Assembly (NCBI GenBank): GCA_009840595.1
Contig: VXNK01000095.1
Location: 1-64,000 of the forward strand
Length of the DNA stretch: 64,000 nt
From: Rhodospirillaceae bacterium
GTDB lineage: Bacteria; Pseudomonadota; Alphaproteobacteria; Bin65
Direction: 5' to 3'
Shown here: positions 1 to 64,000 of the stretch, one piece after another
Numbering within the stretch: the first letter of the stretch is position 1
How the letters are laid out: every line of letters begins with the position of its first letter
Program-made: the position numbers and the translations under genes
Notes under the pieces: model-generated
Told to the model about the DNA's origin: nothing
Seen by the model: the letters and a program-made list of their open reading frames with translations, nothing else
The model's database searches: none

Positions 1-27
1 CGCGGCGCCAGACGACCCCTCCCCTAG

Positions 28-48
28 CCCCTCCCCCAAGGGGAGGGG
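28..48. repeat. GC-rich hairpin, possible dispersed intergenic repeat
   Basis: A nine-base arm of the form CCCCTCCCC (28-36) is followed after three bases by its complement GGGGAGGGG (40-48). A second C-rich run precedes it at 16-24. C-rich/G-rich hairpins of this kind are often multicopy intergenic elements in alphaproteobacteria, but one copy in one window cannot show that. There is no T-tract, so an intrinsic terminator is unlikely. Confidence 0.3.
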
Positions 49-532
49 GATTCGGTTGGCGGCCCTTTCGCAGAGAACCTCTCCGTAGAATGCCCTTTTT
101 CCGACGAAGCCGGGATGTTTCGGCGAATTGCCTGCTAAGCGGGGTAGGTACCATCCGGGCCAGGAAACCGGCCAAGCCTCTGTTTTTACGGACTATTCTC
201 CGGAAATGGACAGGAAATGGCCTGGCAAATGGACAAGGAATATGAACCTATCAAGAAACAATTTGCGTCATTTCCGGCGTGACGCTCCGGATCGCCGCTG
301 TCCCTGAAAGCCACGCTGTGCAAGGCTTTGCCCGTGGCGCCGCAGGGCCGCGGCCGGGCCGTTCCGGCAATTTTTTTAATTTATGGAACGGTCTGTCCAG
401 ATCAGGAACGCGGGCCAACCATCTGTTTTTCCGGGCCATTCGCCGGAATCCGATTTTGAACGGGTGCACAAAAACGAAAGCAGACGTTCCGGTGCCCGCG
501 CCGCCGCCGGGGCGGTTCCTGGGCGAAGCCCC
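49..532. other. Non-coding stretch, no gene seen
   Basis: About 480 bases downstream of the trmJ-like gene hold no convincing coding frame. There is a short direct repeat of the form AAATGGACA(A)GGAA at 204-216 and 227-240, and an AT-rich patch near 370-385 flanked by the inverted arms CCGTTCC and GGAACGG. No RNA gene was recognised. Confidence 0.4.
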
Positions 533-1324
533 CTACCGCCGGCGCTTGCGTTCCCGCGACAGGGATTCGATGACGCCGCGCAGGCCGCGGACTTCCGAAT
601 CGGTCAGGTCCGCCCGGTGGAAGATGTTGCGCAGGTTGCGCACCATGACCGGGCGCTTCTCCGCCGGATGGAAATGGCCGGCCTCGTCGAGCGCGCCTTC
701 GAGATGCGCGAACATGTTGAGCAGATCGGACTGGAGCGCCGGCCCGTCGGGCGTCCCGGCGCCCGAATCCGGCCTGGCCGCTTCCGCTGCCGCCGGACCG
801 GCGCTCCACCATTCCCAGCCGACCAGCAGCACGGCCTGGGCGAGGTTGAGCGAATTGTGCGCCGGATTGAGTTGCGCCTCGATAATCGTGCCGGCGAGCG
901 CGACGTCGTCGTTGTGCAGGCCCTTGGATTCCTTGCCGAAGAGGATGCCGTTGCGCCGGCCGGCGGCCTCGGCCCGGCGCATCGCGGCGCCGGCCTCGCG
1001 CGGCCCGAGCACCGGCTTGTTCATGTCGCGCGGCCGGGCCGTCGTCGCGTAGACATGGTGCAGGCCTTCGAGCGCCGCGGCGGTCGTTTCGCAGAGGCGC
1101 GCGTTTTCCAGGATCCCCTCGGCGCCCGAGGAGGCGGCGAGCGCCTGTTCGCTGGGCCAGCCGTCGCGCGGATCGACCAGCCGCAGGTCGGACAGGCCGC
1201 AATTCATCATGGCGCGCGCCGCCGTGCCGATATTCTCGCCGAGCTGCGGCTCGACCAGGATCACCGCAGGGGCGTCGGCGGGGGCGCCGGCAGCGGCGCC
1301 TTCAGGGGCGTCAGGGCCGGCCAT
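533..1324 (-). CDS. trmJ: tRNA/rRNA 2'-O-methyltransferase, TrmJ-like (SPOUT)
   Basis: A 263-residue SPOUT-class RNA methyltransferase that uses S-adenosylmethionine to methylate a ribose 2'-OH. TrmJ acts at position 32 of the tRNA anticodon loop. Visible family marks are the N-terminal VEPQLGENIGTAARAM stretch (about residues 24-39), the central LFGKESKGL motif (about 129-137), and the C-terminal NSLNLAQAV knot motif (about 157-165). The C-terminal helical part is about the usual length. The first 20 residues are Ala/Pro-rich and probably disordered. It overlaps the end of the citramalate synthase gene by 14 bases, so the two are probably co-transcribed. The rRNA-modifying cousins share the fold, so the exact target is inferred from similarity to TrmJ. 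Confidence 0.85.
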   Translation of the reverse strand: MAGPDAPEGAAAGAPADAPAVILVEPQLGENIGTAARAMMNCGLSDLRLVDPRDGWPSEQALAASSGAEGILENARLCETTAAALEGLHHVYATTARPRDMNKPVLGPREAGAAMRRAEAAGRRNGILFGKESKGLHNDDVALAGTIIEAQLNPAHNSLNLAQAVLLVGWEWWSAGPAAAEAARPDSGAGTPDGPALQSDLLNMFAHLEGALDEAGHFHPAEKRPVMVRNLRNIFHRADLTDSEVRGLRGVIESLSRERKRRR

Positions 1325-2927
1325 TCCCGTTGCGGCCGTCGGCGTGGCGCAGCAGCTTCCAGTAGATGGCGTCGCGCAGCGCCTCGTAGGAGGCTTCGAT
1401 GATGTTCGGCGAAATCCCGACGGTCGACCAGCGCAGGCCGCTGCCGTCGGTCGATTCGATCATCACCCGCGTCACGGCGGCCGTGCCCTCCTGCGGCGTC
1501 AGGATGCGGACCTTGTAGTCGGTCAGGCGCATATCGGCCAATTCCGGATAGGCACGCAGCAGCGCCTTGCGCATGGCGTCGTCCAGCGCGTCGACCGGCC
1601 CGTTGCCCTCGCCCGCCTCCAGATAGGGCTCGCCGGCGACATCCAGCTTCGTCACGGCCGTGGAGACCGTGGTCAGGCCGCCGCGCGCGTTGTAGCGGCG
1701 CTCGGTTTCGACCCGGAAGCTCTCCATGGTGAAGAATTTCGGCAGGCCCTGCAGCAATTTGCGGGCCAGCAGTTCGAAGCTGGCCTCAGCGCCGTCATAG
1801 GCATAGCCGTCGTGCTCGCGCGCCTTCACGTCCTCGACCAGCCGGCCGATCTTCGGATTGTCGGCGGCGATCTCGATCCCGGCGTCGGCCAGCCGCGCCA
1901 GGACGTTCGAGCGACCGGCCTGGTCCGACACCACGATATGCCGCCGGTTGCCGACCAGGGCCGGGTCGATATGCTCGTAGGTCCGGGGGTCCTTCTGGAC
2001 GGCCGAGACGTGCAGGCCGCCCTTGTGGCTGAACGCGCCTTCGCCGACATAGGCCTGGCTGCGGTCCGGGCTGCGGTTGAGCAGCTCGTCGAGCATGTGG
2101 GAGACGGAGGTCAGCCGTTCGAGCTGCGCCGGCGCAATGCCGATTTCGTAGTCCGTCTTCAGCGCCAGGGTCGGGATCAGGGAAATCAGGTTGGCGTTGC
2201 CGCAACGCTCGCCCAGCCCGTTGATCGTGCCCTGGACCTGGCGGGCGCCGGCCTCGACCGCGGCCAGGGAATTGGCCACGGCGTTTTCGGTATCGTTGTG
2301 GGCGTGAATCCCCAGATGCGTGCCCGGAATGTGCCGCACCACCTCGGAAACGACGCGATAGACCTCGTCCGGCAGGGCGCCGCCGTTGGTGTCGCACAGC
2401 ACGATCCAGCGCGCGCCCGCGTCGTAGGCAGCCTTCAGGCAATCCAGGGCGAAGTCCGGGTTGGCCCTGTAGCCGTCGAAGAAATGCTCGGCATCGAACA
2501 TCGCCTCGTCGAGCCGCCGCTTCGCCAGGGCGATGCTGTCCGCGATCATCGCGATATTCTCCTCGAGCGTCGTCTCGAGGGCGATATCGACGTGAAAATC
2601 CCAGGTCTTGCCGACCATGCAGACGGTGCGCGCCTTCGTCGTCAGGATGGCGGTCAGCCCCGGATCGTTCTCCGCGCTGCGCCCCGGCCGGCGGGTCATC
2701 CCGAAGGCGGTGAATTTCGCCGTCTTCAGGGCCGGCGGCGCCTCGAAGAACAGGTCGTCGGTCGGGTTGGCGCCGGGCCAGCCGCCTTCGATGTAATCGA
2801 CGCCGAGCGTGTCCAGAGCTTCGGCGATCGTCGTCTTGTCGCGCACGGAGAAATCGACGCCCCGGGTCTGGGCGCCGTCCCGCAGCGTCGTGTCGAACAG
2901 ATGGATGCGCGTGTCGTCGGCGCTCAC
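1311..2927 (-). CDS. cimA: (R)-citramalate synthase
   Basis: Condenses pyruvate and acetyl-CoA to citramalate, the first step of the threonine-independent route to 2-oxobutyrate and isoleucine. The N-terminal TIM barrel opens with the HLFDTTLRDGAQT metal/substrate motif of the HMGL-like family. Further barrel motifs are CDTNGGALPDEV, GIHAHNDTEN (metal-binding histidines) and GLGERCGNANL. A C-terminal LeuA-type dimer/allosteric domain follows (about the last 140 residues) with a threonine-rich VMIESTDGSG stretch. Length is 538 residues, typical of CimA and distinct from shorter homocitrate synthases. I chose a GTG start at 2927 because GGAG lies seven bases upstream; an in-frame TTG at 2954 would add nine residues. 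With CBS and CGL nearby, 2-oxobutyrate could come both from here and from cystathionine. Confidence 0.9.
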   Translation of the reverse strand: MSADDTRIHLFDTTLRDGAQTRGVDFSVRDKTTIAEALDTLGVDYIEGGWPGANPTDDLFFEAPPALKTAKFTAFGMTRRPGRSAENDPGLTAILTTKARTVCMVGKTWDFHVDIALETTLEENIAMIADSIALAKRRLDEAMFDAEHFFDGYRANPDFALDCLKAAYDAGARWIVLCDTNGGALPDEVYRVVSEVVRHIPGTHLGIHAHNDTENAVANSLAAVEAGARQVQGTINGLGERCGNANLISLIPTLALKTDYEIGIAPAQLERLTSVSHMLDELLNRSPDRSQAYVGEGAFSHKGGLHVSAVQKDPRTYEHIDPALVGNRRHIVVSDQAGRSNVLARLADAGIEIAADNPKIGRLVEDVKAREHDGYAYDGAEASFELLARKLLQGLPKFFTMESFRVETERRYNARGGLTTVSTAVTKLDVAGEPYLEAGEGNGPVDALDDAMRKALLRAYPELADMRLTDYKVRILTPQEGTAAVTRVMIESTDGSGLRWSTVGISPNIIEASYEALRDAIYWKLLRHADGRNGNGRP

Positions 2928-3100
2928 CGGGCGTCTCCGAACCGTTTGCGGCAACCCGGAGAGTTACCACCGGGACGCTCCCGCTTTGCTGCGACACGGC
3001 CTCACAGGGCGCGCCGGGGAAGCAAATTCCCGGGCCGGCTTTCCCCGCTGCGGCCGCCTTGCTAAGTAGCGGGCCAAGAGACCCCGCCGCCACCGGTCCT

Positions 3101-4483
3101 ATGCCCGAAGCCCCCGCGCCCGTTTCTTCCGTCCTCGACCTGATCGGCAGCACGCCGCTGGTCGAGGCCGCCTGCTTCGATACCGGGCCGTGCCGCCTGT
3201 TCCTCAAGCTGGAGAGCCAGAATCCGGGCGGCTCGATCAAGGACCGGGTCGCGCTCTCGATGATCCGCGCCGCCGAGGACGTCGGCCAGCTCATGCCCGG
3301 CGGCACGATCGTCGAGGCGACGGCGGGCAACACCGGTCTCGGTCTCGCCCTGATCGGCGTGCTGCGGGGCTACCGCTGCATCCTGGTCGTGCCGGACAAG
3401 ATGAGCCGAGAGAAGATCTTTCATCTCAAGGCCCTGGGCGCCGACGTCCGCCTGACCCGCTCCGACGTCAACAAGGGCCATCCGGACTATTACCGGGACG
3501 TCGCGGCCCGCCTGGTCCGGGAGATACCCGGGGCCTGGTGGGCCGACCAGTTCGGCAACCCGGCCAACCCGAGGGCGCACGAAACCGGGACCGGGCCGGA
3601 AATTTTCGCGCAGATGGGCGGCGACGTGGATGCCGTCGTATGCGGCGTCGGCTCGGGCGGGACGATCACCGGCATCGGCCGCTTCATGGCCGCGCAATCG
3701 CCGAAGACGGAAATGGTGCTGGCCGATCCGGAGGGCTCGATCCTCGCGGACTATGTCAACGACGGAACGATCGGCAACGCGGCCGGCGCGTGGCTGGTCG
3801 AAGGGATCGGCGAGGATTTCATCCCCCCGGTCGCCGATCTCGGCCTGGCCGGCAGGGCCTACAGCATCCCGGATTCCGAGGCCTTCGCGACCATCCGGAC
3901 CCTGCTGCTGAAGGAGGGCATCTTCGCCGGCACCTCCTCGGGCACGCTGATCGCCGCGGCGTTGCGCTACTGCCGCGAACAGAGCGAACCGAAACGGATC
4001 GTCACGCTGGTCTGCGACAGCGGCGCCAAATATCTCTCGAAGGCCTACAACGACTACTGGATGGCCGATCAGGGCTTTCTCAGCACCGAGCCGGCCGGCG
4101 ACCTGCGCGACCTGATCGGCCGCAAGCACGCCGAGCGCGCGGTGGTCACCGTCGAGCCCGGCGAGACCCTGATGGCGGCGTTCGGCCGGATGAAGCTGCA
4201 CGACGTTTCGCAACTGCCGGTCATGGACGACGGCAGGATCGTCGGCATGGTCGACGAAAGCGATATCCTGCTGTCGGTGCTGGACGATTCGGGCCGCTTC
4301 GAGCGGCCGGTGCGCGAAGCGATGACCGCCAACCTGGAAACCATCGAACCGGGCGCGCCCGTGGATGCCCTGCCGGTCCTGTTTGCGCAGGACAAGGTTG
4401 CCATCGTGATGGAAGGCGAGCGCTTCCTCGGCCTGATCACCCGGATCGATCTGCTGAACTACATGCGCCAGCGCGCTGCCTAA
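3101..4483 (+). CDS. cbs: Cystathionine beta-synthase with C-terminal CBS domain pair
   Basis: PLP-dependent fold-type II enzyme joining homocysteine and serine to cystathionine, the first step of reverse transsulfuration. The lysine that holds PLP is in GGSIKDR (about residues 45-51); the phosphate/substrate loop is ATAGNTGLG, and GSGGTITGIG binds the PLP phosphate. Residues of about 335-455 form two CBS motifs (for example HDVSQLPVMDDGRIVGMVDE), probably a nucleotide-sensing regulatory module. There is no N-terminal heme domain. The start is the ATG at 3101; an upstream in-frame TTG gives an unlikely leader. The pairing with CGL at 5757 argues for CBS rather than O-acetylserine sulfhydrylase, which lacks the CBS pair. 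Total length is 460 residues. Confidence 0.88.
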   Translation: MPEAPAPVSSVLDLIGSTPLVEAACFDTGPCRLFLKLESQNPGGSIKDRVALSMIRAAEDVGQLMPGGTIVEATAGNTGLGLALIGVLRGYRCILVVPDKMSREKIFHLKALGADVRLTRSDVNKGHPDYYRDVAARLVREIPGAWWADQFGNPANPRAHETGTGPEIFAQMGGDVDAVVCGVGSGGTITGIGRFMAAQSPKTEMVLADPEGSILADYVNDGTIGNAAGAWLVEGIGEDFIPPVADLGLAGRAYSIPDSEAFATIRTLLLKEGIFAGTSSGTLIAAALRYCREQSEPKRIVTLVCDSGAKYLSKAYNDYWMADQGFLSTEPAGDLRDLIGRKHAERAVVTVEPGETLMAAFGRMKLHDVSQLPVMDDGRIVGMVDESDILLSVLDDSGRFERPVREAMTANLETIEPGAPVDALPVLFAQDKVAIVMEGERFLGLITRIDLLNYMRQRAA

Positions 4484-4514
4484 GGCCCGGCCGGGTCGGG
4501 TCGCCCGGTCGGAT

Positions 4515-4553
4515 CGCCCGATCAAACCGCCCGATCAAACCGCCCGATCAAAC
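4515..4553. repeat. Three tandem copies of a 13-base repeat
   Basis: The 13-mer CGCCCGATCAAAC occurs three times head-to-tail (4515-4527, 4528-4540, 4541-4553), preceded by a degenerate copy (4502-4514). It sits between the CBS gene and the convergent DUF962 gene and covers the stop codon of the latter. It may have arisen by slippage; no CRISPR-like spacing is present. Confidence 0.85.
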
Positions 4554-5090
4554 CGCCTGGGCGGGATCCTTGTCCCCGCCTTCCGGCAGATAGTCCCGCC
4601 AGCGGGCCTCGACCTCGGCGGCGAGCGCCTTGCGCAGCCCGAGGGCGAAGGCGACTTCGGCAATCAGGAACACCGGCGCGATGAAGACCTGGATGAAATT
4701 GTCGACAAGGGCCGGCTTTCGCCCCTCGAACGCATGGCCGGCAAGCTGAAGCGCCCAACCGCCGACGAAGAGAACGGCAAAGGTCGTCCAGACCGCCGCG
4801 GCGCCTTGCACCGCCATCCAGTCGGCGAACACCGGCGCCGGAAGAAAGACGAGAGACGTCGCGATGCCGAAGGGGCGGTCCAGGGCGATCCAGTACACCC
4901 AGACGGCCGCTGCAAACGCCGTCGCGAGGGAAATATCGTACCAGCCTGTCGTGCCGAATTTCACCAGCGCCGGAGGCAAGAGCAGCGATACGGCAATCGC
5001 CGGCACGCCGACAAAATGGATCGCCTTGTTCCGGCCGTCGCGGTGGTAGGACGAATAGCGCGAAATCTGCTCGACGAACCAGGCGCCCAT
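4548..5090 (-). CDS. DUF962/Mpo1-like membrane protein
   Basis: A 180-residue integral membrane protein of the DUF962 (YGL010w/Mpo1) family. Family marks are the N-terminal YSSYHRDGRNKAIHFVGVP motif (about residues 11-29), with the paired histidines, and the later AGHAFEGRKPAL motif (about 117-128). Four or so hydrophobic segments lie between and after them. Yeast Mpo1 is an iron-dependent dioxygenase that shortens 2-hydroxy fatty acids by alpha-oxidation; the histidines here fit metal binding, but the bacterial function is inferred. The stop codon lies in a tandem repeat. Three bases separate its start from the end of the flavin reductase gene, so the two form a small minus-strand operon nested between the two transsulfuration genes. 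Confidence 0.8.
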   Translation of the reverse strand: MGAWFVEQISRYSSYHRDGRNKAIHFVGVPAIAVSLLLPPALVKFGTTGWYDISLATAFAAAVWVYWIALDRPFGIATSLVFLPAPVFADWMAVQGAAAVWTTFAVLFVGGWALQLAGHAFEGRKPALVDNFIQVFIAPVFLIAEVAFALGLRKALAAEVEARWRDYLPEGGDKDPAQAV

Positions 5091-5093
5091 CGC

Positions 5094-5606
5094 TCAACGC
5101 CCGGCGTTACCGGGACCGTCTTCGGGCGCGATCCGGGCGTATCGGCCGCGATAGTAGAGTAGCGGATCGCCCTCGGCCTTGTGGGCGAAACGCACCACTT
5201 CGCCGACGACGATGATATGGTCGCCGCCGTCGTGGACGGCGTGGGTCCGGCATTCGAAGACCGCCAGCGTTTCCGCGAACACCGGGCAGCCGACGCTGCA
5301 GAGGTCGTAGCCGACGTGGCGCCATTTGTCCTCCGACGGCCGGGCGAAATGGGCGGACACGTCCTGTTGCAGATCGGTCAGCACGTTGACCGCGAAATGC
5401 TTCGCTGTCTCGAAATGGTTGAAGGAATAGCTACCCCGGTCCAGGCAAAACAGCACCAGCGGCGGATCGAGGGAAACCGAACTCAGGGAATTGGCGGTAA
5501 AGCCGACCGGCTCGCCGCTGTCGGACATGGTGGTGATGACCGTCACGCCGGTCGCAAACGTCCCCAGCGCGCTCCGGTAATCGAGGGAATCCTTGTCTGC
5601 GGCCAC
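5094..5606 (-). CDS. Flavin reductase-like FMN-binding protein
   Basis: A 170-residue protein of the flavin reductase (HpaC/FRP) family. These use NAD(P)H to reduce FMN or FAD, often supplying a two-component monooxygenase. The family core is clear: ALGTFATGVTVITT near the N terminus, the GFTANSLSSVSLDPPLVLFC flavin-binding region (about residues 35-54), and the C-terminal GDHIIVVGEV with YYRGRYA. The start is a GTG at 5606 with GGGAG seven bases upstream. It is upstream of and probably co-transcribed with the DUF962 gene. No monooxygenase component is adjacent. An HpaB-like hydroxylase at 60.4 kb lacks a linked reductase, but a link is only a guess. Confidence 0.85.
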   Translation of the reverse strand: MAADKDSLDYRSALGTFATGVTVITTMSDSGEPVGFTANSLSSVSLDPPLVLFCLDRGSYSFNHFETAKHFAVNVLTDLQQDVSAHFARPSEDKWRHVGYDLCSVGCPVFAETLAVFECRTHAVHDGGDHIIVVGEVVRFAHKAEGDPLLYYRGRYARIAPEDGPGNAGR

Positions 5607-5756
5607 GCTTCGGCTCCCGGATCCTTGACCTGCGCGCCAGCCTAGCCGCCCCGCTTCCCGGCGTCAAAACGGCGCGCGCGCAGGCTGGCAATGGCGCCTG
5701 CGCTGTGCCAGTAAGCGCCGCGAACCTGCGATACCGCCTGTCTGGAGGCCCGATCC

Positions 5757-6899
5757 GTGAAGCTCGACACCCGCATCGTCCGCGCCGGTATTTCGCCCGA
5801 CCCGACCACCGGCGCCATCCTCCCGCCGATCTACGAGACGGCGACCTTCGTCCTGGAGGAAGTCGGCAAGGACAAGGGCTTCGACTACACGAGGTCGTCC
5901 AACCCGACGCGCCAGGTGCTGGAGGACAACCTCGCCGCCATCGAAGGGGCGGACTACGGCATCTGCTTCTCCAGCGGGATGGCGAGCGTCGACAGCGTTA
6001 TGAAGCTGCTGTCCGCGGGCGATCACACAATCTCCTCGAACGACGTCTACGGCGGGGTTTCGCGGCACTTCAACCGGGTACTGTCGCGCTACGGCCTCGA
6101 ATTCACCTATGTCGACACCGCCGATCCGGACGCCGTGCGCGCCGCGATCCGCCCGGAAACCCGGATGCTGTGGGTCGAGACGCCGACCAATCCGCTGCTC
6201 CAGGTGACCGACCTCGCGGCGATGGCGGCGATCGCGAAGGAGCACAATCTCCTGCTCGGCGTCGATTCCACCTTCGCCACGCCGGTGTTCCTGCGGCCGC
6301 TGGAACTCGGCGCGGACATCGTGGTCCACAGCACGACCAAATATCTCTCCGGCCACAACCAGATCATCGGCGGCGCGGTCCTGACCAACCGGGAAGACAT
6401 CTTCCGGGAGATGAAATTCATCCAGAAGACGATCGGCGCCGTACCGAGCCCGATGGACTGCTGGCTGGTTCTGCTCGGCCTGAAAACGCTGCACCTGCGC
6501 ATGGCCCGCCACAACGACAGCGGCATGAAGATCGCACGCTACCTGGAGGCCCACGACAAGGTCGCGCATGTCCGGTATCCGGGCCTGCCGTCGCATCCGC
6601 AGCACAACATCGCCGCTGCCCAGATGGACGGTTTTGCCGGCATGATCTCGTTCGAACTGAAAGGCGGCATCCCGGCCGGTAAGGCGCTGATGAATTCGGT
6701 CGAACTGTGCGCGCTCGCCGAGAGCCTGGGCGCCGTCGAGACCATGATCACCCACCCGGCGACCATGACCCATGCCGAGGTACCGGTGGAGGAACGCCAC
6801 GCCCGCGGCCTGACGGACGGGCTGGTCCGTCTTTCGGTCGGCATCGAGGATTGCGACGATATCCTGGCCGACCTGGACCGGGCGCTCGACAAAGCCTGA
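5757..6899 (+). CDS. Cystathionine gamma-lyase / trans-sulfuration PLP enzyme
   Basis: A 380-residue Cys/Met-metabolism PLP enzyme. The PLP lysine is in HSTTKYLSGHNQIIGG (about residues 197-212). The family features YTRSSNPTR (about 45-53), FSSGMASVD (about 72-80) and VETPTNPLL are all present. As cystathionine gamma-lyase it would split cystathionine into cysteine, 2-oxobutyrate and ammonia, completing the pathway begun by the CBS at 3101. A gamma-synthase or methionine gamma-lyase role cannot be excluded from motifs alone; the CBS neighbour favours the lyase. The start is GTG at 5757. Two divergently placed genes separate it from CBS, so the pair is not one transcript. Confidence 0.85.
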   Translation: MKLDTRIVRAGISPDPTTGAILPPIYETATFVLEEVGKDKGFDYTRSSNPTRQVLEDNLAAIEGADYGICFSSGMASVDSVMKLLSAGDHTISSNDVYGGVSRHFNRVLSRYGLEFTYVDTADPDAVRAAIRPETRMLWVETPTNPLLQVTDLAAMAAIAKEHNLLLGVDSTFATPVFLRPLELGADIVVHSTTKYLSGHNQIIGGAVLTNREDIFREMKFIQKTIGAVPSPMDCWLVLLGLKTLHLRMARHNDSGMKIARYLEAHDKVAHVRYPGLPSHPQHNIAAAQMDGFAGMISFELKGGIPAGKALMNSVELCALAESLGAVETMITHPATMTHAEVPVEERHARGLTDGLVRLSVGIEDCDDILADLDRALDKA

Positions 6900-7043
6900 G
6901 CCGGCGCGGCGCGCGGCCATTTCCTCCGCAAGACGTTACGACCGGCCCGCGGCGGTCGGCTTGCAATGGCCGGGCATCTTGGCCATCATGCCGCGTTCGA
7001 GCAGACTGACGGATTGGACGGGAAATTGGCCGGACCGACAGCG

Positions 7044-7799
7044 ATGACAGCGAAGCCCGCCCGGCTGCCCCGTTTCTTCTACCGGATGCCGCCCCGGCCG
7101 TGCCCCTATCTGAAAGGGCGCACGGAACAGAATATCTTCACCGAACTGGCCGGCCCCAATACCGGCGGCCTCTACGATGCGCTGACCCAGTCGGGCTTCC
7201 GGCGGTCCCACAACGTCGCCTACCGGCCGGCCTGTCCCGGCTGCCGGGCCTGCGTGCCCGTCCGGGTCGTCGCGCCGGCCTTCGCGCCGGGCGCCAGCCT
7301 GCGCCGGATCGTCAAGCGCAACGCCGACCTGGCCGAACAGGATTTGCCGGCCCGGGCGACGGCCGAGCAATACGAACTGTTCCTGCGCTATGTCACCTCG
7401 CGCCACGGCGACGGCGAAATGGCCGGCATGGATTTTCAGGAATATGCCGCGATGGTGCAGGACAGCCCCTTGCGCACCTTCGTCACCGAATTCCGCGACC
7501 CGAGGGGCCGGCTGCGCGCCTGCGCCCTCGTCGACCGGCTGGAGGACGGCCTGTCCGCCGTCTACAGTTTTTTCGATCCGGCCCTCGACCGGCGCAGCCT
7601 CGGCACCTACACGATCGTCCGCCTGATCGCCAGGGCGCAGCAACTCGGCCTGCCCTACCTCTATCTCGGCTACTGGATCGAGGGCAGCCCGAAAATGTCC
7701 TACAAGTGGCGCTTCCGCCCGCTCGAAGGGCTGACGGCGGACGGCTGGCGCCCGCTCGACCTGCGCCCGCCCGAACAGCGGGAGCTGTTCGCGGCCTGA
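7044..7799 (+). CDS. bpt: Aspartate/glutamate leucyltransferase (N-end rule)
   Basis: Transfers leucine from Leu-tRNA to proteins with N-terminal Asp or Glu, marking them for ClpS/ClpAP degradation. Family marks are the N-terminal cysteine cluster PCPYLKGR and the ACPGCRACVPVRV segment (about residues 60-72), and the C-terminal GYWIEGSPKMSYKWRFRPLE motif (about 210-229). At 251 residues from the ATG at 7044 it matches bacterial Bpt; an upstream in-frame start at 6966 would add 26 non-conserved residues. It stands alone between the CGL and TRAP transporter genes. Confidence 0.9.
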   Translation: MTAKPARLPRFFYRMPPRPCPYLKGRTEQNIFTELAGPNTGGLYDALTQSGFRRSHNVAYRPACPGCRACVPVRVVAPAFAPGASLRRIVKRNADLAEQDLPARATAEQYELFLRYVTSRHGDGEMAGMDFQEYAAMVQDSPLRTFVTEFRDPRGRLRACALVDRLEDGLSAVYSFFDPALDRRSLGTYTIVRLIARAQQLGLPYLYLGYWIEGSPKMSYKWRFRPLEGLTADGWRPLDLRPPEQRELFAA

Positions 7800-7903
7800 A
7801 GACCCGGAAACCGCAGGAACCTGCCGCGTCGGCTGCCCGGAACGGCAAGGCCGCAGCGCAACCCCGCCGGCTGCTGAATATACACCGGCCAATAGCGCGC
7901 ATG

Positions 7904-7931
7904 TTGCCAGTGTGTGTTAAACGCATATAAT
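7904..7931 (+). promoter_or_regulatory. Sigma70-type promoter for the TRAP operon
   Basis: A TTGCCA box at 7904-7909 is followed, after 16 bases, by a perfect TATAAT at 7926-7931. Transcription from about 7938 would give a leader of roughly 130 bases before the ATG at 8070. The whole 7800-8069 gap holds no gene. Confidence 0.65.
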
Positions 7932-8069
7932 GCGGTCACGCTGCCGAGCGGGGGAGGACCGTTCCAGGATTTCCGCCGCCCTGACCGTCCGGAATCTGCC
8001 TGCCGGACACTGTCGCGTCAGCACGGTCAGGAGGCGCGAGGGAGCCACACCAGTCAAAGAGGACGCTTC

Positions 8070-9161
8070 ATGAAACGTCGTATATTCCTGTCGGGCGCGG
8101 CTGCGGCCGGCGCTACCGTTGCCGCCAGCGCACTGCCGAAGCCGGCGCTGGCGCAGAAAAAGATCGAAGCCGTTATGGTGACGACGTGGCCGCGCGACTT
8201 CCCGGGCCTCGGCACGGGCGCGCAACGTCTTGCCAAGCGTATCAACGATGCCACCGACGGCAAGATCAAGGTCACCTACTATGCCGCCGGCGAGAAAGTC
8301 GGCGCCTTTGCCTCGTTCGACGAAGTCGCGTCGGGCAAGGCGCACATCTATCACGCTGCCGACTACTACTGGAAAGGCAAGCACCCGGCGTGGGCCTATT
8401 TCACGGCGGTGCCGTTCGGCCTGACCTTCACGGAGATCAATGCCTGGATCCAGTGGGGCGGCGGACAGCAACTCTGGGACAAGGTCGCCGGCGAATTCGG
8501 CCTCAAGTGTCTCCGCGCCGGCAGCACCGGTGTCCAGATGGGCGGATGGTTCCGCAAGGAAATCGAGTCGCCGGACGACCTCAAGGGCCTGAAGATGCGT
8601 ATTCCGGGGCTGGGCGGCGACGTCATGGCCAAGCTGGGCGCTTCGCCGGTCTCGCTGCCGGGCGGCCAGATTTACGAAAACCTGGTCTCCGGCGCGATCG
8701 ACGCCACCGAGTGGGTCGGCCCGTGGAACGACAAGTTCATGAAGTTCTACGAAGCGGCCAGCTACTACTACTATCCGGGCATGCACGAGCCGGGCGCCAT
8801 GCTGTCCCTGGGCATGAACGGATCCTGGTGGGGCAAGCTCAGCAAGAACGATCAGACGATCATCGAAGGTCTCGCCACGGCCGAAAACGACATCATGATG
8901 GCCGAGTTCGACGCCAAATCCGGCCAGGCCCTGAAGGAGCTGGTCCGGGATCACGGCGTGAAGCTGCGCCAGTTCAACGACGATGTCTACGATGCGTTCG
9001 GCAAGGGCGCTGAGGCGGTCTTCGAAGCGACCCGCGCTCACAGCGCGCTCGCCAAGGAAGTCGACGACAGCTTCCGCGCGGCGCGCGCCGACCTCGGCGC
9101 ATGGACGCAGATTTCCACCCAGGCCTATCTGGCCCAGCGGAACCGGGTGCTCGGCCTCTAG
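8070..9161 (+). CDS. TRAP transporter periplasmic binding protein (DctP, TakP-like)
   Basis: A 363-residue solute-binding protein that captures a carboxylate ligand in the periplasm and delivers it to the QM permease. The N terminus has a twin-arginine-containing signal sequence (MKRRIFLSG, hydrophobic Ala-rich core, cleavage probably after residue 29 at ALA-QKK). The conserved KMRIPG arginine (about residue 174) is the usual carboxylate anchor. The ATEWVGPWND and YYYYPGMHEPG segments resemble TakP-type alpha-keto-acid binders, so a 2-oxo or hydroxy acid is the best guess for the ligand. The start is the ATG at 8070; an upstream in-frame start at 7914 would lie ahead of the promoter -10 box. 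It is the first gene of the operon, and a strong hairpin follows. Confidence 0.88.
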   Translation: MKRRIFLSGAAAAGATVAASALPKPALAQKKIEAVMVTTWPRDFPGLGTGAQRLAKRINDATDGKIKVTYYAAGEKVGAFASFDEVASGKAHIYHAADYYWKGKHPAWAYFTAVPFGLTFTEINAWIQWGGGQQLWDKVAGEFGLKCLRAGSTGVQMGGWFRKEIESPDDLKGLKMRIPGLGGDVMAKLGASPVSLPGGQIYENLVSGAIDATEWVGPWNDKFMKFYEAASYYYYPGMHEPGAMLSLGMNGSWWGKLSKNDQTIIEGLATAENDIMMAEFDAKSGQALKELVRDHGVKLRQFNDDVYDAFGKGAEAVFEATRAHSALAKEVDDSFRAARADLGAWTQISTQAYLAQRNRVLGL

Positions 9162-9184
9162 CCGGGTCGCCGTATAACCAGGAT

Positions 9185-9218
9185 CGGGAGCAGCCGATAA
9201 CGCCATCGGCTGCTCCCG
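9185..9218 (+). terminator. Hairpin between dctP and dctQ
   Basis: A perfect 14-base-pair stem (9185-9198 with 9205-9218, arms CGGGAGCAGCCGAT and complement) closes a six-base loop and is followed by a weak T-rich stretch (GTTCTTTCGGTT). It probably acts as a partial terminator or an mRNA 3'-end stabiliser, so that binding protein is made in excess over the membrane subunits. Confidence 0.75.
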
Positions 9219-9306
9219 GTTCTTTCGGTTCGGCTTCCCGACCGCCCCGCGCGGGCGACCCAATGCGGGCGACGGGCGGACGTCATTGCCTGTCGAGCGA
9301 TCCGGT

Positions 9307-10374
9307 ATGAGTATTGCAGCGACGGCCGATTCCGGCGCCATTTCCGACCTGCCTGCGGCGGCGTCCGGCTCGATGCAGCCGGCAATGCGCATTCTTGCGC
9401 TTTCCGTCTCCTATCTCGGCTTCGTCTATCTGGCGAACGCCTATCTGGTCTTCTGGCTCGACTGGCCGGGCGTCGTCGCCTTGCTCGGAGACGCCGGACT
9501 GCTGGGCTTTGCCGCGCCGAAAGAACCGCTCGGCGGTCGCGTCGCGCTCGCAATCCTTCAGATTGCGTTTTATCCGGTCACCGTCGCCGCCATCGTCGTT
9601 TACGTTTTGCGGACGCGGGCGCGCACCCTCCATATGGATGCAAAACGCCTCAGCGCCATCGGCGCCTTCGTTGCCCGGGCCGCCTTCTGGACCGTTCTTC
9701 TTGTCGGCCTTGCCGACGCGGTCGTCTCCTTCCTGAGGGTCGAGGGCCTTCTCCCGGATGTCGTCGGCAAGGGCCTGGCGCAGGATCTGGGCAAGTCTTC
9801 GTTCCGCGCCCAGGTTCTGCATCTGCCCCTGATGGCTGCGGCCATAGCGATCTCGCTGTTCACCCGGTCGGTCGGCTTCACCTGGCTGGCGCTGCTGGTC
9901 GTCGTGGCCGAACTCCAGATCGTCATCCTGCGGTTCCTCTACTCCTACGAACAGGCCTTCATGGCCGACCTGGTGCGCTTCTGGTACGCGGCCCTGTTCC
10001 TGTTCGCGAGCGCCTATACGCTGCTCCACGAAGGCCATGTCCGGGTCGACGTGCTGTATTCCGGCTTCGGGCCGCGCCGGCGCGCCTGGGTCAACGCGGT
10101 GGGCGCAGCGATTCTGGGCGCACCGGTCTGCTGGATCGTGATGACGATGGGCCTCGCCAACAAATTCAGCGTCGTCAGCGGTCCGCTACTGAGCTTCGAA
10201 GTCACGCAGGCCGGCTTCGGCCTCTATGTCAAATACATGCTGGCCGGCTATCTGCTGGTCTTTGCCGTCACCATGCTGCTGGAATTCATGGCGTCGCTGC
10301 TGTCCAACGCCGGCGTCCTGCTGGAGGAAGCGGACGCGCCACAGAGCAAGGGCGAGAGCGATGCGCACTATTAG
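9307..10374 (+). CDS. TRAP transporter small permease (DctQ) with extra N-terminal membrane domain
   Basis: A 355-residue membrane protein, roughly twice the usual 160-190 residues of DctQ. The DctQ domain is the C-terminal half: residues of about 195-340 carry the YSYEQAFMADLVRFWYAALF and LLHEGHVRVDVLYSGFG motifs (the HVRVDVLY box is the family hallmark) and four hydrophobic helices. The first half (about 25-190) has about four further hydrophobic segments, including one ending in YVLRTRARTLH, with no DctQ signature. The start is the ATG at 9307; an upstream TTG is possible. The large permease begins 36 bases downstream. The role of the added half is unknown. Confidence 0.8.
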   Translation: MSIAATADSGAISDLPAAASGSMQPAMRILALSVSYLGFVYLANAYLVFWLDWPGVVALLGDAGLLGFAAPKEPLGGRVALAILQIAFYPVTVAAIVVYVLRTRARTLHMDAKRLSAIGAFVARAAFWTVLLVGLADAVVSFLRVEGLLPDVVGKGLAQDLGKSSFRAQVLHLPLMAAAIAISLFTRSVGFTWLALLVVVAELQIVILRFLYSYEQAFMADLVRFWYAALFLFASAYTLLHEGHVRVDVLYSGFGPRRRAWVNAVGAAILGAPVCWIVMTMGLANKFSVVSGPLLSFEVTQAGFGLYVKYMLAGYLLVFAVTMLLEFMASLLSNAGVLLEEADAPQSKGESDAHY

Positions 10375-10410
10375 CGGCGGCGATCAGGCTACGCGGCGGG
10401 GCGGCGGCTG

Positions 10411-13074
10411 ATGGAATTCTTCTTCCTGCTGCTTCTGATTCTGTTGATGGCCGGCGCCCTGGCGTCCGGCTATCCGGTCGCCTTCGCCCTGCCCGGCTCG
10501 GCCATCCTCACCATCCTGCTCGCGACGGTCGCGGGTATCATTTTCACCGGCGACGAAGGCAGCTTCTTCCACACCGGCGGACCGATCGAATGGCTGAATT
10601 CGGGGGTTTCCAACTTCCGGGGCGTCTATTGGGATCCCGATCGCGACACCCTGATCGCGATTCCGCTGTTCGTGTTCATGGGCATCATGCTCGAGCGGTC
10701 CAAGATCGCCGAAGACCTGCTGGTGACCATGGCCCAGTTGTTCGGCCGCATCCCGGGCGGGCTGGGAATCTCGGTCGTCTTCGTCGGCGCGTTGCTGGCC
10801 GCGACCACGGGCATCGTCGGCGCGACCGTCGTGGCCATGGGGCTGATTTCCCTGCCGGTGATGCTGCGCAACAAATACAGCCCGGCACTGGCGACCGGCA
10901 CGATCAGCGCGTCCGGCACCCTGGGACAGATCATTCCGCCGTCGATCGTGCTGATCATCCTGGCGGACCAGCTCTCGAACGCGACCGACCAGGCGCTGAC
11001 CCTGCGCAAGGCGGAATACAAGGCCGGCACCGGATCGAGCGCCATGCCCGGCGACTATGGGCTGACCTCGGCCAGCGCCGGCGACATGTTCCTCGGCGCC
11101 TTCCTGCCCGGCATGGTGCTGGTCGGGCTCTATATCGCGTTCATCCTGGTGACGGCGCTGACGCGGCCCGCGCTGGCGCCGCCCGTAGCGCGGGAAGGGA
11201 AATTCGATGCGGCCTTCGCCAGGCGGGTGCTGATCGTCCTGGTGCCGCCGCTGACCCTCATCTTTGCCGTGCTGGGCTCGATCCTGACCGGCATCGCCAC
11301 CGTGAACCAGGCCGGCGCCATCGGCGCGTCCGGCGCCATGATCATGGCCGGATACCGGCTCTACCAAGGCCGCAGAGGCGCATTCTACCCGGCCGTGCTC
11401 GCCGTCTTGTCGATCGCCGCGATCCTGTTCCTGCTCTCGATCTACACGATCAACGTCAAGAATGTCGTCACCGCCGACGACGTGACGGCGCTGGTCCTGG
11501 CGTCGGTCGCCGTCTTCGCCCTGCTCACGTCGCTCTTGTGGAGCGGCTGGCGCGTCTACAAGACCGACGACACGTTGCGCTACGTCATGGTCGAGACGGC
11601 GAAGACCACCTCGCTGGTCTTCATCATCCTGATCGGCGCCGCGATGCTGACCTCCGCCTTCCGGGCCTTCGGCGGCGAGGATCTGGTCCGCGATTTCCTG
11701 TTCGGCCTGCCGGGCGGCTTCCTCGCCAAGTTCGCGCTGGTCATGGCGGTGATCTTCATCCTCGGCTTCTTCCTCGACTTCATCGAGATCGCCGTGGTCG
11801 TGGTGCCGATCATCGCGCCGATCCTGCTTGCCGACCCGTCGGCCAACGTCACCGCCGTCTGGCTCGGCGTGATGATCGGCGTCAACATCCAGACCTCTTT
11901 CCTGACGCCGCCCTTCGGCTTCGCCCTGTTCTATCTGCGCGGCGTGGCGCCGGCATCGGTCAAGACCATTTCGATGTACAAGGGCGTGGTGCCGTTCATC
12001 ACGCTGCAGCTGGTCGCCCTAGGCATCGTCGGCCTGTATCCGTCGCTGGTGAACTATCTGCCGAACCGCATCTCGCTCAGCGGCGAGAATGCGCCGCCGC
12101 CGCGCAATCCGCGGCTCCAGGCCTGCATCGAAGAGCGCAACTTCGTTCTGATGACGGAGCAGCGCGCAGCCCTTGTGGCGGCGATCGACAAGGCATCGAA
12201 GACGGATATTTCCTATCTCCCGGCCGAGCGGCGCAGAACGCTGAACCGGGCCTTCAAGGATGCACGGGACACCTTTGCGCGGATTGGCGACGTCCGTGCC
12301 GCGGAGAAGACCGTGGCCGACTACATCCCGACCTACCGGCCGCTGCACCGCAAAGTACGGTCGATCAACCGCCAGGTGCTGATCATCGACGGCAAACTCA
12401 GCCAGGAAGCGGAAGACCTGCGCCGGCTGCAGAACGCCGAGCGGCCGGACCGCGCCGCCATCGACGATCTCACGCGGGACATGGCGGAATTGCAGGCCGA
12501 GAAGAAAGCCCTGCTGGCGCAGGTGCCGGCGGACTGGCAGGTCAGGCGCAAACAGTTCCTCGATCTCGCCAAGAAGGAGCGGCTGGCCCGGCTGCGCTAC
12601 CGCCGGACCGTCGACGGCGCCTATGCGCCGATCAAGGAAACCCGGTCGCTGATTGCCGGCGCCGGCGCGCTGAACGACCTCAAACCGAAGCTCACGGCGC
12701 TCAAACCGCTGATCGAAACGGGTGACCCGAAAACGGCGCAAACGGCGCTCCGGGCCCTGGAGCGCGAGATGCGTTCGGTGGCAGGCACCAGCGCGATCCG
12801 CTCGCGCCTGAGCAATGCGCGGCGCAGCCTGCGCCCGACCCGGCTGCGGCGGGATCGGGCGCTGAAGGCCTATGACGATGCGCTGAAACGGTTCGACGGC
12901 GAGATCGCCTGGCGGACCGCAGCGCAGGCGACCCTCACCGGACCGCTGGCCGAATACGACGCGGCAATCGCCCAGACCATCGGCCTGCGTCTCCAGCCGC
13001 GCCTGAACAGCGACCAGGCCACCGACGTCGCCGGCTGCTTGGCCAACCACCGCGATATTTCGCTGAACTTCTAG
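10411..13074 (+). CDS. TRAP transporter large permease (DctM) with long C-terminal helical extension
   Basis: An 887-residue protein. Residues 1 to about 550 form the DctM membrane domain that moves solute with sodium: FALPGSAILTILLAT, FVFMGIMLERS, GIVGATVVAMGLISLP and SASGTLGQIIPPSIVLIIL are typical. The IPPSIVLIILADQ motif, followed by an insertion of about 25 residues, fits the mannitol/chloroaromatic-type subgroup. From residue 551 a hydrophilic tail of about 337 residues follows, rich in Lys, Arg, Glu and Ala, with heptad-like stretches (for example KLSQEAEDLRRLQNAE and DDLTRDMAELQAEKKALL), so it is probably a coiled coil. Usual DctM length is about 430-550. The reading frame is continuous and GC content steady, so this is not a misread join. 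Its role is unknown. Confidence 0.85.
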   Translation: MEFFFLLLLILLMAGALASGYPVAFALPGSAILTILLATVAGIIFTGDEGSFFHTGGPIEWLNSGVSNFRGVYWDPDRDTLIAIPLFVFMGIMLERSKIAEDLLVTMAQLFGRIPGGLGISVVFVGALLAATTGIVGATVVAMGLISLPVMLRNKYSPALATGTISASGTLGQIIPPSIVLIILADQLSNATDQALTLRKAEYKAGTGSSAMPGDYGLTSASAGDMFLGAFLPGMVLVGLYIAFILVTALTRPALAPPVAREGKFDAAFARRVLIVLVPPLTLIFAVLGSILTGIATVNQAGAIGASGAMIMAGYRLYQGRRGAFYPAVLAVLSIAAILFLLSIYTINVKNVVTADDVTALVLASVAVFALLTSLLWSGWRVYKTDDTLRYVMVETAKTTSLVFIILIGAAMLTSAFRAFGGEDLVRDFLFGLPGGFLAKFALVMAVIFILGFFLDFIEIAVVVVPIIAPILLADPSANVTAVWLGVMIGVNIQTSFLTPPFGFALFYLRGVAPASVKTISMYKGVVPFITLQLVALGIVGLYPSLVNYLPNRISLSGENAPPPRNPRLQACIEERNFVLMTEQRAALVAAIDKASKTDISYLPAERRRTLNRAFKDARDTFARIGDVRAAEKTVADYIPTYRPLHRKVRSINRQVLIIDGKLSQEAEDLRRLQNAERPDRAAIDDLTRDMAELQAEKKALLAQVPADWQVRRKQFLDLAKKERLARLRYRRTVDGAYAPIKETRSLIAGAGALNDLKPKLTALKPLIETGDPKTAQTALRALEREMRSVAGTSAIRSRLSNARRSLRPTRLRRDRALKAYDDALKRFDGEIAWRTAAQATLTGPLAEYDAAIAQTIGLRLQPRLNSDQATDVAGCLANHRDISLNF

Positions 13075-13090
13075 GACCCGCCCGCTAGAA

Positions 13091-13120
13091 CGACCGGCCG
13101 CACGACCGGCCGCGGGCCGG
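13091..13120. repeat. GC-rich direct repeat and hairpin between convergent genes
   Basis: CGACCGGCCGC occurs twice (13091-13101 and 13103-13113). The second copy forms a six-pair CCGGCC/GGCCGG hairpin (13106-13111 with 13115-13120). It lies in the 55-base gap between the converging dctM and parC genes and may end transcription on either strand, but has no T-tract. Confidence 0.4.
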
Positions 13121-13129
13121 CTGCCCGGC

Positions 13130-15370
<2,241 letters not shown>

Positions 15371-15393
15371 TCGACGCTCCTTCGATTCTAGAT

Positions 15394-15421
15394 ATAGTAG
15401 TCGAGGCAGTATTCTGGTCAA
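15394..15421 (-). promoter_or_regulatory. Candidate promoter for parC
   Basis: Reading the minus strand, TTGACC (15416-15421) is followed after 16 bases by TACTAT (15394-15399), which leaves a leader of about 15-20 bases and a GAAGGAG ribosome site before the ATG at 15370. The plus side of this 320-base gap also holds a TATACT hexamer (15603-15608), a possible -10 box for dnaB, without a good -35 partner. Confidence 0.5.
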
Positions 15422-15690
15422 GAAATTGTAGGGATCCGTCCGGGTCGGAGAGGGTCCGATACCATCCAGCCTGTCGCGTCGGGTTGGGAGCCTGCTTTTA
15501 GGTCAGAGTCGTCGTGCAGCGCCCGGCGATCGATGCGCAGGCCCGTTCCGCCGCTTATGGCCGTAATTCACAAACTGTGCATAACTGGGTATTGGATTGT
15601 TTTATACTCCAGCGATTAGCCCTCGTTTTTTCTTCTGCAATACTGATACTGTTTTCATTCAGTCGTCTTGCAGAGCGGGAAACCACGCGC

Positions 15691-17211
15691 ATGGAGGGTT
15701 CGGGTCCGGTTCCGGCGCGCGGTCTCGATGCAGGCGGTCCGCCTGCGGACAGCCTGCACGAGGGCGCAGCCTTCCGTGTGCCGCCACACAATTTCGAGGC
15801 GGAGATGGCGCTGCTCGGCGCCCTGCTCGCCAACAACCGGGCATTCGACCGCGTCGCCGATTTCCTCCAGGTCGAGCATTTTGCCGATGCCCGCCACGGC
15901 CGGATATTCGGCGCGATCCGCAAACTGGTCGAGATGGGCCAGGTCGCCGATCCGATCACGCTCAAGAACCTGTTCGAGAGCGACGGGTCGCTCGACGAGA
16001 TCGGCGGCGCGGACTATCTGGCCCGCCTTGCCGCCTCCGTCGTCACGATCATCAACGCCGGCGACTACGGGCGGACCGTCTTCGACCGGCACCTGCGCCG
16101 GGCGCTGATCGAGATCGGCACCGATATCGTCAACGAAGCCTACAATATCGATCTCGACCTCGATCCCTCCGCCCAGATCGAACAGGCCGAACACCAACTC
16201 TACACTCTGGCGACCGCCGGCGAAACGCAGGTCGATTTCGCTGCATTCACGGCGGTACTCGCCAAGGCGCTCGATCAGGCCGAAGCCGCCCACAAACAGG
16301 ATGGCCGGAGTGTCGGCATCAAGACCGGGTTCAAAGACCTGGACATCCTGCTGGGCGGGCTGCAACCGTCGGAATTGGTCATCCTGGCCTCCCGCCCTTC
16401 GATGGGCAAGACCGCGCTGGGCACCAATATCGCCTTCAACGCGGCCAGAGCCTATCGCGAAGAACGGGACGAAAACGGCCAACCTGTGCGCAAGGACGGC
16501 GCCGTGGTCGGCTTTTTCTCCCTCGAAATGTCAGCCGAAGAGCTGGCTACCCGGATCCTCGCCGAGCAATCCGGCGTCTCCTCCCACCGGATCAGGCGCG
16601 GCGAGGTATCCGGGGACGATTTCTCCCGCTTCGTTCAGGTTTCGCAGGAGCTGAATTACCTGCCGTTCTATATCGACGACAGCGCGGACCTGAGCATCGC
16701 GGCCTTGCGCAGCCGGTCCCGCCGCCTGCACCGTCAGCACGGCCTGTCCCTGATCATCGTCGACTATGTCCAGCTGCTGCGGCCGGCGCCGGGGCAGCGG
16801 CCGGAGAACCGCGTGCAGGAGTTGACGGAGATCACCCGCTCGCTCAAAGCGCTGGCGAAGGATCTGAACCTGCCGGTCCTGGCGCTCGCCCAGCTCTCGC
16901 GCAAGGTCGAGGAGCGGGAGGACAAGCGCCCGCAACTGGCCGATCTGCGCGAATCCGGCTCGATCGAGCAGGACTCCGACGTCGTCATGTTCCTGTACCG
17001 GGAGCAGTATTACCTCGAGCGCCAGGAACCGCCGCCGAATACCGACAAATGGACCAAATGGTCGGAGAATATGGAGCGCGCCTACAACAAGGCGGACATT
17101 ATCGTCGCCAAGCAACGCCACGGACCGATCGGCAGCATAAAACTGCATTTCGAGCCCGAACTGACCCGCTTCAGCGATCTGGCGCAATCCTATCATGACG
17201 AGGCGCGCTGA
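15691..17211 (+). CDS. dnaB: Replicative DNA helicase
   Basis: The hexameric 5'-3' helicase of the replication fork, 506 residues. The N-terminal primase-interacting helical domain begins at PPHNFEAEMALLGALL (about residues 31-46). The RecA-like motor has Walker A in ASRPSMGKTALG (about 233-244) and Walker B in LIIVDYVQLL (about 357-366). The later LAQLSRKVEER and RESGSIEQDSDVV motifs are DnaB hallmarks. The start is ATG 15691; upstream in-frame codons would add an implausible hydrophobic leader. It overlaps the alr start by 17 bases, opening a long co-directional run to the SDR at 23452. The usual rplI neighbour is not upstream. Confidence 0.95.
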   Translation: MEGSGPVPARGLDAGGPPADSLHEGAAFRVPPHNFEAEMALLGALLANNRAFDRVADFLQVEHFADARHGRIFGAIRKLVEMGQVADPITLKNLFESDGSLDEIGGADYLARLAASVVTIINAGDYGRTVFDRHLRRALIEIGTDIVNEAYNIDLDLDPSAQIEQAEHQLYTLATAGETQVDFAAFTAVLAKALDQAEAAHKQDGRSVGIKTGFKDLDILLGGLQPSELVILASRPSMGKTALGTNIAFNAARAYREERDENGQPVRKDGAVVGFFSLEMSAEELATRILAEQSGVSSHRIRRGEVSGDDFSRFVQVSQELNYLPFYIDDSADLSIAALRSRSRRLHRQHGLSLIIVDYVQLLRPAPGQRPENRVQELTEITRSLKALAKDLNLPVLALAQLSRKVEEREDKRPQLADLRESGSIEQDSDVVMFLYREQYYLERQEPPPNTDKWTKWSENMERAYNKADIIVAKQRHGPIGSIKLHFEPELTRFSDLAQSYHDEAR

Positions 17212-18367
17212 ACCGGCATCCGCCGTGCAGACCGGCGAAGCCGCGGGCGTGCTGACCGTCGACCTGGATGCGCTCGCCGCCAACTGGCGCCTGTTGCGGG
17301 ACCGGATGGGCGGCCCCGAGGCGGGAAGGGCCTGCGCCGCCGTCGTCAAGGCCGACGGCTACGGTCTCGGTGCGGCCCCGGTCGCCCGGCGGCTCGCCTC
17401 GGAAGGCTGCGCGACCTTTTTCGTCGCCCATGCCGAAGAGGGCGAAACGCTGCGCCGGGCCCTTCCGGAAGCGGAGATCATCGTCCTGAACGGACTGCTG
17501 CCGGGCGAGGCCACACTCTACAGTTGCCACCGGCTCGCGCCCTGCCTCAACGACACGGGACAGGTGCGCGCCTGGCTCGAACACTGTGCCGAAGCGGGTC
17601 CGACGCCGGCGGCCCTGCATGTCGATACCGGCATGACGCGGCTCGGCCTCGATCCCCAAGACCTCGACGCGGTCGATCTCGACGCCCTGAACGCCCTGCC
17701 CGGCCTGGTCGTGATGAGCCATCTCGCCTGCGCCGACGAGCCGGACCATCCGCTGAACCGCCGCCAGCAGGCGGCCTTCGCCGAAATCCGGCCGCGCTTC
17801 CCGGCAGCGCGGGCGAGCCTCGCCAATTCGTCCGGCCTGTTCCTCGGCGCCGACTACCGGTTCGATCTCGGCCGGCCGGGCTACTCCCTTTATGGCGGCA
17901 ACCCGACGCCGTCGGCCGGCGCGAACCCCATGAGGCCGGTCGTACGGCTTCAGGTGCCTGTGTTGCAGGTTCGCGAAATCCGGGGGCGCCGCACGGTCGG
18001 CTACGGCGCGACCGCCGGGACCGCCCCGCCCGCCTGGATCGCGACGCTTGCGGCCGGCTATGCCGACGGCTATCTCCGCGCCATGAGCAACCGGGGCGCC
18101 GTTTTCATCGACGGCCGGGCGTGCCCGGTCACAGGACGGGTCTCCATGGATCTGCTGACCGTCGACGTCACCGAGGCCGTGCAGGCCGGCAGCGAAATCC
18201 GTCCCGGCACCCTGGCCGACCTGATCGACGCCCGGCACACAATCGACGATGTCGCGGGCCATGCCGGCACCATCGGCTATGAAATCCTGACGAGCCTCGG
18301 CAGCCGCTATCGCCGGCGTTACCCGGGCGAAATCGAAGCGGCCCGGCCTGCGCAGGGCAGCGCATGA
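17195..18367 (+). CDS. alr: Alanine racemase
   Basis: A 390-residue PLP enzyme that interconverts L- and D-alanine for peptidoglycan. The PLP-binding lysine is in VVKADGYGLG (about residue 51) near the N terminus of the TIM barrel. The second base tyrosine is in VGYGATAG (about 269), and the C-terminal beta domain carries VTGRVSMDLLTVDVT. It overlaps dnaB by 17 bases and the MlaE gene by four (ATGA), so translation is probably coupled. Confidence 0.93.
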   Translation: MTRRAEPASAVQTGEAAGVLTVDLDALAANWRLLRDRMGGPEAGRACAAVVKADGYGLGAAPVARRLASEGCATFFVAHAEEGETLRRALPEAEIIVLNGLLPGEATLYSCHRLAPCLNDTGQVRAWLEHCAEAGPTPAALHVDTGMTRLGLDPQDLDAVDLDALNALPGLVVMSHLACADEPDHPLNRRQQAAFAEIRPRFPAARASLANSSGLFLGADYRFDLGRPGYSLYGGNPTPSAGANPMRPVVRLQVPVLQVREIRGRRTVGYGATAGTAPPAWIATLAAGYADGYLRAMSNRGAVFIDGRACPVTGRVSMDLLTVDVTEAVQAGSEIRPGTLADLIDARHTIDDVAGHAGTIGYEILTSLGSRYRRRYPGEIEAARPAQGSA

Positions 18368-19137
18368 ATTTCCTCGCGCCGATCGGCCGTGTCTTTATCG
18401 GCTTTCTGGTCGCGACCGGACGCCTGGTCGCGTTCGCCGCCCTTTCCGTCAGCCATTGCCTGCGGCCGCCGTTCTATGGACGGTCGATCGGCCGGCAGAT
18501 GATCCAGATCGGCTATTTTTCGCTGCCGGTCGTCGGGCTGACCGCCATCTTCACAGGCATGGTCCTTGCGCTGCAGTCCTATACGGGATTTGCCCGGTTG
18601 AACGCGGAATCGGCGATCGCCACCGTTGTCGTCCTCACGATGACGCGGGAGCTCGGCCCGGTGCTCGCCGGCCTCATGGTCGCCGGCCGGGTCGGCGCCG
18701 CCATCGCCGCCGAGATCGGCACCATGCGGGTGACCGAACAGATCGACGCGCTCGCGACCCTGTCGACCGATCCCTACAAATACCTGATCGTTCCGCGCCT
18801 GGTCGCCGGGGTGATCACGTTGCCGATCCTGGTGCTGATCGCCGACATTATCGGCGTGTTCGGCGGCTACGTCGTGAGCGTCCATTCGCTCGAATTCAAC
18901 GCCGCCAACTATCTGAAGCTGACCTGGCAATTCCTGGAGCCGCTGGACGTTGTCACCGGCCTCGTCAAGGCGGCGGTTTTCGGATTCCTGGTGACGCTGA
19001 TGGGCTGCTATCACGGTTTCCATTCCAGGGGCGGCGCCCAGGGCGTCGGGGCCGCCGCGACCAATGCCGTGGTCTCCTCCTCCGTACTGATTCTGGCCGC
19101 CAACTACATGATTACCGCGGCATTCTTCGGAACCTGA
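18364..19137 (+). CDS. mlaE: MlaE-type ABC transporter permease
   Basis: A 257-residue integral membrane permease of the MlaE family, which moves phospholipids or related lipids between the inner membrane and the periplasm. Conserved features are FTGMVLALQ near residues 61-69, LGPVLAGLMVAGRVGAAIAAEIGTM split over about residues 98-122, MRVTEQIDAL and the C-terminal GVGAATNAVVSS. Five or six hydrophobic helices are visible. The ATPase gene begins three bases downstream. A substrate-binding MlaD partner, usually next, is absent here. Confidence 0.88.
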   Translation: MNFLAPIGRVFIGFLVATGRLVAFAALSVSHCLRPPFYGRSIGRQMIQIGYFSLPVVGLTAIFTGMVLALQSYTGFARLNAESAIATVVVLTMTRELGPVLAGLMVAGRVGAAIAAEIGTMRVTEQIDALATLSTDPYKYLIVPRLVAGVITLPILVLIADIIGVFGGYVVSVHSLEFNAANYLKLTWQFLEPLDVVTGLVKAAVFGFLVTLMGCYHGFHSRGGAQGVGAAATNAVVSSSVLILAANYMITAAFFGT

Positions 19138-19140
19138 CGG

Positions 19141-19926
19141 ATGAGCGCGCCGACCGACAAAACGCCCAAGATCGAGCTCCGCGGCCTGAAAAAATCCTTC
19201 GGTGCCAAGACGGTGCTCGACGGCGTCGACCTCAAGGTCGGCACGGGCGAATCCGTCGTCGTGATCGGCGGGTCGGGCACCGGCAAGTCGGTCATGCTGA
19301 AATGTATTCTGGGCCTGTTGTGGCCGGACGGAGGATCGATCCTCATCGACGGCGCCGATGTTTCGGCGCTGTCCGGCCGGGCGCGCGAAGCCCGCAACGC
19401 CAGGATCGGAATGCTGTTCCAGGGGTCGGCCCTGTTCGATTCCCTGACGGTCTGGGAGAATGTCGCCTTCGCCCTGCAACGCCGTTCGGGCGTGTCGAAG
19501 CCGGAAGCCAGGAACATCGCGCTGGGCAAGCTGGCCCAGGTCGGGCTCGAAGCCGATGTCGGCGCGCTGTCGCCGGCGGAGTTGTCCGGCGGGATGCAGA
19601 AGCGGGTCGCCCTCGCGCGCGCCATTGCGACGGATCCCGAGATTGTATTTTTCGACGAACCGACGACCGGCCTGGACCCGATCATGGGCGACATCATCAA
19701 CCGCCTGATCGTCGACTGCGTCCGGGAACTGGGGGCGACCGCGGTTTCGATTACCCACGATATGGCGAGCGCACGCCGCATCGCCGACCGGATCGCCATG
19801 CTGCACGACGGCAGGATCGTCTGGGACGGGCCGGCCGGCGATATCGAATCGAGCGGCAACGCCTTCGTCGACCAGTTCATTCACGGCCGCGCCGAAGGGC
19901 CGATCGAAATGGCGGTCAGGAGGTAG
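19141..19926 (+). CDS. mlaF: MlaF-type ABC transporter ATPase
   Basis: A 261-residue ABC ATPase that drives the MlaE permease. Walker A is GGSGTGKS (about residues 41-48), the signature is LSGGMQKR (about 146-153), and Walker B is IVFFDEPTTGLDP (about 168-180) followed by the switch histidine in SITHDM. It starts three bases after mlaE and ends two bases before radA. No mlaD, mlaC or mlaB follows. Confidence 0.9.
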   Translation: MSAPTDKTPKIELRGLKKSFGAKTVLDGVDLKVGTGESVVVIGGSGTGKSVMLKCILGLLWPDGGSILIDGADVSALSGRAREARNARIGMLFQGSALFDSLTVWENVAFALQRRSGVSKPEARNIALGKLAQVGLEADVGALSPAELSGGMQKRVALARAIATDPEIVFFDEPTTGLDPIMGDIINRLIVDCVRELGATAVSITHDMASARRIADRIAMLHDGRIVWDGPAGDIESSGNAFVDQFIHGRAEGPIEMAVRR

Positions 19927-19928
19927 GC

Positions 19929-21359
19929 GTGGCGAAGACCGTCACCCGCTACGTCTGCCAGTCCTGCGGCACGGTCCATCGCCGCTGGGCCGGGAAATGC
20001 GATGGCTGCGGCGCATGGAACAGTATCGCCGAGGAGGTCGAGACTGCGGCACCCGGCGGCATGGGCGCAGGGGCGGCATCGAAAGGCCGCAAGCTGGCGC
20101 TCGCCGGCCTCGCAGGCGCTTCCGGCGAGCCGCCGCGCCGGCCGAGCGGCATCGCCGAGTTCGACCGGGTCCTGGGCGGCGGCCTAGTGCCCGGCAGCGC
20201 CGTCCTGATCGGCGGCGATCCGGGCATCGGCAAGTCCACATTGTTGCTGGCCGTCGCGGCGCGGGCGGCAGCGGACGGCGCCGCGGTCTACGTTTCCGGC
20301 GAAGAAGCCGTCGGGCAGATTCGCATGCGTGCGTCCCGCCTCGGCGTTGCCGATGCACCGCTCGATCTGGCGACCGCGACAAGCGTCCGGGATGTGATCA
20401 CCAGCCTGGACTCGGCCGACGGTCCCACACTGGTCGTCATCGATTCGATCCAGACCATGTATGTCGATACGCTTGAGGCGGCGCCGGGCACGGTTTCCCA
20501 GGTCCGGGCGTCGGCCCAGGAGCTGATCCGGGCCGCGAAGAAACGCGGCGCGGTCCTGCTGCTTGTCGGCCATGTCACCAAGGAGGGCGCGATCGCCGGC
20601 CCGCGCGTGTTGGAGCATATGGTCGATACCGTGCTCTATTTCGAAGGCGAGCGCAGCCACCAGTTCCGCATTCTGCGCAGCGTCAAGAACCGGTTCGGCC
20701 CGACCGACGAGATCGGCGTCTTCGAAATGACCGACCGGGGCCTGGCGGAAGTGCCCAACCCGTCCGCCCTGTTCCTCGGCGAGGCGGAGGAAAGCGGCGC
20801 GCGGGCGAGCGGCGCCGCGGTCCTTGCGAGCATGGAAGGCAGCCGGCCGCTGCTGGTCGAAATCCAGGCGCTGGTTGCGCCGGCGACGTTTGCTTCTCCG
20901 CGCCGGGCGGTCATCGGCTGGGACGCAGCACGCCTGCACATGGTGCTTGCCGTGCTCGAGGCCCGGTGCGGACTTGCGCTCGCCGGACGCGACGTTTATC
21001 TCAACGTGGCCGGGGGGTTGCGGGTTGCCGAACCGGCTGCGGACCTCGCCGTTGCCGCAGCGCTGGTATCGTCGCTGACGGACTGTCCGGTACCCGGCCG
21101 CGCAGTGGTTTTCGGAGAAATCGGCCTGTCGGGCGAGATCAGAGCGGTCAGTCAGATGGACAACCGGCTGAAGGAAGCCGCCAAACTCGGCTTCGAACGG
21201 GCCATTGTGCCGAAACAGCGGACCCGCGCCGGGGCCGGTGGCGGCGCTCCGACCGCCCTCAAGCAGTCTTCGATCGGCCATCTCCGCGAAATGCTGCCGC
21301 TGTTCGAGGCGCCGGCCGGGCAATCCGGAATCCGGGCAGAAAATCGAGGCCGCAGGTGA
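19929..21359 (+). CDS. radA: DNA repair protein RadA/Sms
   Basis: A 476-residue RecA-related helicase that processes recombination intermediates. The N-terminal C4 zinc finger is YVCQSCGTVHRRWAGKCDG, with the last cysteine following at CGAW (about residues 8-29). Walker A is GGDPGIGKST (about 97-106). The RadA-specific KNRFGPTDE motif (about 253-261) and the C-terminal Lon-like domain (GLSGEIRAVSQ) are present. The start is GTG at 19929, directly after the MlaF stop. The stop overlaps the CvpA start by four bases (GTGA). Confidence 0.93.
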   Translation: MAKTVTRYVCQSCGTVHRRWAGKCDGCGAWNSIAEEVETAAPGGMGAGAASKGRKLALAGLAGASGEPPRRPSGIAEFDRVLGGGLVPGSAVLIGGDPGIGKSTLLLAVAARAAADGAAVYVSGEEAVGQIRMRASRLGVADAPLDLATATSVRDVITSLDSADGPTLVVIDSIQTMYVDTLEAAPGTVSQVRASAQELIRAAKKRGAVLLLVGHVTKEGAIAGPRVLEHMVDTVLYFEGERSHQFRILRSVKNRFGPTDEIGVFEMTDRGLAEVPNPSALFLGEAEESGARASGAAVLASMEGSRPLLVEIQALVAPATFASPRRAVIGWDAARLHMVLAVLEARCGLALAGRDVYLNVAGGLRVAEPAADLAVAAALVSSLTDCPVPGRAVVFGEIGLSGEIRAVSQMDNRLKEAAKLGFERAIVPKQRTRAGAGGGAPTALKQSSIGHLREMLPLFEAPAGQSGIRAENRGRR

Positions 21360-21952
21360 ACCCGACCTTGCTGGATCTCATCGTTATCGGCGTCGTGCTG
21401 CTGTCCGCGATTTTGGCCTTCATTCGCGGCTTTACGCGCGAGATGTTCAGCCTGTTGGGCTGGATCGGCGCTGCGGCGGCAGCCTGGTTCCTGCTGCCCT
21501 ATACGGAACCTTATGCGCGGCAGATCGTCGATGACGTGCTGGCCGCCCGGATTATCGCGTCGGTCGCCGTGTTCATCGTCGTGCTGTTCGCCATCGCGTT
21601 CATCGGTTCGCCGATCGCCGGCCGGGTGCGCGGCAGCCACTTCAGTTCGACCGACCGTTTGCTTGGCGGCATCTACGGCGTGGTGCGCGGCGCCGTCCTG
21701 GTCGTCCTGGGCTATGTCGTGCTGATTTCTTTCTTTCCGAAGGACAGCCAGATTTCCTGGATGCGCGATGCGGCTTCGAAACCTCTTCTCGAACGGGGAC
21801 TGCGCATTGCCGAAGGGCTTTTGCCGGAAGGCGTGATCCAGACCGGGCGCGACGCGGCAGAGGACCTGCGCACCGGAGCCGAGATCAAGAAGAAGATCGA
21901 CGCCGCCCGCAGGCCGGGCAGCGGCGTCGCGAAGCGCGATGCCACCCGGTAG
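21356..21952 (+). CDS. cvpA: CvpA family membrane protein
   Basis: A 198-residue membrane protein of the colicin V production family with about four hydrophobic helices. Family motifs are LLDLIVIGVVLLSAILAF, RGFTREMFSLLGWIGA and DRLLGGIYGVVRGAVL. It starts with GTG overlapping the radA stop and is directly upstream of purF, the classical cvpA-purF order. The function is not settled; the last 60 residues are hydrophilic. Confidence 0.88.
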   Translation: MNPTLLDLIVIGVVLLSAILAFIRGFTREMFSLLGWIGAAAAAWFLLPYTEPYARQIVDDVLAARIIASVAVFIVVLFAIAFIGSPIAGRVRGSHFSSTDRLLGGIYGVVRGAVLVVLGYVVLISFFPKDSQISWMRDAASKPLLERGLRIAEGLLPEGVIQTGRDAAEDLRTGAEIKKKIDAARRPGSGVAKRDATR

Positions 21953-21992
21953 ACGCCCACCGCGCCCGGCCGCCGGCAGGGACCGGGCCGCA

Positions 21993-23447
21993 ATGGCGAC
22001 GAACCCGTTCGACGACGACAAGCTACGCGAGGAATGCGGCGTCTTCGGCGTGTTCGGCCACGAGGACTCCGCCGCCCTCACCACGTTGGGGCTGCACGCC
22101 CTGCAACACCGCGGCCAGGAAGCCGCCGGAATCGTCGCTTACGACGGCGAGCATTTTCACATGCACCGGGCGAAGGGCCAGGTCGGCGACACCCTGAACG
22201 CGCCGGACGTGATCGCCAGGCTGCCCGGCCATATGGCGATCGGCCATGTCCGCTATTCGACGAGCGGCGACAGCATCATGCGCAACGTGCAACCCCTGTT
22301 CGCCGATTTCGCGTTCGGCGGCCTGGCGGTCGCGCAGAACGGCAACCTTACCAACGCGCGGGCGTTGCGCGCCGCGATGGTCCGCGAGGGCCGGCTGTTC
22401 CAGTCGACCACCGATACCGAAGTGATCATCCACCTCGTCGCCAAGAGCGGCAGCGATACGCTGGTCGGCCGCGTGACGGATGCGATCGGCCAGCTCGAAG
22501 GCGCCTATTCCATCGTGCTGGTCAGCCGGAAGAAGGTGATCGGAGTGCGCGATCCGCTCGGCGTCCGGCCGCTGGTGCTGGGCAGGCTCGATGCGAGTTT
22601 CGTGCTCGCCTCGGAAACCTGCGCGCTGGACATTATCGGCGCCGAATTCCTGCGCGACGTCGAGCCCGGCGAAATGGTGGTGCTGGACGGCGACGGCGTC
22701 GAGAGCCTGCGGCCGTTCTCGCGGCGGCGGAGCCGGTTCTGCGTTTTCGAATATATCTATTTCGCCCGGCCCGACAGCCGCGTCGAGGGCCGCGGCGTCT
22801 ACAGCACGCGCAAATCCATCGGCGCCGAGCTGGCCCGCGAATCCGGCGTGGCGGCGGACGTCGTGGTGCCGGTGCCGGATTCCGGCGTCCCGGCAGCCAT
22901 GGGCTACGCCGAGGCGGCCGGCCTGCCCTACGAACTCGGCATCGTCCGCAACCACTATGTCGGCCGCACGTTCATCGAGCCGGCGGACCAGATCCGGCAT
23001 CTCGGCGTCAGGCTGAAGCACAGTCCGAACCGCGATGCGCTGGACGGCAAGCGGGTCGTGCTGGTCGACGACAGCATCGTCCGCGGCACGACCTCGACCA
23101 AGATCGTCGAGATGATCCGCAATGCCGGCGCGCGCGAGGTTCATTTGCGCATTTCGAGCCCGCCGACCGCCCATTCCTGCTTCTACGGCATCGACACGCC
23201 GGAGCGCGAGCAACTGCTGGCGGCACGGCACGATATCGAAGGGATGGCCGCCCTGATCGGGGTCGATTCGCTGGCCTTCCTGTCGATCGACGGGCTGCAC
23301 AGGGCAATGGGGGAGGCGGCCGGACGCAACGCCATCGAGCCGCAATTCTGCGACGCCTGCTTTACCGGCGATTACCCGACCGGCCTGACCGACTTCGAGG
23401 AAGGTTCGATCGGCAGCGAGCTTTCGCTGCTCGAAGAGGACGTGTGA
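21993..23447 (+). CDS. purF: Amidophosphoribosyltransferase
   Basis: Makes 5-phosphoribosylamine from PRPP and glutamine, the first committed step of purine synthesis. The catalytic N-terminal cysteine lies in EECGVFGVFG (Cys at about residue 15), so a short propeptide is removed. The glutaminase domain includes HALQHRGQEAAGI and GHVRYST. The phosphoribosyl domain has the PRPP loop VVLVDDSIVRGTTS (about residues 354-367) and PVPDSGVPAA. Length is 484 residues. I chose ATG 21993; an ATG at 21939 would overlap cvpA and lengthen the propeptide. An SDR gene follows four bases after the stop. Confidence 0.94.
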   Translation: MATNPFDDDKLREECGVFGVFGHEDSAALTTLGLHALQHRGQEAAGIVAYDGEHFHMHRAKGQVGDTLNAPDVIARLPGHMAIGHVRYSTSGDSIMRNVQPLFADFAFGGLAVAQNGNLTNARALRAAMVREGRLFQSTTDTEVIIHLVAKSGSDTLVGRVTDAIGQLEGAYSIVLVSRKKVIGVRDPLGVRPLVLGRLDASFVLASETCALDIIGAEFLRDVEPGEMVVLDGDGVESLRPFSRRRSRFCVFEYIYFARPDSRVEGRGVYSTRKSIGAELARESGVAADVVVPVPDSGVPAAMGYAEAAGLPYELGIVRNHYVGRTFIEPADQIRHLGVRLKHSPNRDALDGKRVVLVDDSIVRGTTSTKIVEMIRNAGAREVHLRISSPPTAHSCFYGIDTPEREQLLAARHDIEGMAALIGVDSLAFLSIDGLHRAMGEAAGRNAIEPQFCDACFTGDYPTGLTDFEEGSIGSELSLLEEDV

Positions 23448-23451
23448 GGCC

Positions 23452-24159
23452 GTGGGCGCTCTCGATGGCCGGATCGCGCTGATCACCGGCGCGTCGCGCG
23501 GCATTGGCGCCGCTGTGGCGGAGCGGTTCGCCGCCGAAGGCACCCGCCTCATCCTGGCGGCCCGGACGGCCGGCGCGCTGGAAGAGGTCGACGACCGGAT
23601 CGCGGCCGCGTCCGAGGGCGCCAAGGCCACCCTGATCCCCGTCGACCTGGCCGATCACGACCGGATCGACGAAATGGCCGGGGCGATCGCCGACCGGTTC
23701 GGCAGGCTCGACATTCTGGTCGGCAACGCCGCGGTCCTTGGCGGCCTGGCGCCGCTGGCCCATGTCGAGCCGGAGCGCTGGGCCGAGGCCATGAACGTCA
23801 ACCTCACCGCCAACTGGCGCCTGATCCGGGCGTTCGAACCGTTGCTTCGCCGGTCCCCGGCCGGCCGGGCGATCTTCGTCACCAGCGGCGTCACCCGGGG
23901 GACCTTTCCCTATTGGGGCCCTTACGCCGCGAGCAAGGCGGCGCTCGAAGCGCTGGTCCGGACCTGGGCGGCGGAGATCGAAAAGACCGACATCCGCGTC
24001 AACCTCCTCAGCCCCGGCGTAATCCGGACCCGGATGCGCGCCGAAGCGATGCCGGGCGAGGACCCGACGACCCTGCCGCCGCCGGAGAGCGTCGCCGGCC
24101 TGTTTGTCGAACTGGCTTCGGAGAACTGCCGGCGCAACGGCGAGACCGTGTTCGCCTGA
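23452..24159 (+). CDS. SDR family NAD(P)-dependent oxidoreductase
   Basis: A 235-residue classical short-chain dehydrogenase. The nucleotide-binding motif is TGASRGIG (about residues 13-20), followed by the NAA-type NAAVLGG (about 88-94). The catalytic stretch is TSGVTRG...YAASKAA, with tyrosine and lysine at about 160 and 164. The substrate is unknown. A GTG start four bases after purF places it at the end of the dnaB-to-purF run. It converges with der, with only seven bases between the stops. Confidence 0.8.
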   Translation: MGALDGRIALITGASRGIGAAVAERFAAEGTRLILAARTAGALEEVDDRIAAASEGAKATLIPVDLADHDRIDEMAGAIADRFGRLDILVGNAAVLGGLAPLAHVEPERWAEAMNVNLTANWRLIRAFEPLLRRSPAGRAIFVTSGVTRGTFPYWGPYAASKAALEALVRTWAAEIEKTDIRVNLLSPGVIRTRMRAEAMPGEDPTTLPPPESVAGLFVELASENCRRNGETVFA

Positions 24160-24166
24160 GCGGCCC

Positions 24167-25555
24167 TCAGCCAGTCTCCGCATACGGATTTCTGCCCTTG
24201 CGCAGATGCAGCCGCAGCGGCACGCCATCGAGGCCGAACGAGTCGCGCAGGCCGTTGGCGAGATAGCGCAGGTAGCTGTCCGGCAGGTCTGCGGGCTTGT
24301 TGGCGAACAGGGCGAAGGTCGGCGGCCGCGCCTTGACCTGGGTGGCGTAGCGGATCCTGATCCGCCGGCCGTTCACCAGGGGCGGCTGGTGCGCCTCCTG
24401 CATCGACTCGATCCAGCGGTTGAGCGCGCCGGTGCCGACCCGGCTGTTCCACGCCGCGTCGATCTTCAGCACGGCGCCCATCAGCCGGTCGATCCCCTGC
24501 CCGTCCAGGGCGGAGATGCAGGCGAGCGGAACGCCGCGCAACTGGCTGAGGGATTTGCCGAGGCTCTCGCCGATCTGCCGGCGGACTTTCTGCGGGTCCG
24601 AGACCAGGTCCCACTTGTTGGCGGCAATAGCCAGGCCGCGGCCCTCCTCCTCGACCTGCCGGGCGATCGTCAGATCCTGCTTCTCGAGACCGTGCCCGTA
24701 AGCCTGGACCGTCTGCGCGTCGATCATCAGGACGACGATGTCGGCGAAACGGATCGCGCGCCAGGTGTCCATCACCGACAGTTTTTCCAGCGAGCCGTCC
24801 ACCTTCGCCCGGCGGCGGACGCCGGCCGTGTCGATCAGGCGGATCGGCCGCCCGTCGGCGGTGTCGGGCCATCGCCAGTCGAACGAGATGGCGTCGCGGG
24901 TGATGCCGGGTTCCGGGCCGGTCAGCACCCGCTCCTCGCCGATCAGACGGTTGAACAGGGTGGACTTGCCGGCGTTCGGGCGCCCGACGATGGCGAGAGA
25001 CATCGGCCGGTCCGCCATGCCGGCATCCGGTTCATTCCCGGTTTCGGCCGGCCCTTCCAGATACGGCCCCAGCGCGACCCGCAGATCGCCCATCCCCAAC
25101 CCGTGCTCGGCGGATATTGCGAGAGGTTCGCCCAGGCCGAGGCCGAAGGCGTCGAGACGGCCCGGCTCGGCGTCCCGGCCCTCGCATTTGTTGGCGAGCA
25201 GCAGGACGGGGGTGCCGGCGCGGCGCAGCAGGTTGGCAAAATGCTGGTCGTCCGGCGTGACGCCGGCCCGGGCGTCGATCAGGAACAGGGCGACCGCCGC
25301 CCCTTCGAGCGCGCGGAGAGCTTGCGCGGCCATCCTGCTTTCGATCGCGCCGGCTGCCGCCTCTTCGAGGCCGGCGGTGTCGATAACCGAGAATTTCAGG
25401 TCATGGAGGCGCGCCGGCGCCTCCTTGCGGTCCCGCGTCACGCCGGGCGTATCGTGCACCAGGGCGGCGCGCGCGCCCGCCAGCCGGTTGAACAGCGTGG
25501 ACTTCCCGACGTTCGGCCGGCCGACGATGGCGACCCTGGCCGCGGCGCCGGTCAT
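24167..25555 (-). CDS. der: Ribosome biogenesis GTPase Der
   Basis: A 462-residue protein with two tandem GTPase domains and a C-terminal KH-like domain, needed for 50S subunit assembly. The first G1 motif is GRPNVGKST (about residues 12-20) with DTAGLEE; the second is GRPNAGKST (about 189-197) with DTAGVRRRAKV. The NKCE and NKWD G4 motifs are present. The start codon overlaps the bamB stop by one base (TAATG arrangement), so the genes are coupled. Confidence 0.94.
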   Translation of the reverse strand: MTGAAARVAIVGRPNVGKSTLFNRLAGARAALVHDTPGVTRDRKEAPARLHDLKFSVIDTAGLEEAAAGAIESRMAAQALRALEGAAVALFLIDARAGVTPDDQHFANLLRRAGTPVLLLANKCEGRDAEPGRLDAFGLGLGEPLAISAEHGLGMGDLRVALGPYLEGPAETGNEPDAGMADRPMSLAIVGRPNAGKSTLFNRLIGEERVLTGPEPGITRDAISFDWRWPDTADGRPIRLIDTAGVRRRAKVDGSLEKLSVMDTWRAIRFADIVVLMIDAQTVQAYGHGLEKQDLTIARQVEEEGRGLAIAANKWDLVSDPQKVRRQIGESLGKSLSQLRGVPLACISALDGQGIDRLMGAVLKIDAAWNSRVGTGALNRWIESMQEAHQPPLVNGRRIRIRYATQVKARPPTFALFANKPADLPDSYLRYLANGLRDSFGLDGVPLRLHLRKGRNPYAETG

Positions 25556-26907
25556 TACCGCATGGCGGTCAGACGACCGCTGTCGTCCAGGAACAGGATC
25601 GTTCCCTGCGCAATCGCCGGCGGGATGAACACGCCCCTGCTCAGCGGAATCCAGCCGATGACTTCGCCGGTATAGGGCGAGACCGCCAGCGCTTCGCCGT
25701 GCGATCCGGCCACTACCAAGCGATCGCCGGCCAGCACCGGTCCGGTCCAGAACGGCCGGCCACCGGCCAGATCGTCGTCATCGGTAAACCGGTCGAGCCG
25801 GATTGCCCAGCGCACCCGGCCGTCGCTGCGCCGGATCGCGGCCAGCACCGCACGATTGGTCAACACGAAGACATAGTCGCCCGCCACCCAGACCGTCTGA
25901 CGGCTGCTCAGTTCGATATCCCACAGTCGCCGGCCCGAGGCCAACTCGATGGCCGCCAGCCGCCCGGCGTTGCTCACGGCGTAGACCACGCCGCGGTCGA
26001 TCACCGGACTGGCGATTATGGCGCTCAGGCCGCCCACCGGATTGCCGCGCTGCGCTGCGCCCAAATTCTCCGTCCAGACAAGCGTGCCGGATTCGGCCCG
26101 CAGGGCGACGACTTCGCCGGTCGATTGAGGTGCAACCACGACGCCCTCGTCCACGGCCGGAGCGCCGCCGCCCAAAAGTCCGGTCCGGGCGGCTACCCCG
26201 TCATGGCTCCACAACTTCTTGCCATCCTTCGTATCGAAGGCGATCACGGTATTTTCGGTGGTGACGACGAACAGGCGTCCGTCGTTCGCTGCCGGCGGCG
26301 AGCGCATGGGCGCCCCGGTATTGCGACGCCAGAGCACCCTGCCGCTCGCAGCATCCATAGCCAGGACTTCGGCCGCACCGGTCGCGACGAAAAGCTGCCC
26401 TTCGTGATAGGCGATCCCGCCGCCGACATCGCCATCGCGCTCGTGCCGCGGCAGGGTCCCCTGGGACCAGAGCTGCCGGCCGGATTTCAGGTCGAAGCCC
26501 CGGACCGTGCCGTTCGAATCCATCGCGAATGTGCGGGCGTCGGCGATCACCGGCTGGGCCAGCAGGCGCCGGCTCCTCGAGAGCGAAAGCAGGCCCTGGC
26601 TCTCGGAGCCCGACCCGGCCCCGACCGACCAGGCCTGTCGCGGATCCCTGCCGAGCGCCAGATGATGCATGGCGTGATTCGGATAGCCGGCCTGTTGCGG
26701 CCAGGCGGCATTGGGCGCCGGCCGCGGCAGCACGATCCGGACATCCGAAATTCTGACATCGGCCTTGAGAATGTCGGGCGTCGGCAACACGGCCAGACGG
26801 CGGCCCGGCAGGGGCGGATCGTCGGTGCTGAAAATGTCCCTGATCGAGTCGCAGCCCGCCGTCGCCAGACCTGCCGCCAACGCTACCGCAAGTTTAAGCC
26901 TGCTCAT
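25555..26907 (-). CDS. bamB: Outer membrane assembly lipoprotein BamB
   Basis: A 450-residue lipoprotein of the beta-barrel assembly machinery. The signal is short and ends in the lipobox TAGC, with the acylated cysteine at residue 19. PQQ-like beta-propeller blades follow, with repeated patterns such as GRVLWRRNTGAPM, GKKLWSHDG, GTLVWTENLGA and GRRLWDIEL. The ATG at 26907 gives the more typical signal; a GTG nine bases further upstream is possible. It lies between the yfgM-like gene and der, the order seen in many Proteobacteria, which supports BamB over a quinoprotein enzyme. Confidence 0.88.
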   Translation of the reverse strand: MSRLKLAVALAAGLATAGCDSIRDIFSTDDPPLPGRRLAVLPTPDILKADVRISDVRIVLPRPAPNAAWPQQAGYPNHAMHHLALGRDPRQAWSVGAGSGSESQGLLSLSRSRRLLAQPVIADARTFAMDSNGTVRGFDLKSGRQLWSQGTLPRHERDGDVGGGIAYHEGQLFVATGAAEVLAMDAASGRVLWRRNTGAPMRSPPAANDGRLFVVTTENTVIAFDTKDGKKLWSHDGVAARTGLLGGGAPAVDEGVVVAPQSTGEVVALRAESGTLVWTENLGAAQRGNPVGGLSAIIASPVIDRGVVYAVSNAGRLAAIELASGRRLWDIELSSRQTVWVAGDYVFVLTNRAVLAAIRRSDGRVRWAIRLDRFTDDDDLAGGRPFWTGPVLAGDRLVVAGSHGEALAVSPYTGEVIGWIPLSRGVFIPPAIAQGTILFLDDSGRLTAMR

Positions 26908-26950
26908 TTCTTTCACCTGTCGGCCGAGCCGTCCGCGACGCCGCGAACGC

Positions 26951-27658
26951 TCACGACTCTCCCATCATGGACAGCAATTCGCCAGCCCGCCGTTTCAGCG
27001 ATGCCGGCGCGTCGGCGTCGCCTGCAATCTGCTTGAATATGCGCGCGGCATCGCCCTTCCGTCCCGCCTTTCGATGATAATGTGCGATCAGTTCCAGCGC
27101 CGTATAGCGCCAGGTTCCGCCGGCTGCAGCCAGGGGCGTCAGCCGCGCGATCGCCCGGTCCGGCCCGGCATGGTCCAGGGCGTGCAGTCCCCACAACACC
27201 GTGCCGAGATCGCGAAAGACCGGCGCGAGTCTTTCGTCGCCGGCGAGCTGGAGATAGAGCGCTGCGGCGCCCTTTGCGTCACCGGATTTTCCGACCAGCG
27301 CAGCCTGCCGCAATCGCGCCAGCGCCGCATAGCCGCCGTCCGTCTCACGGGCCAGCTTGTCGAGAATCTTGCCGGCTTCGCCGCTTTTCCCGCCGGCAGC
27401 GAGCGCCGTGGCCGAGGCGAAATCCACGCTTTGCGCCTCTTGCCCGCTGCGGATGCTGTCCTGGTACCACTGCCAGCCCGCAACGCTGCCAACGGCGAGG
27501 ACGGCGCTGCCGACGAAATACTGGCCGTATTTCTTCCAGGTCTGAAGATACCGTTCCTGCTTGAGCTCTTCATTGACTTCCTGAATGAAGAGTTCTTCCT
27601 CGCGGTCGATCTCAGTTTCCGGCGCGCTACCGTCGTTTCGTTTGCGCTTCCGTGCCAA
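26951..27658 (-). CDS. YfgM-like membrane-anchored TPR protein
   Basis: A 235-residue protein with a charged N terminus, one membrane helix (YFVGSAVLAVGSVAGWQWY, about residues 46-64) and a periplasmic alpha-helical TPR-like region. YfgM associates with the SecYEG translocon and PpiD chaperone network in E. coli; here the assignment rests on architecture and its place before bamB and der. The start appears to be TTG at 27658: AGGAG lies nine bases upstream, and no ATG or GTG fits the conserved N terminus. An open frame extends far upstream without family similarity. Confidence 0.75.
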   Translation of the reverse strand: MARKRKRNDGSAPETEIDREEELFIQEVNEELKQERYLQTWKKYGQYFVGSAVLAVGSVAGWQWYQDSIRSGQEAQSVDFASATALAAGGKSGEAGKILDKLARETDGGYAALARLRQAALVGKSGDAKGAAALYLQLAGDERLAPVFRDLGTVLWGLHALDHAGPDRAIARLTPLAAAGGTWRYTALELIAHYHRKAGRKGDAARIFKQIAGDADAPASLKRRAGELLSMMGES

Positions 27659-27922
27659 CGATTGTCGCTCCTGAGGGGCGTGCGCCCCTCCGTCCTCGTT
27701 CCGAAAAATGCGCCTATAGGTAGGGTCTCGCCGGCGCAAGATAAACCGTGACAGGGGCGCGCGCCGGCGTGACCGAAAGGGTTCGGCCGAAGCGGTTGAA
27801 CACAACGGCAACAAAGGCGATAATCCCGCCGTCCGCGACCGCAGTCCGATGATCGCTCCCCGATCACCCCCGACCGCCCCATGATGGCCGCCGTGCCGCA
27901 AAGCATGTAGAGAGCCGCCCGA

Positions 27923-28498
27923 ATGCCCCGGCCCTTCCGCTGTTTTTACGCCCTGATTGTTGCCGTCCTTCTCGGCGGTTCGGTCTGTTGGGCGCCGGCC
28001 GCCCGGGCACAATGGACAGTCGGCGACTGGACCGGCAATTCCTACATCGACCGTGCAGGGGGCTTCAGCCACTGCATCATGTCGGCCAAATACAACAGCG
28101 GCATCACCCTCTATTTCCTGCTGTTCCGCAATCACGATCTGTTCATCGGCGTGGCGGCTCCGGACTGGTCGCTCAATCCGCACAGTCCCTACACGATGAC
28201 CATGGCCATCGACGGGAAGGTCATCCGTTCGGCGCCGGGCACCGTGCTCCGATACGACACGAACCGCCTGTGGCTGGCATTGGGCAAGGACCGGAGCATA
28301 AGAGAGCGCCTGCGCTGGGGACTGAAGCTCCGGTTGCTGCAGGGCAAACGCGAATACGGGTTCCAGCTCACCGGAACCGCCGCGGCGCTGAAACGGCTCG
28401 TGGAATGTGTCGAACGGGGCAACACACCGACTCCGGACAAGCGGCAGGGTGAGCTGCCGGCGGCAAATCCAGACAAGAATTCGCAAACCGGGCAATAG
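27923..28498 (+). CDS. Secreted protein of unknown function
   Basis: A 191-residue exported protein. Residues 1-29 form a signal peptide with cleavage after ARA. The mature part begins QWTVGDWTGNSYID, contains one early cysteine (FSHCIM) and another at LVECVERG, which could form a disulfide. It ends in a Pro/Lys/Gln-rich tail of about 25 residues. The WxVGDWxG opening and the final FQLTGTAAALKRLVECV resemble uncharacterised small periplasmic proteins of alphaproteobacteria; I cannot name the family. It stands alone, divergent from the yfgM-like gene with a 264-base gap that shows no other gene. Confidence 0.7.
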   Translation: MPRPFRCFYALIVAVLLGGSVCWAPAARAQWTVGDWTGNSYIDRAGGFSHCIMSAKYNSGITLYFLLFRNHDLFIGVAAPDWSLNPHSPYTMTMAIDGKVIRSAPGTVLRYDTNRLWLALGKDRSIRERLRWGLKLRLLQGKREYGFQLTGTAAALKRLVECVERGNTPTPDKRQGELPAANPDKNSQTGQ

Positions 28499-28713
28499 TC
28501 GGTCGAAATCCATGGCAATCCGGCGACGCCGGGGCGCCGGGGCTGACGGAAATTCAAACGCGGTCCCCAGGACCCCGGGACCGCGACCCCGGTCAGGCCG
28601 CGGACCCCGACCGACTCGCAAAGACCTCCGCTGGTCGTCCGACCGCCGCGTTGTCTGCAAGCGACGACGCCGCTAGGCTGCCGGCCAGCCTGCAATGGTC
28701 AGGACGTTGCACG

Positions 28714-29631
28714 ATGACGGACGGCATTCCCTTCGACCGGGAACTGGAATTCGAATACGGGCGGATCGAGGCCGTCTCGCCGCTGATTCGCCGGGTCGTC
28801 GCGCCGAACGGCGGCCCCTTCACCTTTCACGGCACCGGCACCTACGTCATCGGGCGCGGCAAGGTCGCCGTGATCGATCCGGGCCCGCTGATGTCGTCAC
28901 ATATCGAGGCGCTGAAGCACGCGCTGCGCGGCGAAACGATCACCCATATCCTGATCACCCACACCCACCGGGATCATTCGCCGGCCGCCGCACCCCTGAA
29001 GGGCGAATGGGCGGCGCCGACCTACGGCTACGGCCCGCACGGCGGCGGCCGGATCGAGGCCGGCGCGGTGGTCGAGGCCGGCGGCGACGAAAACTTCGCG
29101 CCCGATTTCGCCACCCGGGACGGCGACGTTATCGAGGGCGACGGCTGGACGGTCGAGGCCGTGCACACGCCGGGCCACACCTCGAACCATCTGTGCTTCC
29201 ACCTGAAGGAGGAGAACGCCCTGTTCAGCGGCGACCACGTCATGGGCTGGTCGACCACCATCGTCTCGCCGCCCGACGGCGATATGGCGCACTATGTCGC
29301 CAGCCTGGACAAGCTGATCGCCCGCGGCGAAAGGGGCGAAGACGCGGTCTACTGGCCGACCCACGGCGCGCCGATCCGCGATCCTGCGGCCTTCGTGCCG
29401 GCGCTGAAGGCGCACCGCATGGGCCGGGAGGAACAGGTCCTCGCCTGCCTGACGGACGGACTGACGTCCATCGCGGACATGGTGCCGCGCATGTACGCAA
29501 ACGACGTTCCGCCCGCCATGTATCCGGCCGCCGCGCGCTCGGTGCTCTCCCACCTCGTCTGGCTGGTCGAGAAGGAGAAGGTGCGGGCGGAAGGCGAACT
29601 GGGGACGGGCGCCAGCTTCCGGTTGGCGTGA
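28714..29631 (+). CDS. Metallo-beta-lactamase fold hydrolase (LACTB2-like)
   Basis: A 305-residue MBL-fold hydrolase. The zinc motif HTHRDHS (about residues 85-91), the single histidine in HTPGHTSNH (about 152-160), the aspartate in FSGDHVMG, and the histidine in WPTHGAP (about 224-230) make a complete two-metal site. The C-terminal region carries a winged-helix-like MYPAAARSVLSHLVWLVEKEKV tail, split about residues 269-290, as in LACTB2-type nucleases and glyoxalase-II-like enzymes. Substrate unknown. ATG 28714 is preferred over an upstream in-frame start at 28651. Confidence 0.8.
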   Translation: MTDGIPFDRELEFEYGRIEAVSPLIRRVVAPNGGPFTFHGTGTYVIGRGKVAVIDPGPLMSSHIEALKHALRGETITHILITHTHRDHSPAAAPLKGEWAAPTYGYGPHGGGRIEAGAVVEAGGDENFAPDFATRDGDVIEGDGWTVEAVHTPGHTSNHLCFHLKEENALFSGDHVMGWSTTIVSPPDGDMAHYVASLDKLIARGERGEDAVYWPTHGAPIRDPAAFVPALKAHRMGREEQVLACLTDGLTSIADMVPRMYANDVPPAMYPAAARSVLSHLVWLVEKEKVRAEGELGTGASFRLA

Positions 29632-29778
29632 AGGGGCGGACACCGGTACGGTTTCGGATCCGGCCGATCGGGGTTTGCGTGCAGACGGGTTCCCCGCCAC
29701 AATGGCGGGGCGCGGCGCCGCAACGGGCGGCGCGTCGATCGAAGAACGGCGGCAACGCCGCACTACCGGGCCGGAGCC

Positions 29779-30105
29779 ATGCTTGCCACTGCCAAATTCG
29801 CCATCGGCCAGGTCGTCAGACACCGGCTCTACCCGTTCCGCGGCGTCATCTTCGACGTCGATCCCGAATTCGCGAATACCGAGGAATGGTGGCAGTCGAT
29901 CCCCGAAGAGGTCCGCCCGCGCAAGGACCAGCCCTTCTATCACCTGCTCGCCGAGAACGCGGAGACGACCTACACGGCCTATGTTTCGGAGCAGAACCTG
30001 CTGCCCGACGACACCGGCAAACCGGTGGGCCATCCCAGGGTCAAGAGCATGTTCGGCGAGTTCGGCGGCGACCACTACGAAATCCGCAAGGACATCGCGC
30101 ATTGA
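29779..30105 (+). CDS. hspQ: Heat shock protein HspQ
   Basis: A 108-residue HspQ/YccV-like protein, a hemimethylated-DNA-binding and Lon-activating factor. The opening FAIGQVVRHRLYPFRGVIFD and the PFYHLLAENAETTYTAYVSE centre, followed by LLPDD, are the family's conserved core. The ATG has GGAG seven bases upstream. It is monocistronic and converges with a NUDIX gene; no RpoH-type promoter was identified by eye. Confidence 0.88.
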   Translation: MLATAKFAIGQVVRHRLYPFRGVIFDVDPEFANTEEWWQSIPEEVRPRKDQPFYHLLAENAETTYTAYVSEQNLLPDDTGKPVGHPRVKSMFGEFGGDHYEIRKDIAH

Positions 30106-30256
30106 AGGCGGGGAGGGCCGCTGCGCCTCTTCCGGCCTCTTCCGACAGAGTCCCCACTGACTCCGGTTATTTCAATTTCCTGCACCCGGACAGCATGGCG
30201 CCCGGCGGGAATGCGGGAGAAGGTTCGAGTCTCCCCGGCGGACCGCCGGCTGCCGC

Positions 30257-30973
30257 TCAGTCGTAGCGCACGAAGGGGCGGTCGAGGCGGTAGGCGAACA
30301 GCGGGACGGTGTCGGCGGCCGGCTCGGCCAGCCGGCGCCGGATTTCGCCGAGCATGAAATGGGTGACGTCGAGCAGGCCGAAATCGTCGGCCCGGGCGAT
30401 CGGGATCCATTGCAGGTCCGAAAGTTCGCCCGAGCCGCCGAGCCCGCCATCCTCCGGCCGGTATGTTGCCGTGAAGAAACGGGCGTGGAAGCGGATCGGG
30501 CTGTAGGGCGAGGTGATCGCCCGGGCGAGATAGGTCAGGCGCGCCAGGTCCGGCGCCTTGCCAAGGGCGCGCATTTCGCGCCAGGTCTCGTCGTCCGCCG
30601 CGCCGACATCGCCGGCCGCCGCCAGCAGCAGGCCGGTTTCCTCGAAGGTCTCGCGGATCGCCGCCATGGCGAGCGCCTGCGCCTTGGCGGAATTGCCACG
30701 CAGGCCCATCTTGGCGACCGGCGCGGCGGGCGGGGGCGCGGGCCGCGCCTCCCAGTCGTGGCCGTCGAGCCGGCCGCCCGGAAACACGAAGGAGCCGGGC
30801 ACGAATTTCGCCCGGTTGGAGCGTTGCCCCATCAGGATCTCCGGCCCGTCCGAACCGTGGCGGACCAGGATCAGCGTCGCAGCGTCCCGCGGCGTGACCG
30901 GCCTGCCCTCATGGCGCTTGCGCGGATGGCCGAGCCGGCGCGACAGGGTGAAGTTCCGGGTTCTGGGTGGCAT
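30257..30973 (-). CDS. NUDIX hydrolase
   Basis: A 238-residue NUDIX pyrophosphohydrolase. The Nudix box ends in AIRETFEETGLLL (about residues 104-116), with the REx2EExGL core intact. The preceding FVPGSFVFPGGRLD (about 57-70) is typical of NUDT7/NUDT19-like CoA or acyl-CoA diphosphatases. The first 25 residues are basic. It lies on the minus strand, 49 bases downstream of a crotonase gene. The substrate cannot be told from motifs. Confidence 0.82.
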   Translation of the reverse strand: MPPRTRNFTLSRRLGHPRKRHEGRPVTPRDAATLILVRHGSDGPEILMGQRSNRAKFVPGSFVFPGGRLDGHDWEARPAPPPAAPVAKMGLRGNSAKAQALAMAAIRETFEETGLLLAAAGDVGAADDETWREMRALGKAPDLARLTYLARAITSPYSPIRFHARFFTATYRPEDGGLGGSGELSDLQWIPIARADDFGLLDVTHFMLGEIRRRLAEPAADTVPLFAYRLDRPFVRYD

Positions 30974-31022
30974 GGAGTCTCACTCGCGGCCGGCAGCCGC
31001 CGCAGCGGAGGCGAACAGGCGA

Positions 31023-31805
31023 TCAGATGTCGTCGAAAGCGCCGCTGCGGCCCCTGCCGCCGGCAAAGCGCGTGGCGCCGCCGACCGCCTCGCGCTCCAG
31101 CGGCGCAACGCCTTCCCGGCCTTCATAGCGCAGCGCCTCCTCCAGCGGCAGGCCCCATTGCCGAATGGCGCTTATGCGGTCGGTTTGCAAGCAGAGCTGC
31201 GGAAAGCGGGTAAGCTCGTCAGCGAGCGCAACGGCGGCCTCCAGCGCGGCGCCTTTCGGCACCAGCCGGTTGGCGAGGCCGAACTCCAGGGCTTCCGGGC
31301 CGCGCACCGGCCGGCCGGTGAGGATCATGTCCATGGCCCGGCTGTGGCCGATCAGGCGCGGCAGACGGACCGTGCCGCCATCGATCAGCGGCACGCCCCA
31401 GCGCCGGCAATAGACGCCGAACACCGCATCTTCCGCCGCGACGCGCAAATCGCACCACAGCGCCAGTTCAAGCCCGCCGGCGACCGCCGGCCCCTCGACC
31501 GCCGCGATCACCGGCTTGTCGAGCAGCAGCCGCGACGGGCCCATGGGGCCGACGCCTTCGGGTTCATAGGGGATGCCGCCCTGCGAAGCCGACAGGGCCT
31601 TGAGGTCGTAGCCGGCGCAGAAGGCGCCGTCCGCTCCGGTGAAGACCGCGACATCCACCGAATCGTCGTCGGCGAAGGCGAGGAACGCGTCGCGCAGGGC
31701 GCCGGCGGTCGGCGGGTCTACCGCGTTGCGGACCTCGGGCCGGTTAATCGTGACGACGCGGGTCCGTCCGCGCGTCTCGACGACGACGTTCTGGGATACG
31801 GCCAT
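31023..31805 (-). CDS. Crotonase-family enoyl-CoA hydratase/isomerase
   Basis: A 260-residue crotonase. The oxyanion-hole segment is FCAGYDLKALS (about residues 62-72) and the second glycine-rich motif is AVAGGLELALWCD (about 106-118), retaining the first catalytic glutamate. The second is absent: the aligned region reads GVYCRRWGVPLIDGG. Enzymes with one glutamate are usually isomerases, racemases or other crotonase activities, so the hydratase name is provisional. ATG 31805 is favoured; a GTG three codons upstream is possible. A GbsR-like regulator lies upstream on the same strand. Confidence 0.78.
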   Translation of the reverse strand: MAVSQNVVVETRGRTRVVTINRPEVRNAVDPPTAGALRDAFLAFADDDSVDVAVFTGADGAFCAGYDLKALSASQGGIPYEPEGVGPMGPSRLLLDKPVIAAVEGPAVAGGLELALWCDLRVAAEDAVFGVYCRRWGVPLIDGGTVRLPRLIGHSRAMDMILTGRPVRGPEALEFGLANRLVPKGAALEAAVALADELTRFPQLCLQTDRISAIRQWGLPLEEALRYEGREGVAPLEREAVGGATRFAGGRGRSGAFDDI

Positions 31806-31858
31806 GCGGTGCACAACTCCTGCTGGGCGGCGGCATACCCGCCGTTTCGGCGCGGGCT

Positions 31859-32422
31859 TCAGCGTCTGCCCTTGCCCTTCTTCTTCTTCGGTTTCTTGGC
31901 GGGTGCTTCGAGCCGGGCGACCTTCGCGCCCATTTTGATCAAGGTCTCGAGCTTGGATTGCGGCAATTCCCGCACATCCTCATACCAGCCGCCCGCGGCT
32001 TCGAGAAAGTCGTGCATCGCCCGGATTCGGGCGACGGCGTCTTTGCCGATGGCGTCATCAGTCCGCGCGTCCGACAGGCATCCGGCCAGCGCCTCGATCG
32101 TCGGATCGATCTCCCGCCTCTTGCGCGCGTCCGCGACGCGGGCGGCGGCCGTCCACAAATCGGTTTCGGCGACGAAATGATCGCGCCGGTCGCCGATCGC
32201 GTGGGTCCGGGCAATCAGGCCCCAGGATTGCAGTTCCCGGATGCTGGTGCTGACGTTCGAGCGGGCGACCTTCAGCGTGCCGGCGATCTCGTCGGCCGGC
32301 AGCGGAGTCCCGGCGACGTAGAGCAGGGCATAGATCTGCGCGACCGTGCGGTTCAGCCCCCACCGCGAACCCATCTCTCCCCAGTGGAGAATAAAAGATT
32401 CCATGACCGGAGACAGCTGCAT
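31859..32422 (-). CDS. GbsR/MarR-family transcriptional regulator
   Basis: A 187-residue winged-helix regulator. The helix-turn-helix is LPADEIAGTLKVARSNVSTS (about residues 41-60) followed by the wing LIARTHAIGDRRDHF. This layout is the GbsR type. The C terminus is an Ala/Lys-rich basic tail (KKPKKKKGKGRR). AGGAGG lies just ahead of the ATG, and the promoter region at 32438-32460 contains a perfect GAATATTC palindrome. The target is unknown; the crotonase downstream is the likeliest. Confidence 0.78.
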   Translation of the reverse strand: MQLSPVMESFILHWGEMGSRWGLNRTVAQIYALLYVAGTPLPADEIAGTLKVARSNVSTSIRELQSWGLIARTHAIGDRRDHFVAETDLWTAAARVADARKRREIDPTIEALAGCLSDARTDDAIGKDAVARIRAMHDFLEAAGGWYEDVRELPQSKLETLIKMGAKVARLEAPAKKPKKKKGKGRR

Positions 32423-32440
32423 AGCATCCTCCTTAATTCG

Positions 32441-32448
32441 GAATATTC
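32441..32448. promoter_or_regulatory. AT-rich palindrome upstream of GbsR-like gene
   Basis: The perfect palindrome GAATATTC, 19 bases before the regulator's start, is followed closely by the related half-site AAATATC. In this GC-rich sequence it is a plausible autoregulatory operator, but it is short and AT-rich promoters are common. Confidence 0.3.
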
Positions 32449-32506
32449 TGAAATATCATATCGTAATGGAAAACAAAGTCAATGAGCGGCCGTTGGCGGC
32501 GGCCGC

Positions 32507-33862
32507 CTATCGTGCGGCCCCGGTGTCGTCGACAGCGCGTAAATACAGGGAGCCGATGTCCGAATGCTGCCCCGCCGTTACGCGCGTGCGCCGCCCGCTG
32601 TCGCCGATCAGCCATAGCTCCTCTTCCGGTGGCAGAACCGCCGGATAGTAGTCCGCCGGCGGCAGATTGCCGAAGGAGACCCGTCCGGTCGCATCCGTCT
32701 TCGAAACCCGATGCAGCGGCCGTCCGTGACAGGGCGAACGGCCGCTCCGCAGAACCCTGCCCGGCGGCGCCGCGCAAATGTCGACGCGCGCATTCACAAG
32801 GGCGCCGCCGCCTTGCCGGACCAAACGGAACGCGAGACCGCCCGGCGGTTTGGACAACGGCCGGGGAAGGCCGGCGCCGGCGCCCAGCACTGCAACTCCG
32901 GCCAGGTCGTTGGACGGCAGCGCAGAATCCGCCATGCGCCGCCAGCGCCATTGCCCATTGTCGTAAACGCCGAGGCCGTAACGGGTCGCGGCCCATATCC
33001 GGCCTCTGTTGTCCGCCGCCAGGCCCTTCACCGGCGCGGCCAGCGCAAACCGCGTCCAGAATTCGTTGCGATACCGGGTAATCCGGCCGAAGTAGCCCAG
33101 CCAAAGGGCGCCGTCCGGGTCATCGGTCATGACACTGGCGCTGCCGGGACCGGCTGTGTTGTTCCAGGCACGGCCATGCCTCCGGGCGAGACCGCGATCA
33201 TGCGTAAGCCACAGGCTGCCGTCGCGGCCGGCGTGGACGCCGGTCACGCGCCAACGGGCCGGCAGGCCGGCTCCGGCCCTGAAGAGTTGCCAATCCGTAC
33301 CGTCGAAACGGGCCGCTATCCTCTTGCCGGCCACGACCCAGAGATTGCCGTTTCGCTCGATCGCCAGACCCTCGATCCAGTCGGCCCGGGCGGCAGTCAA
33401 CACCTCGTCGATGCCATGACTGAGCCATGTCCGGCCCGTCCATTTCGCAAGGGTGCGACCACCTGTAATCCAATAACCGCCGGTCGGATCGCAGGCGATC
33501 CGCCGGGCCGGGCTGCCGGGAGTCCAATGGGTCAGGCGGCGGCGCTCGCCATCGAATTCATGCAGCCGCCGGCCGGTGGAAACGACGATCCGGCCGTGGC
33601 AGGCCGCGATGGCGTAGACGAAATCGGAGTCCAGCGCGCCGCCCGCCTCGGTCCATCGCGTCCAGACGCCCCCGGCCATGCAGGCGACGCCAAAACCTCT
33701 CGTACCGACGCAGACTCTGCCCGGTGCGGCGGTTTCCCGGTCTGCAGCTGCCGATTGCGCGCTCGCGGCACCGATGTCCAGCGCCATCGTTACCGCCGCG
33801 GCGCCTGCTGCGGTGCGACTCAGGGCATGGCGAAGCCGTCCGGATACCGGGCGAAAACGCAT
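32507..33862 (-). CDS. Exported beta-propeller protein with C-terminal Ig-like domain
   Basis: A 451-residue exported protein. An unusually long N-terminal signal (residues 1 to about 36, cleavage near ASA-QSA) leads to repeated propeller blades. Motifs recurring are GNLWVVAGKR, GSLWLTHDRG, GALWLGYFG and GRIWAATRYG, the two-component-regulator-propeller type. From about residue 345 a fold resembling carboxypeptidase-regulatory or CNA-B domains follows (ALVNARVDICAAPPG, TDATGRVSFGNLPPADYYP). No kinase domain is fused. It is oriented toward the GbsR-like gene, between two regulators. It may be a sensor or surface protein; I do not recognise the gene. Confidence 0.72.
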   Translation of the reverse strand: MRFRPVSGRLRHALSRTAAGAAAVTMALDIGAASAQSAAADRETAAPGRVCVGTRGFGVACMAGGVWTRWTEAGGALDSDFVYAIAACHGRIVVSTGRRLHEFDGERRRLTHWTPGSPARRIACDPTGGYWITGGRTLAKWTGRTWLSHGIDEVLTAARADWIEGLAIERNGNLWVVAGKRIAARFDGTDWQLFRAGAGLPARWRVTGVHAGRDGSLWLTHDRGLARRHGRAWNNTAGPGSASVMTDDPDGALWLGYFGRITRYRNEFWTRFALAAPVKGLAADNRGRIWAATRYGLGVYDNGQWRWRRMADSALPSNDLAGVAVLGAGAGLPRPLSKPPGGLAFRLVRQGGGALVNARVDICAAPPGRVLRSGRSPCHGRPLHRVSKTDATGRVSFGNLPPADYYPAVLPPEEELWLIGDSGRRTRVTAGQHSDIGSLYLRAVDDTGAAR

Positions 33863-33913
33863 TCGCCGTTCGGCGGATCGGTCGGCCGACGGGGAATGCC
33901 CGGCGCGGTGGTG

Positions 33914-34471
33914 TCAGCCGGCGGCCAGCAGGACTTCGGCGGCCTGCTTCGCCCGGGCGGCGGTCGAGCGGTCGCCGGTCAGTTGGGCGACGACGGTGGC
34001 CCCTTCGACCAGCATGTAGATTTCTCCGGCGATCCGCGCCGGGTCCGGCGCGCCGGCAGCGTCGGCCAGTTCCCGGATCAGAGCGAGCAGATGCCCCTTG
34101 TGCGCGAGCGCCGCGCGATGGACCGGATCGTTGTGATCGTCGAATTCGCCGGACGCTTTCAGGAACGGGCAGCCGTGGAATTCGTCGCCGGCAAACCAGG
34201 CATCCAGCGTATCGAACAGGGCGAGCAGACCGTCTTCCGGCGCACCGGCACGCGTTTGCGTTTCCGAAGCAAGCCACGCGATATGCTCTTCGTCCCGCTT
34301 TTCCAGGGCCGCGAGGATCAGCCCTTCCTTAGTGCCGAAATGGTTGTACAGCGTCATCTTGGCGACCCCCGCCTCGGTAAGGATCGTATCGATTCCGGTT
34401 GCGCGATAGCCGTAGCGGCAGAACAGCCGGAGCGCTGTATCGACCAACCGGTCTTTCTTCTTGAGGCTCAT
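33914..34471 (-). CDS. TetR-family transcriptional regulator
   Basis: A 185-residue TetR repressor. The DNA-binding domain runs from about residue 7 to 52, with GYRATGIDTILTEAGVAKMT as the helix-turn-helix and LYNHFGTKEGLILA as helix 4. The C-terminal domain has the conserved FHGCPFLKASGEF segment (about residues 98-110), seen in a TetR subgroup near detoxification or efflux genes. A 19-base imperfect palindrome upstream at 34515-34533 is a probable operator. Confidence 0.85.
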   Translation of the reverse strand: MSLKKKDRLVDTALRLFCRYGYRATGIDTILTEAGVAKMTLYNHFGTKEGLILAALEKRDEEHIAWLASETQTRAGAPEDGLLALFDTLDAWFAGDEFHGCPFLKASGEFDDHNDPVHRAALAHKGHLLALIRELADAAGAPDPARIAGEIYMLVEGATVVAQLTGDRSTAARAKQAAEVLLAAG

Positions 34472-34514
34472 GGTCGGCGTCTCCGCGCAATTCTTCGACG
34501 GGTGAAATCGGACG

Positions 34515-34533
34515 AAACTATACTATACCGTTT
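34515..34533. promoter_or_regulatory. Candidate TetR operator
   Basis: The 19-mer AAACTATACTATACCGTTT has 12 of 19 positions in dyad symmetry (AAAC..TA...TA..GTTT). It lies 44 bases upstream of the TetR start codon, in an AT-rich patch. The size and position suit autoregulation. Confidence 0.45.
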
Positions 34534-34598
34534 TGTCCAGTTTCGCGATTCGGGGTTCCGGCCGGCCGCCGGAAGCGGTTTCGGAATGAACAGACCGG

Positions 34599-35018
34599 TC
34601 AATGCAGACGCCGGGTCGGCTCCGGAATGTCCCGGTCTTCCGCCTCGTCCATCGATGCCGCCATGGGGCTCGCCTGGTGATGGATCATGCGCCACTCGCC
34701 TTCCTCGTGCCGGAACATGTTGGTCGCCGCCAGAGTATGGCCGCCGAGATGCTCATGGCACAGGACGATGGCGACATCGTCGAAAACGTAGGGCGTTGCG
34801 TTGCGGCACTCGATAGCGACATCCTGCTGGTGGGACAGGATTTGCCGCCAGCTGTTGAGGACTTCCTCCCGGTCCGTCAGGATATCCCAGCCCGGATGGA
34901 TGCAGGCGACCGGAGAGCGGACCGCCAGCAAATCCTCCAGCGCACCGATATCCCGCTCGCGGAAGGCGCGATAGAATTCGCTGTTCGCCGTCAGCACCGC
35001 CCGGATGATGTCCCGCAA
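34599..35018 (-). CDS. SnoaL/NTF2-like fold protein
   Basis: A 139-residue nuclear-transport-factor-2-like protein of the SnoaL_3/DUF4440 type. Characteristic stretches are FYRAFRERDIGALEDLLA, ACIHPGWDILTDREEVLNSW and the final MFRHEEGEWRMIHHQAS. The start is TTG at 35018, supported by GGAGG seven bases upstream. Such proteins range from ketosteroid-isomerase-like enzymes to ligand binders; the function here is unknown. It lies between the RidA-like and TetR genes on the same strand. Confidence 0.75.
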   Translation of the reverse strand: MRDIIRAVLTANSEFYRAFRERDIGALEDLLAVRSPVACIHPGWDILTDREEVLNSWRQILSHQQDVAIECRNATPYVFDDVAIVLCHEHLGGHTLAATNMFRHEEGEWRMIHHQASPMAASMDEAEDRDIPEPTRRLH

Positions 35019-35205
35019 CTGCCCGCCTCCGGCCCTTGGTCCTTCGCGCTGCGGCGCCGGTATCCGTTCTACGACGCCAGGCCGCGGTCGGCGCTTCCAG
35101 CCGATATTGTGACCCAGGCGGCAAAGCCGTTCAACGTCGAACGACCCTGACGTTTCGCTACCGCGGCGCGGGGCCGGACGGTGCGCGCAACGTCCAGATC
35201 GGCGA

Positions 35206-35601
35206 TCAGTCGGGGATCACCGCCGTGGTTTCGATTTCGACCATGGCACCGGGCTCCATCAGGCCCTTGACCTCGATCACGGCCATCGCCGGATAGTGGC
35301 GGCCGATCACATCGCGCCAAGCCTGGCCGACGGCCCGGGCGTCATCCAGATACGCCTTCTTGTCGGTAATGAACCACGTCATCCGGACGATATGGTCGGG
35401 CCGGGCGTTTGCCTCTTTCAGGATGGCCACGGTATTCTCCAGCGCCTGCCGGAACTGGGCGGTGAAGTCGTCGGACACGACCCTTTCGGTGACCGGATCC
35501 CAGCCGATTTCGCCGGCGACGAATACCATGGTTCCTTTGGCGGCGACGCCGTTGGAATAGCCTTTGGCGCGCGGCCAGCCGGGGGGTTGCAGGAACTGCA
35601 T
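35206..35601 (-). CDS. RidA-like (YjgF/UK114) protein lacking the catalytic arginine
   Basis: A 131-residue trimer-forming Rid-family protein. Family features are GYSNGVAAKGTMVFVAGEIG at about residues 13-32, FRQALENTVAILKEANA (about 54-70), and the C-terminal MVEIETTAVI. In classical RidA an arginine (Arg105 in many numberings) two residues after the VEV stretch binds the carboxylate of 2-aminoacrylate. Here the aligned stretch is AVIEVKGLMEPG, with glycine in that place, so this protein belongs with the arginine-less Rid subfamilies and may not be an enamine deaminase. It is divergent from the 2-aminobenzoate degradation genes. Confidence 0.8.
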   Translation of the reverse strand: MQFLQPPGWPRAKGYSNGVAAKGTMVFVAGEIGWDPVTERVVSDDFTAQFRQALENTVAILKEANARPDHIVRMTWFITDKKAYLDDARAVGQAWRDVIGRHYPAMAVIEVKGLMEPGAMVEIETTAVIPD

Positions 35602-35636
35602 CTCGGTCGCTCCAGGAATAAGGGGTAGACAGAAAT

Positions 35637-35663
35637 TTTAGGCCTGAATATTTTATATCTAAA
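35637..35663. promoter_or_regulatory. Candidate operator between RidA-like and SDR genes
   Basis: The divergent gap between 35602 and 35759 holds an AT-rich patch with inverted arms TTTAG (35637-35641) and CTAAA (35659-35663), whose centres are 22 bases apart, two helical turns. MarR regulators of aromatic-CoA pathways often bind AT-rich dyads of this sort, and a MarR gene lies in the adjacent operon. The symmetry is weak. Confidence 0.35.
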
Positions 35664-35759
35664 CTAATTTTCGGCTGTCCAGTCCCCGGTTTCAGCCGTT
35701 TCCGCTCCATTGTCCTCGCCTCTCCCCAGGTCCCGCCGCACGCAACCAGCGCCATCGTA

Positions 35760-36554
35760 ATGACCGCTCTCCAATCAGACCCGTTCGAGGGACAGCACGC
35801 GCTGGTCACCGGCGGCGGCCGCGGTATCGGTGCGGCGATCGCCGACGCCCTGGCGGCCCGGGGCGCCGCTCTCACGCTACTCGGCCGGACCGAGGCCACG
35901 CTGGAAGCCAAGCAGGCAGACCTGGCGGAGAATTTCGGCGTTGCAGCCGGCACCGCTGCCGCCGATGTCACCGACGAGGCCGCCGTCGAAGCGGCGTTCG
36001 CCCGGGCGGTTGCGGAACGCGGCCCGATCTCCATTCTGGTCAACAATGCCGGGCGTGGCGACAGCGCTCCCTTCAAGCGCACGACGACCGAATTCTTCAT
36101 GCGCATGGTCGAGATCAACCTGCTGAGCACCTTCCTGTGCATCCGGCAGGCGCTGCCGGCGATGACCGAGGCGGGGTACGGCCGCATAATCAACATCGCT
36201 TCGACGGCGGGTCTGGTCGGCTACCGCTATGTCACCGCCTATGTCGCATCGAAGCACGGGGTGGTCGGCCTGACCCGGTCCCTGGCTCTGGAAACCGCGA
36301 AATCCGGCGTCACGGTCAACGCGGTCTGCCCCGGCTATGTCGAAACCGACATGACTGCCGATACCATCGCCAACATCGTCGAAAAGACCGGCATGGATGT
36401 TGAAGCGGCGCGGGCCCAGCTGGCGCAGGGCAATCCCCAGGGTCGCCTGATCGATCCGGAAGAGGTCGCGAACGTCGTGGTCTGGCTGGCGCGGCCCGAC
36501 AGCGGCTCGATCACCGGCCAGTCGATCCCGGTGGCGGGCGGCGAGATCATGTGA
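35760..36554 (+). CDS. SDR oxidoreductase of the 2-aminobenzoate pathway
   Basis: A 264-residue short-chain dehydrogenase. The nucleotide-binding motif is TGGGRGIG (about residues 19-26), NNAGRGD follows (about 96-102), and the catalytic site has IASTAGLVG then YVASKHGVVG (Tyr about 162, Lys about 166). In the anthranilate pathway an enzyme of this type would oxidise a hydroxyacyl-CoA intermediate after ring reduction; the step is inferred from the neighbours. It is the first gene of the plus-strand cluster; its stop overlaps the MarR start (TGATG). A Shine-Dalgarno site is not clear. Confidence 0.78.
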   Translation: MTALQSDPFEGQHALVTGGGRGIGAAIADALAARGAALTLLGRTEATLEAKQADLAENFGVAAGTAAADVTDEAAVEAAFARAVAERGPISILVNNAGRGDSAPFKRTTTEFFMRMVEINLLSTFLCIRQALPAMTEAGYGRIINIASTAGLVGYRYVTAYVASKHGVVGLTRSLALETAKSGVTVNAVCPGYVETDMTADTIANIVEKTGMDVEAARAQLAQGNPQGRLIDPEEVANVVVWLARPDSGSITGQSIPVAGGEIM

Positions 36555-37057
36555 TGGACGGCGACGTCAAACCGGGCGGCGCCGTCGACCGCGAGACGGC
36601 AGCGACGGCAGACGACAAGCTGGAGCTGCGGGTCTGGCTGCGCTTGCTTTCCTGCGCCAACCGTATCGAGCAGGATGTGCGCCAGGAATTGCGCGCCGCC
36701 TTCGGCATGACGCTGCCGCGCTTTGACCTGCTGTCGCAACTTGAGCGCACACCCGATGGCCTGACGATGGGCGAGCTTTCCCGCCGGCTGATGGTCACCA
36801 GGGGCAACGTGACGGGACTGATCGACCGGCTGGTCGAAGAAGGCCTGGTCGAGCGCACGCCAATGCCGAAGGATCGCCGGGCCCATATCGTCAGGCTGAC
36901 GCCGGCCGGCGAAGCGGCATTCGGCGAAATGTTGCCGAACCATGAGGCGGTGATCGCCGCCAAGCTGGGCGCCATGAAGCGGTCCGACCTGCGCCAGTTG
37001 CAGAGCCTTCTGGGCCGCCTGAAAGATCATTTGCACGACAAGGCGGCCGGCGGCTGA
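36554..37057 (+). CDS. MarR-family transcriptional regulator
   Basis: A 167-residue winged-helix regulator. The DNA-binding core is [20 protein letters not shown] (about residues 72-91) with the wing [20 protein letters not shown]. In aromatic-CoA pathways MarR regulators commonly release DNA on binding the CoA thioester, so 2-aminobenzoyl-CoA is a reasonable inferred inducer. ATG 36554 overlaps the SDR stop; the gene sits inside the catabolic operon. Confidence 0.83.
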
Positions 37058-37093
37058 GCGCCGCTTCCGTCCGCCGCACCTTCGAGGAAGCCG

Positions 37094-37972
37094 ATGCCCG
37101 AAACCGACATGCTCAAGCGCCACGGCCGCATCTTCGGCCAAATGCTGGAAGACACGTCGCCCGCGCTGGGCGCCGACTACAGGCCGCGCCATTTCAAGTG
37201 GGAGGTCGACGGCAAGGTCGCCACGATCACACTCAACCGGCCGGAGAAGAAGAACCCGCTGACCTTCGAGAGCTATGCCGAACTGCGCGATACCTTCCGG
37301 GCGCTGAGCTACGCCGAAGATGTCAGGGCGGTGGTGGTGACGGGCGCCGGCGGCAATTTCTGCACCGGCGGCGACGTCCACGAGATCATTGGTCCGCTGC
37401 TCGATCTGGACATGCCCGGCCTGCTCAATTTCACCCGCATGACCGGCGACCTGGTAAAGGCGATCCGGACCTGTCCTCAACCGGTCATCGCCGCCATCGA
37501 CGGCATCTGCGCCGGCGCCGGCGGCGCGATCGCCATGGCCTGCGACATCCGCTTCGGCACGCCCGAAGCCAAGGTGCTCTATCTGTTCAACCGGGTGGGA
37601 CTGGCCGGCTGCGATATGGGCGCGTGCGCCATTCTTCCGCGCATCATCGGCCAGGGCCGGGCCGCCGAACTGCTGTACACCGGCCGCGCCATGACGGGGG
37701 ACGAGGGCGAGCGCTGGGGCTTCTACAACCGGCTGGTCGACGGCGGCGAACTTCTCGGGACGGCGCAGGCGTTCGCCGCGCGGCTCGCCGACGGTCCGAC
37801 CTTCGGCAATTCCATGACCAAGAAGATGCTGGACATGGAATGGAACATGGGCCTGGAGCAGTATATCGAGGCCGAGGCCCAGGCCCAGGCGATCTGCATG
37901 CAGACCCAAGATTACCACCGCGCCTACCACGCCTTCGTGGCCAAGGAAAAACCGGTGTTCGAGGGCAACTGA
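37094..37972 (+). CDS. Crotonase-family enzyme with atypical active site
   Basis: A 292-residue enoyl-CoA hydratase/isomerase-like protein, longer than usual by an N-terminal extension of about 35 residues. The oxyanion hole is [10 protein letters not shown] (about residues 89-98); the second glycine-rich motif is [13 protein letters not shown] (about 138-150), where the first catalytic glutamate is replaced by alanine. The region of the second glutamate reads [14 protein letters not shown], with an arginine in its place and an aspartate at about residue 174, the position used by 4-chlorobenzoyl-CoA dehalogenase. It may therefore hydrolyse or hydrate a ring CoA-ester rather than act as a standard hydratase. 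It overlaps the acyl-CoA dehydrogenase start by one base. Confidence 0.78.
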
Positions 37973-39162
37973 TGCCGGATTCGACCTATCTCGACTGGCC
38001 GTTCCTGGAAGACCGGCACCGACAACTGGCCGCCGATCTTCGCGCTTGGGCGGAAGCCAATCTCGGCCCGATGGAGCACGAAGTGCACGGCAAGACGGAT
38101 GTCGACGACATTTGTCTGCGCCTCGTCCGTATGCTGGGCGAAGCCGGCTGGCTGAAGTTGACCGTGCCGGCGGCATACGGCGGCGCCCATGAGACCCTTG
38201 ACGTCCGCTCGATCGCCCTCGGGCGCGAAATCCTCGGTTACTATCTCGGCCTTGCCGATTTCAGTTTCGTCATGCAGGGGCTCGGCACCGGCGCGATCGC
38301 GCTTTACGGCTCGGAGGAGTTGAAGGCCGAATACCTGCCGCGTGTCGCGACGGGCGAACGGATTGCGGCGCTGGCCATGTCGGAACCCCAGGGCGGGTCG
38401 GATGTCGCTGCGCTCGAGACGACCGCCGAGCTTGACGGCAATCATTTCGTTCTGAACGGCACCAAAACCTGGATTTCGAACGGCGGCATCGCCGACCATT
38501 ATGTCGTGATCGCCCGGACCGGCGGGGCGCCCGGCGCAAAGGGCCTGTCCGCTTTCGTCGTGGACGCCGACATGCCGGGGTTCCGGGTCGCCGGCCGGAT
38601 CGATGTCATGGCACCTCATCCGCTGGCCACCCTGTCCTTCGAGAATTGTCGGGTCCCGGCCAGCCATCTGCTGGGCAACCCGGGCGAGGGATTCAAGATT
38701 GCGATGGCCAATCTCGATATCTTCCGGACGACGGTCGGCGCAGCTGCCCTGGGTATGGCGCGCCGGGCGCTGGACGAGGCCGTGACCTATGCGCAGAGCC
38801 GCAGGGCGTTCGGCCAGGCGATCGGCGAGTTCCAGCTCATCCAGGCCAAGATTGCCGAAATGGCGGTCAAGGTGGATGCCATGGCTCTGCTGGTCTATCG
38901 CTCCGGCTGGACGAAGGACGTCAAGAATATCCGCGTGACGCGCGAAAGCTCGATGGCCAAACTGTTTGCAACGGAAGCGGCGCAGGAAGTGGTCGACGAG
39001 GCGGTGCAGATCTTCGGCGGGCTGGGCGTGACTGTCGGCCAGAAGGTTGAGGAACTGTACCGGGAGATCCGCGCCCTGCGCATCTACGAGGGCACAAGCG
39101 AAGTGCAGAAACTGGTGATCGCCGGCCAGACGGTGAATGCGCTCGGAGCCGCCCATGGCTAG
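37972..39162 (+). CDS. Acyl-CoA dehydrogenase
   Basis: A 396-residue FAD-dependent acyl-CoA dehydrogenase. The FAD/substrate motifs [16 protein letters not shown] (about residues 126-141) and [16 protein letters not shown] are present, as is the second signature [16 protein letters not shown]. The C-terminal catalytic glutamate is in [10 protein letters not shown] (about residue 376). Within the cluster it would introduce a double bond in a cyclic or opened-ring CoA ester. The start ATG overlaps the preceding stop; the CoA ligase gene begins inside its last eight bases. Confidence 0.86.
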
Positions 39163-40858
39163 GATTCCCGGCGACGGCGTGACCGCCCACACGGACACCT
39201 TCGCGCGCGACCGCCTGCCGCCGGAGGAACAGTGGCCGGACTTCGATTATTCCGGCCTGCCGGAGTTGGCAGCCTATCCGGACCGGATGAACGCCGCCGT
39301 CGAATTCCTCGACCGGGCGGTGGCGGAATTCGGCTGGGGCGAGCGTCCCTGCATCCACTATGCGGGCGAGGTCTGGACCTATGCTGATCTGATGGCGAAG
39401 GCCGACGCCGCGGCCCGGGTGCTGGTCGAGGATATGGGGCTGGAAACGGGCAACCGGGTGCTGTTGCGCGGCCCGAACAACCCGATGATGGCGGCCTGCT
39501 GGATGGCGGTACTGAAGGCCGGCGGGATCGTCGTCGCGACCATGCCGCTGCTGCGGGCGCGCGAACTGGCCTACATGGCGGAGAAGGCGCAGATCCGCCA
39601 TTTCCTGTGCGATCTCAACCTCCGGGCCGAGGGCGATGGCGCGATGGAGCGGGCGCCGGTCCTGGAGCAGGTGAAATTTTTCACCCCGCTCGGCGACGCG
39701 TCCGACCCGGCCGCCGATCTCGATACGGCGATGGCCGGCAAGCCGGCCGGCTTCGACAATGTCGACACCGCGGCGGACGATATCGGCCTGATCGCCTTTA
39801 CCTCGGGCACGACCGGCCAGCCCAAGGGCACCGTTCATTTCCACCGCGACATCCTCGCGATGTGCGACTGCTTCCCGAAACATGTCTACCGGCCGTCGCC
39901 GGACGATATCTATGTCGGCACGCCGCCGCTCGCCTTCACCTTCGGCCTGGGCGCGCAGTTGCTGTTTCCCATGCGGACCGGCGCTTCGGTCGTTTTCTAT
40001 CCGGGACCGCCGAGCCCGGACCGGCTGCTGGACCTGATCGACGAAAACCGCTGCACGACGCTGTACACGGCGCCGACCATGTACCGCGCGCTCGCCGACA
40101 AAATCTCCGAAAGCGGAAACGCGCCCGCAACCCTGAGACAATGCGTTTCGGCGGGTGAGACCCTGCCCCTGCCGATCTTCGAGGCCTTCAGGGCGGCAAC
40201 CGGGATACGGATCATCGACGGCCTGGGCTCGACCGAGATGATTCATATTTTCGTCTCGGCGGAAGGCGCCGCCATCCGGCCCGGCGCCACCGGCACCGCG
40301 ATCCCCGGCTACGAGGCCTGCATCATGGACGAGGCCGGCACCATCCTGGAGCCGCCCTGCGAAGGCCTGCTGGCGACACGAGGGCCGACCGGTTGCAAAT
40401 ATCTCGACAACGAGGAGCGGCAGCGCGGCTATGTCGTCAACGGCTGGAACCTGCCGGGCGACCGCTACCGCCAGGATGCCGACGGCTATTTCTGGTACGT
40501 CGCCCGGGCCGACGACATGATCGTTTCGGCCGGCTACAATATCGGAGGTCCGGAGGTCGAGGATGCGCTTCTGGACCACCCCAAGGTTCAGGACTGCGCG
40601 GTGGTCGGCGCGCCGGACGAGCAGCGCGGCCGGATCGTCAAGGCCTTCGTCATCCTGCGCGACCCGGCCGATGCGGCAGACGCGACTGCGGAAGAATTGC
40701 AGGACTTCGTGAAAGCGGAGATCGCGCCCTACAAGTATCCGCGCGCCATCGAATTTGTCGACGAACTGCCGCGCACGGAGACCGGAAAGGTCCAGCGCTT
40801 CAAATTGCGCCAGATGGAAGAAGAAAAGGCCCGCGAACAGGGTATCCGGGTGCAATGA
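39155..40858 (+). CDS. 2-aminobenzoate-CoA ligase (benzoate-CoA ligase family)
   Basis: A 567-residue adenylate-forming enzyme. The ATP-binding P-loop is [16 protein letters not shown] (about residues 210-225), the A5 motif is [12 protein letters not shown] (about 355-366), and the hinge and catalytic lysine are in [11 protein letters not shown] (hinge) and [11 protein letters not shown] (Lys about 547). The GSTEMIHIF form is typical of benzoate- and 2-aminobenzoate-CoA ligases. With the monooxygenase/reductase directly downstream, 2-aminobenzoate is the likely substrate. ATG 39155 overlaps the preceding stop. Confidence 0.86.
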
Positions 40859-40973
40859 ACCGGATCGCCGGACCCGGCGCCCTCGCCGCCGTTGCAACCT
40901 TCGCTGAAATATCGACTTATACCGCGACCCTAGCCGGTGCCCCGCCTCGGCCCGGAAAAGTGCAGGACAGAGC

Positions 40974-43256
40974 ATGAAGATCAACTGCCTCGGCGGCGGG
41001 CCGGGAAGCCTGTATTTCGCGATCCTGATGAAGAAGTCCTACCCGGACGCACAGATCGCGATCTACGAGCAGAACCGTCACGACGATACCTTCGGCTTCG
41101 GCGTCGTCTTCTCGGACCGGACGATGGAAGGCTTCCGTGAGGCCGACGCGCCGACCCACGAGGCGATCACCCGGTCGTTCGAGCACTGGGACGATATCGA
41201 CATCCACATCAAAGGCCGGGTGCTGAAATCGACCGGCCACGGATTCGCCGGCATGTCCCGGGTCAAGATGCTGCTGCTGATGCAGGACCGCTGCCGCGAA
41301 CTCGGCATCGATATGCATTTCGAGGAGCGGATCGAGGATCCGGAAGACCTGCGCGACTGCGACCTGCTCTATGCCGCCGACGGGGTCAACTCGGTCGCCC
41401 GCGAGCGTTGGAAAGACCGGTTCCGCCCGACGCTCGATTTCCGGCCCAACCGCTTCGTCTGGCTCGGCTCCGATTTCAACTTCCCGGCTTTCACCTTCCA
41501 TTTCATCGAAAACAGCCACGGCCTGTGGCGGACGCACTGCTATCGCTACGTCCAGGACATGTCGACGCTCATCATAGAGTGCACCGACGACACCTTCGCC
41601 AACACCGGCCTGGAGGTCACCGACGAGGATGCGACGGTCGCCTACGTCGCCGATCTGCTGCGTCCCTATATCGGCGACGCGCAGATCGTCAGGAACCGAT
41701 CCCATTGGCGCCAGTTTCCCAATATTTCCTGCGATAACTGGTCGTTCGACAATGTCGTTCTGGCCGGCGACGCGGTGCACACCGCCCATTTCTCGATCGG
41801 CTCCGGCACCAAGCTGGCGATGGAAGACTCGATCGCCCTGCACGGCGCGATTCTCGAGACCGGCGATATCGGCAAGGGACTCGTGCAGTATGAAGAAGCC
41901 TACAAGCCGCAGGTCGAGAGCCTGCAGCGGTCGGCCAAGGTTTCCCAGCGCTGGTTCGAGGAAACCGAACGCTACTACGACACTCTGGAGCCGATCCAGT
42001 TCGGCTTCTCGCTGCTGACCCGCAGCCTGCGCATCAGCCACGGCAACCTGCGCCTGCGCGACGCCGCTTATGTCGAGAGCGTGGACAAATGGTTCGCCGC
42101 CGGCGCGGCCAACCGGTCGGGCATCAACCTGCCGGACGGGCCGCCGCCGCCGCCCATGTTCACGCCGTTCAGGCTGCGCGACATGGTTCTGGACAACCGG
42201 ATCGTCGTCTCGCCCATGTGCCAGTATTCCGCCGAGGACGGCATGCCCGACGACTGGCATCTCGTCCATCTCGGCAGCCGCGCCATGGGTGGCGCCGGAC
42301 TGGTCATCGCGGAAATGACCAATGTCAGCCGCGAAGGGCGGATCAGCCCCGGCTGCACCGGCATCTACAGCGACGACCATGTCGCCGGCTGGAAACGGAT
42401 CACGGACTATGTCCATCGCTATACGCAGGCGAAGATCGGCCTGCAGCTCGGCCATTCCGGGCGCAAGGGCTCAACGACCCTGCTATGGGAAGGGTTTGAC
42501 GAGCCGCTGCCGGAGGGCAGCTGGCCGATCATGGCGGCCTCGCCCCTGCCCTACAAGCCGCACAGCCAGGTGCCCCGGGAGATGGACCGGGCCGACATGG
42601 ACCGGGTGGTCGAGGAGTACCGCCAGGCGGCCCTGCGCGCCGAGCGGGCAGGCTTCGACATGCTCGAAGTCCACATGGCGCACGGCTATCTGCTCAACAA
42701 CTTCGTCTCGCCGCTGACCAACATCCGCACCGACGAATACGGCGGCAGCCTGGAAAACCGGATGCGCTTCCCGCTCGAGGTCTTTCGTGCGGTGCGGGAT
42801 GTCTGGCCGGCGGAAAGACCGATCTCGGTGCGGATTTCGGCTCACGACTGGAAGGCCGGCGGCACCACGCCGCCCGATGCGGTGGAAGTCGCCCGGCTGC
42901 TCTACGCCGCCGGGGCCGACATTATTGACGCCTCCTCAGGCCAGGTCGTGTCCGATGAGGAACCGGAATACGGCCGGCTGTTCCAGACGCCGTTCGCCGA
43001 GCGCATCCGCCTTGAGCTCGATCGGCCGACCATGGCGGTCGGCGCGATCAGTTCCTACGAGGACGCCAACTCCATCCTGGCCGGCGGGCGCGCCGATCTC
43101 TGCGTGATCGCCCGGGCCCATCTGTACGATCCCTACTGGACCCGCCACGCGGCCTACGAGATGGATCGGATCGGCTACGGCAAGGTCGAATGGCCGCCGC
43201 AATACGACACGCTGAACCGCGGCTACATCTGGCGATTCGATTCGGCGGAGAAGTAA
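40974..43256 (+). CDS. 2-aminobenzoyl-CoA monooxygenase/reductase (two-domain flavoprotein)
   Basis: A 760-residue fusion. Residues 1 to about 385 are an FAD aromatic hydroxylase of the salicylyl-CoA 5-hydroxylase type: [15 protein letters not shown] at the N terminus (FAD-binding) and [20 protein letters not shown] (about residues 258-277, second FAD motif). Residues of about 395-755 are an Old Yellow Enzyme barrel: [26 protein letters not shown] and [16 protein letters not shown]. In Azoarcus evansii this enzyme hydroxylates and reduces 2-aminobenzoyl-CoA to 2-amino-5-oxocyclohex-1-ene-1-carboxyl-CoA, using O2 and NAD(P)H. A fused salicylyl-CoA hydroxylase is the alternative; the ligase favours 2-aminobenzoate. 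It follows the ligase gene by 115 bases. Confidence 0.9.
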
Positions 43257-43287
43257 CGGCCGCCAGCCTGCCCGCCGCCCGGCTGCC

Positions 43288-43554
43288 TTAAGCCCGTTGC
43301 TTGCGCCGCCGGTTCTGCCGACGGACCAGGCCTTTCTGGGCGCGGGCTTTGTCTTCGGCAATCCGCTGGTCGCCTTCTGGCGGCAGGCCCATGGCGGTGA
43401 GGCGCGCGGGCAGGGCGGCCATCACGGCGTCGCGCTGCCCGTCGGAATAGGCCAACCAGTTCTCCACCTCCTCGCCGCTGCGCCCGCAGCCGAAGCACCA
43501 TCCGCTCGTCCGGTCGAGTTCGCACACCAGAAGACAGGGCGACCTGACGGTCAC
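43288..43554 (-). CDS. DUF1289 family protein
   Basis: An 88-residue protein with the DUF1289 signature: SPCLLVCELDRTSGWCFGCGRS, covered at about residues 4-25, with four cysteines likely to bind metal, then EEVENWLAYSDGQR. The C-terminal tail is strongly basic. The family is widespread in Proteobacteria but its function is not established. It ends a minus-strand set of three genes, nine bases from the reductase gene's stop. Confidence 0.85.
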   Translation of the reverse strand: MTVRSPCLLVCELDRTSGWCFGCGRSGEEVENWLAYSDGQRDAVMAALPARLTAMGLPPEGDQRIAEDKARAQKGLVRRQNRRRKQRA

Positions 43555-43563
43555 GGCGCCCGC

Positions 43564-44541
43564 CTAGGGATAGAGGTCATCGACCTGCGCCCGCATCTTG
43601 ACGAGGGCGGCGACGATATCGACGGTCGGCGTGTCGACCTTGACAAGCCGGCCCAGTTCCTGCACCGCGCAGACCAGCGCGTCGATCTCCATTTTCCGGC
43701 CGGCGTCGAGATCCTGCAGCATGGAGGTGCGGTGGGCGCCGACCTTGCCCGCGCCGTCGATCCGCTTGTCGAGGTCGAGGCCGAACGACACGCCAAGCGC
43801 CTCTCCCACGGCCTGCGCCTCGGCCATCATGGCGACGATCACCGGGCGGACAAGCGGGTCGTACGCCATTTGCCCCAGGGTTGCGCCGGTGAGCGCGCTC
43901 ACCGGGTTGAAGCTCAGGTTGCCCCATAACTTCAGCCAGATTTCGTCCCGGATGCGCGGCCGGACGGGCGCAGAAAAGCCGGCGGCCTTGAGGGTGTCCG
44001 ACAGGCGCCGCACCCGGTCGGACTTGCTGCCGTCGGGCTCGCCAAGCGAGAAGCGGTTGAGCGAAATGTGGCGGATCTTACCGGGCGCGACGGCTTCGGC
44101 GGCCGGATAGACGACGCAGCCGATCGCCCGTTCCGGCCCGATCGTCTGCCATTGGATGCCGCCCGGATCGACGGTTTCGAGGCGCGTGCCGGCGAGCTCG
44201 CCGCCATGATCGTGAAAATACCACCAAGGCACACCGTTGGTCGCAGTGACGACGGTGGTCTCCGGGCCCAGCATCGGCGCCATTTCCGGTGCGATGACGG
44301 GCGCTGCGTTGGCCTTGACGGCGACGATCACGGCGTCGTGCGGACCGGCCTCGGCAGGATCGTCCGTTACCGCCGGCCACCCGACCCGCGTTTCGCCTTC
44401 GATGTGCAGCGTAATGCCGTTCTCGCGGATCGCTTCGAGGGTCCGGTTCCGAGCGATCACGGTAACGTCGGCCCCGGCGCGGGCCAGTTCGCATCCCAGA
44501 TAGCCGCCGATGGCGCCCGCGCCGTAAATCGCGATCTTCAT
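43564..44541 (-). CDS. 2-dehydropantoate 2-reductase family protein
   Basis: A 325-residue NADP-dependent reductase of the PanE/ApbA family. The N-terminal Rossmann motif GAGAIGGYLGCELARAG (about residues 7-23), the TNGVPWW region (about 101-107), the catalytic lysine in EIWLKLWGNLSFNPV (about 198-212), and the C-terminal RTSMLQDLDAGRKMEID motif are all present. PanE makes pantoate for CoA, but paralogs in this family act on other 2-oxo acids; the partner here is a ligase rather than pantothenate genes. It overlaps the ligase stop by four bases (ATGA). Confidence 0.82.
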   Translation of the reverse strand: MKIAIYGAGAIGGYLGCELARAGADVTVIARNRTLEAIRENGITLHIEGETRVGWPAVTDDPAEAGPHDAVIVAVKANAAPVIAPEMAPMLGPETTVVTATNGVPWWYFHDHGGELAGTRLETVDPGGIQWQTIGPERAIGCVVYPAAEAVAPGKIRHISLNRFSLGEPDGSKSDRVRRLSDTLKAAGFSAPVRPRIRDEIWLKLWGNLSFNPVSALTGATLGQMAYDPLVRPVIVAMMAEAQAVGEALGVSFGLDLDKRIDGAGKVGAHRTSMLQDLDAGRKMEIDALVCAVQELGRLVKVDTPTVDIVAALVKMRAQVDDLYP

Positions 44542-46061
44542 AGAAATTGCGCCAGTTTCTCGTGCAGGCCGATGCGCTGGACCTTTCCGGTCGCGCCCTT
44601 CGGAATTTCCTCGAGCACGATAATGCGGCGCGGCACCTTGAAGTCGGCCAGCCTCCGGGCCACGAAGTTCCGCAGCGCGCGCTCGTCCACGCCGTCTTTC
44701 CCGGCCGGCACGATGGCCGCGGCGACCTCCTCGCCCAGTTTGTCGTGAGGCAGGGCGAAGGTAACCGCCTGCGCCACGGCGGGATGGTCGAGCAGCGCTT
44801 CGTCGACCTCGCGCGGCGAAATCTTCTCGCCGCCCCGGTTGATGATCTCCTTGAGGCGTCCTGTAATCGTCAGATAGCCGTCGCCGTCCAGCATCCCCTG
44901 GTCGCCGGTATGGAACCAGCCGCCGGCAAAGGCTTCCGCATTGGCCTCGGGGTTGGCCTCGTAGCCAGGCGTGACATTGGCGCCGCGGATACAGACTTCG
45001 CCGACGGTTCCCGCCGTTACCGGCCGGTTCGCAGCGTCGAGAACCGCGATCTCCGGCCCGGCCGCGACGCCCACGGTGCCCGGTTTGCGGGCGGCGGGCG
45101 GCAGTGGGTTCGACGCCATCTGGTGGGCGGCTTCGGTCATGCCATAGCTTTCGATGACCGGGCAGCCGAACGTCTCTTCCAGCGCCGCCATGATCTGCGG
45201 CGGCAGCGAAGAGGAGGACGAGCGGATGAAGCGCAGATCGGCGCTGTCTATCGCAGCCCTGTTGCGGCCGGCGCGGGACAGGATCGCCTGGTGCATGGTG
45301 GGCACGGCGCTGTACCAGGTCGGCGCGGCTTCCGCCATCCAGGCGAAGAAGCGCAGTGCGTTGAACCCCGGCGAGCACCAGACCGAAGCGCCGGCAGCGA
45401 GGCTCGCCAGCACCGCGCCGATCAGGCCGTGGATGTGGAACAGCGGCATGACATTCAGGCATCGATCGGCGGGCGTCAGTGCCAGGGTCTGCGCGATGTT
45501 CCGTGCCGACGTGCAGATATTGCGCTGGGTCAGGGGAACGATCTTCGGCCGCGAGGTTGTCCCGGATGTGTGGAGGATCAGCGCAATATCGTCGGGCCCC
45601 GGCGCCGAAGTGTCCGCGGTTGTTTCGCGCTGCGGTCCGGTAAGGGTGAACGCGCCGGCCGGTCCGGCTGCATCGGGCGCCAGTTCGATAACCGGCACCG
45701 ACAGTTCGGCCGCAATCCCGCGCGCCGGGCTTTCCATGTCCCGTTCGACAATCAGGGCGTCAGCGCGCAGATCGCTCAGGTAGAAGCGAAATTCCTCGGC
45801 CCGGTAGGCCGGGTTGAGCGGTGCGGTGGTGGCACATCCCGCCAGGGCAACGAAGGCCGCGGCCGTTTCCGGACCGTTGGGCAGCACGATGGCGACCCGG
45901 CCGCCGCGGCCGATTCCGCAGCCGGCAAGGCTGGCCGCGGTCCTGCCGCACAAGGCGCGCAGTCCTTCATTGTCGAGGCTGTCGCGCCGTTCGCCGCCGA
46001 TCGCGGGTGCTCCAGGGGGACCGGCTTGCAGCAGGTCCAGAACGGTTTCCGGCTTGTCCAT
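44538..46061 (-). CDS. Acyl-CoA synthetase, AAE3/oxalyl-CoA synthetase-like
   Basis: A 507-residue adenylate-forming ligase. The P-loop is LHTSGTTSRPKIVPLTQRN (about residues 167-185), the A5 motif is ESYGMTEAAHQM (about 305-316), the A7 motif is WFHTGDQGMLD (about 386-396), and the C-terminal lysine is in PKGATGKVQRIGL (about residue 494). The SYGMTEAAHQM form and the overall length match AAE3-type oxalate-CoA or malonate-like ligases. The substrate is not certain. It is co-transcribed with the PanE-like gene. Confidence 0.78.
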   Translation of the reverse strand: MDKPETVLDLLQAGPPGAPAIGGERRDSLDNEGLRALCGRTAASLAGCGIGRGGRVAIVLPNGPETAAAFVALAGCATTAPLNPAYRAEEFRFYLSDLRADALIVERDMESPARGIAAELSVPVIELAPDAAGPAGAFTLTGPQRETTADTSAPGPDDIALILHTSGTTSRPKIVPLTQRNICTSARNIAQTLALTPADRCLNVMPLFHIHGLIGAVLASLAAGASVWCSPGFNALRFFAWMAEAAPTWYSAVPTMHQAILSRAGRNRAAIDSADLRFIRSSSSSLPPQIMAALEETFGCPVIESYGMTEAAHQMASNPLPPAARKPGTVGVAAGPEIAVLDAANRPVTAGTVGEVCIRGANVTPGYEANPEANAEAFAGGWFHTGDQGMLDGDGYLTITGRLKEIINRGGEKISPREVDEALLDHPAVAQAVTFALPHDKLGEEVAAAIVPAGKDGVDERALRNFVARRLADFKVPRRIIVLEEIPKGATGKVQRIGLHEKLAQFL

Positions 46062-46115
46062 GGGCAGTCGCTGCTGTTGGAATTGCCGGCGAGCCGGCCG
46101 TCGGGAAGGCTGCGC

Positions 46116-46715
46116 CTAACTCTTCCTGTTCAGGCCGGCCAGCGCCTGCATCTGTTCCTGCAGCGCATCGATCTGCGCCTGCATCAGGGCAAAGGGATCG
46201 CCAGCACCCGCCGCCGGCTTCCCGTCCTCAGGTCTGGCGGCGCGGGTGGCCTGGTACGGATTGAACATCGCCAGCGCCTGTTTCATCATTTCCATGTTTT
46301 GCTGGCTCAGGTCTTCCAGAGAGCCGAACGGGAACAGGCCGTCAAAGGCCTGGGTCATGTATTCGCGCATCTGCTCCTGATTGTCGATGAAGCTCTCCAT
46401 GCTGTGCTCGAGATATTTGGGCACGAGCTCCTGAAGCGAATCTCCGTACAAGCCGATCAACTGGCGGAGGAAACCGATCGGCAAGAGGTTCTGCCCCTTG
46501 GCTTCTTCCTCGACGATGATCTGGGTCAGCACCGACCGCGTGATGTCGTCGCCGGTCTTCGCGTCGTAGACGACGAAATCAATGTCGTTGCGGACCATGC
46601 CGCTCAGGTCGTCCAGGGTGACGTAGCTGCTGGTCGCCGTGTTGTAGAGGCGGCGATTGGCGTATTTCTTGATGACAACCTGGCCGTCGTCGCCCGGCCT
46701 TTTCTTGCTCGGCAT
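46116..46715 (-). CDS. phaR: Polyhydroxyalkanoate synthesis repressor PhaR
   Basis: A 199-residue regulator. The N-terminal PhaR DNA-binding region includes IKKYANRRLYNTATSSYV (about residues 15-32) and LDDLSGMV, followed by the PHB-accumulation domain (about 70-130) and a C-terminal helical/coiled segment (ALMQAQIDALQEQMQ). PhaR binds both the polymer granule and promoters of phasin and pha genes, being released as polymer accumulates. It is divergent from the PhaE/PhaC-like genes, with GC-rich TTGC/GCAA motifs between. The ATG at 46715 is the natural start. Confidence 0.9.
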   Translation of the reverse strand: MPSKKRPGDDGQVVIKKYANRRLYNTATSSYVTLDDLSGMVRNDIDFVVYDAKTGDDITRSVLTQIIVEEEAKGQNLLPIGFLRQLIGLYGDSLQELVPKYLEHSMESFIDNQEQMREYMTQAFDGLFPFGSLEDLSQQNMEMMKQALAMFNPYQATRAARPEDGKPAAGAGDPFALMQAQIDALQEQMQALAGLNRKS

Positions 46716-46820
46716 GGCGATGCAGTCCTCCCGCAACTTCCGGCGCCCGCACCCGATCGAACGATCCCCGAGGGCGGGGAGCCTGTCCCTTGAGCCGATT
46801 TTTCCAAGACTGCCAGCAAT

Positions 46821-46836
46821 TTGCCGCAATGCGCAA
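46821..46836. promoter_or_regulatory. Candidate PhaR site between phaR and PHA genes
   Basis: The 16-mer TTGCCGCAATGCGCAA has outer arms TTGC/GCAA around a TGCG centre, resembling TGC-rich PhaR targets of alphaproteobacteria. Further GCAA motifs follow at 46847-46858. It lies in the 213-base divergent gap, which holds no gene, and would suit autoregulation. Confidence 0.4.
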
Positions 46837-46928
46837 GATTCATTTCGCAAGCGCGCAATGGCATCGGCGCGGAAAAGAGCCGGGCGCAAAGAAATTGGCC
46901 CGGATTTCCGGCCGCGCTATGGTGGGCC

Positions 46929-47315
46929 ATGACCGGCACGGAAGAAGAGAGCGCGCGTCGCGATACGCCTGACCCGCTGGACGAACTGGCCCGGCAATAT
47001 CTCGACCTGTGGCAGGATCAGGTGACGGCGCTCTCCGCAAACCCGGCCGTTTCGGAGGCGATCTCCGGCTTTTTTGCCCGGTGGGCGCAGGCCGCCGCTA
47101 CCGCGGCCCCGGGAGATCCGGAAGCAGCGCCGGCGACCCCGGCGGGGGAGGCAGCGGGGAAGACGCAGGATGAAACCCGATCGGATCGCTCTCAACCGGA
47201 GGATGTCGCCGCGCCCCTTCGGCCTGCATCTGTGGATGGCGACGGTCGCTTCCGCGAATTGCTTGAGCGGCTTGAGCGGATTGAGGAACGGCTGGCCCGG
47301 CTGGAACGGTCCTGA
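46929..47315 (+). CDS. Small PhaE-like helical protein
   Basis: A 128-residue hydrophilic protein. The N-terminal region has ELARQYLDLWQDQVTALSAN (about residues 20-39), similar in style to PhaE or phasin helices, then an Ala/Pro-rich linker (about 60-95), and a C-terminal coiled coil (FRELLERLERIEERLARLE, about 109-127). PhaE of class III PHA synthases is about 350 residues, so this would be a minimal version; the name is inferred from the overlapping PhaC-like gene. Its last 146 bases overlap the next frame, unusual for this compact genome. Confidence 0.6.
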   Translation: MTGTEEESARRDTPDPLDELARQYLDLWQDQVTALSANPAVSEAISGFFARWAQAAATAAPGDPEAAPATPAGEAAGKTQDETRSDRSQPEDVAAPLRPASVDGDGRFRELLERLERIEERLARLERS

Positions 47316-48405
47316 AGCGCTGGCGCTCCGTGCGCGCCTGGCAGGCCATGACGATGCAGCGGTTACCGCCGCAGTCGGCCGGCTGTCGGCAGAGGCGTAC
47401 GGCGATTTCCTGGCGGGCATCGCCGCCTACCGCAACCATCCCTACCGGCGGGACATGCCGGAGCCGCCCGTTGCCGCAAGCTATGGCACGGCGCGCCTGC
47501 TCGACTATTCAGCGCCCGGCCCAGCCGGCAGGAGCGCCGGGCCGCCGCTGTTGCTGGTTCCCTCGCTTGTCAACCGCGGCTATGTGCTCGATCTCATGCC
47601 CGGCGTCTCGCTCGCCCGGTTTCTGGCAGATGCGGGTGCGCCGGTTTTCCTGTTGGAATGGAACGCGCCCGATACCGAAGAGAGCGGATTCGACCTGGCG
47701 CGGCTGATCGGCGAGCGGCTGTTGCCGGCGCTGGACGACGTGACGGCGCGAGCCGGCCGGCCGGCCGTGGTCGGATATTGCATGGGCGGGCTGCTCGTGC
47801 TGAGCGCTGCGCGGCAGCGCCTGGCCGGTATGGCCGGCCTCGCGGTCCTGGCCACGCCGTGGGATTTCCACGCCGAGCGGCCGGAGCAGGCGCGCGCGCT
47901 GGCGCACTTTGCCGGCGCCTGGCTACCGGCGCTCGAAGCGCTCGGTCAGTTTCCGGTCGATGGCCTGCAGGCTCTCTTTGCCGTCAACGATCCGATGGTG
48001 GCCTCCCGGAAGTTCCGGGCATTCGCCCGCATGGACCCGGATTCCGGGGCGGCACGGCGCTTCGTGGCGCTCGAAGACTGGCTGAACGACGGTATCCCCC
48101 TGCCGCTGCCGATCGCGCGCGAAACCCTGCACGGCTGGTATGGAGACAATCTCACCGCCGCCGGGCGCTGGACGGTCGACGGTCTCGAGATACGGCCCGA
48201 GGAAATCGACCTGCCGGCCCTCGCCATCATTCCCGACCGCGACCGGATCGTGCCGTATGAATCGGCCCTGGCCCTGGCCCGCCTGCTGCCGCAAGCCGAA
48301 ATCCGCATCGCCCGGGCCGGCCATATCGGCATGATGGCCGGCCGCCGGGCGGAGCGTGAGACCTGGCGGCCGCTTCTGGCATGGCAGCGATCGCTCGCGG
48401 CGTAG
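47170..48405 (+). CDS. PhaC-like alpha/beta hydrolase (PHA synthase homolog)
   Basis: A 411-residue alpha/beta-fold protein with a cysteine lipase box, GYCMGG (Cys about residue 200), the mark of PHA synthases rather than ordinary hydrolases. The remaining triad fits Asp in IIPDRDRIVP (about 359) and His in AGHIGMM (about 388). YRRDMPEPP (about 94-102), VPSLVNRGYVLDLMP and FLLEWNAP are typical PhaC motifs. Length suits class III PhaC. The start is uncertain: ATG 47170 or ATG 47203 both keep the SPRPFGLHLW opening, and both overlap the PhaE-like gene. Confidence 0.75.
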   Translation: MKPDRIALNRRMSPRPFGLHLWMATVASANCLSGLSGLRNGWPGWNGPEALALRARLAGHDDAAVTAAVGRLSAEAYGDFLAGIAAYRNHPYRRDMPEPPVAASYGTARLLDYSAPGPAGRSAGPPLLLVPSLVNRGYVLDLMPGVSLARFLADAGAPVFLLEWNAPDTEESGFDLARLIGERLLPALDDVTARAGRPAVVGYCMGGLLVLSAARQRLAGMAGLAVLATPWDFHAERPEQARALAHFAGAWLPALEALGQFPVDGLQALFAVNDPMVASRKFRAFARMDPDSGAARRFVALEDWLNDGIPLPLPIARETLHGWYGDNLTAAGRWTVDGLEIRPEEIDLPALAIIPDRDRIVPYESALALARLLPQAEIRIARAGHIGMMAGRRAERETWRPLLAWQRSLAA

Positions 48406-48462
48406 GGGGAGGAGCAGCCATGCAGGCGTTCGGAGCAGCCGCGACGTTCCGACCGTATTTCG

Positions 48463-48500
48463 CAAGTGCACTTGAAAATGCTGCACTGCACCATTATAAT
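48463..48500 (+). promoter_or_regulatory. phaA promoter with palindromic PhaR-like sites
   Basis: TTGAAA (48472-48477) and TATAAT (48495-48500) are 17 bases apart, a near-ideal sigma70 promoter. A perfect 12-base palindrome, CAAGTGCACTTG (48463-48474), overlaps the -35 box, and TGCTGCACTGCA (48479-48490) fills the spacer. These TGC-rich elements resemble PhaR targets, so binding would block RNA polymerase. The leader to the ATG at 48644 is about 137 bases. Confidence 0.6.
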
Positions 48501-48643
48501 GAATCCGATAGTCGGGAATTGCCGCGCCGCCGGTCCGCCCCGGACTCTTCCAGTTCGATTCCGGACCGGATTTGCAGCGCGCCGGAATCCCGCAGACCGA
48601 TCCCAACCGGCTCGACGGGCCGGAACTTCAGGAGGAACCTCTC

Positions 48644-49819
<1,176 letters not shown>

Positions 49820-49948
49820 ACCGGAGACACGATCCTCCCGGACGGCGGCGCGGTCAATTCGGGCCGCCGGCCAAACCTCTAACCGAACCGACGGAACGCG
49901 GCGCGCCACGGCACGGACAGGCGGGCCGCACAACAGGAGACTGACATC

Positions 49949-50671
49949 ATGGCGCGCGTAGCACTGGTCACGGGCGGAACTCGTGGCATCGGCGAGGCAA
50001 TTTCCATTGCGCTGAAGGACGCCGGCTGCAAGGTGGCGGCGAACTATGGCGGCAACGACGAGCGGGCGAAGGAATTTTCCGACCGCACCGGCATCGGCGT
50101 CTACAAGTTCGACGTCGGCGATTTCGAAGCCGTGGAGGCCGGCGTGGCCCGGATCGAGGCCGATCTCGGCCCGATCGACATCCTGGTCAACAACGCCGGC
50201 ATCACCCGCGACGGCACCATGCACCGGATGTCCTACGACAACTGGGACGACGTCATCCGGACCAACCTCACCTCCTGCTTCAACTGCTCGCGCGCCGTCA
50301 TCGAAGGCATGCGCGCACGCAAGTTCGGCCGCATCGTCAACATCGGCTCGATCAACGGCCAGGGCGGCCAGTACGGCCAGGTGAACTATGCCGCCGCCAA
50401 GTCCGGCATCCACGGCTTCACCAAGGCGCTGGCCCAGGAGGGCGCCGCCCAGGGCATCACCGTCAACGCCATCGCGCCCGGCTATGTCGATACCGACATG
50501 GTGCGCGCGGTGCCCCAGAAGGTGCTCGAGCGGATCATCCAGCGGATCCCGGTCGGCCGGCTCGGCAACGCGCAGGATATCGCCCGCGGCGTGGTCTTCC
50601 TGACCGGCGAGGATGCCGACTTCATCACCGGCTCGACGCTCAGCATCAACGGCGGCCAGCACATGTATTAG
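49949..50671 (+). CDS. phaB: Acetoacetyl-CoA reductase
   Basis: A 240-residue SDR that reduces acetoacetyl-CoA to (R)-3-hydroxybutyryl-CoA with NADPH. Motifs are VTGGTRGIGEAIS (about residues 6-18), NNAGITRDGTMHRM (about 83-96), and the active site IGSINGQGGQYGQVNYAAAK (about 131-150). The GQxGQxNYxAAKxG and GYVDTDMVRAVP forms are diagnostic of PhaB. AGGAGA sits eight bases upstream of the ATG. It converges with a crotonase gene. Confidence 0.95.
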   Translation: MARVALVTGGTRGIGEAISIALKDAGCKVAANYGGNDERAKEFSDRTGIGVYKFDVGDFEAVEAGVARIEADLGPIDILVNNAGITRDGTMHRMSYDNWDDVIRTNLTSCFNCSRAVIEGMRARKFGRIVNIGSINGQGGQYGQVNYAAAKSGIHGFTKALAQEGAAQGITVNAIAPGYVDTDMVRAVPQKVLERIIQRIPVGRLGNAQDIARGVVFLTGEDADFITGSTLSINGGQHMY

Positions 50672-50697
50672 GCGTTTCGGGGCGTGTTCGGGGCGGC

Positions 50698-51489
50698 TCA
50701 GGCCCCCTTGAACGCCGGCGCCCGTTTCGCGGAGAAGGCGGCGAGGCCTTCGTTCATATCGCGGGTGCGGGCGCTGGCGGCCATCGCCAGGGTCTCCAGC
50801 TCCATCTGGTGCTCGGCCCCGTTGGCCCAGGTCTCGGCGAACAGTTGCTTGACCCGGCCGTAGGCGATGGCCGGCCCCTCGGCGAACCGCCGCGCCGTTT
50901 CCATCGCGGTCCCGGCCAGTTCATCGTCGGGCACGACCCGGGTAATCAGGTCGATGTCCAGCGCCTCCTGCGCCGTCAGCGTCGGGTTTTCAAGCGCCAG
51001 ACGCTGCGCCACCCGCAGGCCGACCAGCCGGGGCAGGAACCAGGTCGATCCGCCGTCCGGGCTGATGCCCGAAGCGGTGTAGGCCATCTTGAATTTTGCG
51101 CTTTCTGCGGCGATCACGATGTCGCCTGTGATGGCAAAGCTGAAGCCGCCGCCGGCCGCCGCGCCCTGGATCGCCATCACGACCGGCGCGTTGCCGCGCA
51201 TCAGCCGCGACACGGCCGCATGGAAATAGGTCGTCGTCACCTTCAGCGCTTTTGCCAGCGCGGCCTCGTCCTCCATTGCCAGCATGTATTTCAGGTCGCC
51301 GCCGGAACAGAACATCCTGCCGTTGGCCCGGACGAGGATCGCGCGGACGGACGGATCCTCGGTCAACTCGGTCGTCGCGTCCCACAATTCCTTTGCGGCG
51401 TCTGCGTTGAGCGCATTGTTCGCCTCCGGCCGATCGAGGGTGATGATGCCGACGCCGTTGTCGGCAGCGCATTGAATGAAGTCAGCCAC
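50698..51489 (-). CDS. Crotonase-family protein, PaaG/isomerase-like
   Basis: A 263-residue crotonase. The oxyanion-hole segment is [11 protein letters not shown] (about residues 59-69). The glycine-rich motif is [14 protein letters not shown] (about 105-118), without the first catalytic glutamate. The second region reads [18 protein letters not shown], where the aspartate replaces glutamate, as in ring 1,2-epoxyphenylacetyl-CoA isomerase (PaaG-type) enzymes. The start is GTG at 51489 with AGGAG nine bases upstream. It overlaps the NUDIX stop region by eight bases, in one minus-strand operon. Confidence 0.8.
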
Positions 51490-52153
51490 GCGGTCGCTCC
51501 TGTTTCGGGGATGAGAAAGCCGTGCCGTCGGCGGATGGCCCCATGGATCCGGGGGGCGGGTTGGTGCGGACGGCAAAGGCGGTCTCGCCGGCGATTTCCC
51601 GGTAATGCTGCAGCGCCCAGGGTACCGACGGGAAGGCGAATTCGTCTTCCGGCAGCTCGTCCCAGCCGAACAGGCGGACTTCGGTGCTCTCCGGCCCCGG
51701 TTCGATCGCCGGCGATTTGAGCGTGGCGCGATAGAAGAGCTGGACCTGGCTGATGCGCGGGATGTTGTAGAGCGCGAACAGGTCGTGCACCTCGATCTCG
51801 GCGCGGGCCTCTTCCCAGGCCTCGCGCGCGGCGGCATCCTCAGAGCGCTCGTGCAGTTCCATGAAGCCGGCCGGCAGGGTCCAGTAGCCGATGCGCGGCG
51901 CGATCGCCCGCCGGCACATCAGCACCCTGTCCTCCCACACCGCCACCGAGCCGACGACGATCTTCGGGTTGTCATAGTGGATAAAGCCGCAATCGGAGCA
52001 GACCAGCCGCTCGCGCTCGTCGCCCTCCGGGATCTTCCAGACGTCCGGCCCGACATTCTGGCCCGTACCGGAGCGGGGGCGCGAGGGCCGGTCCCCGGAA
52101 GCGGTGGGGCCGGCCGGCCCGGGTTTCAGGGGGTTGGCCGGGTTATGCGTCAT
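51482..52153 (-). CDS. NUDIX hydrolase with zinc-ribbon-like N terminus
   Basis: A 223-residue NUDIX hydrolase. A short N-terminal [13 protein letters not shown] motif (about residues 52-64) resembles the zinc-binding lead-in of this subfamily. The Nudix box is [20 protein letters not shown] (about 97-116), with the REx2EE core followed by Ala in place of the usual glycine. The preceding GYWTLPAGF is standard. The target is unknown, perhaps a nucleoside diphosphate derivative. It is divergent from two PaaI thioesterase genes and overlaps the crotonase start by eight bases. Confidence 0.82.
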
Positions 52154-52199
52154 GAAGGCAATTTGACCGGCTTCGGGCGGGCTGACAAGACACGGGGCC

Positions 52200-52736
52200 A
52201 TGGCCGAAGACCCCGTAACGCCGCCGCGCCCCGGATCGAAAGGCAATCCGGACGGCAAGCCGCCGACCACCGAAGAGATGATCAAGCTGATCAGCGGCTC
52301 GACCCCGCACAGCCGGGAACTCGGGCTGGAGGTGGTCCATTCCGCCAGGGGCATGGCGATCATGCGCCTGCCCTGGCACGAGCGGCTGGTCGGCAACCCG
52401 GACGAACTGGTGCTGCACGGCGGCGTCGTGACGACCCTGCTCGACAGCGTGTGCGGCATGGCGACGATGAGCGCGCGACAGCCGCCGGAGCGCATCGTGA
52501 CCCTCGACCTGCGGATCGATTACCAGCGCCCGGCGACGCCCCGTCTCGACCTGTTCGCCCGGGCCGAGGTCACCAAGATGACCCGCACCATCGCCTTCCT
52601 CAGCGCCGTGGCCTACCAGGACGATCCCAAGGACACGGTCGCGCTCGCCACCGGCACCTTCATGTTCGTCGGCAGCCGCAAGAAGAAAGGCGGCCCGGAC
52701 GTCGATAGGGGCGCCGGCGGGAAGAAGCCGGCATGA
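52200..52736 (+). CDS. PaaI-family thioesterase (hotdog fold)
   Basis: A 178-residue hotdog-fold thioesterase with the PaaI motif [20 protein letters not shown] (about residues 71-90), where His and Gly start the catalytic helix. [15 protein letters not shown] follows. The N-terminal 35 residues are Pro/Gly-rich. It overlaps the second thioesterase by four bases (ATGA), so the two form an operon and may work as a heterodimer or on two chain lengths. Confidence 0.82.
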
Positions 52737-53176
52737 GCGCCACGCTGACGGAGCGGCTTGCGGCGGCGCGCGAGTCGGGCGACCCGAACGCCATGGCCGA
52801 GGCCATACCCTACGCCCGGTTCCTGCACATCACCGCGGCGCTCGACGGCGACGACCTGGTCTCCTGCATGAACTACAGCCCGCACATCATCGGCAACCCG
52901 ATCCTGCCGGCGATCCACGGCGGCACGATCGGCGGCCTGCTCGAAACCGCGGCGATCCTGAAGCTGTTGTGGATGCAGGAAACCCTGCGGATTCCCAAGA
53001 CGATCACGATCACGGTCGATTATCTGCGCTCGGCCGGGCCGAAGGATACCTACGCCCGCGCCGGCGTGACCAAGCTGGGCGCGCGGGTCGCCAATGTCCG
53101 GGTCTTCGCCTGGCAGGACGATCCGGCCCGGCCGGTCGCCGGCGCCAACGCCAATTTCATGCTGTCGCCCGGCTGA
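52733..53176 (+). CDS. Second PaaI-family thioesterase
   Basis: A 147-residue hotdog-fold protein. AIHGGTIGGLLETAAILKLL (about residues 60-79) is the PaaI-like catalytic segment, with glutamate in place of the aspartate of the first copy, and TITITVDYLRSAGPKDTYAR follows. It directly follows the first thioesterase and lies beside the crotonase/NUDIX operon, suggesting a role in clearing CoA esters. Confidence 0.8.
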   Translation: MSATLTERLAAARESGDPNAMAEAIPYARFLHITAALDGDDLVSCMNYSPHIIGNPILPAIHGGTIGGLLETAAILKLLWMQETLRIPKTITITVDYLRSAGPKDTYARAGVTKLGARVANVRVFAWQDDPARPVAGANANFMLSPG

Positions 53177-53275
53177 ACGGGGCGATTTCGCTCGACGGCC
53201 ACCGGCGGCGCCCGCATCCCAAGGCAAGAGGGCTTCACGGCCGCAATGGCGCGGCCGGCGCACTTCCGACGACGA

Positions 53276-54172
53276 TTAACCGAGCGTTGCACGGTAGGCG
53301 CCCGGCGTGGTGCCGACGATCCGCTTGAACCAGCGCGTCAGGTGCGCCTGGGAGGAAAACCCGCAGACATCGGCGATTTCGACGAGCGGCAAACGGCCTT
53401 CGGCGATCAGCGACTTGGCGTGCTCGATGCGGCGGTCGGTGAGGTAGCGGTGCGGCGCCGTCCCGGTTGCCGCCTTGAAGGCGCGAGCGAAATGGAACGG
53501 GCTGAGGCAGGCCTCGTTGGCCAGCGTCTCGACAGTCAGGTCTTCGCTGAGATGGGCGTCGATGAATTCGGCGATCCGCCGCAGGCACCGGGGATCGAGC
53601 GCGCCGCGCACGCTGGGCAGCGAAATCGCCGCGCGCTCCAGATTGGAATGTCGCCGCAGGATCTGAATGCCCAGGGCGGCGCCCAGGGTCTCGACGAGCA
53701 TCTTGCCGGCCGGCGCGGGGTCGAGCAGCTCGGCATGGATCGCCCGGGCGATCCGCTCGATCAGCGGGTCGCGAAAGCCGCCGTCGAAATGCAGCCTGAC
53801 GACCTTGGGATTGACATCGAGCTCGCGCAGCGCCGTCTCGGACAGCAGCATCGCCGGCAGGTAGATGTGGATCATCTCGGCGATGTCGCCGTAGGCCTTG
53901 ATCATGTCTTCGCGGACGCCGGCCGGGCACAGCCAGATCATCCCCGGCACGGCATCGCTGTGCTGCAGCCGGCCGTCGCCGCGCCGCCGGAGATGGACGC
54001 GGCCCTCGAGCATGACGGCGATCTCGGTTTCGCGCGGCAGGAATTCGGCGAGTTCCCCCTCACCGTGCGTCCAGCATTCCGCCAGCAGCCCGCTCCATCG
54101 CCGATCGCGGCTCGATCCCAGCAGCGTTCCCGTCGTGTATTTCGCTCGCCCGTGTCCTGCCAGAAGGACCAC
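53276..54172 (-). CDS. AraC-family transcriptional regulator
   Basis: A 298-residue regulator. The N-terminal cupin-like sensing part carries EFLPRETEIAVMLEGRVHLR (about residues 42-61), and the C-terminal AraC domain has ETLANEACLSPFHFARAFKA (about 212-231) and LVEIADVCGFSSQAHLTRWF (about 260-279). The start is GTG at 54172; a later ATG would remove part of the sensor domain. The target is unknown, perhaps one of the neighbouring thioesterase or crotonase genes. Confidence 0.85.
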   Translation of the reverse strand: MVLLAGHGRAKYTTGTLLGSSRDRRWSGLLAECWTHGEGELAEFLPRETEIAVMLEGRVHLRRRGDGRLQHSDAVPGMIWLCPAGVREDMIKAYGDIAEMIHIYLPAMLLSETALRELDVNPKVVRLHFDGGFRDPLIERIARAIHAELLDPAPAGKMLVETLGAALGIQILRRHSNLERAAISLPSVRGALDPRCLRRIAEFIDAHLSEDLTVETLANEACLSPFHFARAFKAATGTAPHRYLTDRRIEHAKSLIAEGRLPLVEIADVCGFSSQAHLTRWFKRIVGTTPGAYRATLG

Positions 54173-54569
54173 GCCGTCCTACCCCCTTGCACGCCCCCCC
54201 GATGACGCCTTGGGTCAGTTTAACATTCACTCCGCCTGCAAGCGGCAGTCAACGGTTTTACGAAAATCGGCGAGCAATATAGCAAATTCATGCAAAAACA
54301 GCAATTATGGACAACAATTAGTATTTGTCTTCTGAAACTAACCGGCACGGAATGCAAAAGGCATATATGTGCAACGTAACAGCAGAATCATGTAACGCGA
54401 CTCAATTCGCTTGTGATTTAGGGTTGATTAGTTGATGGCGTCCTGCCGGCGCGGCGTTTCCCAAGAGTCGATCCGGCGTCTGGTTTCGACAATTCCGGAT
54501 TCTCCACGCAGGTGCGGGCACATCTGATCGAAATATTGAATGCTTGAAATAGATTAGGAAATTTCGATC
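54173..54569. other. AT-rich intergenic stretch, no gene seen
   Basis: From about 54215 the base composition shifts visibly toward A and T compared with the preceding 54 kb, with runs such as TTTTACGAAAA and short palindromes (GCATATATGTGC). No coding frame, tRNA or clear promoter was found. It marks the left limit of the atypical region that extends to about 57530. Confidence 0.5.
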
Positions 54570-55640
54570 GTGATCGACGTGTATTTCGGAACGAACAGGA
54601 ATCCCCTGCCGGTAAGGGACCCGAGAGATTTCGGCCATCAGCTGAATAACCGCGGGTCGTTCCTGCGCTTCGGAAAGGCGCAGGTTTCCGACGAACTGGA
54701 CAGCGTCGAAGAGATCGCCGTGGCGCCGGAACGGCTGCGGCCAAGCCGCCGGTCCCAATTGCTCGGCAGCAACACGATTTTCGCGGAGATCAGGGAAAGC
54801 ATGCGCGCCGGAGTCGATACGGTGCTGTTCATCCACGGGTTCAACTACAGCTTCCACGAAGCGCTGATCGATGCCGCCCTGCTGAAACGGACATACGAAT
54901 CCGCCGAGACGCCCTACACCTTCTTCGTCTTCTCCTGGCCGTCCGACGGCTCGCTGATGCCCTATATCGCCTATGCCAACGACCGGGCCGACGCCCGCAC
55001 CTCCGGGGCCGCGCTGGGCCGGGGGCTGCTGAAGCTCGGCGAATTCGTGCGGCGGGTCTCCAACGAACTGGGGCCGCGCGTGCGCTCCGACCTCGGCCGC
55101 GATGCGGAGGCGGCCCGGCTGCGCAAGGAGTTTTGCGCCGGCCGCCTGCACCTGATGGCCCACAGCATGGGAGCCTATGCGCTGCGCCACGCCGTCCAGG
55201 GCATGCGCCGGCAAATCGGCGACGACCTGCCCCGCCTGTTCGACGAGATCCTCCTCATCGCCGCCGACGAAGACGCCGACGCCTTCGAGCACGACCACAA
55301 GATGGCACTGCTCCCACGGCTCGGCCGGCGTGTCACGGTCTACCATAACCGGGAGGACATACCGCTGGCTATCAGCGACCTGACCAAGGGGAATCCTGAT
55401 CGCCTAGGCGCAGACGGGCCGGCACATCCACATCTGCTGCCGGCGAAGGTATCGGTCGTGGATTGTACGGAGGTTGTAAGCGGCTTTCAGGAGCATCGAT
55501 ACCATAAGGACGAAGGTGTCGTGATTGAGGACATTCAGGCTGTGTTGCACAATGAGCGTTCCGAGCAAATCAAGTATCGCACATACTTCCCAGAACAAAA
55601 CAGCTATTTTAAGACACTCAAACTTAATTCACTAGATTAA
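54570..55640 (+). CDS. Alpha/beta hydrolase of the DUF900 family
   Basis: A 356-residue alpha/beta hydrolase. The strand-turn-helix VLFIHGFNYSFHEAL (about residues 86-100) holds the oxyanion HGF, and the nucleophile serine is in LMAHSMGAYAL (about 194-204). VFSWPSDGSLMPY lies between. The Asp/His partners are probably in AADEDADAF and GPAHPHLLP. DUF900 members are presumed esterases or lipases. The start is GTG at 54570. The first three quarters are GC-rich, whereas the last 70 codons are AT-richer, so the composition changes inside the gene. It converges with nothing and is followed by the beta-helix protein. Confidence 0.78.
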   Translation: MIDVYFGTNRNPLPVRDPRDFGHQLNNRGSFLRFGKAQVSDELDSVEEIAVAPERLRPSRRSQLLGSNTIFAEIRESMRAGVDTVLFIHGFNYSFHEALIDAALLKRTYESAETPYTFFVFSWPSDGSLMPYIAYANDRADARTSGAALGRGLLKLGEFVRRVSNELGPRVRSDLGRDAEAARLRKEFCAGRLHLMAHSMGAYALRHAVQGMRRQIGDDLPRLFDEILLIAADEDADAFEHDHKMALLPRLGRRVTVYHNREDIPLAISDLTKGNPDRLGADGPAHPHLLPAKVSVVDCTEVVSGFQEHRYHKDEGVVIEDIQAVLHNERSEQIKYRTYFPEQNSYFKTLKLNSLD

Positions 55641-55778
55641 GTTATGCAGCAGATTCAATTTCAATGCTGCTCGAATCCAAAAGTAAGTTACCCATTTTTG
55701 CAGGATTCGTTCTTTTTGCTAAGCTCAAATGTACTTTGCGCATTCAAATTAAATTATCTTCGGATATTTTGTCGTAAA

Positions 55779-55809
55779 TTGACAAGTTTCGAAATCAAAG
55801 CACTATGTT
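55779..55809 (+). promoter_or_regulatory. Candidate promoter for the AT-rich gene
   Basis: A perfect TTGACA at 55779-55784 is followed after 18-19 bases by CTATGT/TATGTT (55803-55809). A GAGGA ribosome site precedes the ATG at 55840. The surrounding 55641-55839 gap is AT-rich and contains no gene. Confidence 0.45.
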
Positions 55810-55839
55810 AAGCGCACAAATATTTCCTGAGGACCAGAA

Positions 55840-57261
55840 ATGCAAAAGACCTTGTCTCTGATACTCGCAGCTTTGATTTTACTGTCTTCGTATTCAATTC
55901 CGAAAGCATCGGATGGAGCGAAGCAAACGATGCCGCACAAAAAAGATTGTGCTGTCAAACTTCCGGAAAATTTTTGGAGTGCCTCCGGTGCCGCGGAATT
56001 TCGCGATGCTGAGACTTGGGCTTGGAATAAAATTTGCATAGGAAATCCAGCAAATATGCGGTTCGCCGCGAAAGCAGGCTACGACAATAAAGAGTGTAAG
56101 CCGGCAGAAATTGAGAGAAAGAAAGAAAAAGTACCAAACCACCGCATTCTTCGGCCGGAATTCATTGAGCTAGTGCTGAGTCACGATCCATGGGCATCGG
56201 TAGCGAGGCATCCGAGGGTAATTATCCAATGTGCATTAGTCAAAGGAAATATTACTCTTGCCAATCACGATATCAGCCCAAGTTTTTTCTTTATCAACGG
56301 CAAGATCGAAGGGTATATCATGCTTATTAATGCCCAATTCAAACGCTCATTAAGTTTTCAAGGCACGACCGTGACCAAAATATTAAATGCAGATCGCTTG
56401 GAAGTCAGAGGAAGCTTGTTTTTGCGTAACGGCGGAAGTTTTGGAAGAATCAACCTTCTCGGAGCAAAGATTGGAACTTCCCTTCAGTTCGGTGGAAGTA
56501 CATTCAGCAACAGAATTAATCTAACCGGAGCTACCATCGGCGGCGAGCTTAACTTGTTAGAAGGAGGCCGTGAAGGTACCCCCATCTGGCGGAGTAAAGC
56601 GCGCCTAATCCTGCGCAATGCGAGAGCCGGTGCGCTACATGCTTCGATGAGCAATTGGAATATGTCAAAAAATGGGAAATTTCTACCAACAGAACTGACC
56701 GGATTTGTTTACACTCGCCTGGGGGGAATGGACGAACCGGGAAGTAGATTTATGGGCGACGCGTCGGCGGATTGGCTGACCGACCGGATAGAAGCGCAGC
56801 TCGATCATGGCAAATTCTACGACCCGCAGCCCTACACCCAATTAGCTAGTGTGCTGGACGCTGCTGGTGCGACCGAAAAGGCCAAAGCAATTCTTTACGC
56901 TAAGTTCGAACACAAGCGCGTCAGTGATAAAACGATCAGTCCCGCGCGCCGCGCTGCTCTCTGGCTGGAAAAATGGATTATCGGTTATGGGTTATTTCCA
57001 TTCCATGTGCTCTATTGGTTCTTTGGGCTTGTGGCGGTTGGCGGTGTGCTCGCGCAATTCAGCAAAGAGCCATCGGTCCGAGGCTTGATTGGACTATGGT
57101 ATAGTCTAGAAAACGCATTACCGCTCATTGAGACGAGCGAAAATTTCAAGAATACTTCGCACGGTTTCTGGTGGCTCTCGCATTATTTCCATTTCCAGAA
57201 ATTGGTCGGATTTGTGCTTGCCACTGTGTTAGTTGGCGCACTTACGCTATTGAGCGGGTAA
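55840..57261 (+). CDS. Secreted/membrane beta-helix protein of unknown function, AT-rich
   Basis: A 473-residue protein. Residues 1-24 form a signal peptide. Residues of about 125-265 are pentapeptide-like or right-handed beta-helix repeats (for example GRINLLGAKIGTSLQFGGST and NRINLTGATIGGELNLL). Next comes DWLTDRIEAQL (about 307) and the QPYTQLASVLDAAGATEKAK segment (about 328-347), resembling a region conserved in uncharacterised pentapeptide-type membrane proteins. Two hydrophobic segments (about 385-407 and 453-471) follow, so the beta-helix is probably periplasmic and the C terminus membrane-bound. Codon use is far more AT-rich than the neighbours, which suggests transfer. I cannot assign a function. 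Confidence 0.7.
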   Translation: MQKTLSLILAALILLSSYSIPKASDGAKQTMPHKKDCAVKLPENFWSASGAAEFRDAETWAWNKICIGNPANMRFAAKAGYDNKECKPAEIERKKEKVPNHRILRPEFIELVLSHDPWASVARHPRVIIQCALVKGNITLANHDISPSFFFINGKIEGYIMLINAQFKRSLSFQGTTVTKILNADRLEVRGSLFLRNGGSFGRINLLGAKIGTSLQFGGSTFSNRINLTGATIGGELNLLEGGREGTPIWRSKARLILRNARAGALHASMSNWNMSKNGKFLPTELTGFVYTRLGGMDEPGSRFMGDASADWLTDRIEAQLDHGKFYDPQPYTQLASVLDAAGATEKAKAILYAKFEHKRVSDKTISPARRAALWLEKWIIGYGLFPFHVLYWFFGLVAVGGVLAQFSKEPSVRGLIGLWYSLENALPLIETSENFKNTSHGFWWLSHYFHFQKLVGFVLATVLVGALTLLSG

Positions 57262-57450
57262 CAGTTCTACGGTTAATCGTGGTCAGTTACGGCCAATATA
57301 TCAACAATTGTATAATAATTATTTTTCAAAATTTTCAAAATCCTTCTTTAGGTATTTTAATTCTTTTTCTAACTAGCGCTGCGAAAGCCTTTAGTCGCCT
57401 GACGCAGTTCTGTTCATGTGCATCGAGTGAGAAGCAACGTCCCAGATACA

Positions 57451-59058
57451 TCAATAAACCTGTATCCTTTCCACAAAAAATTTCCACTTTACTTTTTGGT
57501 CTAAATTATTTTTTCCGGCTGAAAAAAAATATCGGTCAGGCCGAACAATGACGCTCGACAGACCGTTGATGTTGCACCAGCGGGCGAAACGCCCATCGAT
57601 TTCTCGGAATTCGATGACTTCGTTCGACAGATCGGATAGCGCGCCTGAATTCACCGCCCAAGCGTCGGACAGAATGACTACCCGCCGCCCCCCCATCCTC
57701 CGCCACATATCCTCCATCCCCTCCATCCACCCCTGCGCCTCCATCCCCGCCGTCACATACAGCCACTCCATCGGCACAAGATCGTCGAGCAGGCGTTTGC
57801 TTCCGTCCGGCGCGTAGACTTCGGGCTGGGGCATCAGGGTACCGGCGATCTGCTCTTCCCGCGGCACGCCGGGCTCGAAATGGACCAGCCCGGCCTCCAG
57901 GTTCGGTATGAATTTCTGGCGCCGAGTCTCCATCCGGCCGGCCGCCAGGTCTGCCTCCAGCGCAGCATCGCGCGCCCGGGCCTTGTCCATGTCGAGCTCG
58001 CCGACGATCTTGCCGAATTCCTTGGCCGCCTCGACCACCGCGACGACATGGGGCCGCCGCTCGTCGCGGTAGCTGTCGAGCAGCGCTTCGTTGAAGCCGC
58101 AGCGCCGGACATGGACCAGCTTCCAGGCCAGATTGGCGGCGTCGCGGATGCCAGAGCACAGGCCCTGGCCGAGGAAGGGCGGCGTCTGGTGCACCGCGTC
58201 GCCGGCGAGGATCACCCGCCCCTTGCGCCATTCCCGCCCGACCCGGGCGGCGAAGCGGTAGGTCGCGCTGCGCCAGATCTTCACCGCGTCGACATCGACC
58301 AGGTCGGCGAGCGCCGCGCGCACCCGCGCCGGATCCTCGAACTCGGCCGGCGTCTCGCCCGGCATGACCTTGAGCTCCCAGCGCCGCAGTTTGCCCGGCC
58401 CCGGAATGAAGGTCGCCGGCCGCCAGGGCCGGCAGAACTGCGTGCCCTTGGCCGGGAGCACGGTCTCGCGCTGCTGCAGGGTATCGACCACCAGCCAGGT
58501 CTCGTCGAAGCCGAGATCGTCGAGCGGCAGGCCGAGCGCCTCGCGCACCCCGCTGTTCGCGCCGTCGCAGCCGACCAGGAAGTCGCCGGTCACCGTCTCG
58601 GTCCCGCCGCTCTCCGGGTCCAGGATGTCGACCTCGACCCGGTCGCCGGTATCGCGGAACCCTGCGACCGCCCGGCCGAGCATGAGGGTCACGGTCTCGC
58701 GCCGTTCGAGTGCCTCGCGCAGCAGCCGCTCCATCTCCGGCTGGACGAAGGTGAAGGTCGGCGGCCAGCCGAGGTCCCAGGGCGGCGGCAGTGGGTCGAA
58801 CAGCTTGATGACCTGGCCGTCGATGCCGCGGAAATCGGTGCCGGGATGGGGCCGGATGCCCTTGGCGAATTCCTCCGCCACGCCGCAGAACTGGAGGACG
58901 CGCATGCCCTCCCAGTCGAAGGTGATCGCGCGCGGCTTGTCGTAGATCTCCCTGTGCTTCTCGGCGATGCAGACGGTGAGCTCGCGCGCCGCCAGCAGGT
59001 TGCCCAGCGCCGCGCCGACCGGCCCGCAGCCGGCGATGACGACGTCGTAATGGGTCAT
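57451..59058 (-). CDS. FAD-dependent aromatic monooxygenase, MhpA-like
   Basis: A 535-residue FAD-binding monooxygenase similar to 3-(3-hydroxyphenyl)propionate hydroxylase. The FAD motif GCGPVGAALGNLLAARE (about residues 10-26), the DG-type GCDGANSGVRE (about 168-178), and GRVILAGDAVHQTPPFLGQG (about 282-301) are all present. In the last part, VRPDRYFF is followed by about 23 residues encoded in AT-rich DNA that do not resemble the usual C terminus, so the tail may be replaced. It is the last gene of the minus-strand catabolic operon (transcribed from 63056 toward 57451). Hydroxylation of a phenolic ring is the expected reaction. Confidence 0.83.
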   Translation of the reverse strand: MTHYDVVIAGCGPVGAALGNLLAARELTVCIAEKHREIYDKPRAITFDWEGMRVLQFCGVAEEFAKGIRPHPGTDFRGIDGQVIKLFDPLPPPWDLGWPPTFTFVQPEMERLLREALERRETVTLMLGRAVAGFRDTGDRVEVDILDPESGGTETVTGDFLVGCDGANSGVREALGLPLDDLGFDETWLVVDTLQQRETVLPAKGTQFCRPWRPATFIPGPGKLRRWELKVMPGETPAEFEDPARVRAALADLVDVDAVKIWRSATYRFAARVGREWRKGRVILAGDAVHQTPPFLGQGLCSGIRDAANLAWKLVHVRRCGFNEALLDSYRDERRPHVVAVVEAAKEFGKIVGELDMDKARARDAALEADLAAGRMETRRQKFIPNLEAGLVHFEPGVPREEQIAGTLMPQPEVYAPDGSKRLLDDLVPMEWLYVTAGMEAQGWMEGMEDMWRRMGGRRVVILSDAWAVNSGALSDLSNEVIEFREIDGRFARWCNINGLSSVIVRPDRYFFSAGKNNLDQKVKWKFFVERIQVY

Positions 59059-59076
59059 CGCCGGGCCCCGGCCCCC

Positions 59077-60333
59077 TCAGTCATGTCCATGGCTGTACCC
59101 ATCGTCTCCGCCGTGCGACCGCCGGTAATGCTGGCGCAGCAGGTCGATGCCGTAGTCGTTGCCGTTGGGCGTGCGCACGATGGTGTGGACGTGGAACTTC
59201 GCCGGCTCCCGGTTGGTCAGGAAGACGCCGCTGTGCATGTCGAACTCGATGAACAGCACCGGACTCTGGATGCGGTAGTAGAAGGCGTCGGCCTCGCCCG
59301 TGCCGCCGATCCAGCAGAAATGCGTTTCGGCCAGATGGCGCTCGAACTCCTCCAGGCGTGCCTGGCGCGGGCCGTCCGGAACCATCGAGAGATATTCGTC
59401 GGCGAGGTCGGTCAGCATGAGGCGCTGCCGGGCGTCCATCCGCGTCGCCTCCAGCCCCTCGTAGGGCACGATGCGGTTGTCCCGGTAGGCACCGCCCAGA
59501 TGCATGTGGTCGGCAAAGTGGCGCCGGCCTGCCGGCAAACCGTCACCGAGGATCGACCGGCCGACGATCGCCCGCTCCCGCTGCGCCGGCGGCAGGGCGT
59601 TCATCAGCTCGAGACCGCGCCGCTCGTGGTCCTGAAACAGCCGCAGGCCGGCATGGCGCCCCGTATCGGCATGGGCGACCTCGGCGCCGAGGAAACAGGG
59701 CGTCAGCACCATCTGTCCGCCGAGCGCCAGGCAGTTGAGCGACAGGTGATGGCCGAACAGTTGCCAGCCCCAGGGATTCTCGCTCGAAGGTTCGCCGAAC
59801 AGGCAGAAGGTGTAGCTCCATTGGTTCAGCACGCCCGGCGCGCCGAGCACCTCGCCGAGGAAGGCGTTGAGGCGCATGACGCCCTCGCTTGCCACATAGC
59901 CGGCGTCGCTCAGGCTCGCGCGCACCACCGCCATGGCCAGGGCGCGCACCGGCGCGGCGGCCGTCTCCAGGCGCAGGCCGTGCTCCTCGACCAGCATCTC
60001 GGTGTTCTGCCACTTGTGCCACAGGGGCGAGCCGACCGGATGGAGCGCCCGCGTCCGCTCCGCCGGCGTCAGGGCGTCGATCAGGCGCCAGGCCGTCTCG
60101 GCCATCGCCGCGACCGGCGCGCCCTCGGGCTTCAGGGCGAACAGGCCCTCGCGCCTGCGGCCGTCATTGGTGAGGCCGTAGAAGGGCTCGTCCGCCAGCG
60201 CCGCCCATTCGGCGAACAACTGCCGCGGCCGGGGCGTCGCCAGCCGCGCGGCGGTATGGTCCTCCGCCGTCGCACCGGCGATCCTGGTTTCGCCGGGGCC
60301 GGGGACATACGGGCGATAGTCCAGTTGCGCCAT
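59077..60333 (-). CDS. DUF3500 domain protein
   Basis: A 418-residue protein of the DUF3500 family. Family-like stretches are NQWSYTFCLFGEPSSENPWG (about residues 164-183), GWQLFGHHLSLNCLALGG (about 183-200), and the C-terminal HSGVFLTNREPAKFHVHTIV (about 371-390). The C terminus is His-rich (SHGGDDGYSHGHD), perhaps metal-binding. The family has no firm function. It sits between the MhpA-like and HpaB-like genes, which suggests a part in aromatic catabolism. Confidence 0.75.
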   Translation of the reverse strand: MAQLDYRPYVPGPGETRIAGATAEDHTAARLATPRPRQLFAEWAALADEPFYGLTNDGRRREGLFALKPEGAPVAAMAETAWRLIDALTPAERTRALHPVGSPLWHKWQNTEMLVEEHGLRLETAAAPVRALAMAVVRASLSDAGYVASEGVMRLNAFLGEVLGAPGVLNQWSYTFCLFGEPSSENPWGWQLFGHHLSLNCLALGGQMVLTPCFLGAEVAHADTGRHAGLRLFQDHERRGLELMNALPPAQRERAIVGRSILGDGLPAGRRHFADHMHLGGAYRDNRIVPYEGLEATRMDARQRLMLTDLADEYLSMVPDGPRQARLEEFERHLAETHFCWIGGTGEADAFYYRIQSPVLFIEFDMHSGVFLTNREPAKFHVHTIVRTPNGNDYGIDLLRQHYRRSHGGDDGYSHGHD

Positions 60334-60386
60334 TCAGCCCGAGCCTGACCGCAACGCCGGGAGAATGTACGGCGGCGGGCGGCGAC

Positions 60387-61871
60387 CTACTCCGCCGCCT
60401 CCACCGACCCGGCCTCCGCCTCCGGCACGTCGTAGCTGGCCATCAGCCGGTCGACGACGGCGCCGAAGTCGTCCCAGGGGGCTTCGCGGTAGTTGTGGTT
60501 GCGGATGATGAACGACGCCCCGGCGTAGAATTTCTCGTATTGCTGTTGGCGGCCGGCGAATTCGCTGCCGACCATGTCCCAGACCAGCTTGAACAGCTTC
60601 ATGCGTTCGAGCGCCGGCAGTTGCGGGGTCTGCCAGAAGGTCTCGAACTGCTCGCGGATCTCCGGGTTGTTCATCACGGTGGCGCTCGCCGGCATCTGGA
60701 ACACGCCGCCGCCGGACAGTTCGCGCAGCTGGTCGATGATCGCGGAATAGCCTTCCGTGCACCAGTTGAGCGCGGCATACATCATGCGCCGGTTGAAGGT
60801 GACGTAGCCGTCCGGCCATTGCTCCGCGGCCTCGATCTGGCCGTGGATCATGCCGGAGAGGGTGGCTTCGAGCGCTGCCATCCGGCCCAGCACTTCGAGC
60901 ACCGCCGGCACCTCGATCGCGCCGGTCGCCTGCGCCACCTTCGAGCACAGGCCGACGATCAGCTCCATCTTCGACCAGTAGCGCACGTTGGACTGGTGGT
61001 TGCCGTAGCAGTGCGCCGGCGTCTCGATATAGATGCTGCGCGCCTTGATGGCGTCGTCCATGACGAACACCTTCTCCCACGGCACGAAGACGTTTTCGCA
61101 CATCACCATGGAATCGGTTTCGTCGAAGCGCCAGGCGAGCGGGCCGTCGAACTCGTTGGAGGTGTTGAGGTTGAGCGGCTGGCGCGACCACAGGGTCAGC
61201 CCCGGCGCGCCCACCGGCACGGCGCAGGTCACCGCCTGCTTGACCTGGCTGGGCGCGAGCGGCAGCAGGTTGCCGATCCAGATGTCGTCGCAGAAGACCG
61301 CGCTGGTCGCCAGCATCTTCATGCCGCTGATCACGATGCCGTCGTCGCGCTCGTCGATCACCGAGAGCGTCGGCACCGGCAGGTTCTGGCGCGTATAGAA
61401 GTCCGGGTTGCGCGCGGCCTGGGGCGGCAGCACGGCGTAGGTCGCGTAGACGTCGTTCCTGCGGCAGTGCTCGTAATAGGCGACCAGGTTGGCGCCGAAC
61501 TTCCAGTCCTCGGTATCGAAGGCGGACGGCAGGGTCGACATGCCGGTGACGAAGCCGGAGACATGGTCCGGCGAACGGCCGAACATGCCGTAGGTCATGT
61601 CGGCGAGGCCCTTGTGGCATTTCAGGCGCTTGCGCAGGTCGTCCTTCGATTTCGCGCGCAGATACCAGGTCGAATAGCGCTCGCCGTCCTCCTCGAAGGA
61701 ATAGGTTTCGAGATTTTCCGGCGCCCGCTTGGCGTCGTACATGTCGGCGACGGTCTGCGCCGCGGTCGCGAAGGCCGGATGGGTCGTCACGTCGTCGACC
61801 TTCTCGCCGCCGATATAGACGGTCCGGCCGTCGCGCAGCCCCTCCAGATGCTCCTTGCCGGTTTTCAGCAT
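60387..61871 (-). CDS. 4-hydroxyphenylacetate 3-hydroxylase-family (HpaB-like) oxygenase
   Basis: A 494-residue FADH2-dependent hydroxylase of the HpaB family, related in fold to acyl-CoA dehydrogenases. Features include DGRTVYIGGEKVDDVTTHPA near the N terminus, DERDDGIVISGMKMLATSA (about residues 174-192), the WEKVFVMDD motif and the flavin-binding-type TPAHCYGNHQSNVRYWSKME (about 283-302). These enzymes need a separate flavin reductase; none is adjacent, the only one in the window being at 5094-5606. The substrate is a phenol or a related ring. Confidence 0.85.
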   Translation of the reverse strand: MLKTGKEHLEGLRDGRTVYIGGEKVDDVTTHPAFATAAQTVADMYDAKRAPENLETYSFEEDGERYSTWYLRAKSKDDLRKRLKCHKGLADMTYGMFGRSPDHVSGFVTGMSTLPSAFDTEDWKFGANLVAYYEHCRRNDVYATYAVLPPQAARNPDFYTRQNLPVPTLSVIDERDDGIVISGMKMLATSAVFCDDIWIGNLLPLAPSQVKQAVTCAVPVGAPGLTLWSRQPLNLNTSNEFDGPLAWRFDETDSMVMCENVFVPWEKVFVMDDAIKARSIYIETPAHCYGNHQSNVRYWSKMELIVGLCSKVAQATGAIEVPAVLEVLGRMAALEATLSGMIHGQIEAAEQWPDGYVTFNRRMMYAALNWCTEGYSAIIDQLRELSGGGVFQMPASATVMNNPEIREQFETFWQTPQLPALERMKLFKLVWDMVGSEFAGRQQQYEKFYAGASFIIRNHNYREAPWDDFGAVVDRLMASYDVPEAEAGSVEAAE

Positions 61872-61941
61872 GTCGGCCTCCCGCGCCTCTGCGGTACGCC
61901 GGGTATCGTCGCGCCCGGCCCGTATACCCGGTCCTTATACC

Positions 61942-62346
61942 CTACGGCGCGCCGTCGAAGGGGTTCGTCTCGTCGTAGTAGTGGATTTCGTAGAGCAGGC
62001 AGCCGCCCTCGCTCTTGAACGGGCCGTGATAGACGCCGGGCGGGCGGCAGGCATAGGTCGGCGCCAGGAAATTCTCGCCGCCCTCGCCCTTCTCGTCGTT
62101 GCCGACGGTGAGGTCGCCATGGACCAGATACACCTCTTCCCAGTGATCGTGGACGAAGGGCACGGTGCTGAAGGCGCCCGGCTGGAAGCGCAGGAACCGG
62201 GTCCGGCTGCCGGTCTTGCTGTCCTCGTCGATGTCGCTGGCGAGGATTTTCTGCTGCACGCCGTCGTCGGTATAGCCGGGCGGCCGTTCCCAGCCGCTGT
62301 CCATGTCGAGCGCGAAGAATTCCATGTGCGGTTTGTTGAACGGCAC
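61942..62346 (-). CDS. Cupin-domain protein
   Basis: A 134-residue cupin. The core is FVHDHWEEVYLVHGDLTVGN (about residues 63-82), with His/Glu ligands for a metal, and GVYHGPFKSEGGCLLYEIHY (about 106-125) forms the second motif. A small dioxygenase, isomerase or sensor are all possible. The start is GTG at 62346 with a GGAGG site; an ATG seven codons later is an alternative. It lies between the HpaB-like and DUF2848 genes. Confidence 0.8.
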   Translation of the reverse strand: MPFNKPHMEFFALDMDSGWERPPGYTDDGVQQKILASDIDEDSKTGSRTRFLRFQPGAFSTVPFVHDHWEEVYLVHGDLTVGNDEKGEGGENFLAPTYACRPPGVYHGPFKSEGGCLLYEIHYYDETNPFDGAP

Positions 62347-62366
62347 TCTCCCCTCCCCGGTTATCG

Positions 62367-63056
62367 CTAGCCTTCGACCGGCAGCGGCAGGATCGTGTAA
62401 CGGTGGCGCAGGCGGCGGCCCAGCACCGGGTCCTCCAGTTCCATTTCGAACGCGGCGGCCGGGCGGATTTCACCCCTGACCGCCAGAGTGCCGCCGAACA
62501 TGGCCGCGCCCTCCGGCAGGCCGCCGTAGAGGCCCTGCAGTTCCGCGGGCGGGCGCATCGCGGCGGCCGTGCCTTCCTGATACAGGCTGCGCCCGCCGTC
62601 GTCCTCGATCCACGAGCGCAGAACCAGATCGTCCCAGTGGCCGGCGACGTCCTCGTAGGGCCAGACCGTTGCGCCGATCGGCTTGGCGCACATCTGCTTG
62701 GACAGGGACACGCCGACCGTCTCCGCCTGCCGGTCGGTATGGTCGGACCCGACGGCGACGTAATGGCGCCCGCCCAGGTTGAGGATGACGGTTTCCGCCT
62801 CGCCGCTGGAATGGGGCCCCGAGACCTGGATTTCCGCTGCGGTCGTGAGCAGGCCTGCCGCGACCCGGTAGAACATCGGCACCGTCTTCGGCCGGGCGAT
62901 GCCGATCGCCTCCAACTCCGCGATATGGGCTTCCATCGCCTCGTGGTTGCGGCCGGTCCATCCGGCGATAACCAGTTCGCCGACGGCGCCGGACAGCGGT
63001 TCGTCGCCGTTCTTCGTCTGCACCGTCAGATTGAGTTGCGCGGCGCTCTCGCCCAT
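62367..63056 (-). CDS. DUF2848 family protein
   Basis: A 229-residue protein matching the DUF2848 family in size and motifs: VIAGWTGRNHEAMEAHIAEL (about residues 29-48), VPMFYRVAAGLLT, VGSDHTDRQAETVGVSLSKQ (about 98-117), QMCAKPIGATVWPY and YQEGTAAAMRPP. The fold is sometimes compared to fumarylacetoacetate hydrolase, so a hydrolase or isomerase in ring-fission metabolism is plausible. It is the first gene of the minus-strand operon. Confidence 0.75.
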   Translation of the reverse strand: MGESAAQLNLTVQTKNGDEPLSGAVGELVIAGWTGRNHEAMEAHIAELEAIGIARPKTVPMFYRVAAGLLTTAAEIQVSGPHSSGEAETVILNLGGRHYVAVGSDHTDRQAETVGVSLSKQMCAKPIGATVWPYEDVAGHWDDLVLRSWIEDDGGRSLYQEGTAAAMRPPAELQGLYGGLPEGAAMFGGTLAVRGEIRPAAAFEMELEDPVLGRRLRHRYTILPLPVEG

Positions 63057-63837
63057 GCGGCCCCCGGGTTGCGGTTCGTTCCGTCCGGCGCGGCCGGCGG
63101 ACGCCCATCCTAGCCCGGATATCCCGGCCCCGTCACGGCCTGCGTCACGGCTTGCGTCGCGTCCGGGACGCACATCCCCCTTGATCGTTCCGGCCGCCGC
63201 GGCCCGCAGAGACGCGACTTCGGGTCACCGTGTGAACAATTTCCTTGTAGGATTGTATGCCTCTATTTTGTTCGCTATGCGGTCGTGCCCCGCTGCCCGA
63301 AATGACGGGAACGGGGGAGCGGAAACGGCGGAAAACCGGGCCGTTTCGGCCGGGCGCTGCGCCATATGCCGCAGTCCGGACCTGGGAGACAGACCGGTCT
63401 GTTTAGCATGTTTTTTTGCGCCCCGGTTCGCAGAGCGCGGAGCAGGCATCCCGAACGGAAAGAGACTGCCGGGTCGATAAGCCCGACCGGCCGGACCCAA
63501 CCGGCCGGACCCAACCGGCCGAAAAAGGGGCAGTCGCCGCCTTGAGCCCGCCGGCCTCCGGGACCGGACTTATGGGCCGCGAAAGGATCGACATTCGGTG
63601 TGCTGGGGGCGCCTGCGGGCTGCGACAGGCGCAAATCGGGCGTTGATAAATCCTATATACGGAATATTCCCACTGTTATCAAGATAAAATTGAAATTTTT
63701 GGCGAAATATCTACTGCGCGGCTTCTCTCGCCGTTTCCGCAGGCCGGGTCGGCCAGACGCCGTGCTGCGCACAATCCGCCCTGCCCGCTCCGGCCCGACG
63801 GCGCCGTGCAAACCATGACTGCGACGAGACACCCGGA
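63057..63837. other. Non-coding gap with mixed composition, no gene seen
   Basis: The 780 bases upstream of DUF2848 hold no convincing gene. There is an AT-rich patch near 63230-63290 and another at 63640-63715, and a 14-base tandem repeat at 63486-63522. The promoter of the catabolic operon must lie at the left end, but no clear -35/-10 pair was seen. Confidence 0.4.
63486..63522. repeat. 14-base tandem repeat
   Basis: ACCGGCCGGACCCA occurs twice in tandem (63486-63499, 63500-63513), followed by a partial third copy (63514-63521) that diverges after eight bases. Likely slippage; it also contains the self-complementary CCGGCCGG. Confidence 0.7.
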
Positions 63838-64000
63838 CTAACCGCGCCACGCCTCCTGCCAGGCGGCAAATTCCGACGGCGTAATGCGATAGCGCGCGAT
63901 ATTGCCGTCGTGCAGGCCGAGAAGTTCCCGTTCGGCGATTTCGCGAAACCTTCCGCGTTCGGCGTCTTCGATGTGCCGGGCGGCCCAGGCCTCGACCTCG
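63838..64000 (-). CDS. Partial protein of unknown function, cut by the window edge
   Basis: The last 53 codons of a minus-strand gene end at a TAG (63838-63840) and run off the right edge. The tail reads with the motifs EVEAWAARHIEDAERGRFRE and ARYRITPSEFAAWQEAWRG. Codon use is GC-rich as in the core genes. It is too short to identify; the helix-rich, charged make-up fits a cytosolic protein. Confidence 0.6.
   Translation of the reverse strand, partial: EVEAWAARHIEDAERGRFREIAERELLGLHDGNIARYRITPSEFAAWQEAWRG

Follow-up and report, generated by a model that had tools for sequence, protein, structure and literature searches.

A helical C-terminal domain, most likely periplasmic, fused to DctM in a clade of DctP-type TRAP transporters with enlarged DctQ

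The membrane subunit SiaM of the sialic acid TRAP transporter SiaQM has an N-out/C-out topology with 12 transmembrane (TM) segments, and its TM10–12 lie in the transport (elevator) domain (PMC9971032). In the tripartite model, the elevator carries the C-lobe of the substrate-binding protein (SBP) and the stator its N-lobe (PMC9352664); how the TRAP elevator is strictly coupled to the binding protein has been described as poorly understood (PMC9971032). The pyruvate- and cation-binding residues of the DctP-type SBP TakP have been defined (PMC1839085). In the TAXI-TRAP transporter VcGluQM, the transport domain bears an extra C-terminal periplasmic domain (the claw, DUF3394), which is predicted to engage the SBP, and its authors stated that such an extension was unreported for DctP-type systems (PMC11574862).

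We analysed 64,000 nucleotides of a marine Rhodospirillaceae bacterium (contig VXNK01000095.1, hereafter the window), in which a TRAP operon encodes DctP and DctQ beside DctM (Table 1). The dctM gene (10411–13074, + strand) is one intact frame of 887 amino acids without internal stop. The DctM family PF06808 was found above its Pfam cut-off and restricted to the first ~550 residues, the NCBIfam model TIGR00786 scored 246 bits, under its own cut-off of 268, and the best structural match of the predicted DctM model was SiaM (7qha_B, E 3.7e-8, TMt 0.73). The helices of the membrane part extend to about residue 557 and are followed by a Pro-rich joint (residues 561–572) and then by a soluble, all-helical domain. 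A first-pass annotation of the window had placed the end of the DctM domain near residue 550 with a soluble helical tail after it, in agreement with the PF06808 limits and the predicted structure of the tail. Its statement that neither a frameshift nor a change in composition marks the join holds for the reading frame and for the G+C content, which is flat near position 12,000, but not for the AT skew, which changes there from about -0.33 to +0.29 in line with the expected replacement of hydrophobic (T-rich) by charged (A-rich) codons; the flip does not point to foreign DNA. In 80 of 80 public loci the tail is in an open frame with DctM, as far as the contigs permit reading, and it is conserved across many independent assemblies, which confirms the true fusion seen in the first pass and rules out a stop codon near residue 550 lost through sequencing or assembly error.

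Table 1. Coordinates of the TRAP operon features in the window.
Feature	Position	Strand	Basis
TakP-type solute-binding protein DctP with twin-arginine-like leader and without lipobox	8070..9161	+	PF03480 E 1.1e-51; PDB 2hzk TakP E 1.8e-71
Small permease DctQ of 355 aa; frame open from 9286	9307..10374	+	PF04290 just at 213-339 of 362-aa ORF
DctM membrane domain, residues 1-550	10411..12060	+	PF06808 E 1.4e-59; model resembles SiaM 7qha_B
Clade-specific insertion, residues 55-70, TM2-TM3 loop; W61, N68, R70 invariant	10573..10620	+	periplasmic by SiaM topology
Clade-specific insertion, residues 200-213, TM5-TM6 loop	11008..11049	+	periplasmic by SiaM topology
C-terminal helical tail, residues 551-887	12061..13071	+	fused in 80/80 public loci; AlphaFold2; no PDB fold match at E<=0.001
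Nearly invariant joint motif APPPRNPRLQxC (residues 561-572)	12091..12126	+	entropy profile
Cys572, first invariant cysteine	12124..12126	+	
Cys876, second invariant cysteine, 12 residues before C-terminus	13036..13038	+	
C-terminal motif CxxxHRDISLxF, final Phe invariant	13036..13071	+	

As the first-pass annotation had suggested, residues 551–887 were searched alone and their structure was predicted. The AlphaFold2 model, computed with 79 sequences, is all helix (mean pLDDT 92.5, pTM 0.85), and includes helices that span 70, 41, 28, and 23 residues. These last 337 residues had no match above cut-off in Pfam or NCBIfam and none among PDB sequences, and a Foldseek search of the tail fold against the PDB gave no match at E <= 0.001 (best E 0.076, TM 0.17). 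The pore-forming toxin-like Foldseek matches (MakA, AhlB; E >= 0.076, TM ~0.17) were dismissed as long-helix noise. Compared with Pfam, the 79 tails yielded only scattered coiled-coil matches. YfdX (PF10938) weakly matches one helical segment in the tail of the window protein (E 0.0034, 17.8 bits vs a gathering threshold of 26.6), but it matched in only four of the 79 tails and generic coiled-coil matches were equally frequent, so that kinship was rejected. A literature search, limited to open-access papers, for a described soluble C-terminal domain on DctM returned nothing relevant besides the TAXI claw. This domain fusion is apparently undescribed in TRAP transporters.

Across the 80 loci the tail has a near-constant length of 332–339 residues and ends in a normal stop. 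Its best-conserved parts are the joint and the last 27 residues; elsewhere the sequence is variable, chiefly in the middle and on the surface (entropy about 2.1–2.3 bits vs 0.8 in the DctM core). With joint and ends conserved and the middle variable, the base of the tail is fixed and its length nearly so, while its surface drifts. The only two cysteines of the 887-residue window protein, Cys572 and Cys876, both lie in the tail. Neither varies among the 80 relatives, in all of which the second lies exactly 12 residues from the C-terminus. The C-terminal Phe (window 13069–13071) is likewise invariant in all tailed proteins and is reminiscent of the C-termini that periplasmic PDZ proteases or BAM recognise.

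Relative to SiaM, the window DctM has about two additional TM helices (residues 322–384), and because this insertion is even-numbered the C-terminus stays outside. The invariant Cys pair at both ends of the domain suggests a disulfide and, with it, a periplasmic location; Cys572 and Cys876 probably pair near the membrane and tie the ends of the tail together. By homology to the solved structures and by the argument from the Cys pair, the tail most likely starts from the end of TM12, extends into the periplasm and is borne by the moving domain. Where the first-pass annotation had allowed for either periplasm or cytoplasm, the C-out topology of SiaM and the Cys pair strongly indicate the former and argue against the latter. 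The clade-specific insertions at residues 55–70 and 200–213 are missing from the tailless sisters. As the SiaM topology places both in the periplasm, the tail and the two larger insertions would lie on the DctP-docking face.

The full-length tailed protein was found in all seven examined genomes of the genus, in two further genera of the family and in one other family, with 60–94% identity over the whole length. A tail-profile scan of named genomes recovered 97 relatives. The 80 loci retained from these come mostly from marine or sponge-associated Alphaproteobacteria and also from Nitrospinota, Binatota, a deltaproteobacterial MAG, and Granulosicoccus. The tail was present in 31 of 385 genomes in an even sample of the class, and 7 of 398 genomes in a phylum sample had a clear match. 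When the 385 genomes were searched with the membrane domain, all complete cores of at least 60% identity were tailed (32 of 32, open frames of 838–960 amino acids), a 33rd being broken by a contig end. The next-best cores (45–53% identity) stop near the position equivalent to residue 550 wherever they are readable to the end, with one exception that has a short acidic extension. In a tree of 97 membrane domains, made by a quick method, one branch with support of 100 and a long stem sets the tailed proteins apart from the tailless ones, some of which have long branches. The tailed rows of this tree were picked because they carry the tail; that no tail losses are seen therefore rests on the membrane-domain search of the 385 genomes. 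These sequence comparisons indicate that the tail was gained once and that tailed DctM proteins are one clade. The first pass had also considered that the tail might be a common end of many DctM proteins with a known role; in the genomes searched it is instead confined to this clade, and no DctM match at 53% identity or less was seen to carry it.

No clear case of a separate tail protein was found in the scanned class and phylum samples; weak tail-profile matches in frames of 309, 438, and 484 amino acids from two genomes were taken as coiled-coil noise. Other long DctM frames (637–737 amino acids) were considered as further tailed types and rejected, as the eight that were fetched have their extra length upstream and not at the C-terminus. 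The most divergent tails belong to L140 (G207:C1) and G093:C167, with frames of 882 and 838 amino acids, and possibly represent a reduced form; their matches to the profile are broken, and both come from one family with small genomes. L015, of the tailless clade, has a different, short (~45 amino acids), acidic, repeat-like C-terminal extension (DQLFNEDSKSE...), and L025 and L026 (782–788 amino acids, no C-terminal tail) show another DctM architecture, with large internal insertions after TM2 and in mid-protein that include an NVSEEC..SMIDLHG motif.

The window DctQ comprises a canonical 4-TM DctQ (residues ~188–345) preceded by ~185 residues with about four extra TM segments, as judged from family-average hydropathy. 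DctQ proteins encoded beside tailed DctM have 325–383 amino acids vs 167–224 beside the tailless sisters; in a few tailed loci the DctQ frame was cut or unrecovered, and one tailless call of 441/752 amino acids is an over-long upstream frame. The link between tail and enlarged DctQ proposed in the first pass therefore stands, as the two occur together wherever both are readable and the tailless sisters have a short DctQ. An origin of the extension by internal duplication of DctQ found no support (profile comparison probability of 0.6%). The N-terminal half of DctQ (window 9307–9861), which falls in no known family, has two predicted periplasmic loops (~44–84 and ~142–173) with conserved motifs, and is fast evolving. 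Mean distances were 1.50 for the tail, 1.22 for the DctQ extension, and 0.34 for the DctM core. Partial distance correlations (mirror-tree) were weak and singled out no partner of the tail (0.17 with DctP, 0.23 with the DctQ extension).

The window DctP is closest to TakP and keeps the equivalents of seven TakP positions (Tyr99, Tyr100, Gln156, Arg177, Glu214, Trp215, and Glu240), and DctPs encoded upstream of tailed DctM with readable DNA are 54–97% identical to it. These residues, together with a 2-oxoacid ferredoxin oxidoreductase-like gene that follows in 11 loci, suggest that a 2-oxo or 2-hydroxy monocarboxylate is the probable cargo and that a cation enters along with it. The TakP ligand residues are kept in essentially all 71 DctPs of the tailed clade and likewise in the tailless sisters, so the tail does not track a change of ligand class. 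Clade-specific residues of DctP occur at 42–43, 70, 200–206, and 228–229, and no clade-specific insertion resembling a docking site was found in DctP. Several other genes recur near the operon. Downstream of the tailed DctM, 11 loci (L050:11118–14636 and 10 further) encode a 1,170-amino-acid protein with a POR domain and DUF6537 that resembles indolepyruvate-type 2-oxoacid ferredoxin oxidoreductases. Upstream on the opposite strand, L089 (2026–3390, - strand) and about nine more loci encode an sCache_2 histidine kinase with a response regulator, a candidate regulator of the importer. Of the 80 loci, 17 have an arginyl/leucyl-tRNA-protein transferase gene (Ate/Bpt) flanking the TRAP operon on one side or the other (6966–7799 in the window).

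The class and position of the fusion are well supported; its function we put forward as a reasoned proposal that stands about an equal chance of being right or wrong. We suggest, with confidence just as evenly divided, that the tail is a claw-like arm on the elevator of a TakP-type importer and engages DctP and/or the DctQ extension. Of the partner binding and the oligomerisation that the first-pass annotation had allowed for, we thus favour a partner. About 300 helical residues, closed by the probable disulfide near the membrane, would project as a rigid arm that moves with the elevator in every cycle. It would either hold DctP on the transporter or guide it there, or else link the elevator to the scaffold via the enlarged DctQ. 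A rigid arm beside the C-lobe site, together with a larger stator and longer periplasmic loops, would fit a clamping role in which DctP stays docked or its opening is coupled to elevator movement. Against the claw count the lack of a clade-specific docking-type insertion in DctP, the weak distance correlations, which do not separate DctP from the DctQ extension as partner, and the fast evolution of most of the tail surface, as a large conserved interface would seldom show. More tentatively, and somewhat doubtfully, the tail may be an unnamed domain family that makes a distinct class of DctP-type TRAP transporters, in which a disulfide-closed helical claw and a DctQ of about doubled size keep a probably dimeric SBP docked and thereby mechanically couple delivery to elevator movement. 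The main rival to the claw is a brace for dimerisation or scaffolding, in which the tail and the four extra DctQ helices would lock two QM units together, or the elevator to the scaffold, with no contact to DctP. The constant company and shared fast evolution of tail and DctQ extension, the two periplasmic loops that the extension adds by hydropathy, and the tendency of long helices, as modelled here, to favour coiled coils all suit a brace; we nevertheless consider it unlikely, and SiaQM works as a monomer (PMC9971032).

Readings that place the tail elsewhere or give it another task fit the data less well. A cytoplasmic tail that regulates the transporter from inside would suit the net positive charge (64 K+R vs 43 D+E) under the positive-inside rule, but the invariant Cys pair and the topology of the solved homologue make this very unlikely. 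Sensing of substrate load, as suggested in the first pass, might involve signalling to the two-component system found upstream in about 8–10 loci; yet the kinase is absent from most of the 80 loci, where the tail is always present, and we found no evidence for this highly improbable role. Just as improbable is the anchoring to peptidoglycan that the first-pass annotation also offered, or to the outer membrane: long helices could span much of the periplasm, but no peptidoglycan-binding family is among those listed for the 79 tails, and fixing the moving domain would oppose transport. A role as an unspecific, though conserved, stabiliser without a particular partner would agree with the fast-evolving surface of the tail and is barely plausible given its near-constant length, its invariant ends, and the lack of any loss seen in the clade. 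If the claw-like arm is the correct reading, a built-in periplasmic arm on the moving domain and an enlarged scaffold subunit, in a clade that spans bacteria of several phyla, would offer a system in which coupling can be cut, cross-linked, and imaged.

Among the known systems, SiaQM (7qha, 7qe5, 8thi) shares with the tailed transporter the DctM fold, the N-out/C-out topology, and probably the elevator mechanism, but has a 4-TM DctQ, no C-terminal domain, and neither the periplasmic insertions nor the 2-TM insertion of the tailed DctM. The nearest tailless DctM relatives end at ~520–550 residues. The alpha-keto acid transporter TakP(QM) of Rhodobacter sphaeroides, compared through TakP alone, is close in its DctP: every ligand residue is shared, and the C-terminal dimer-helix region can be aligned. 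DUF3394 was found neither in the window protein or its tail nor in the family listing of the 79 tails, and the SBP belongs to PF03480 and not to the TAXI type; in the tests made, the VcGluQM claw and the tail thus showed no homology, and their parallel would be one of position and likely role. The VcGluQM claw is mainly beta, comes with three extra TM helices, and is placed between the final two TM helices of a TAXI-type fused QM, whereas the domain described here is all-helical, follows straight after TM12, and belongs to a DctP-type system with a separate, enlarged DctQ.
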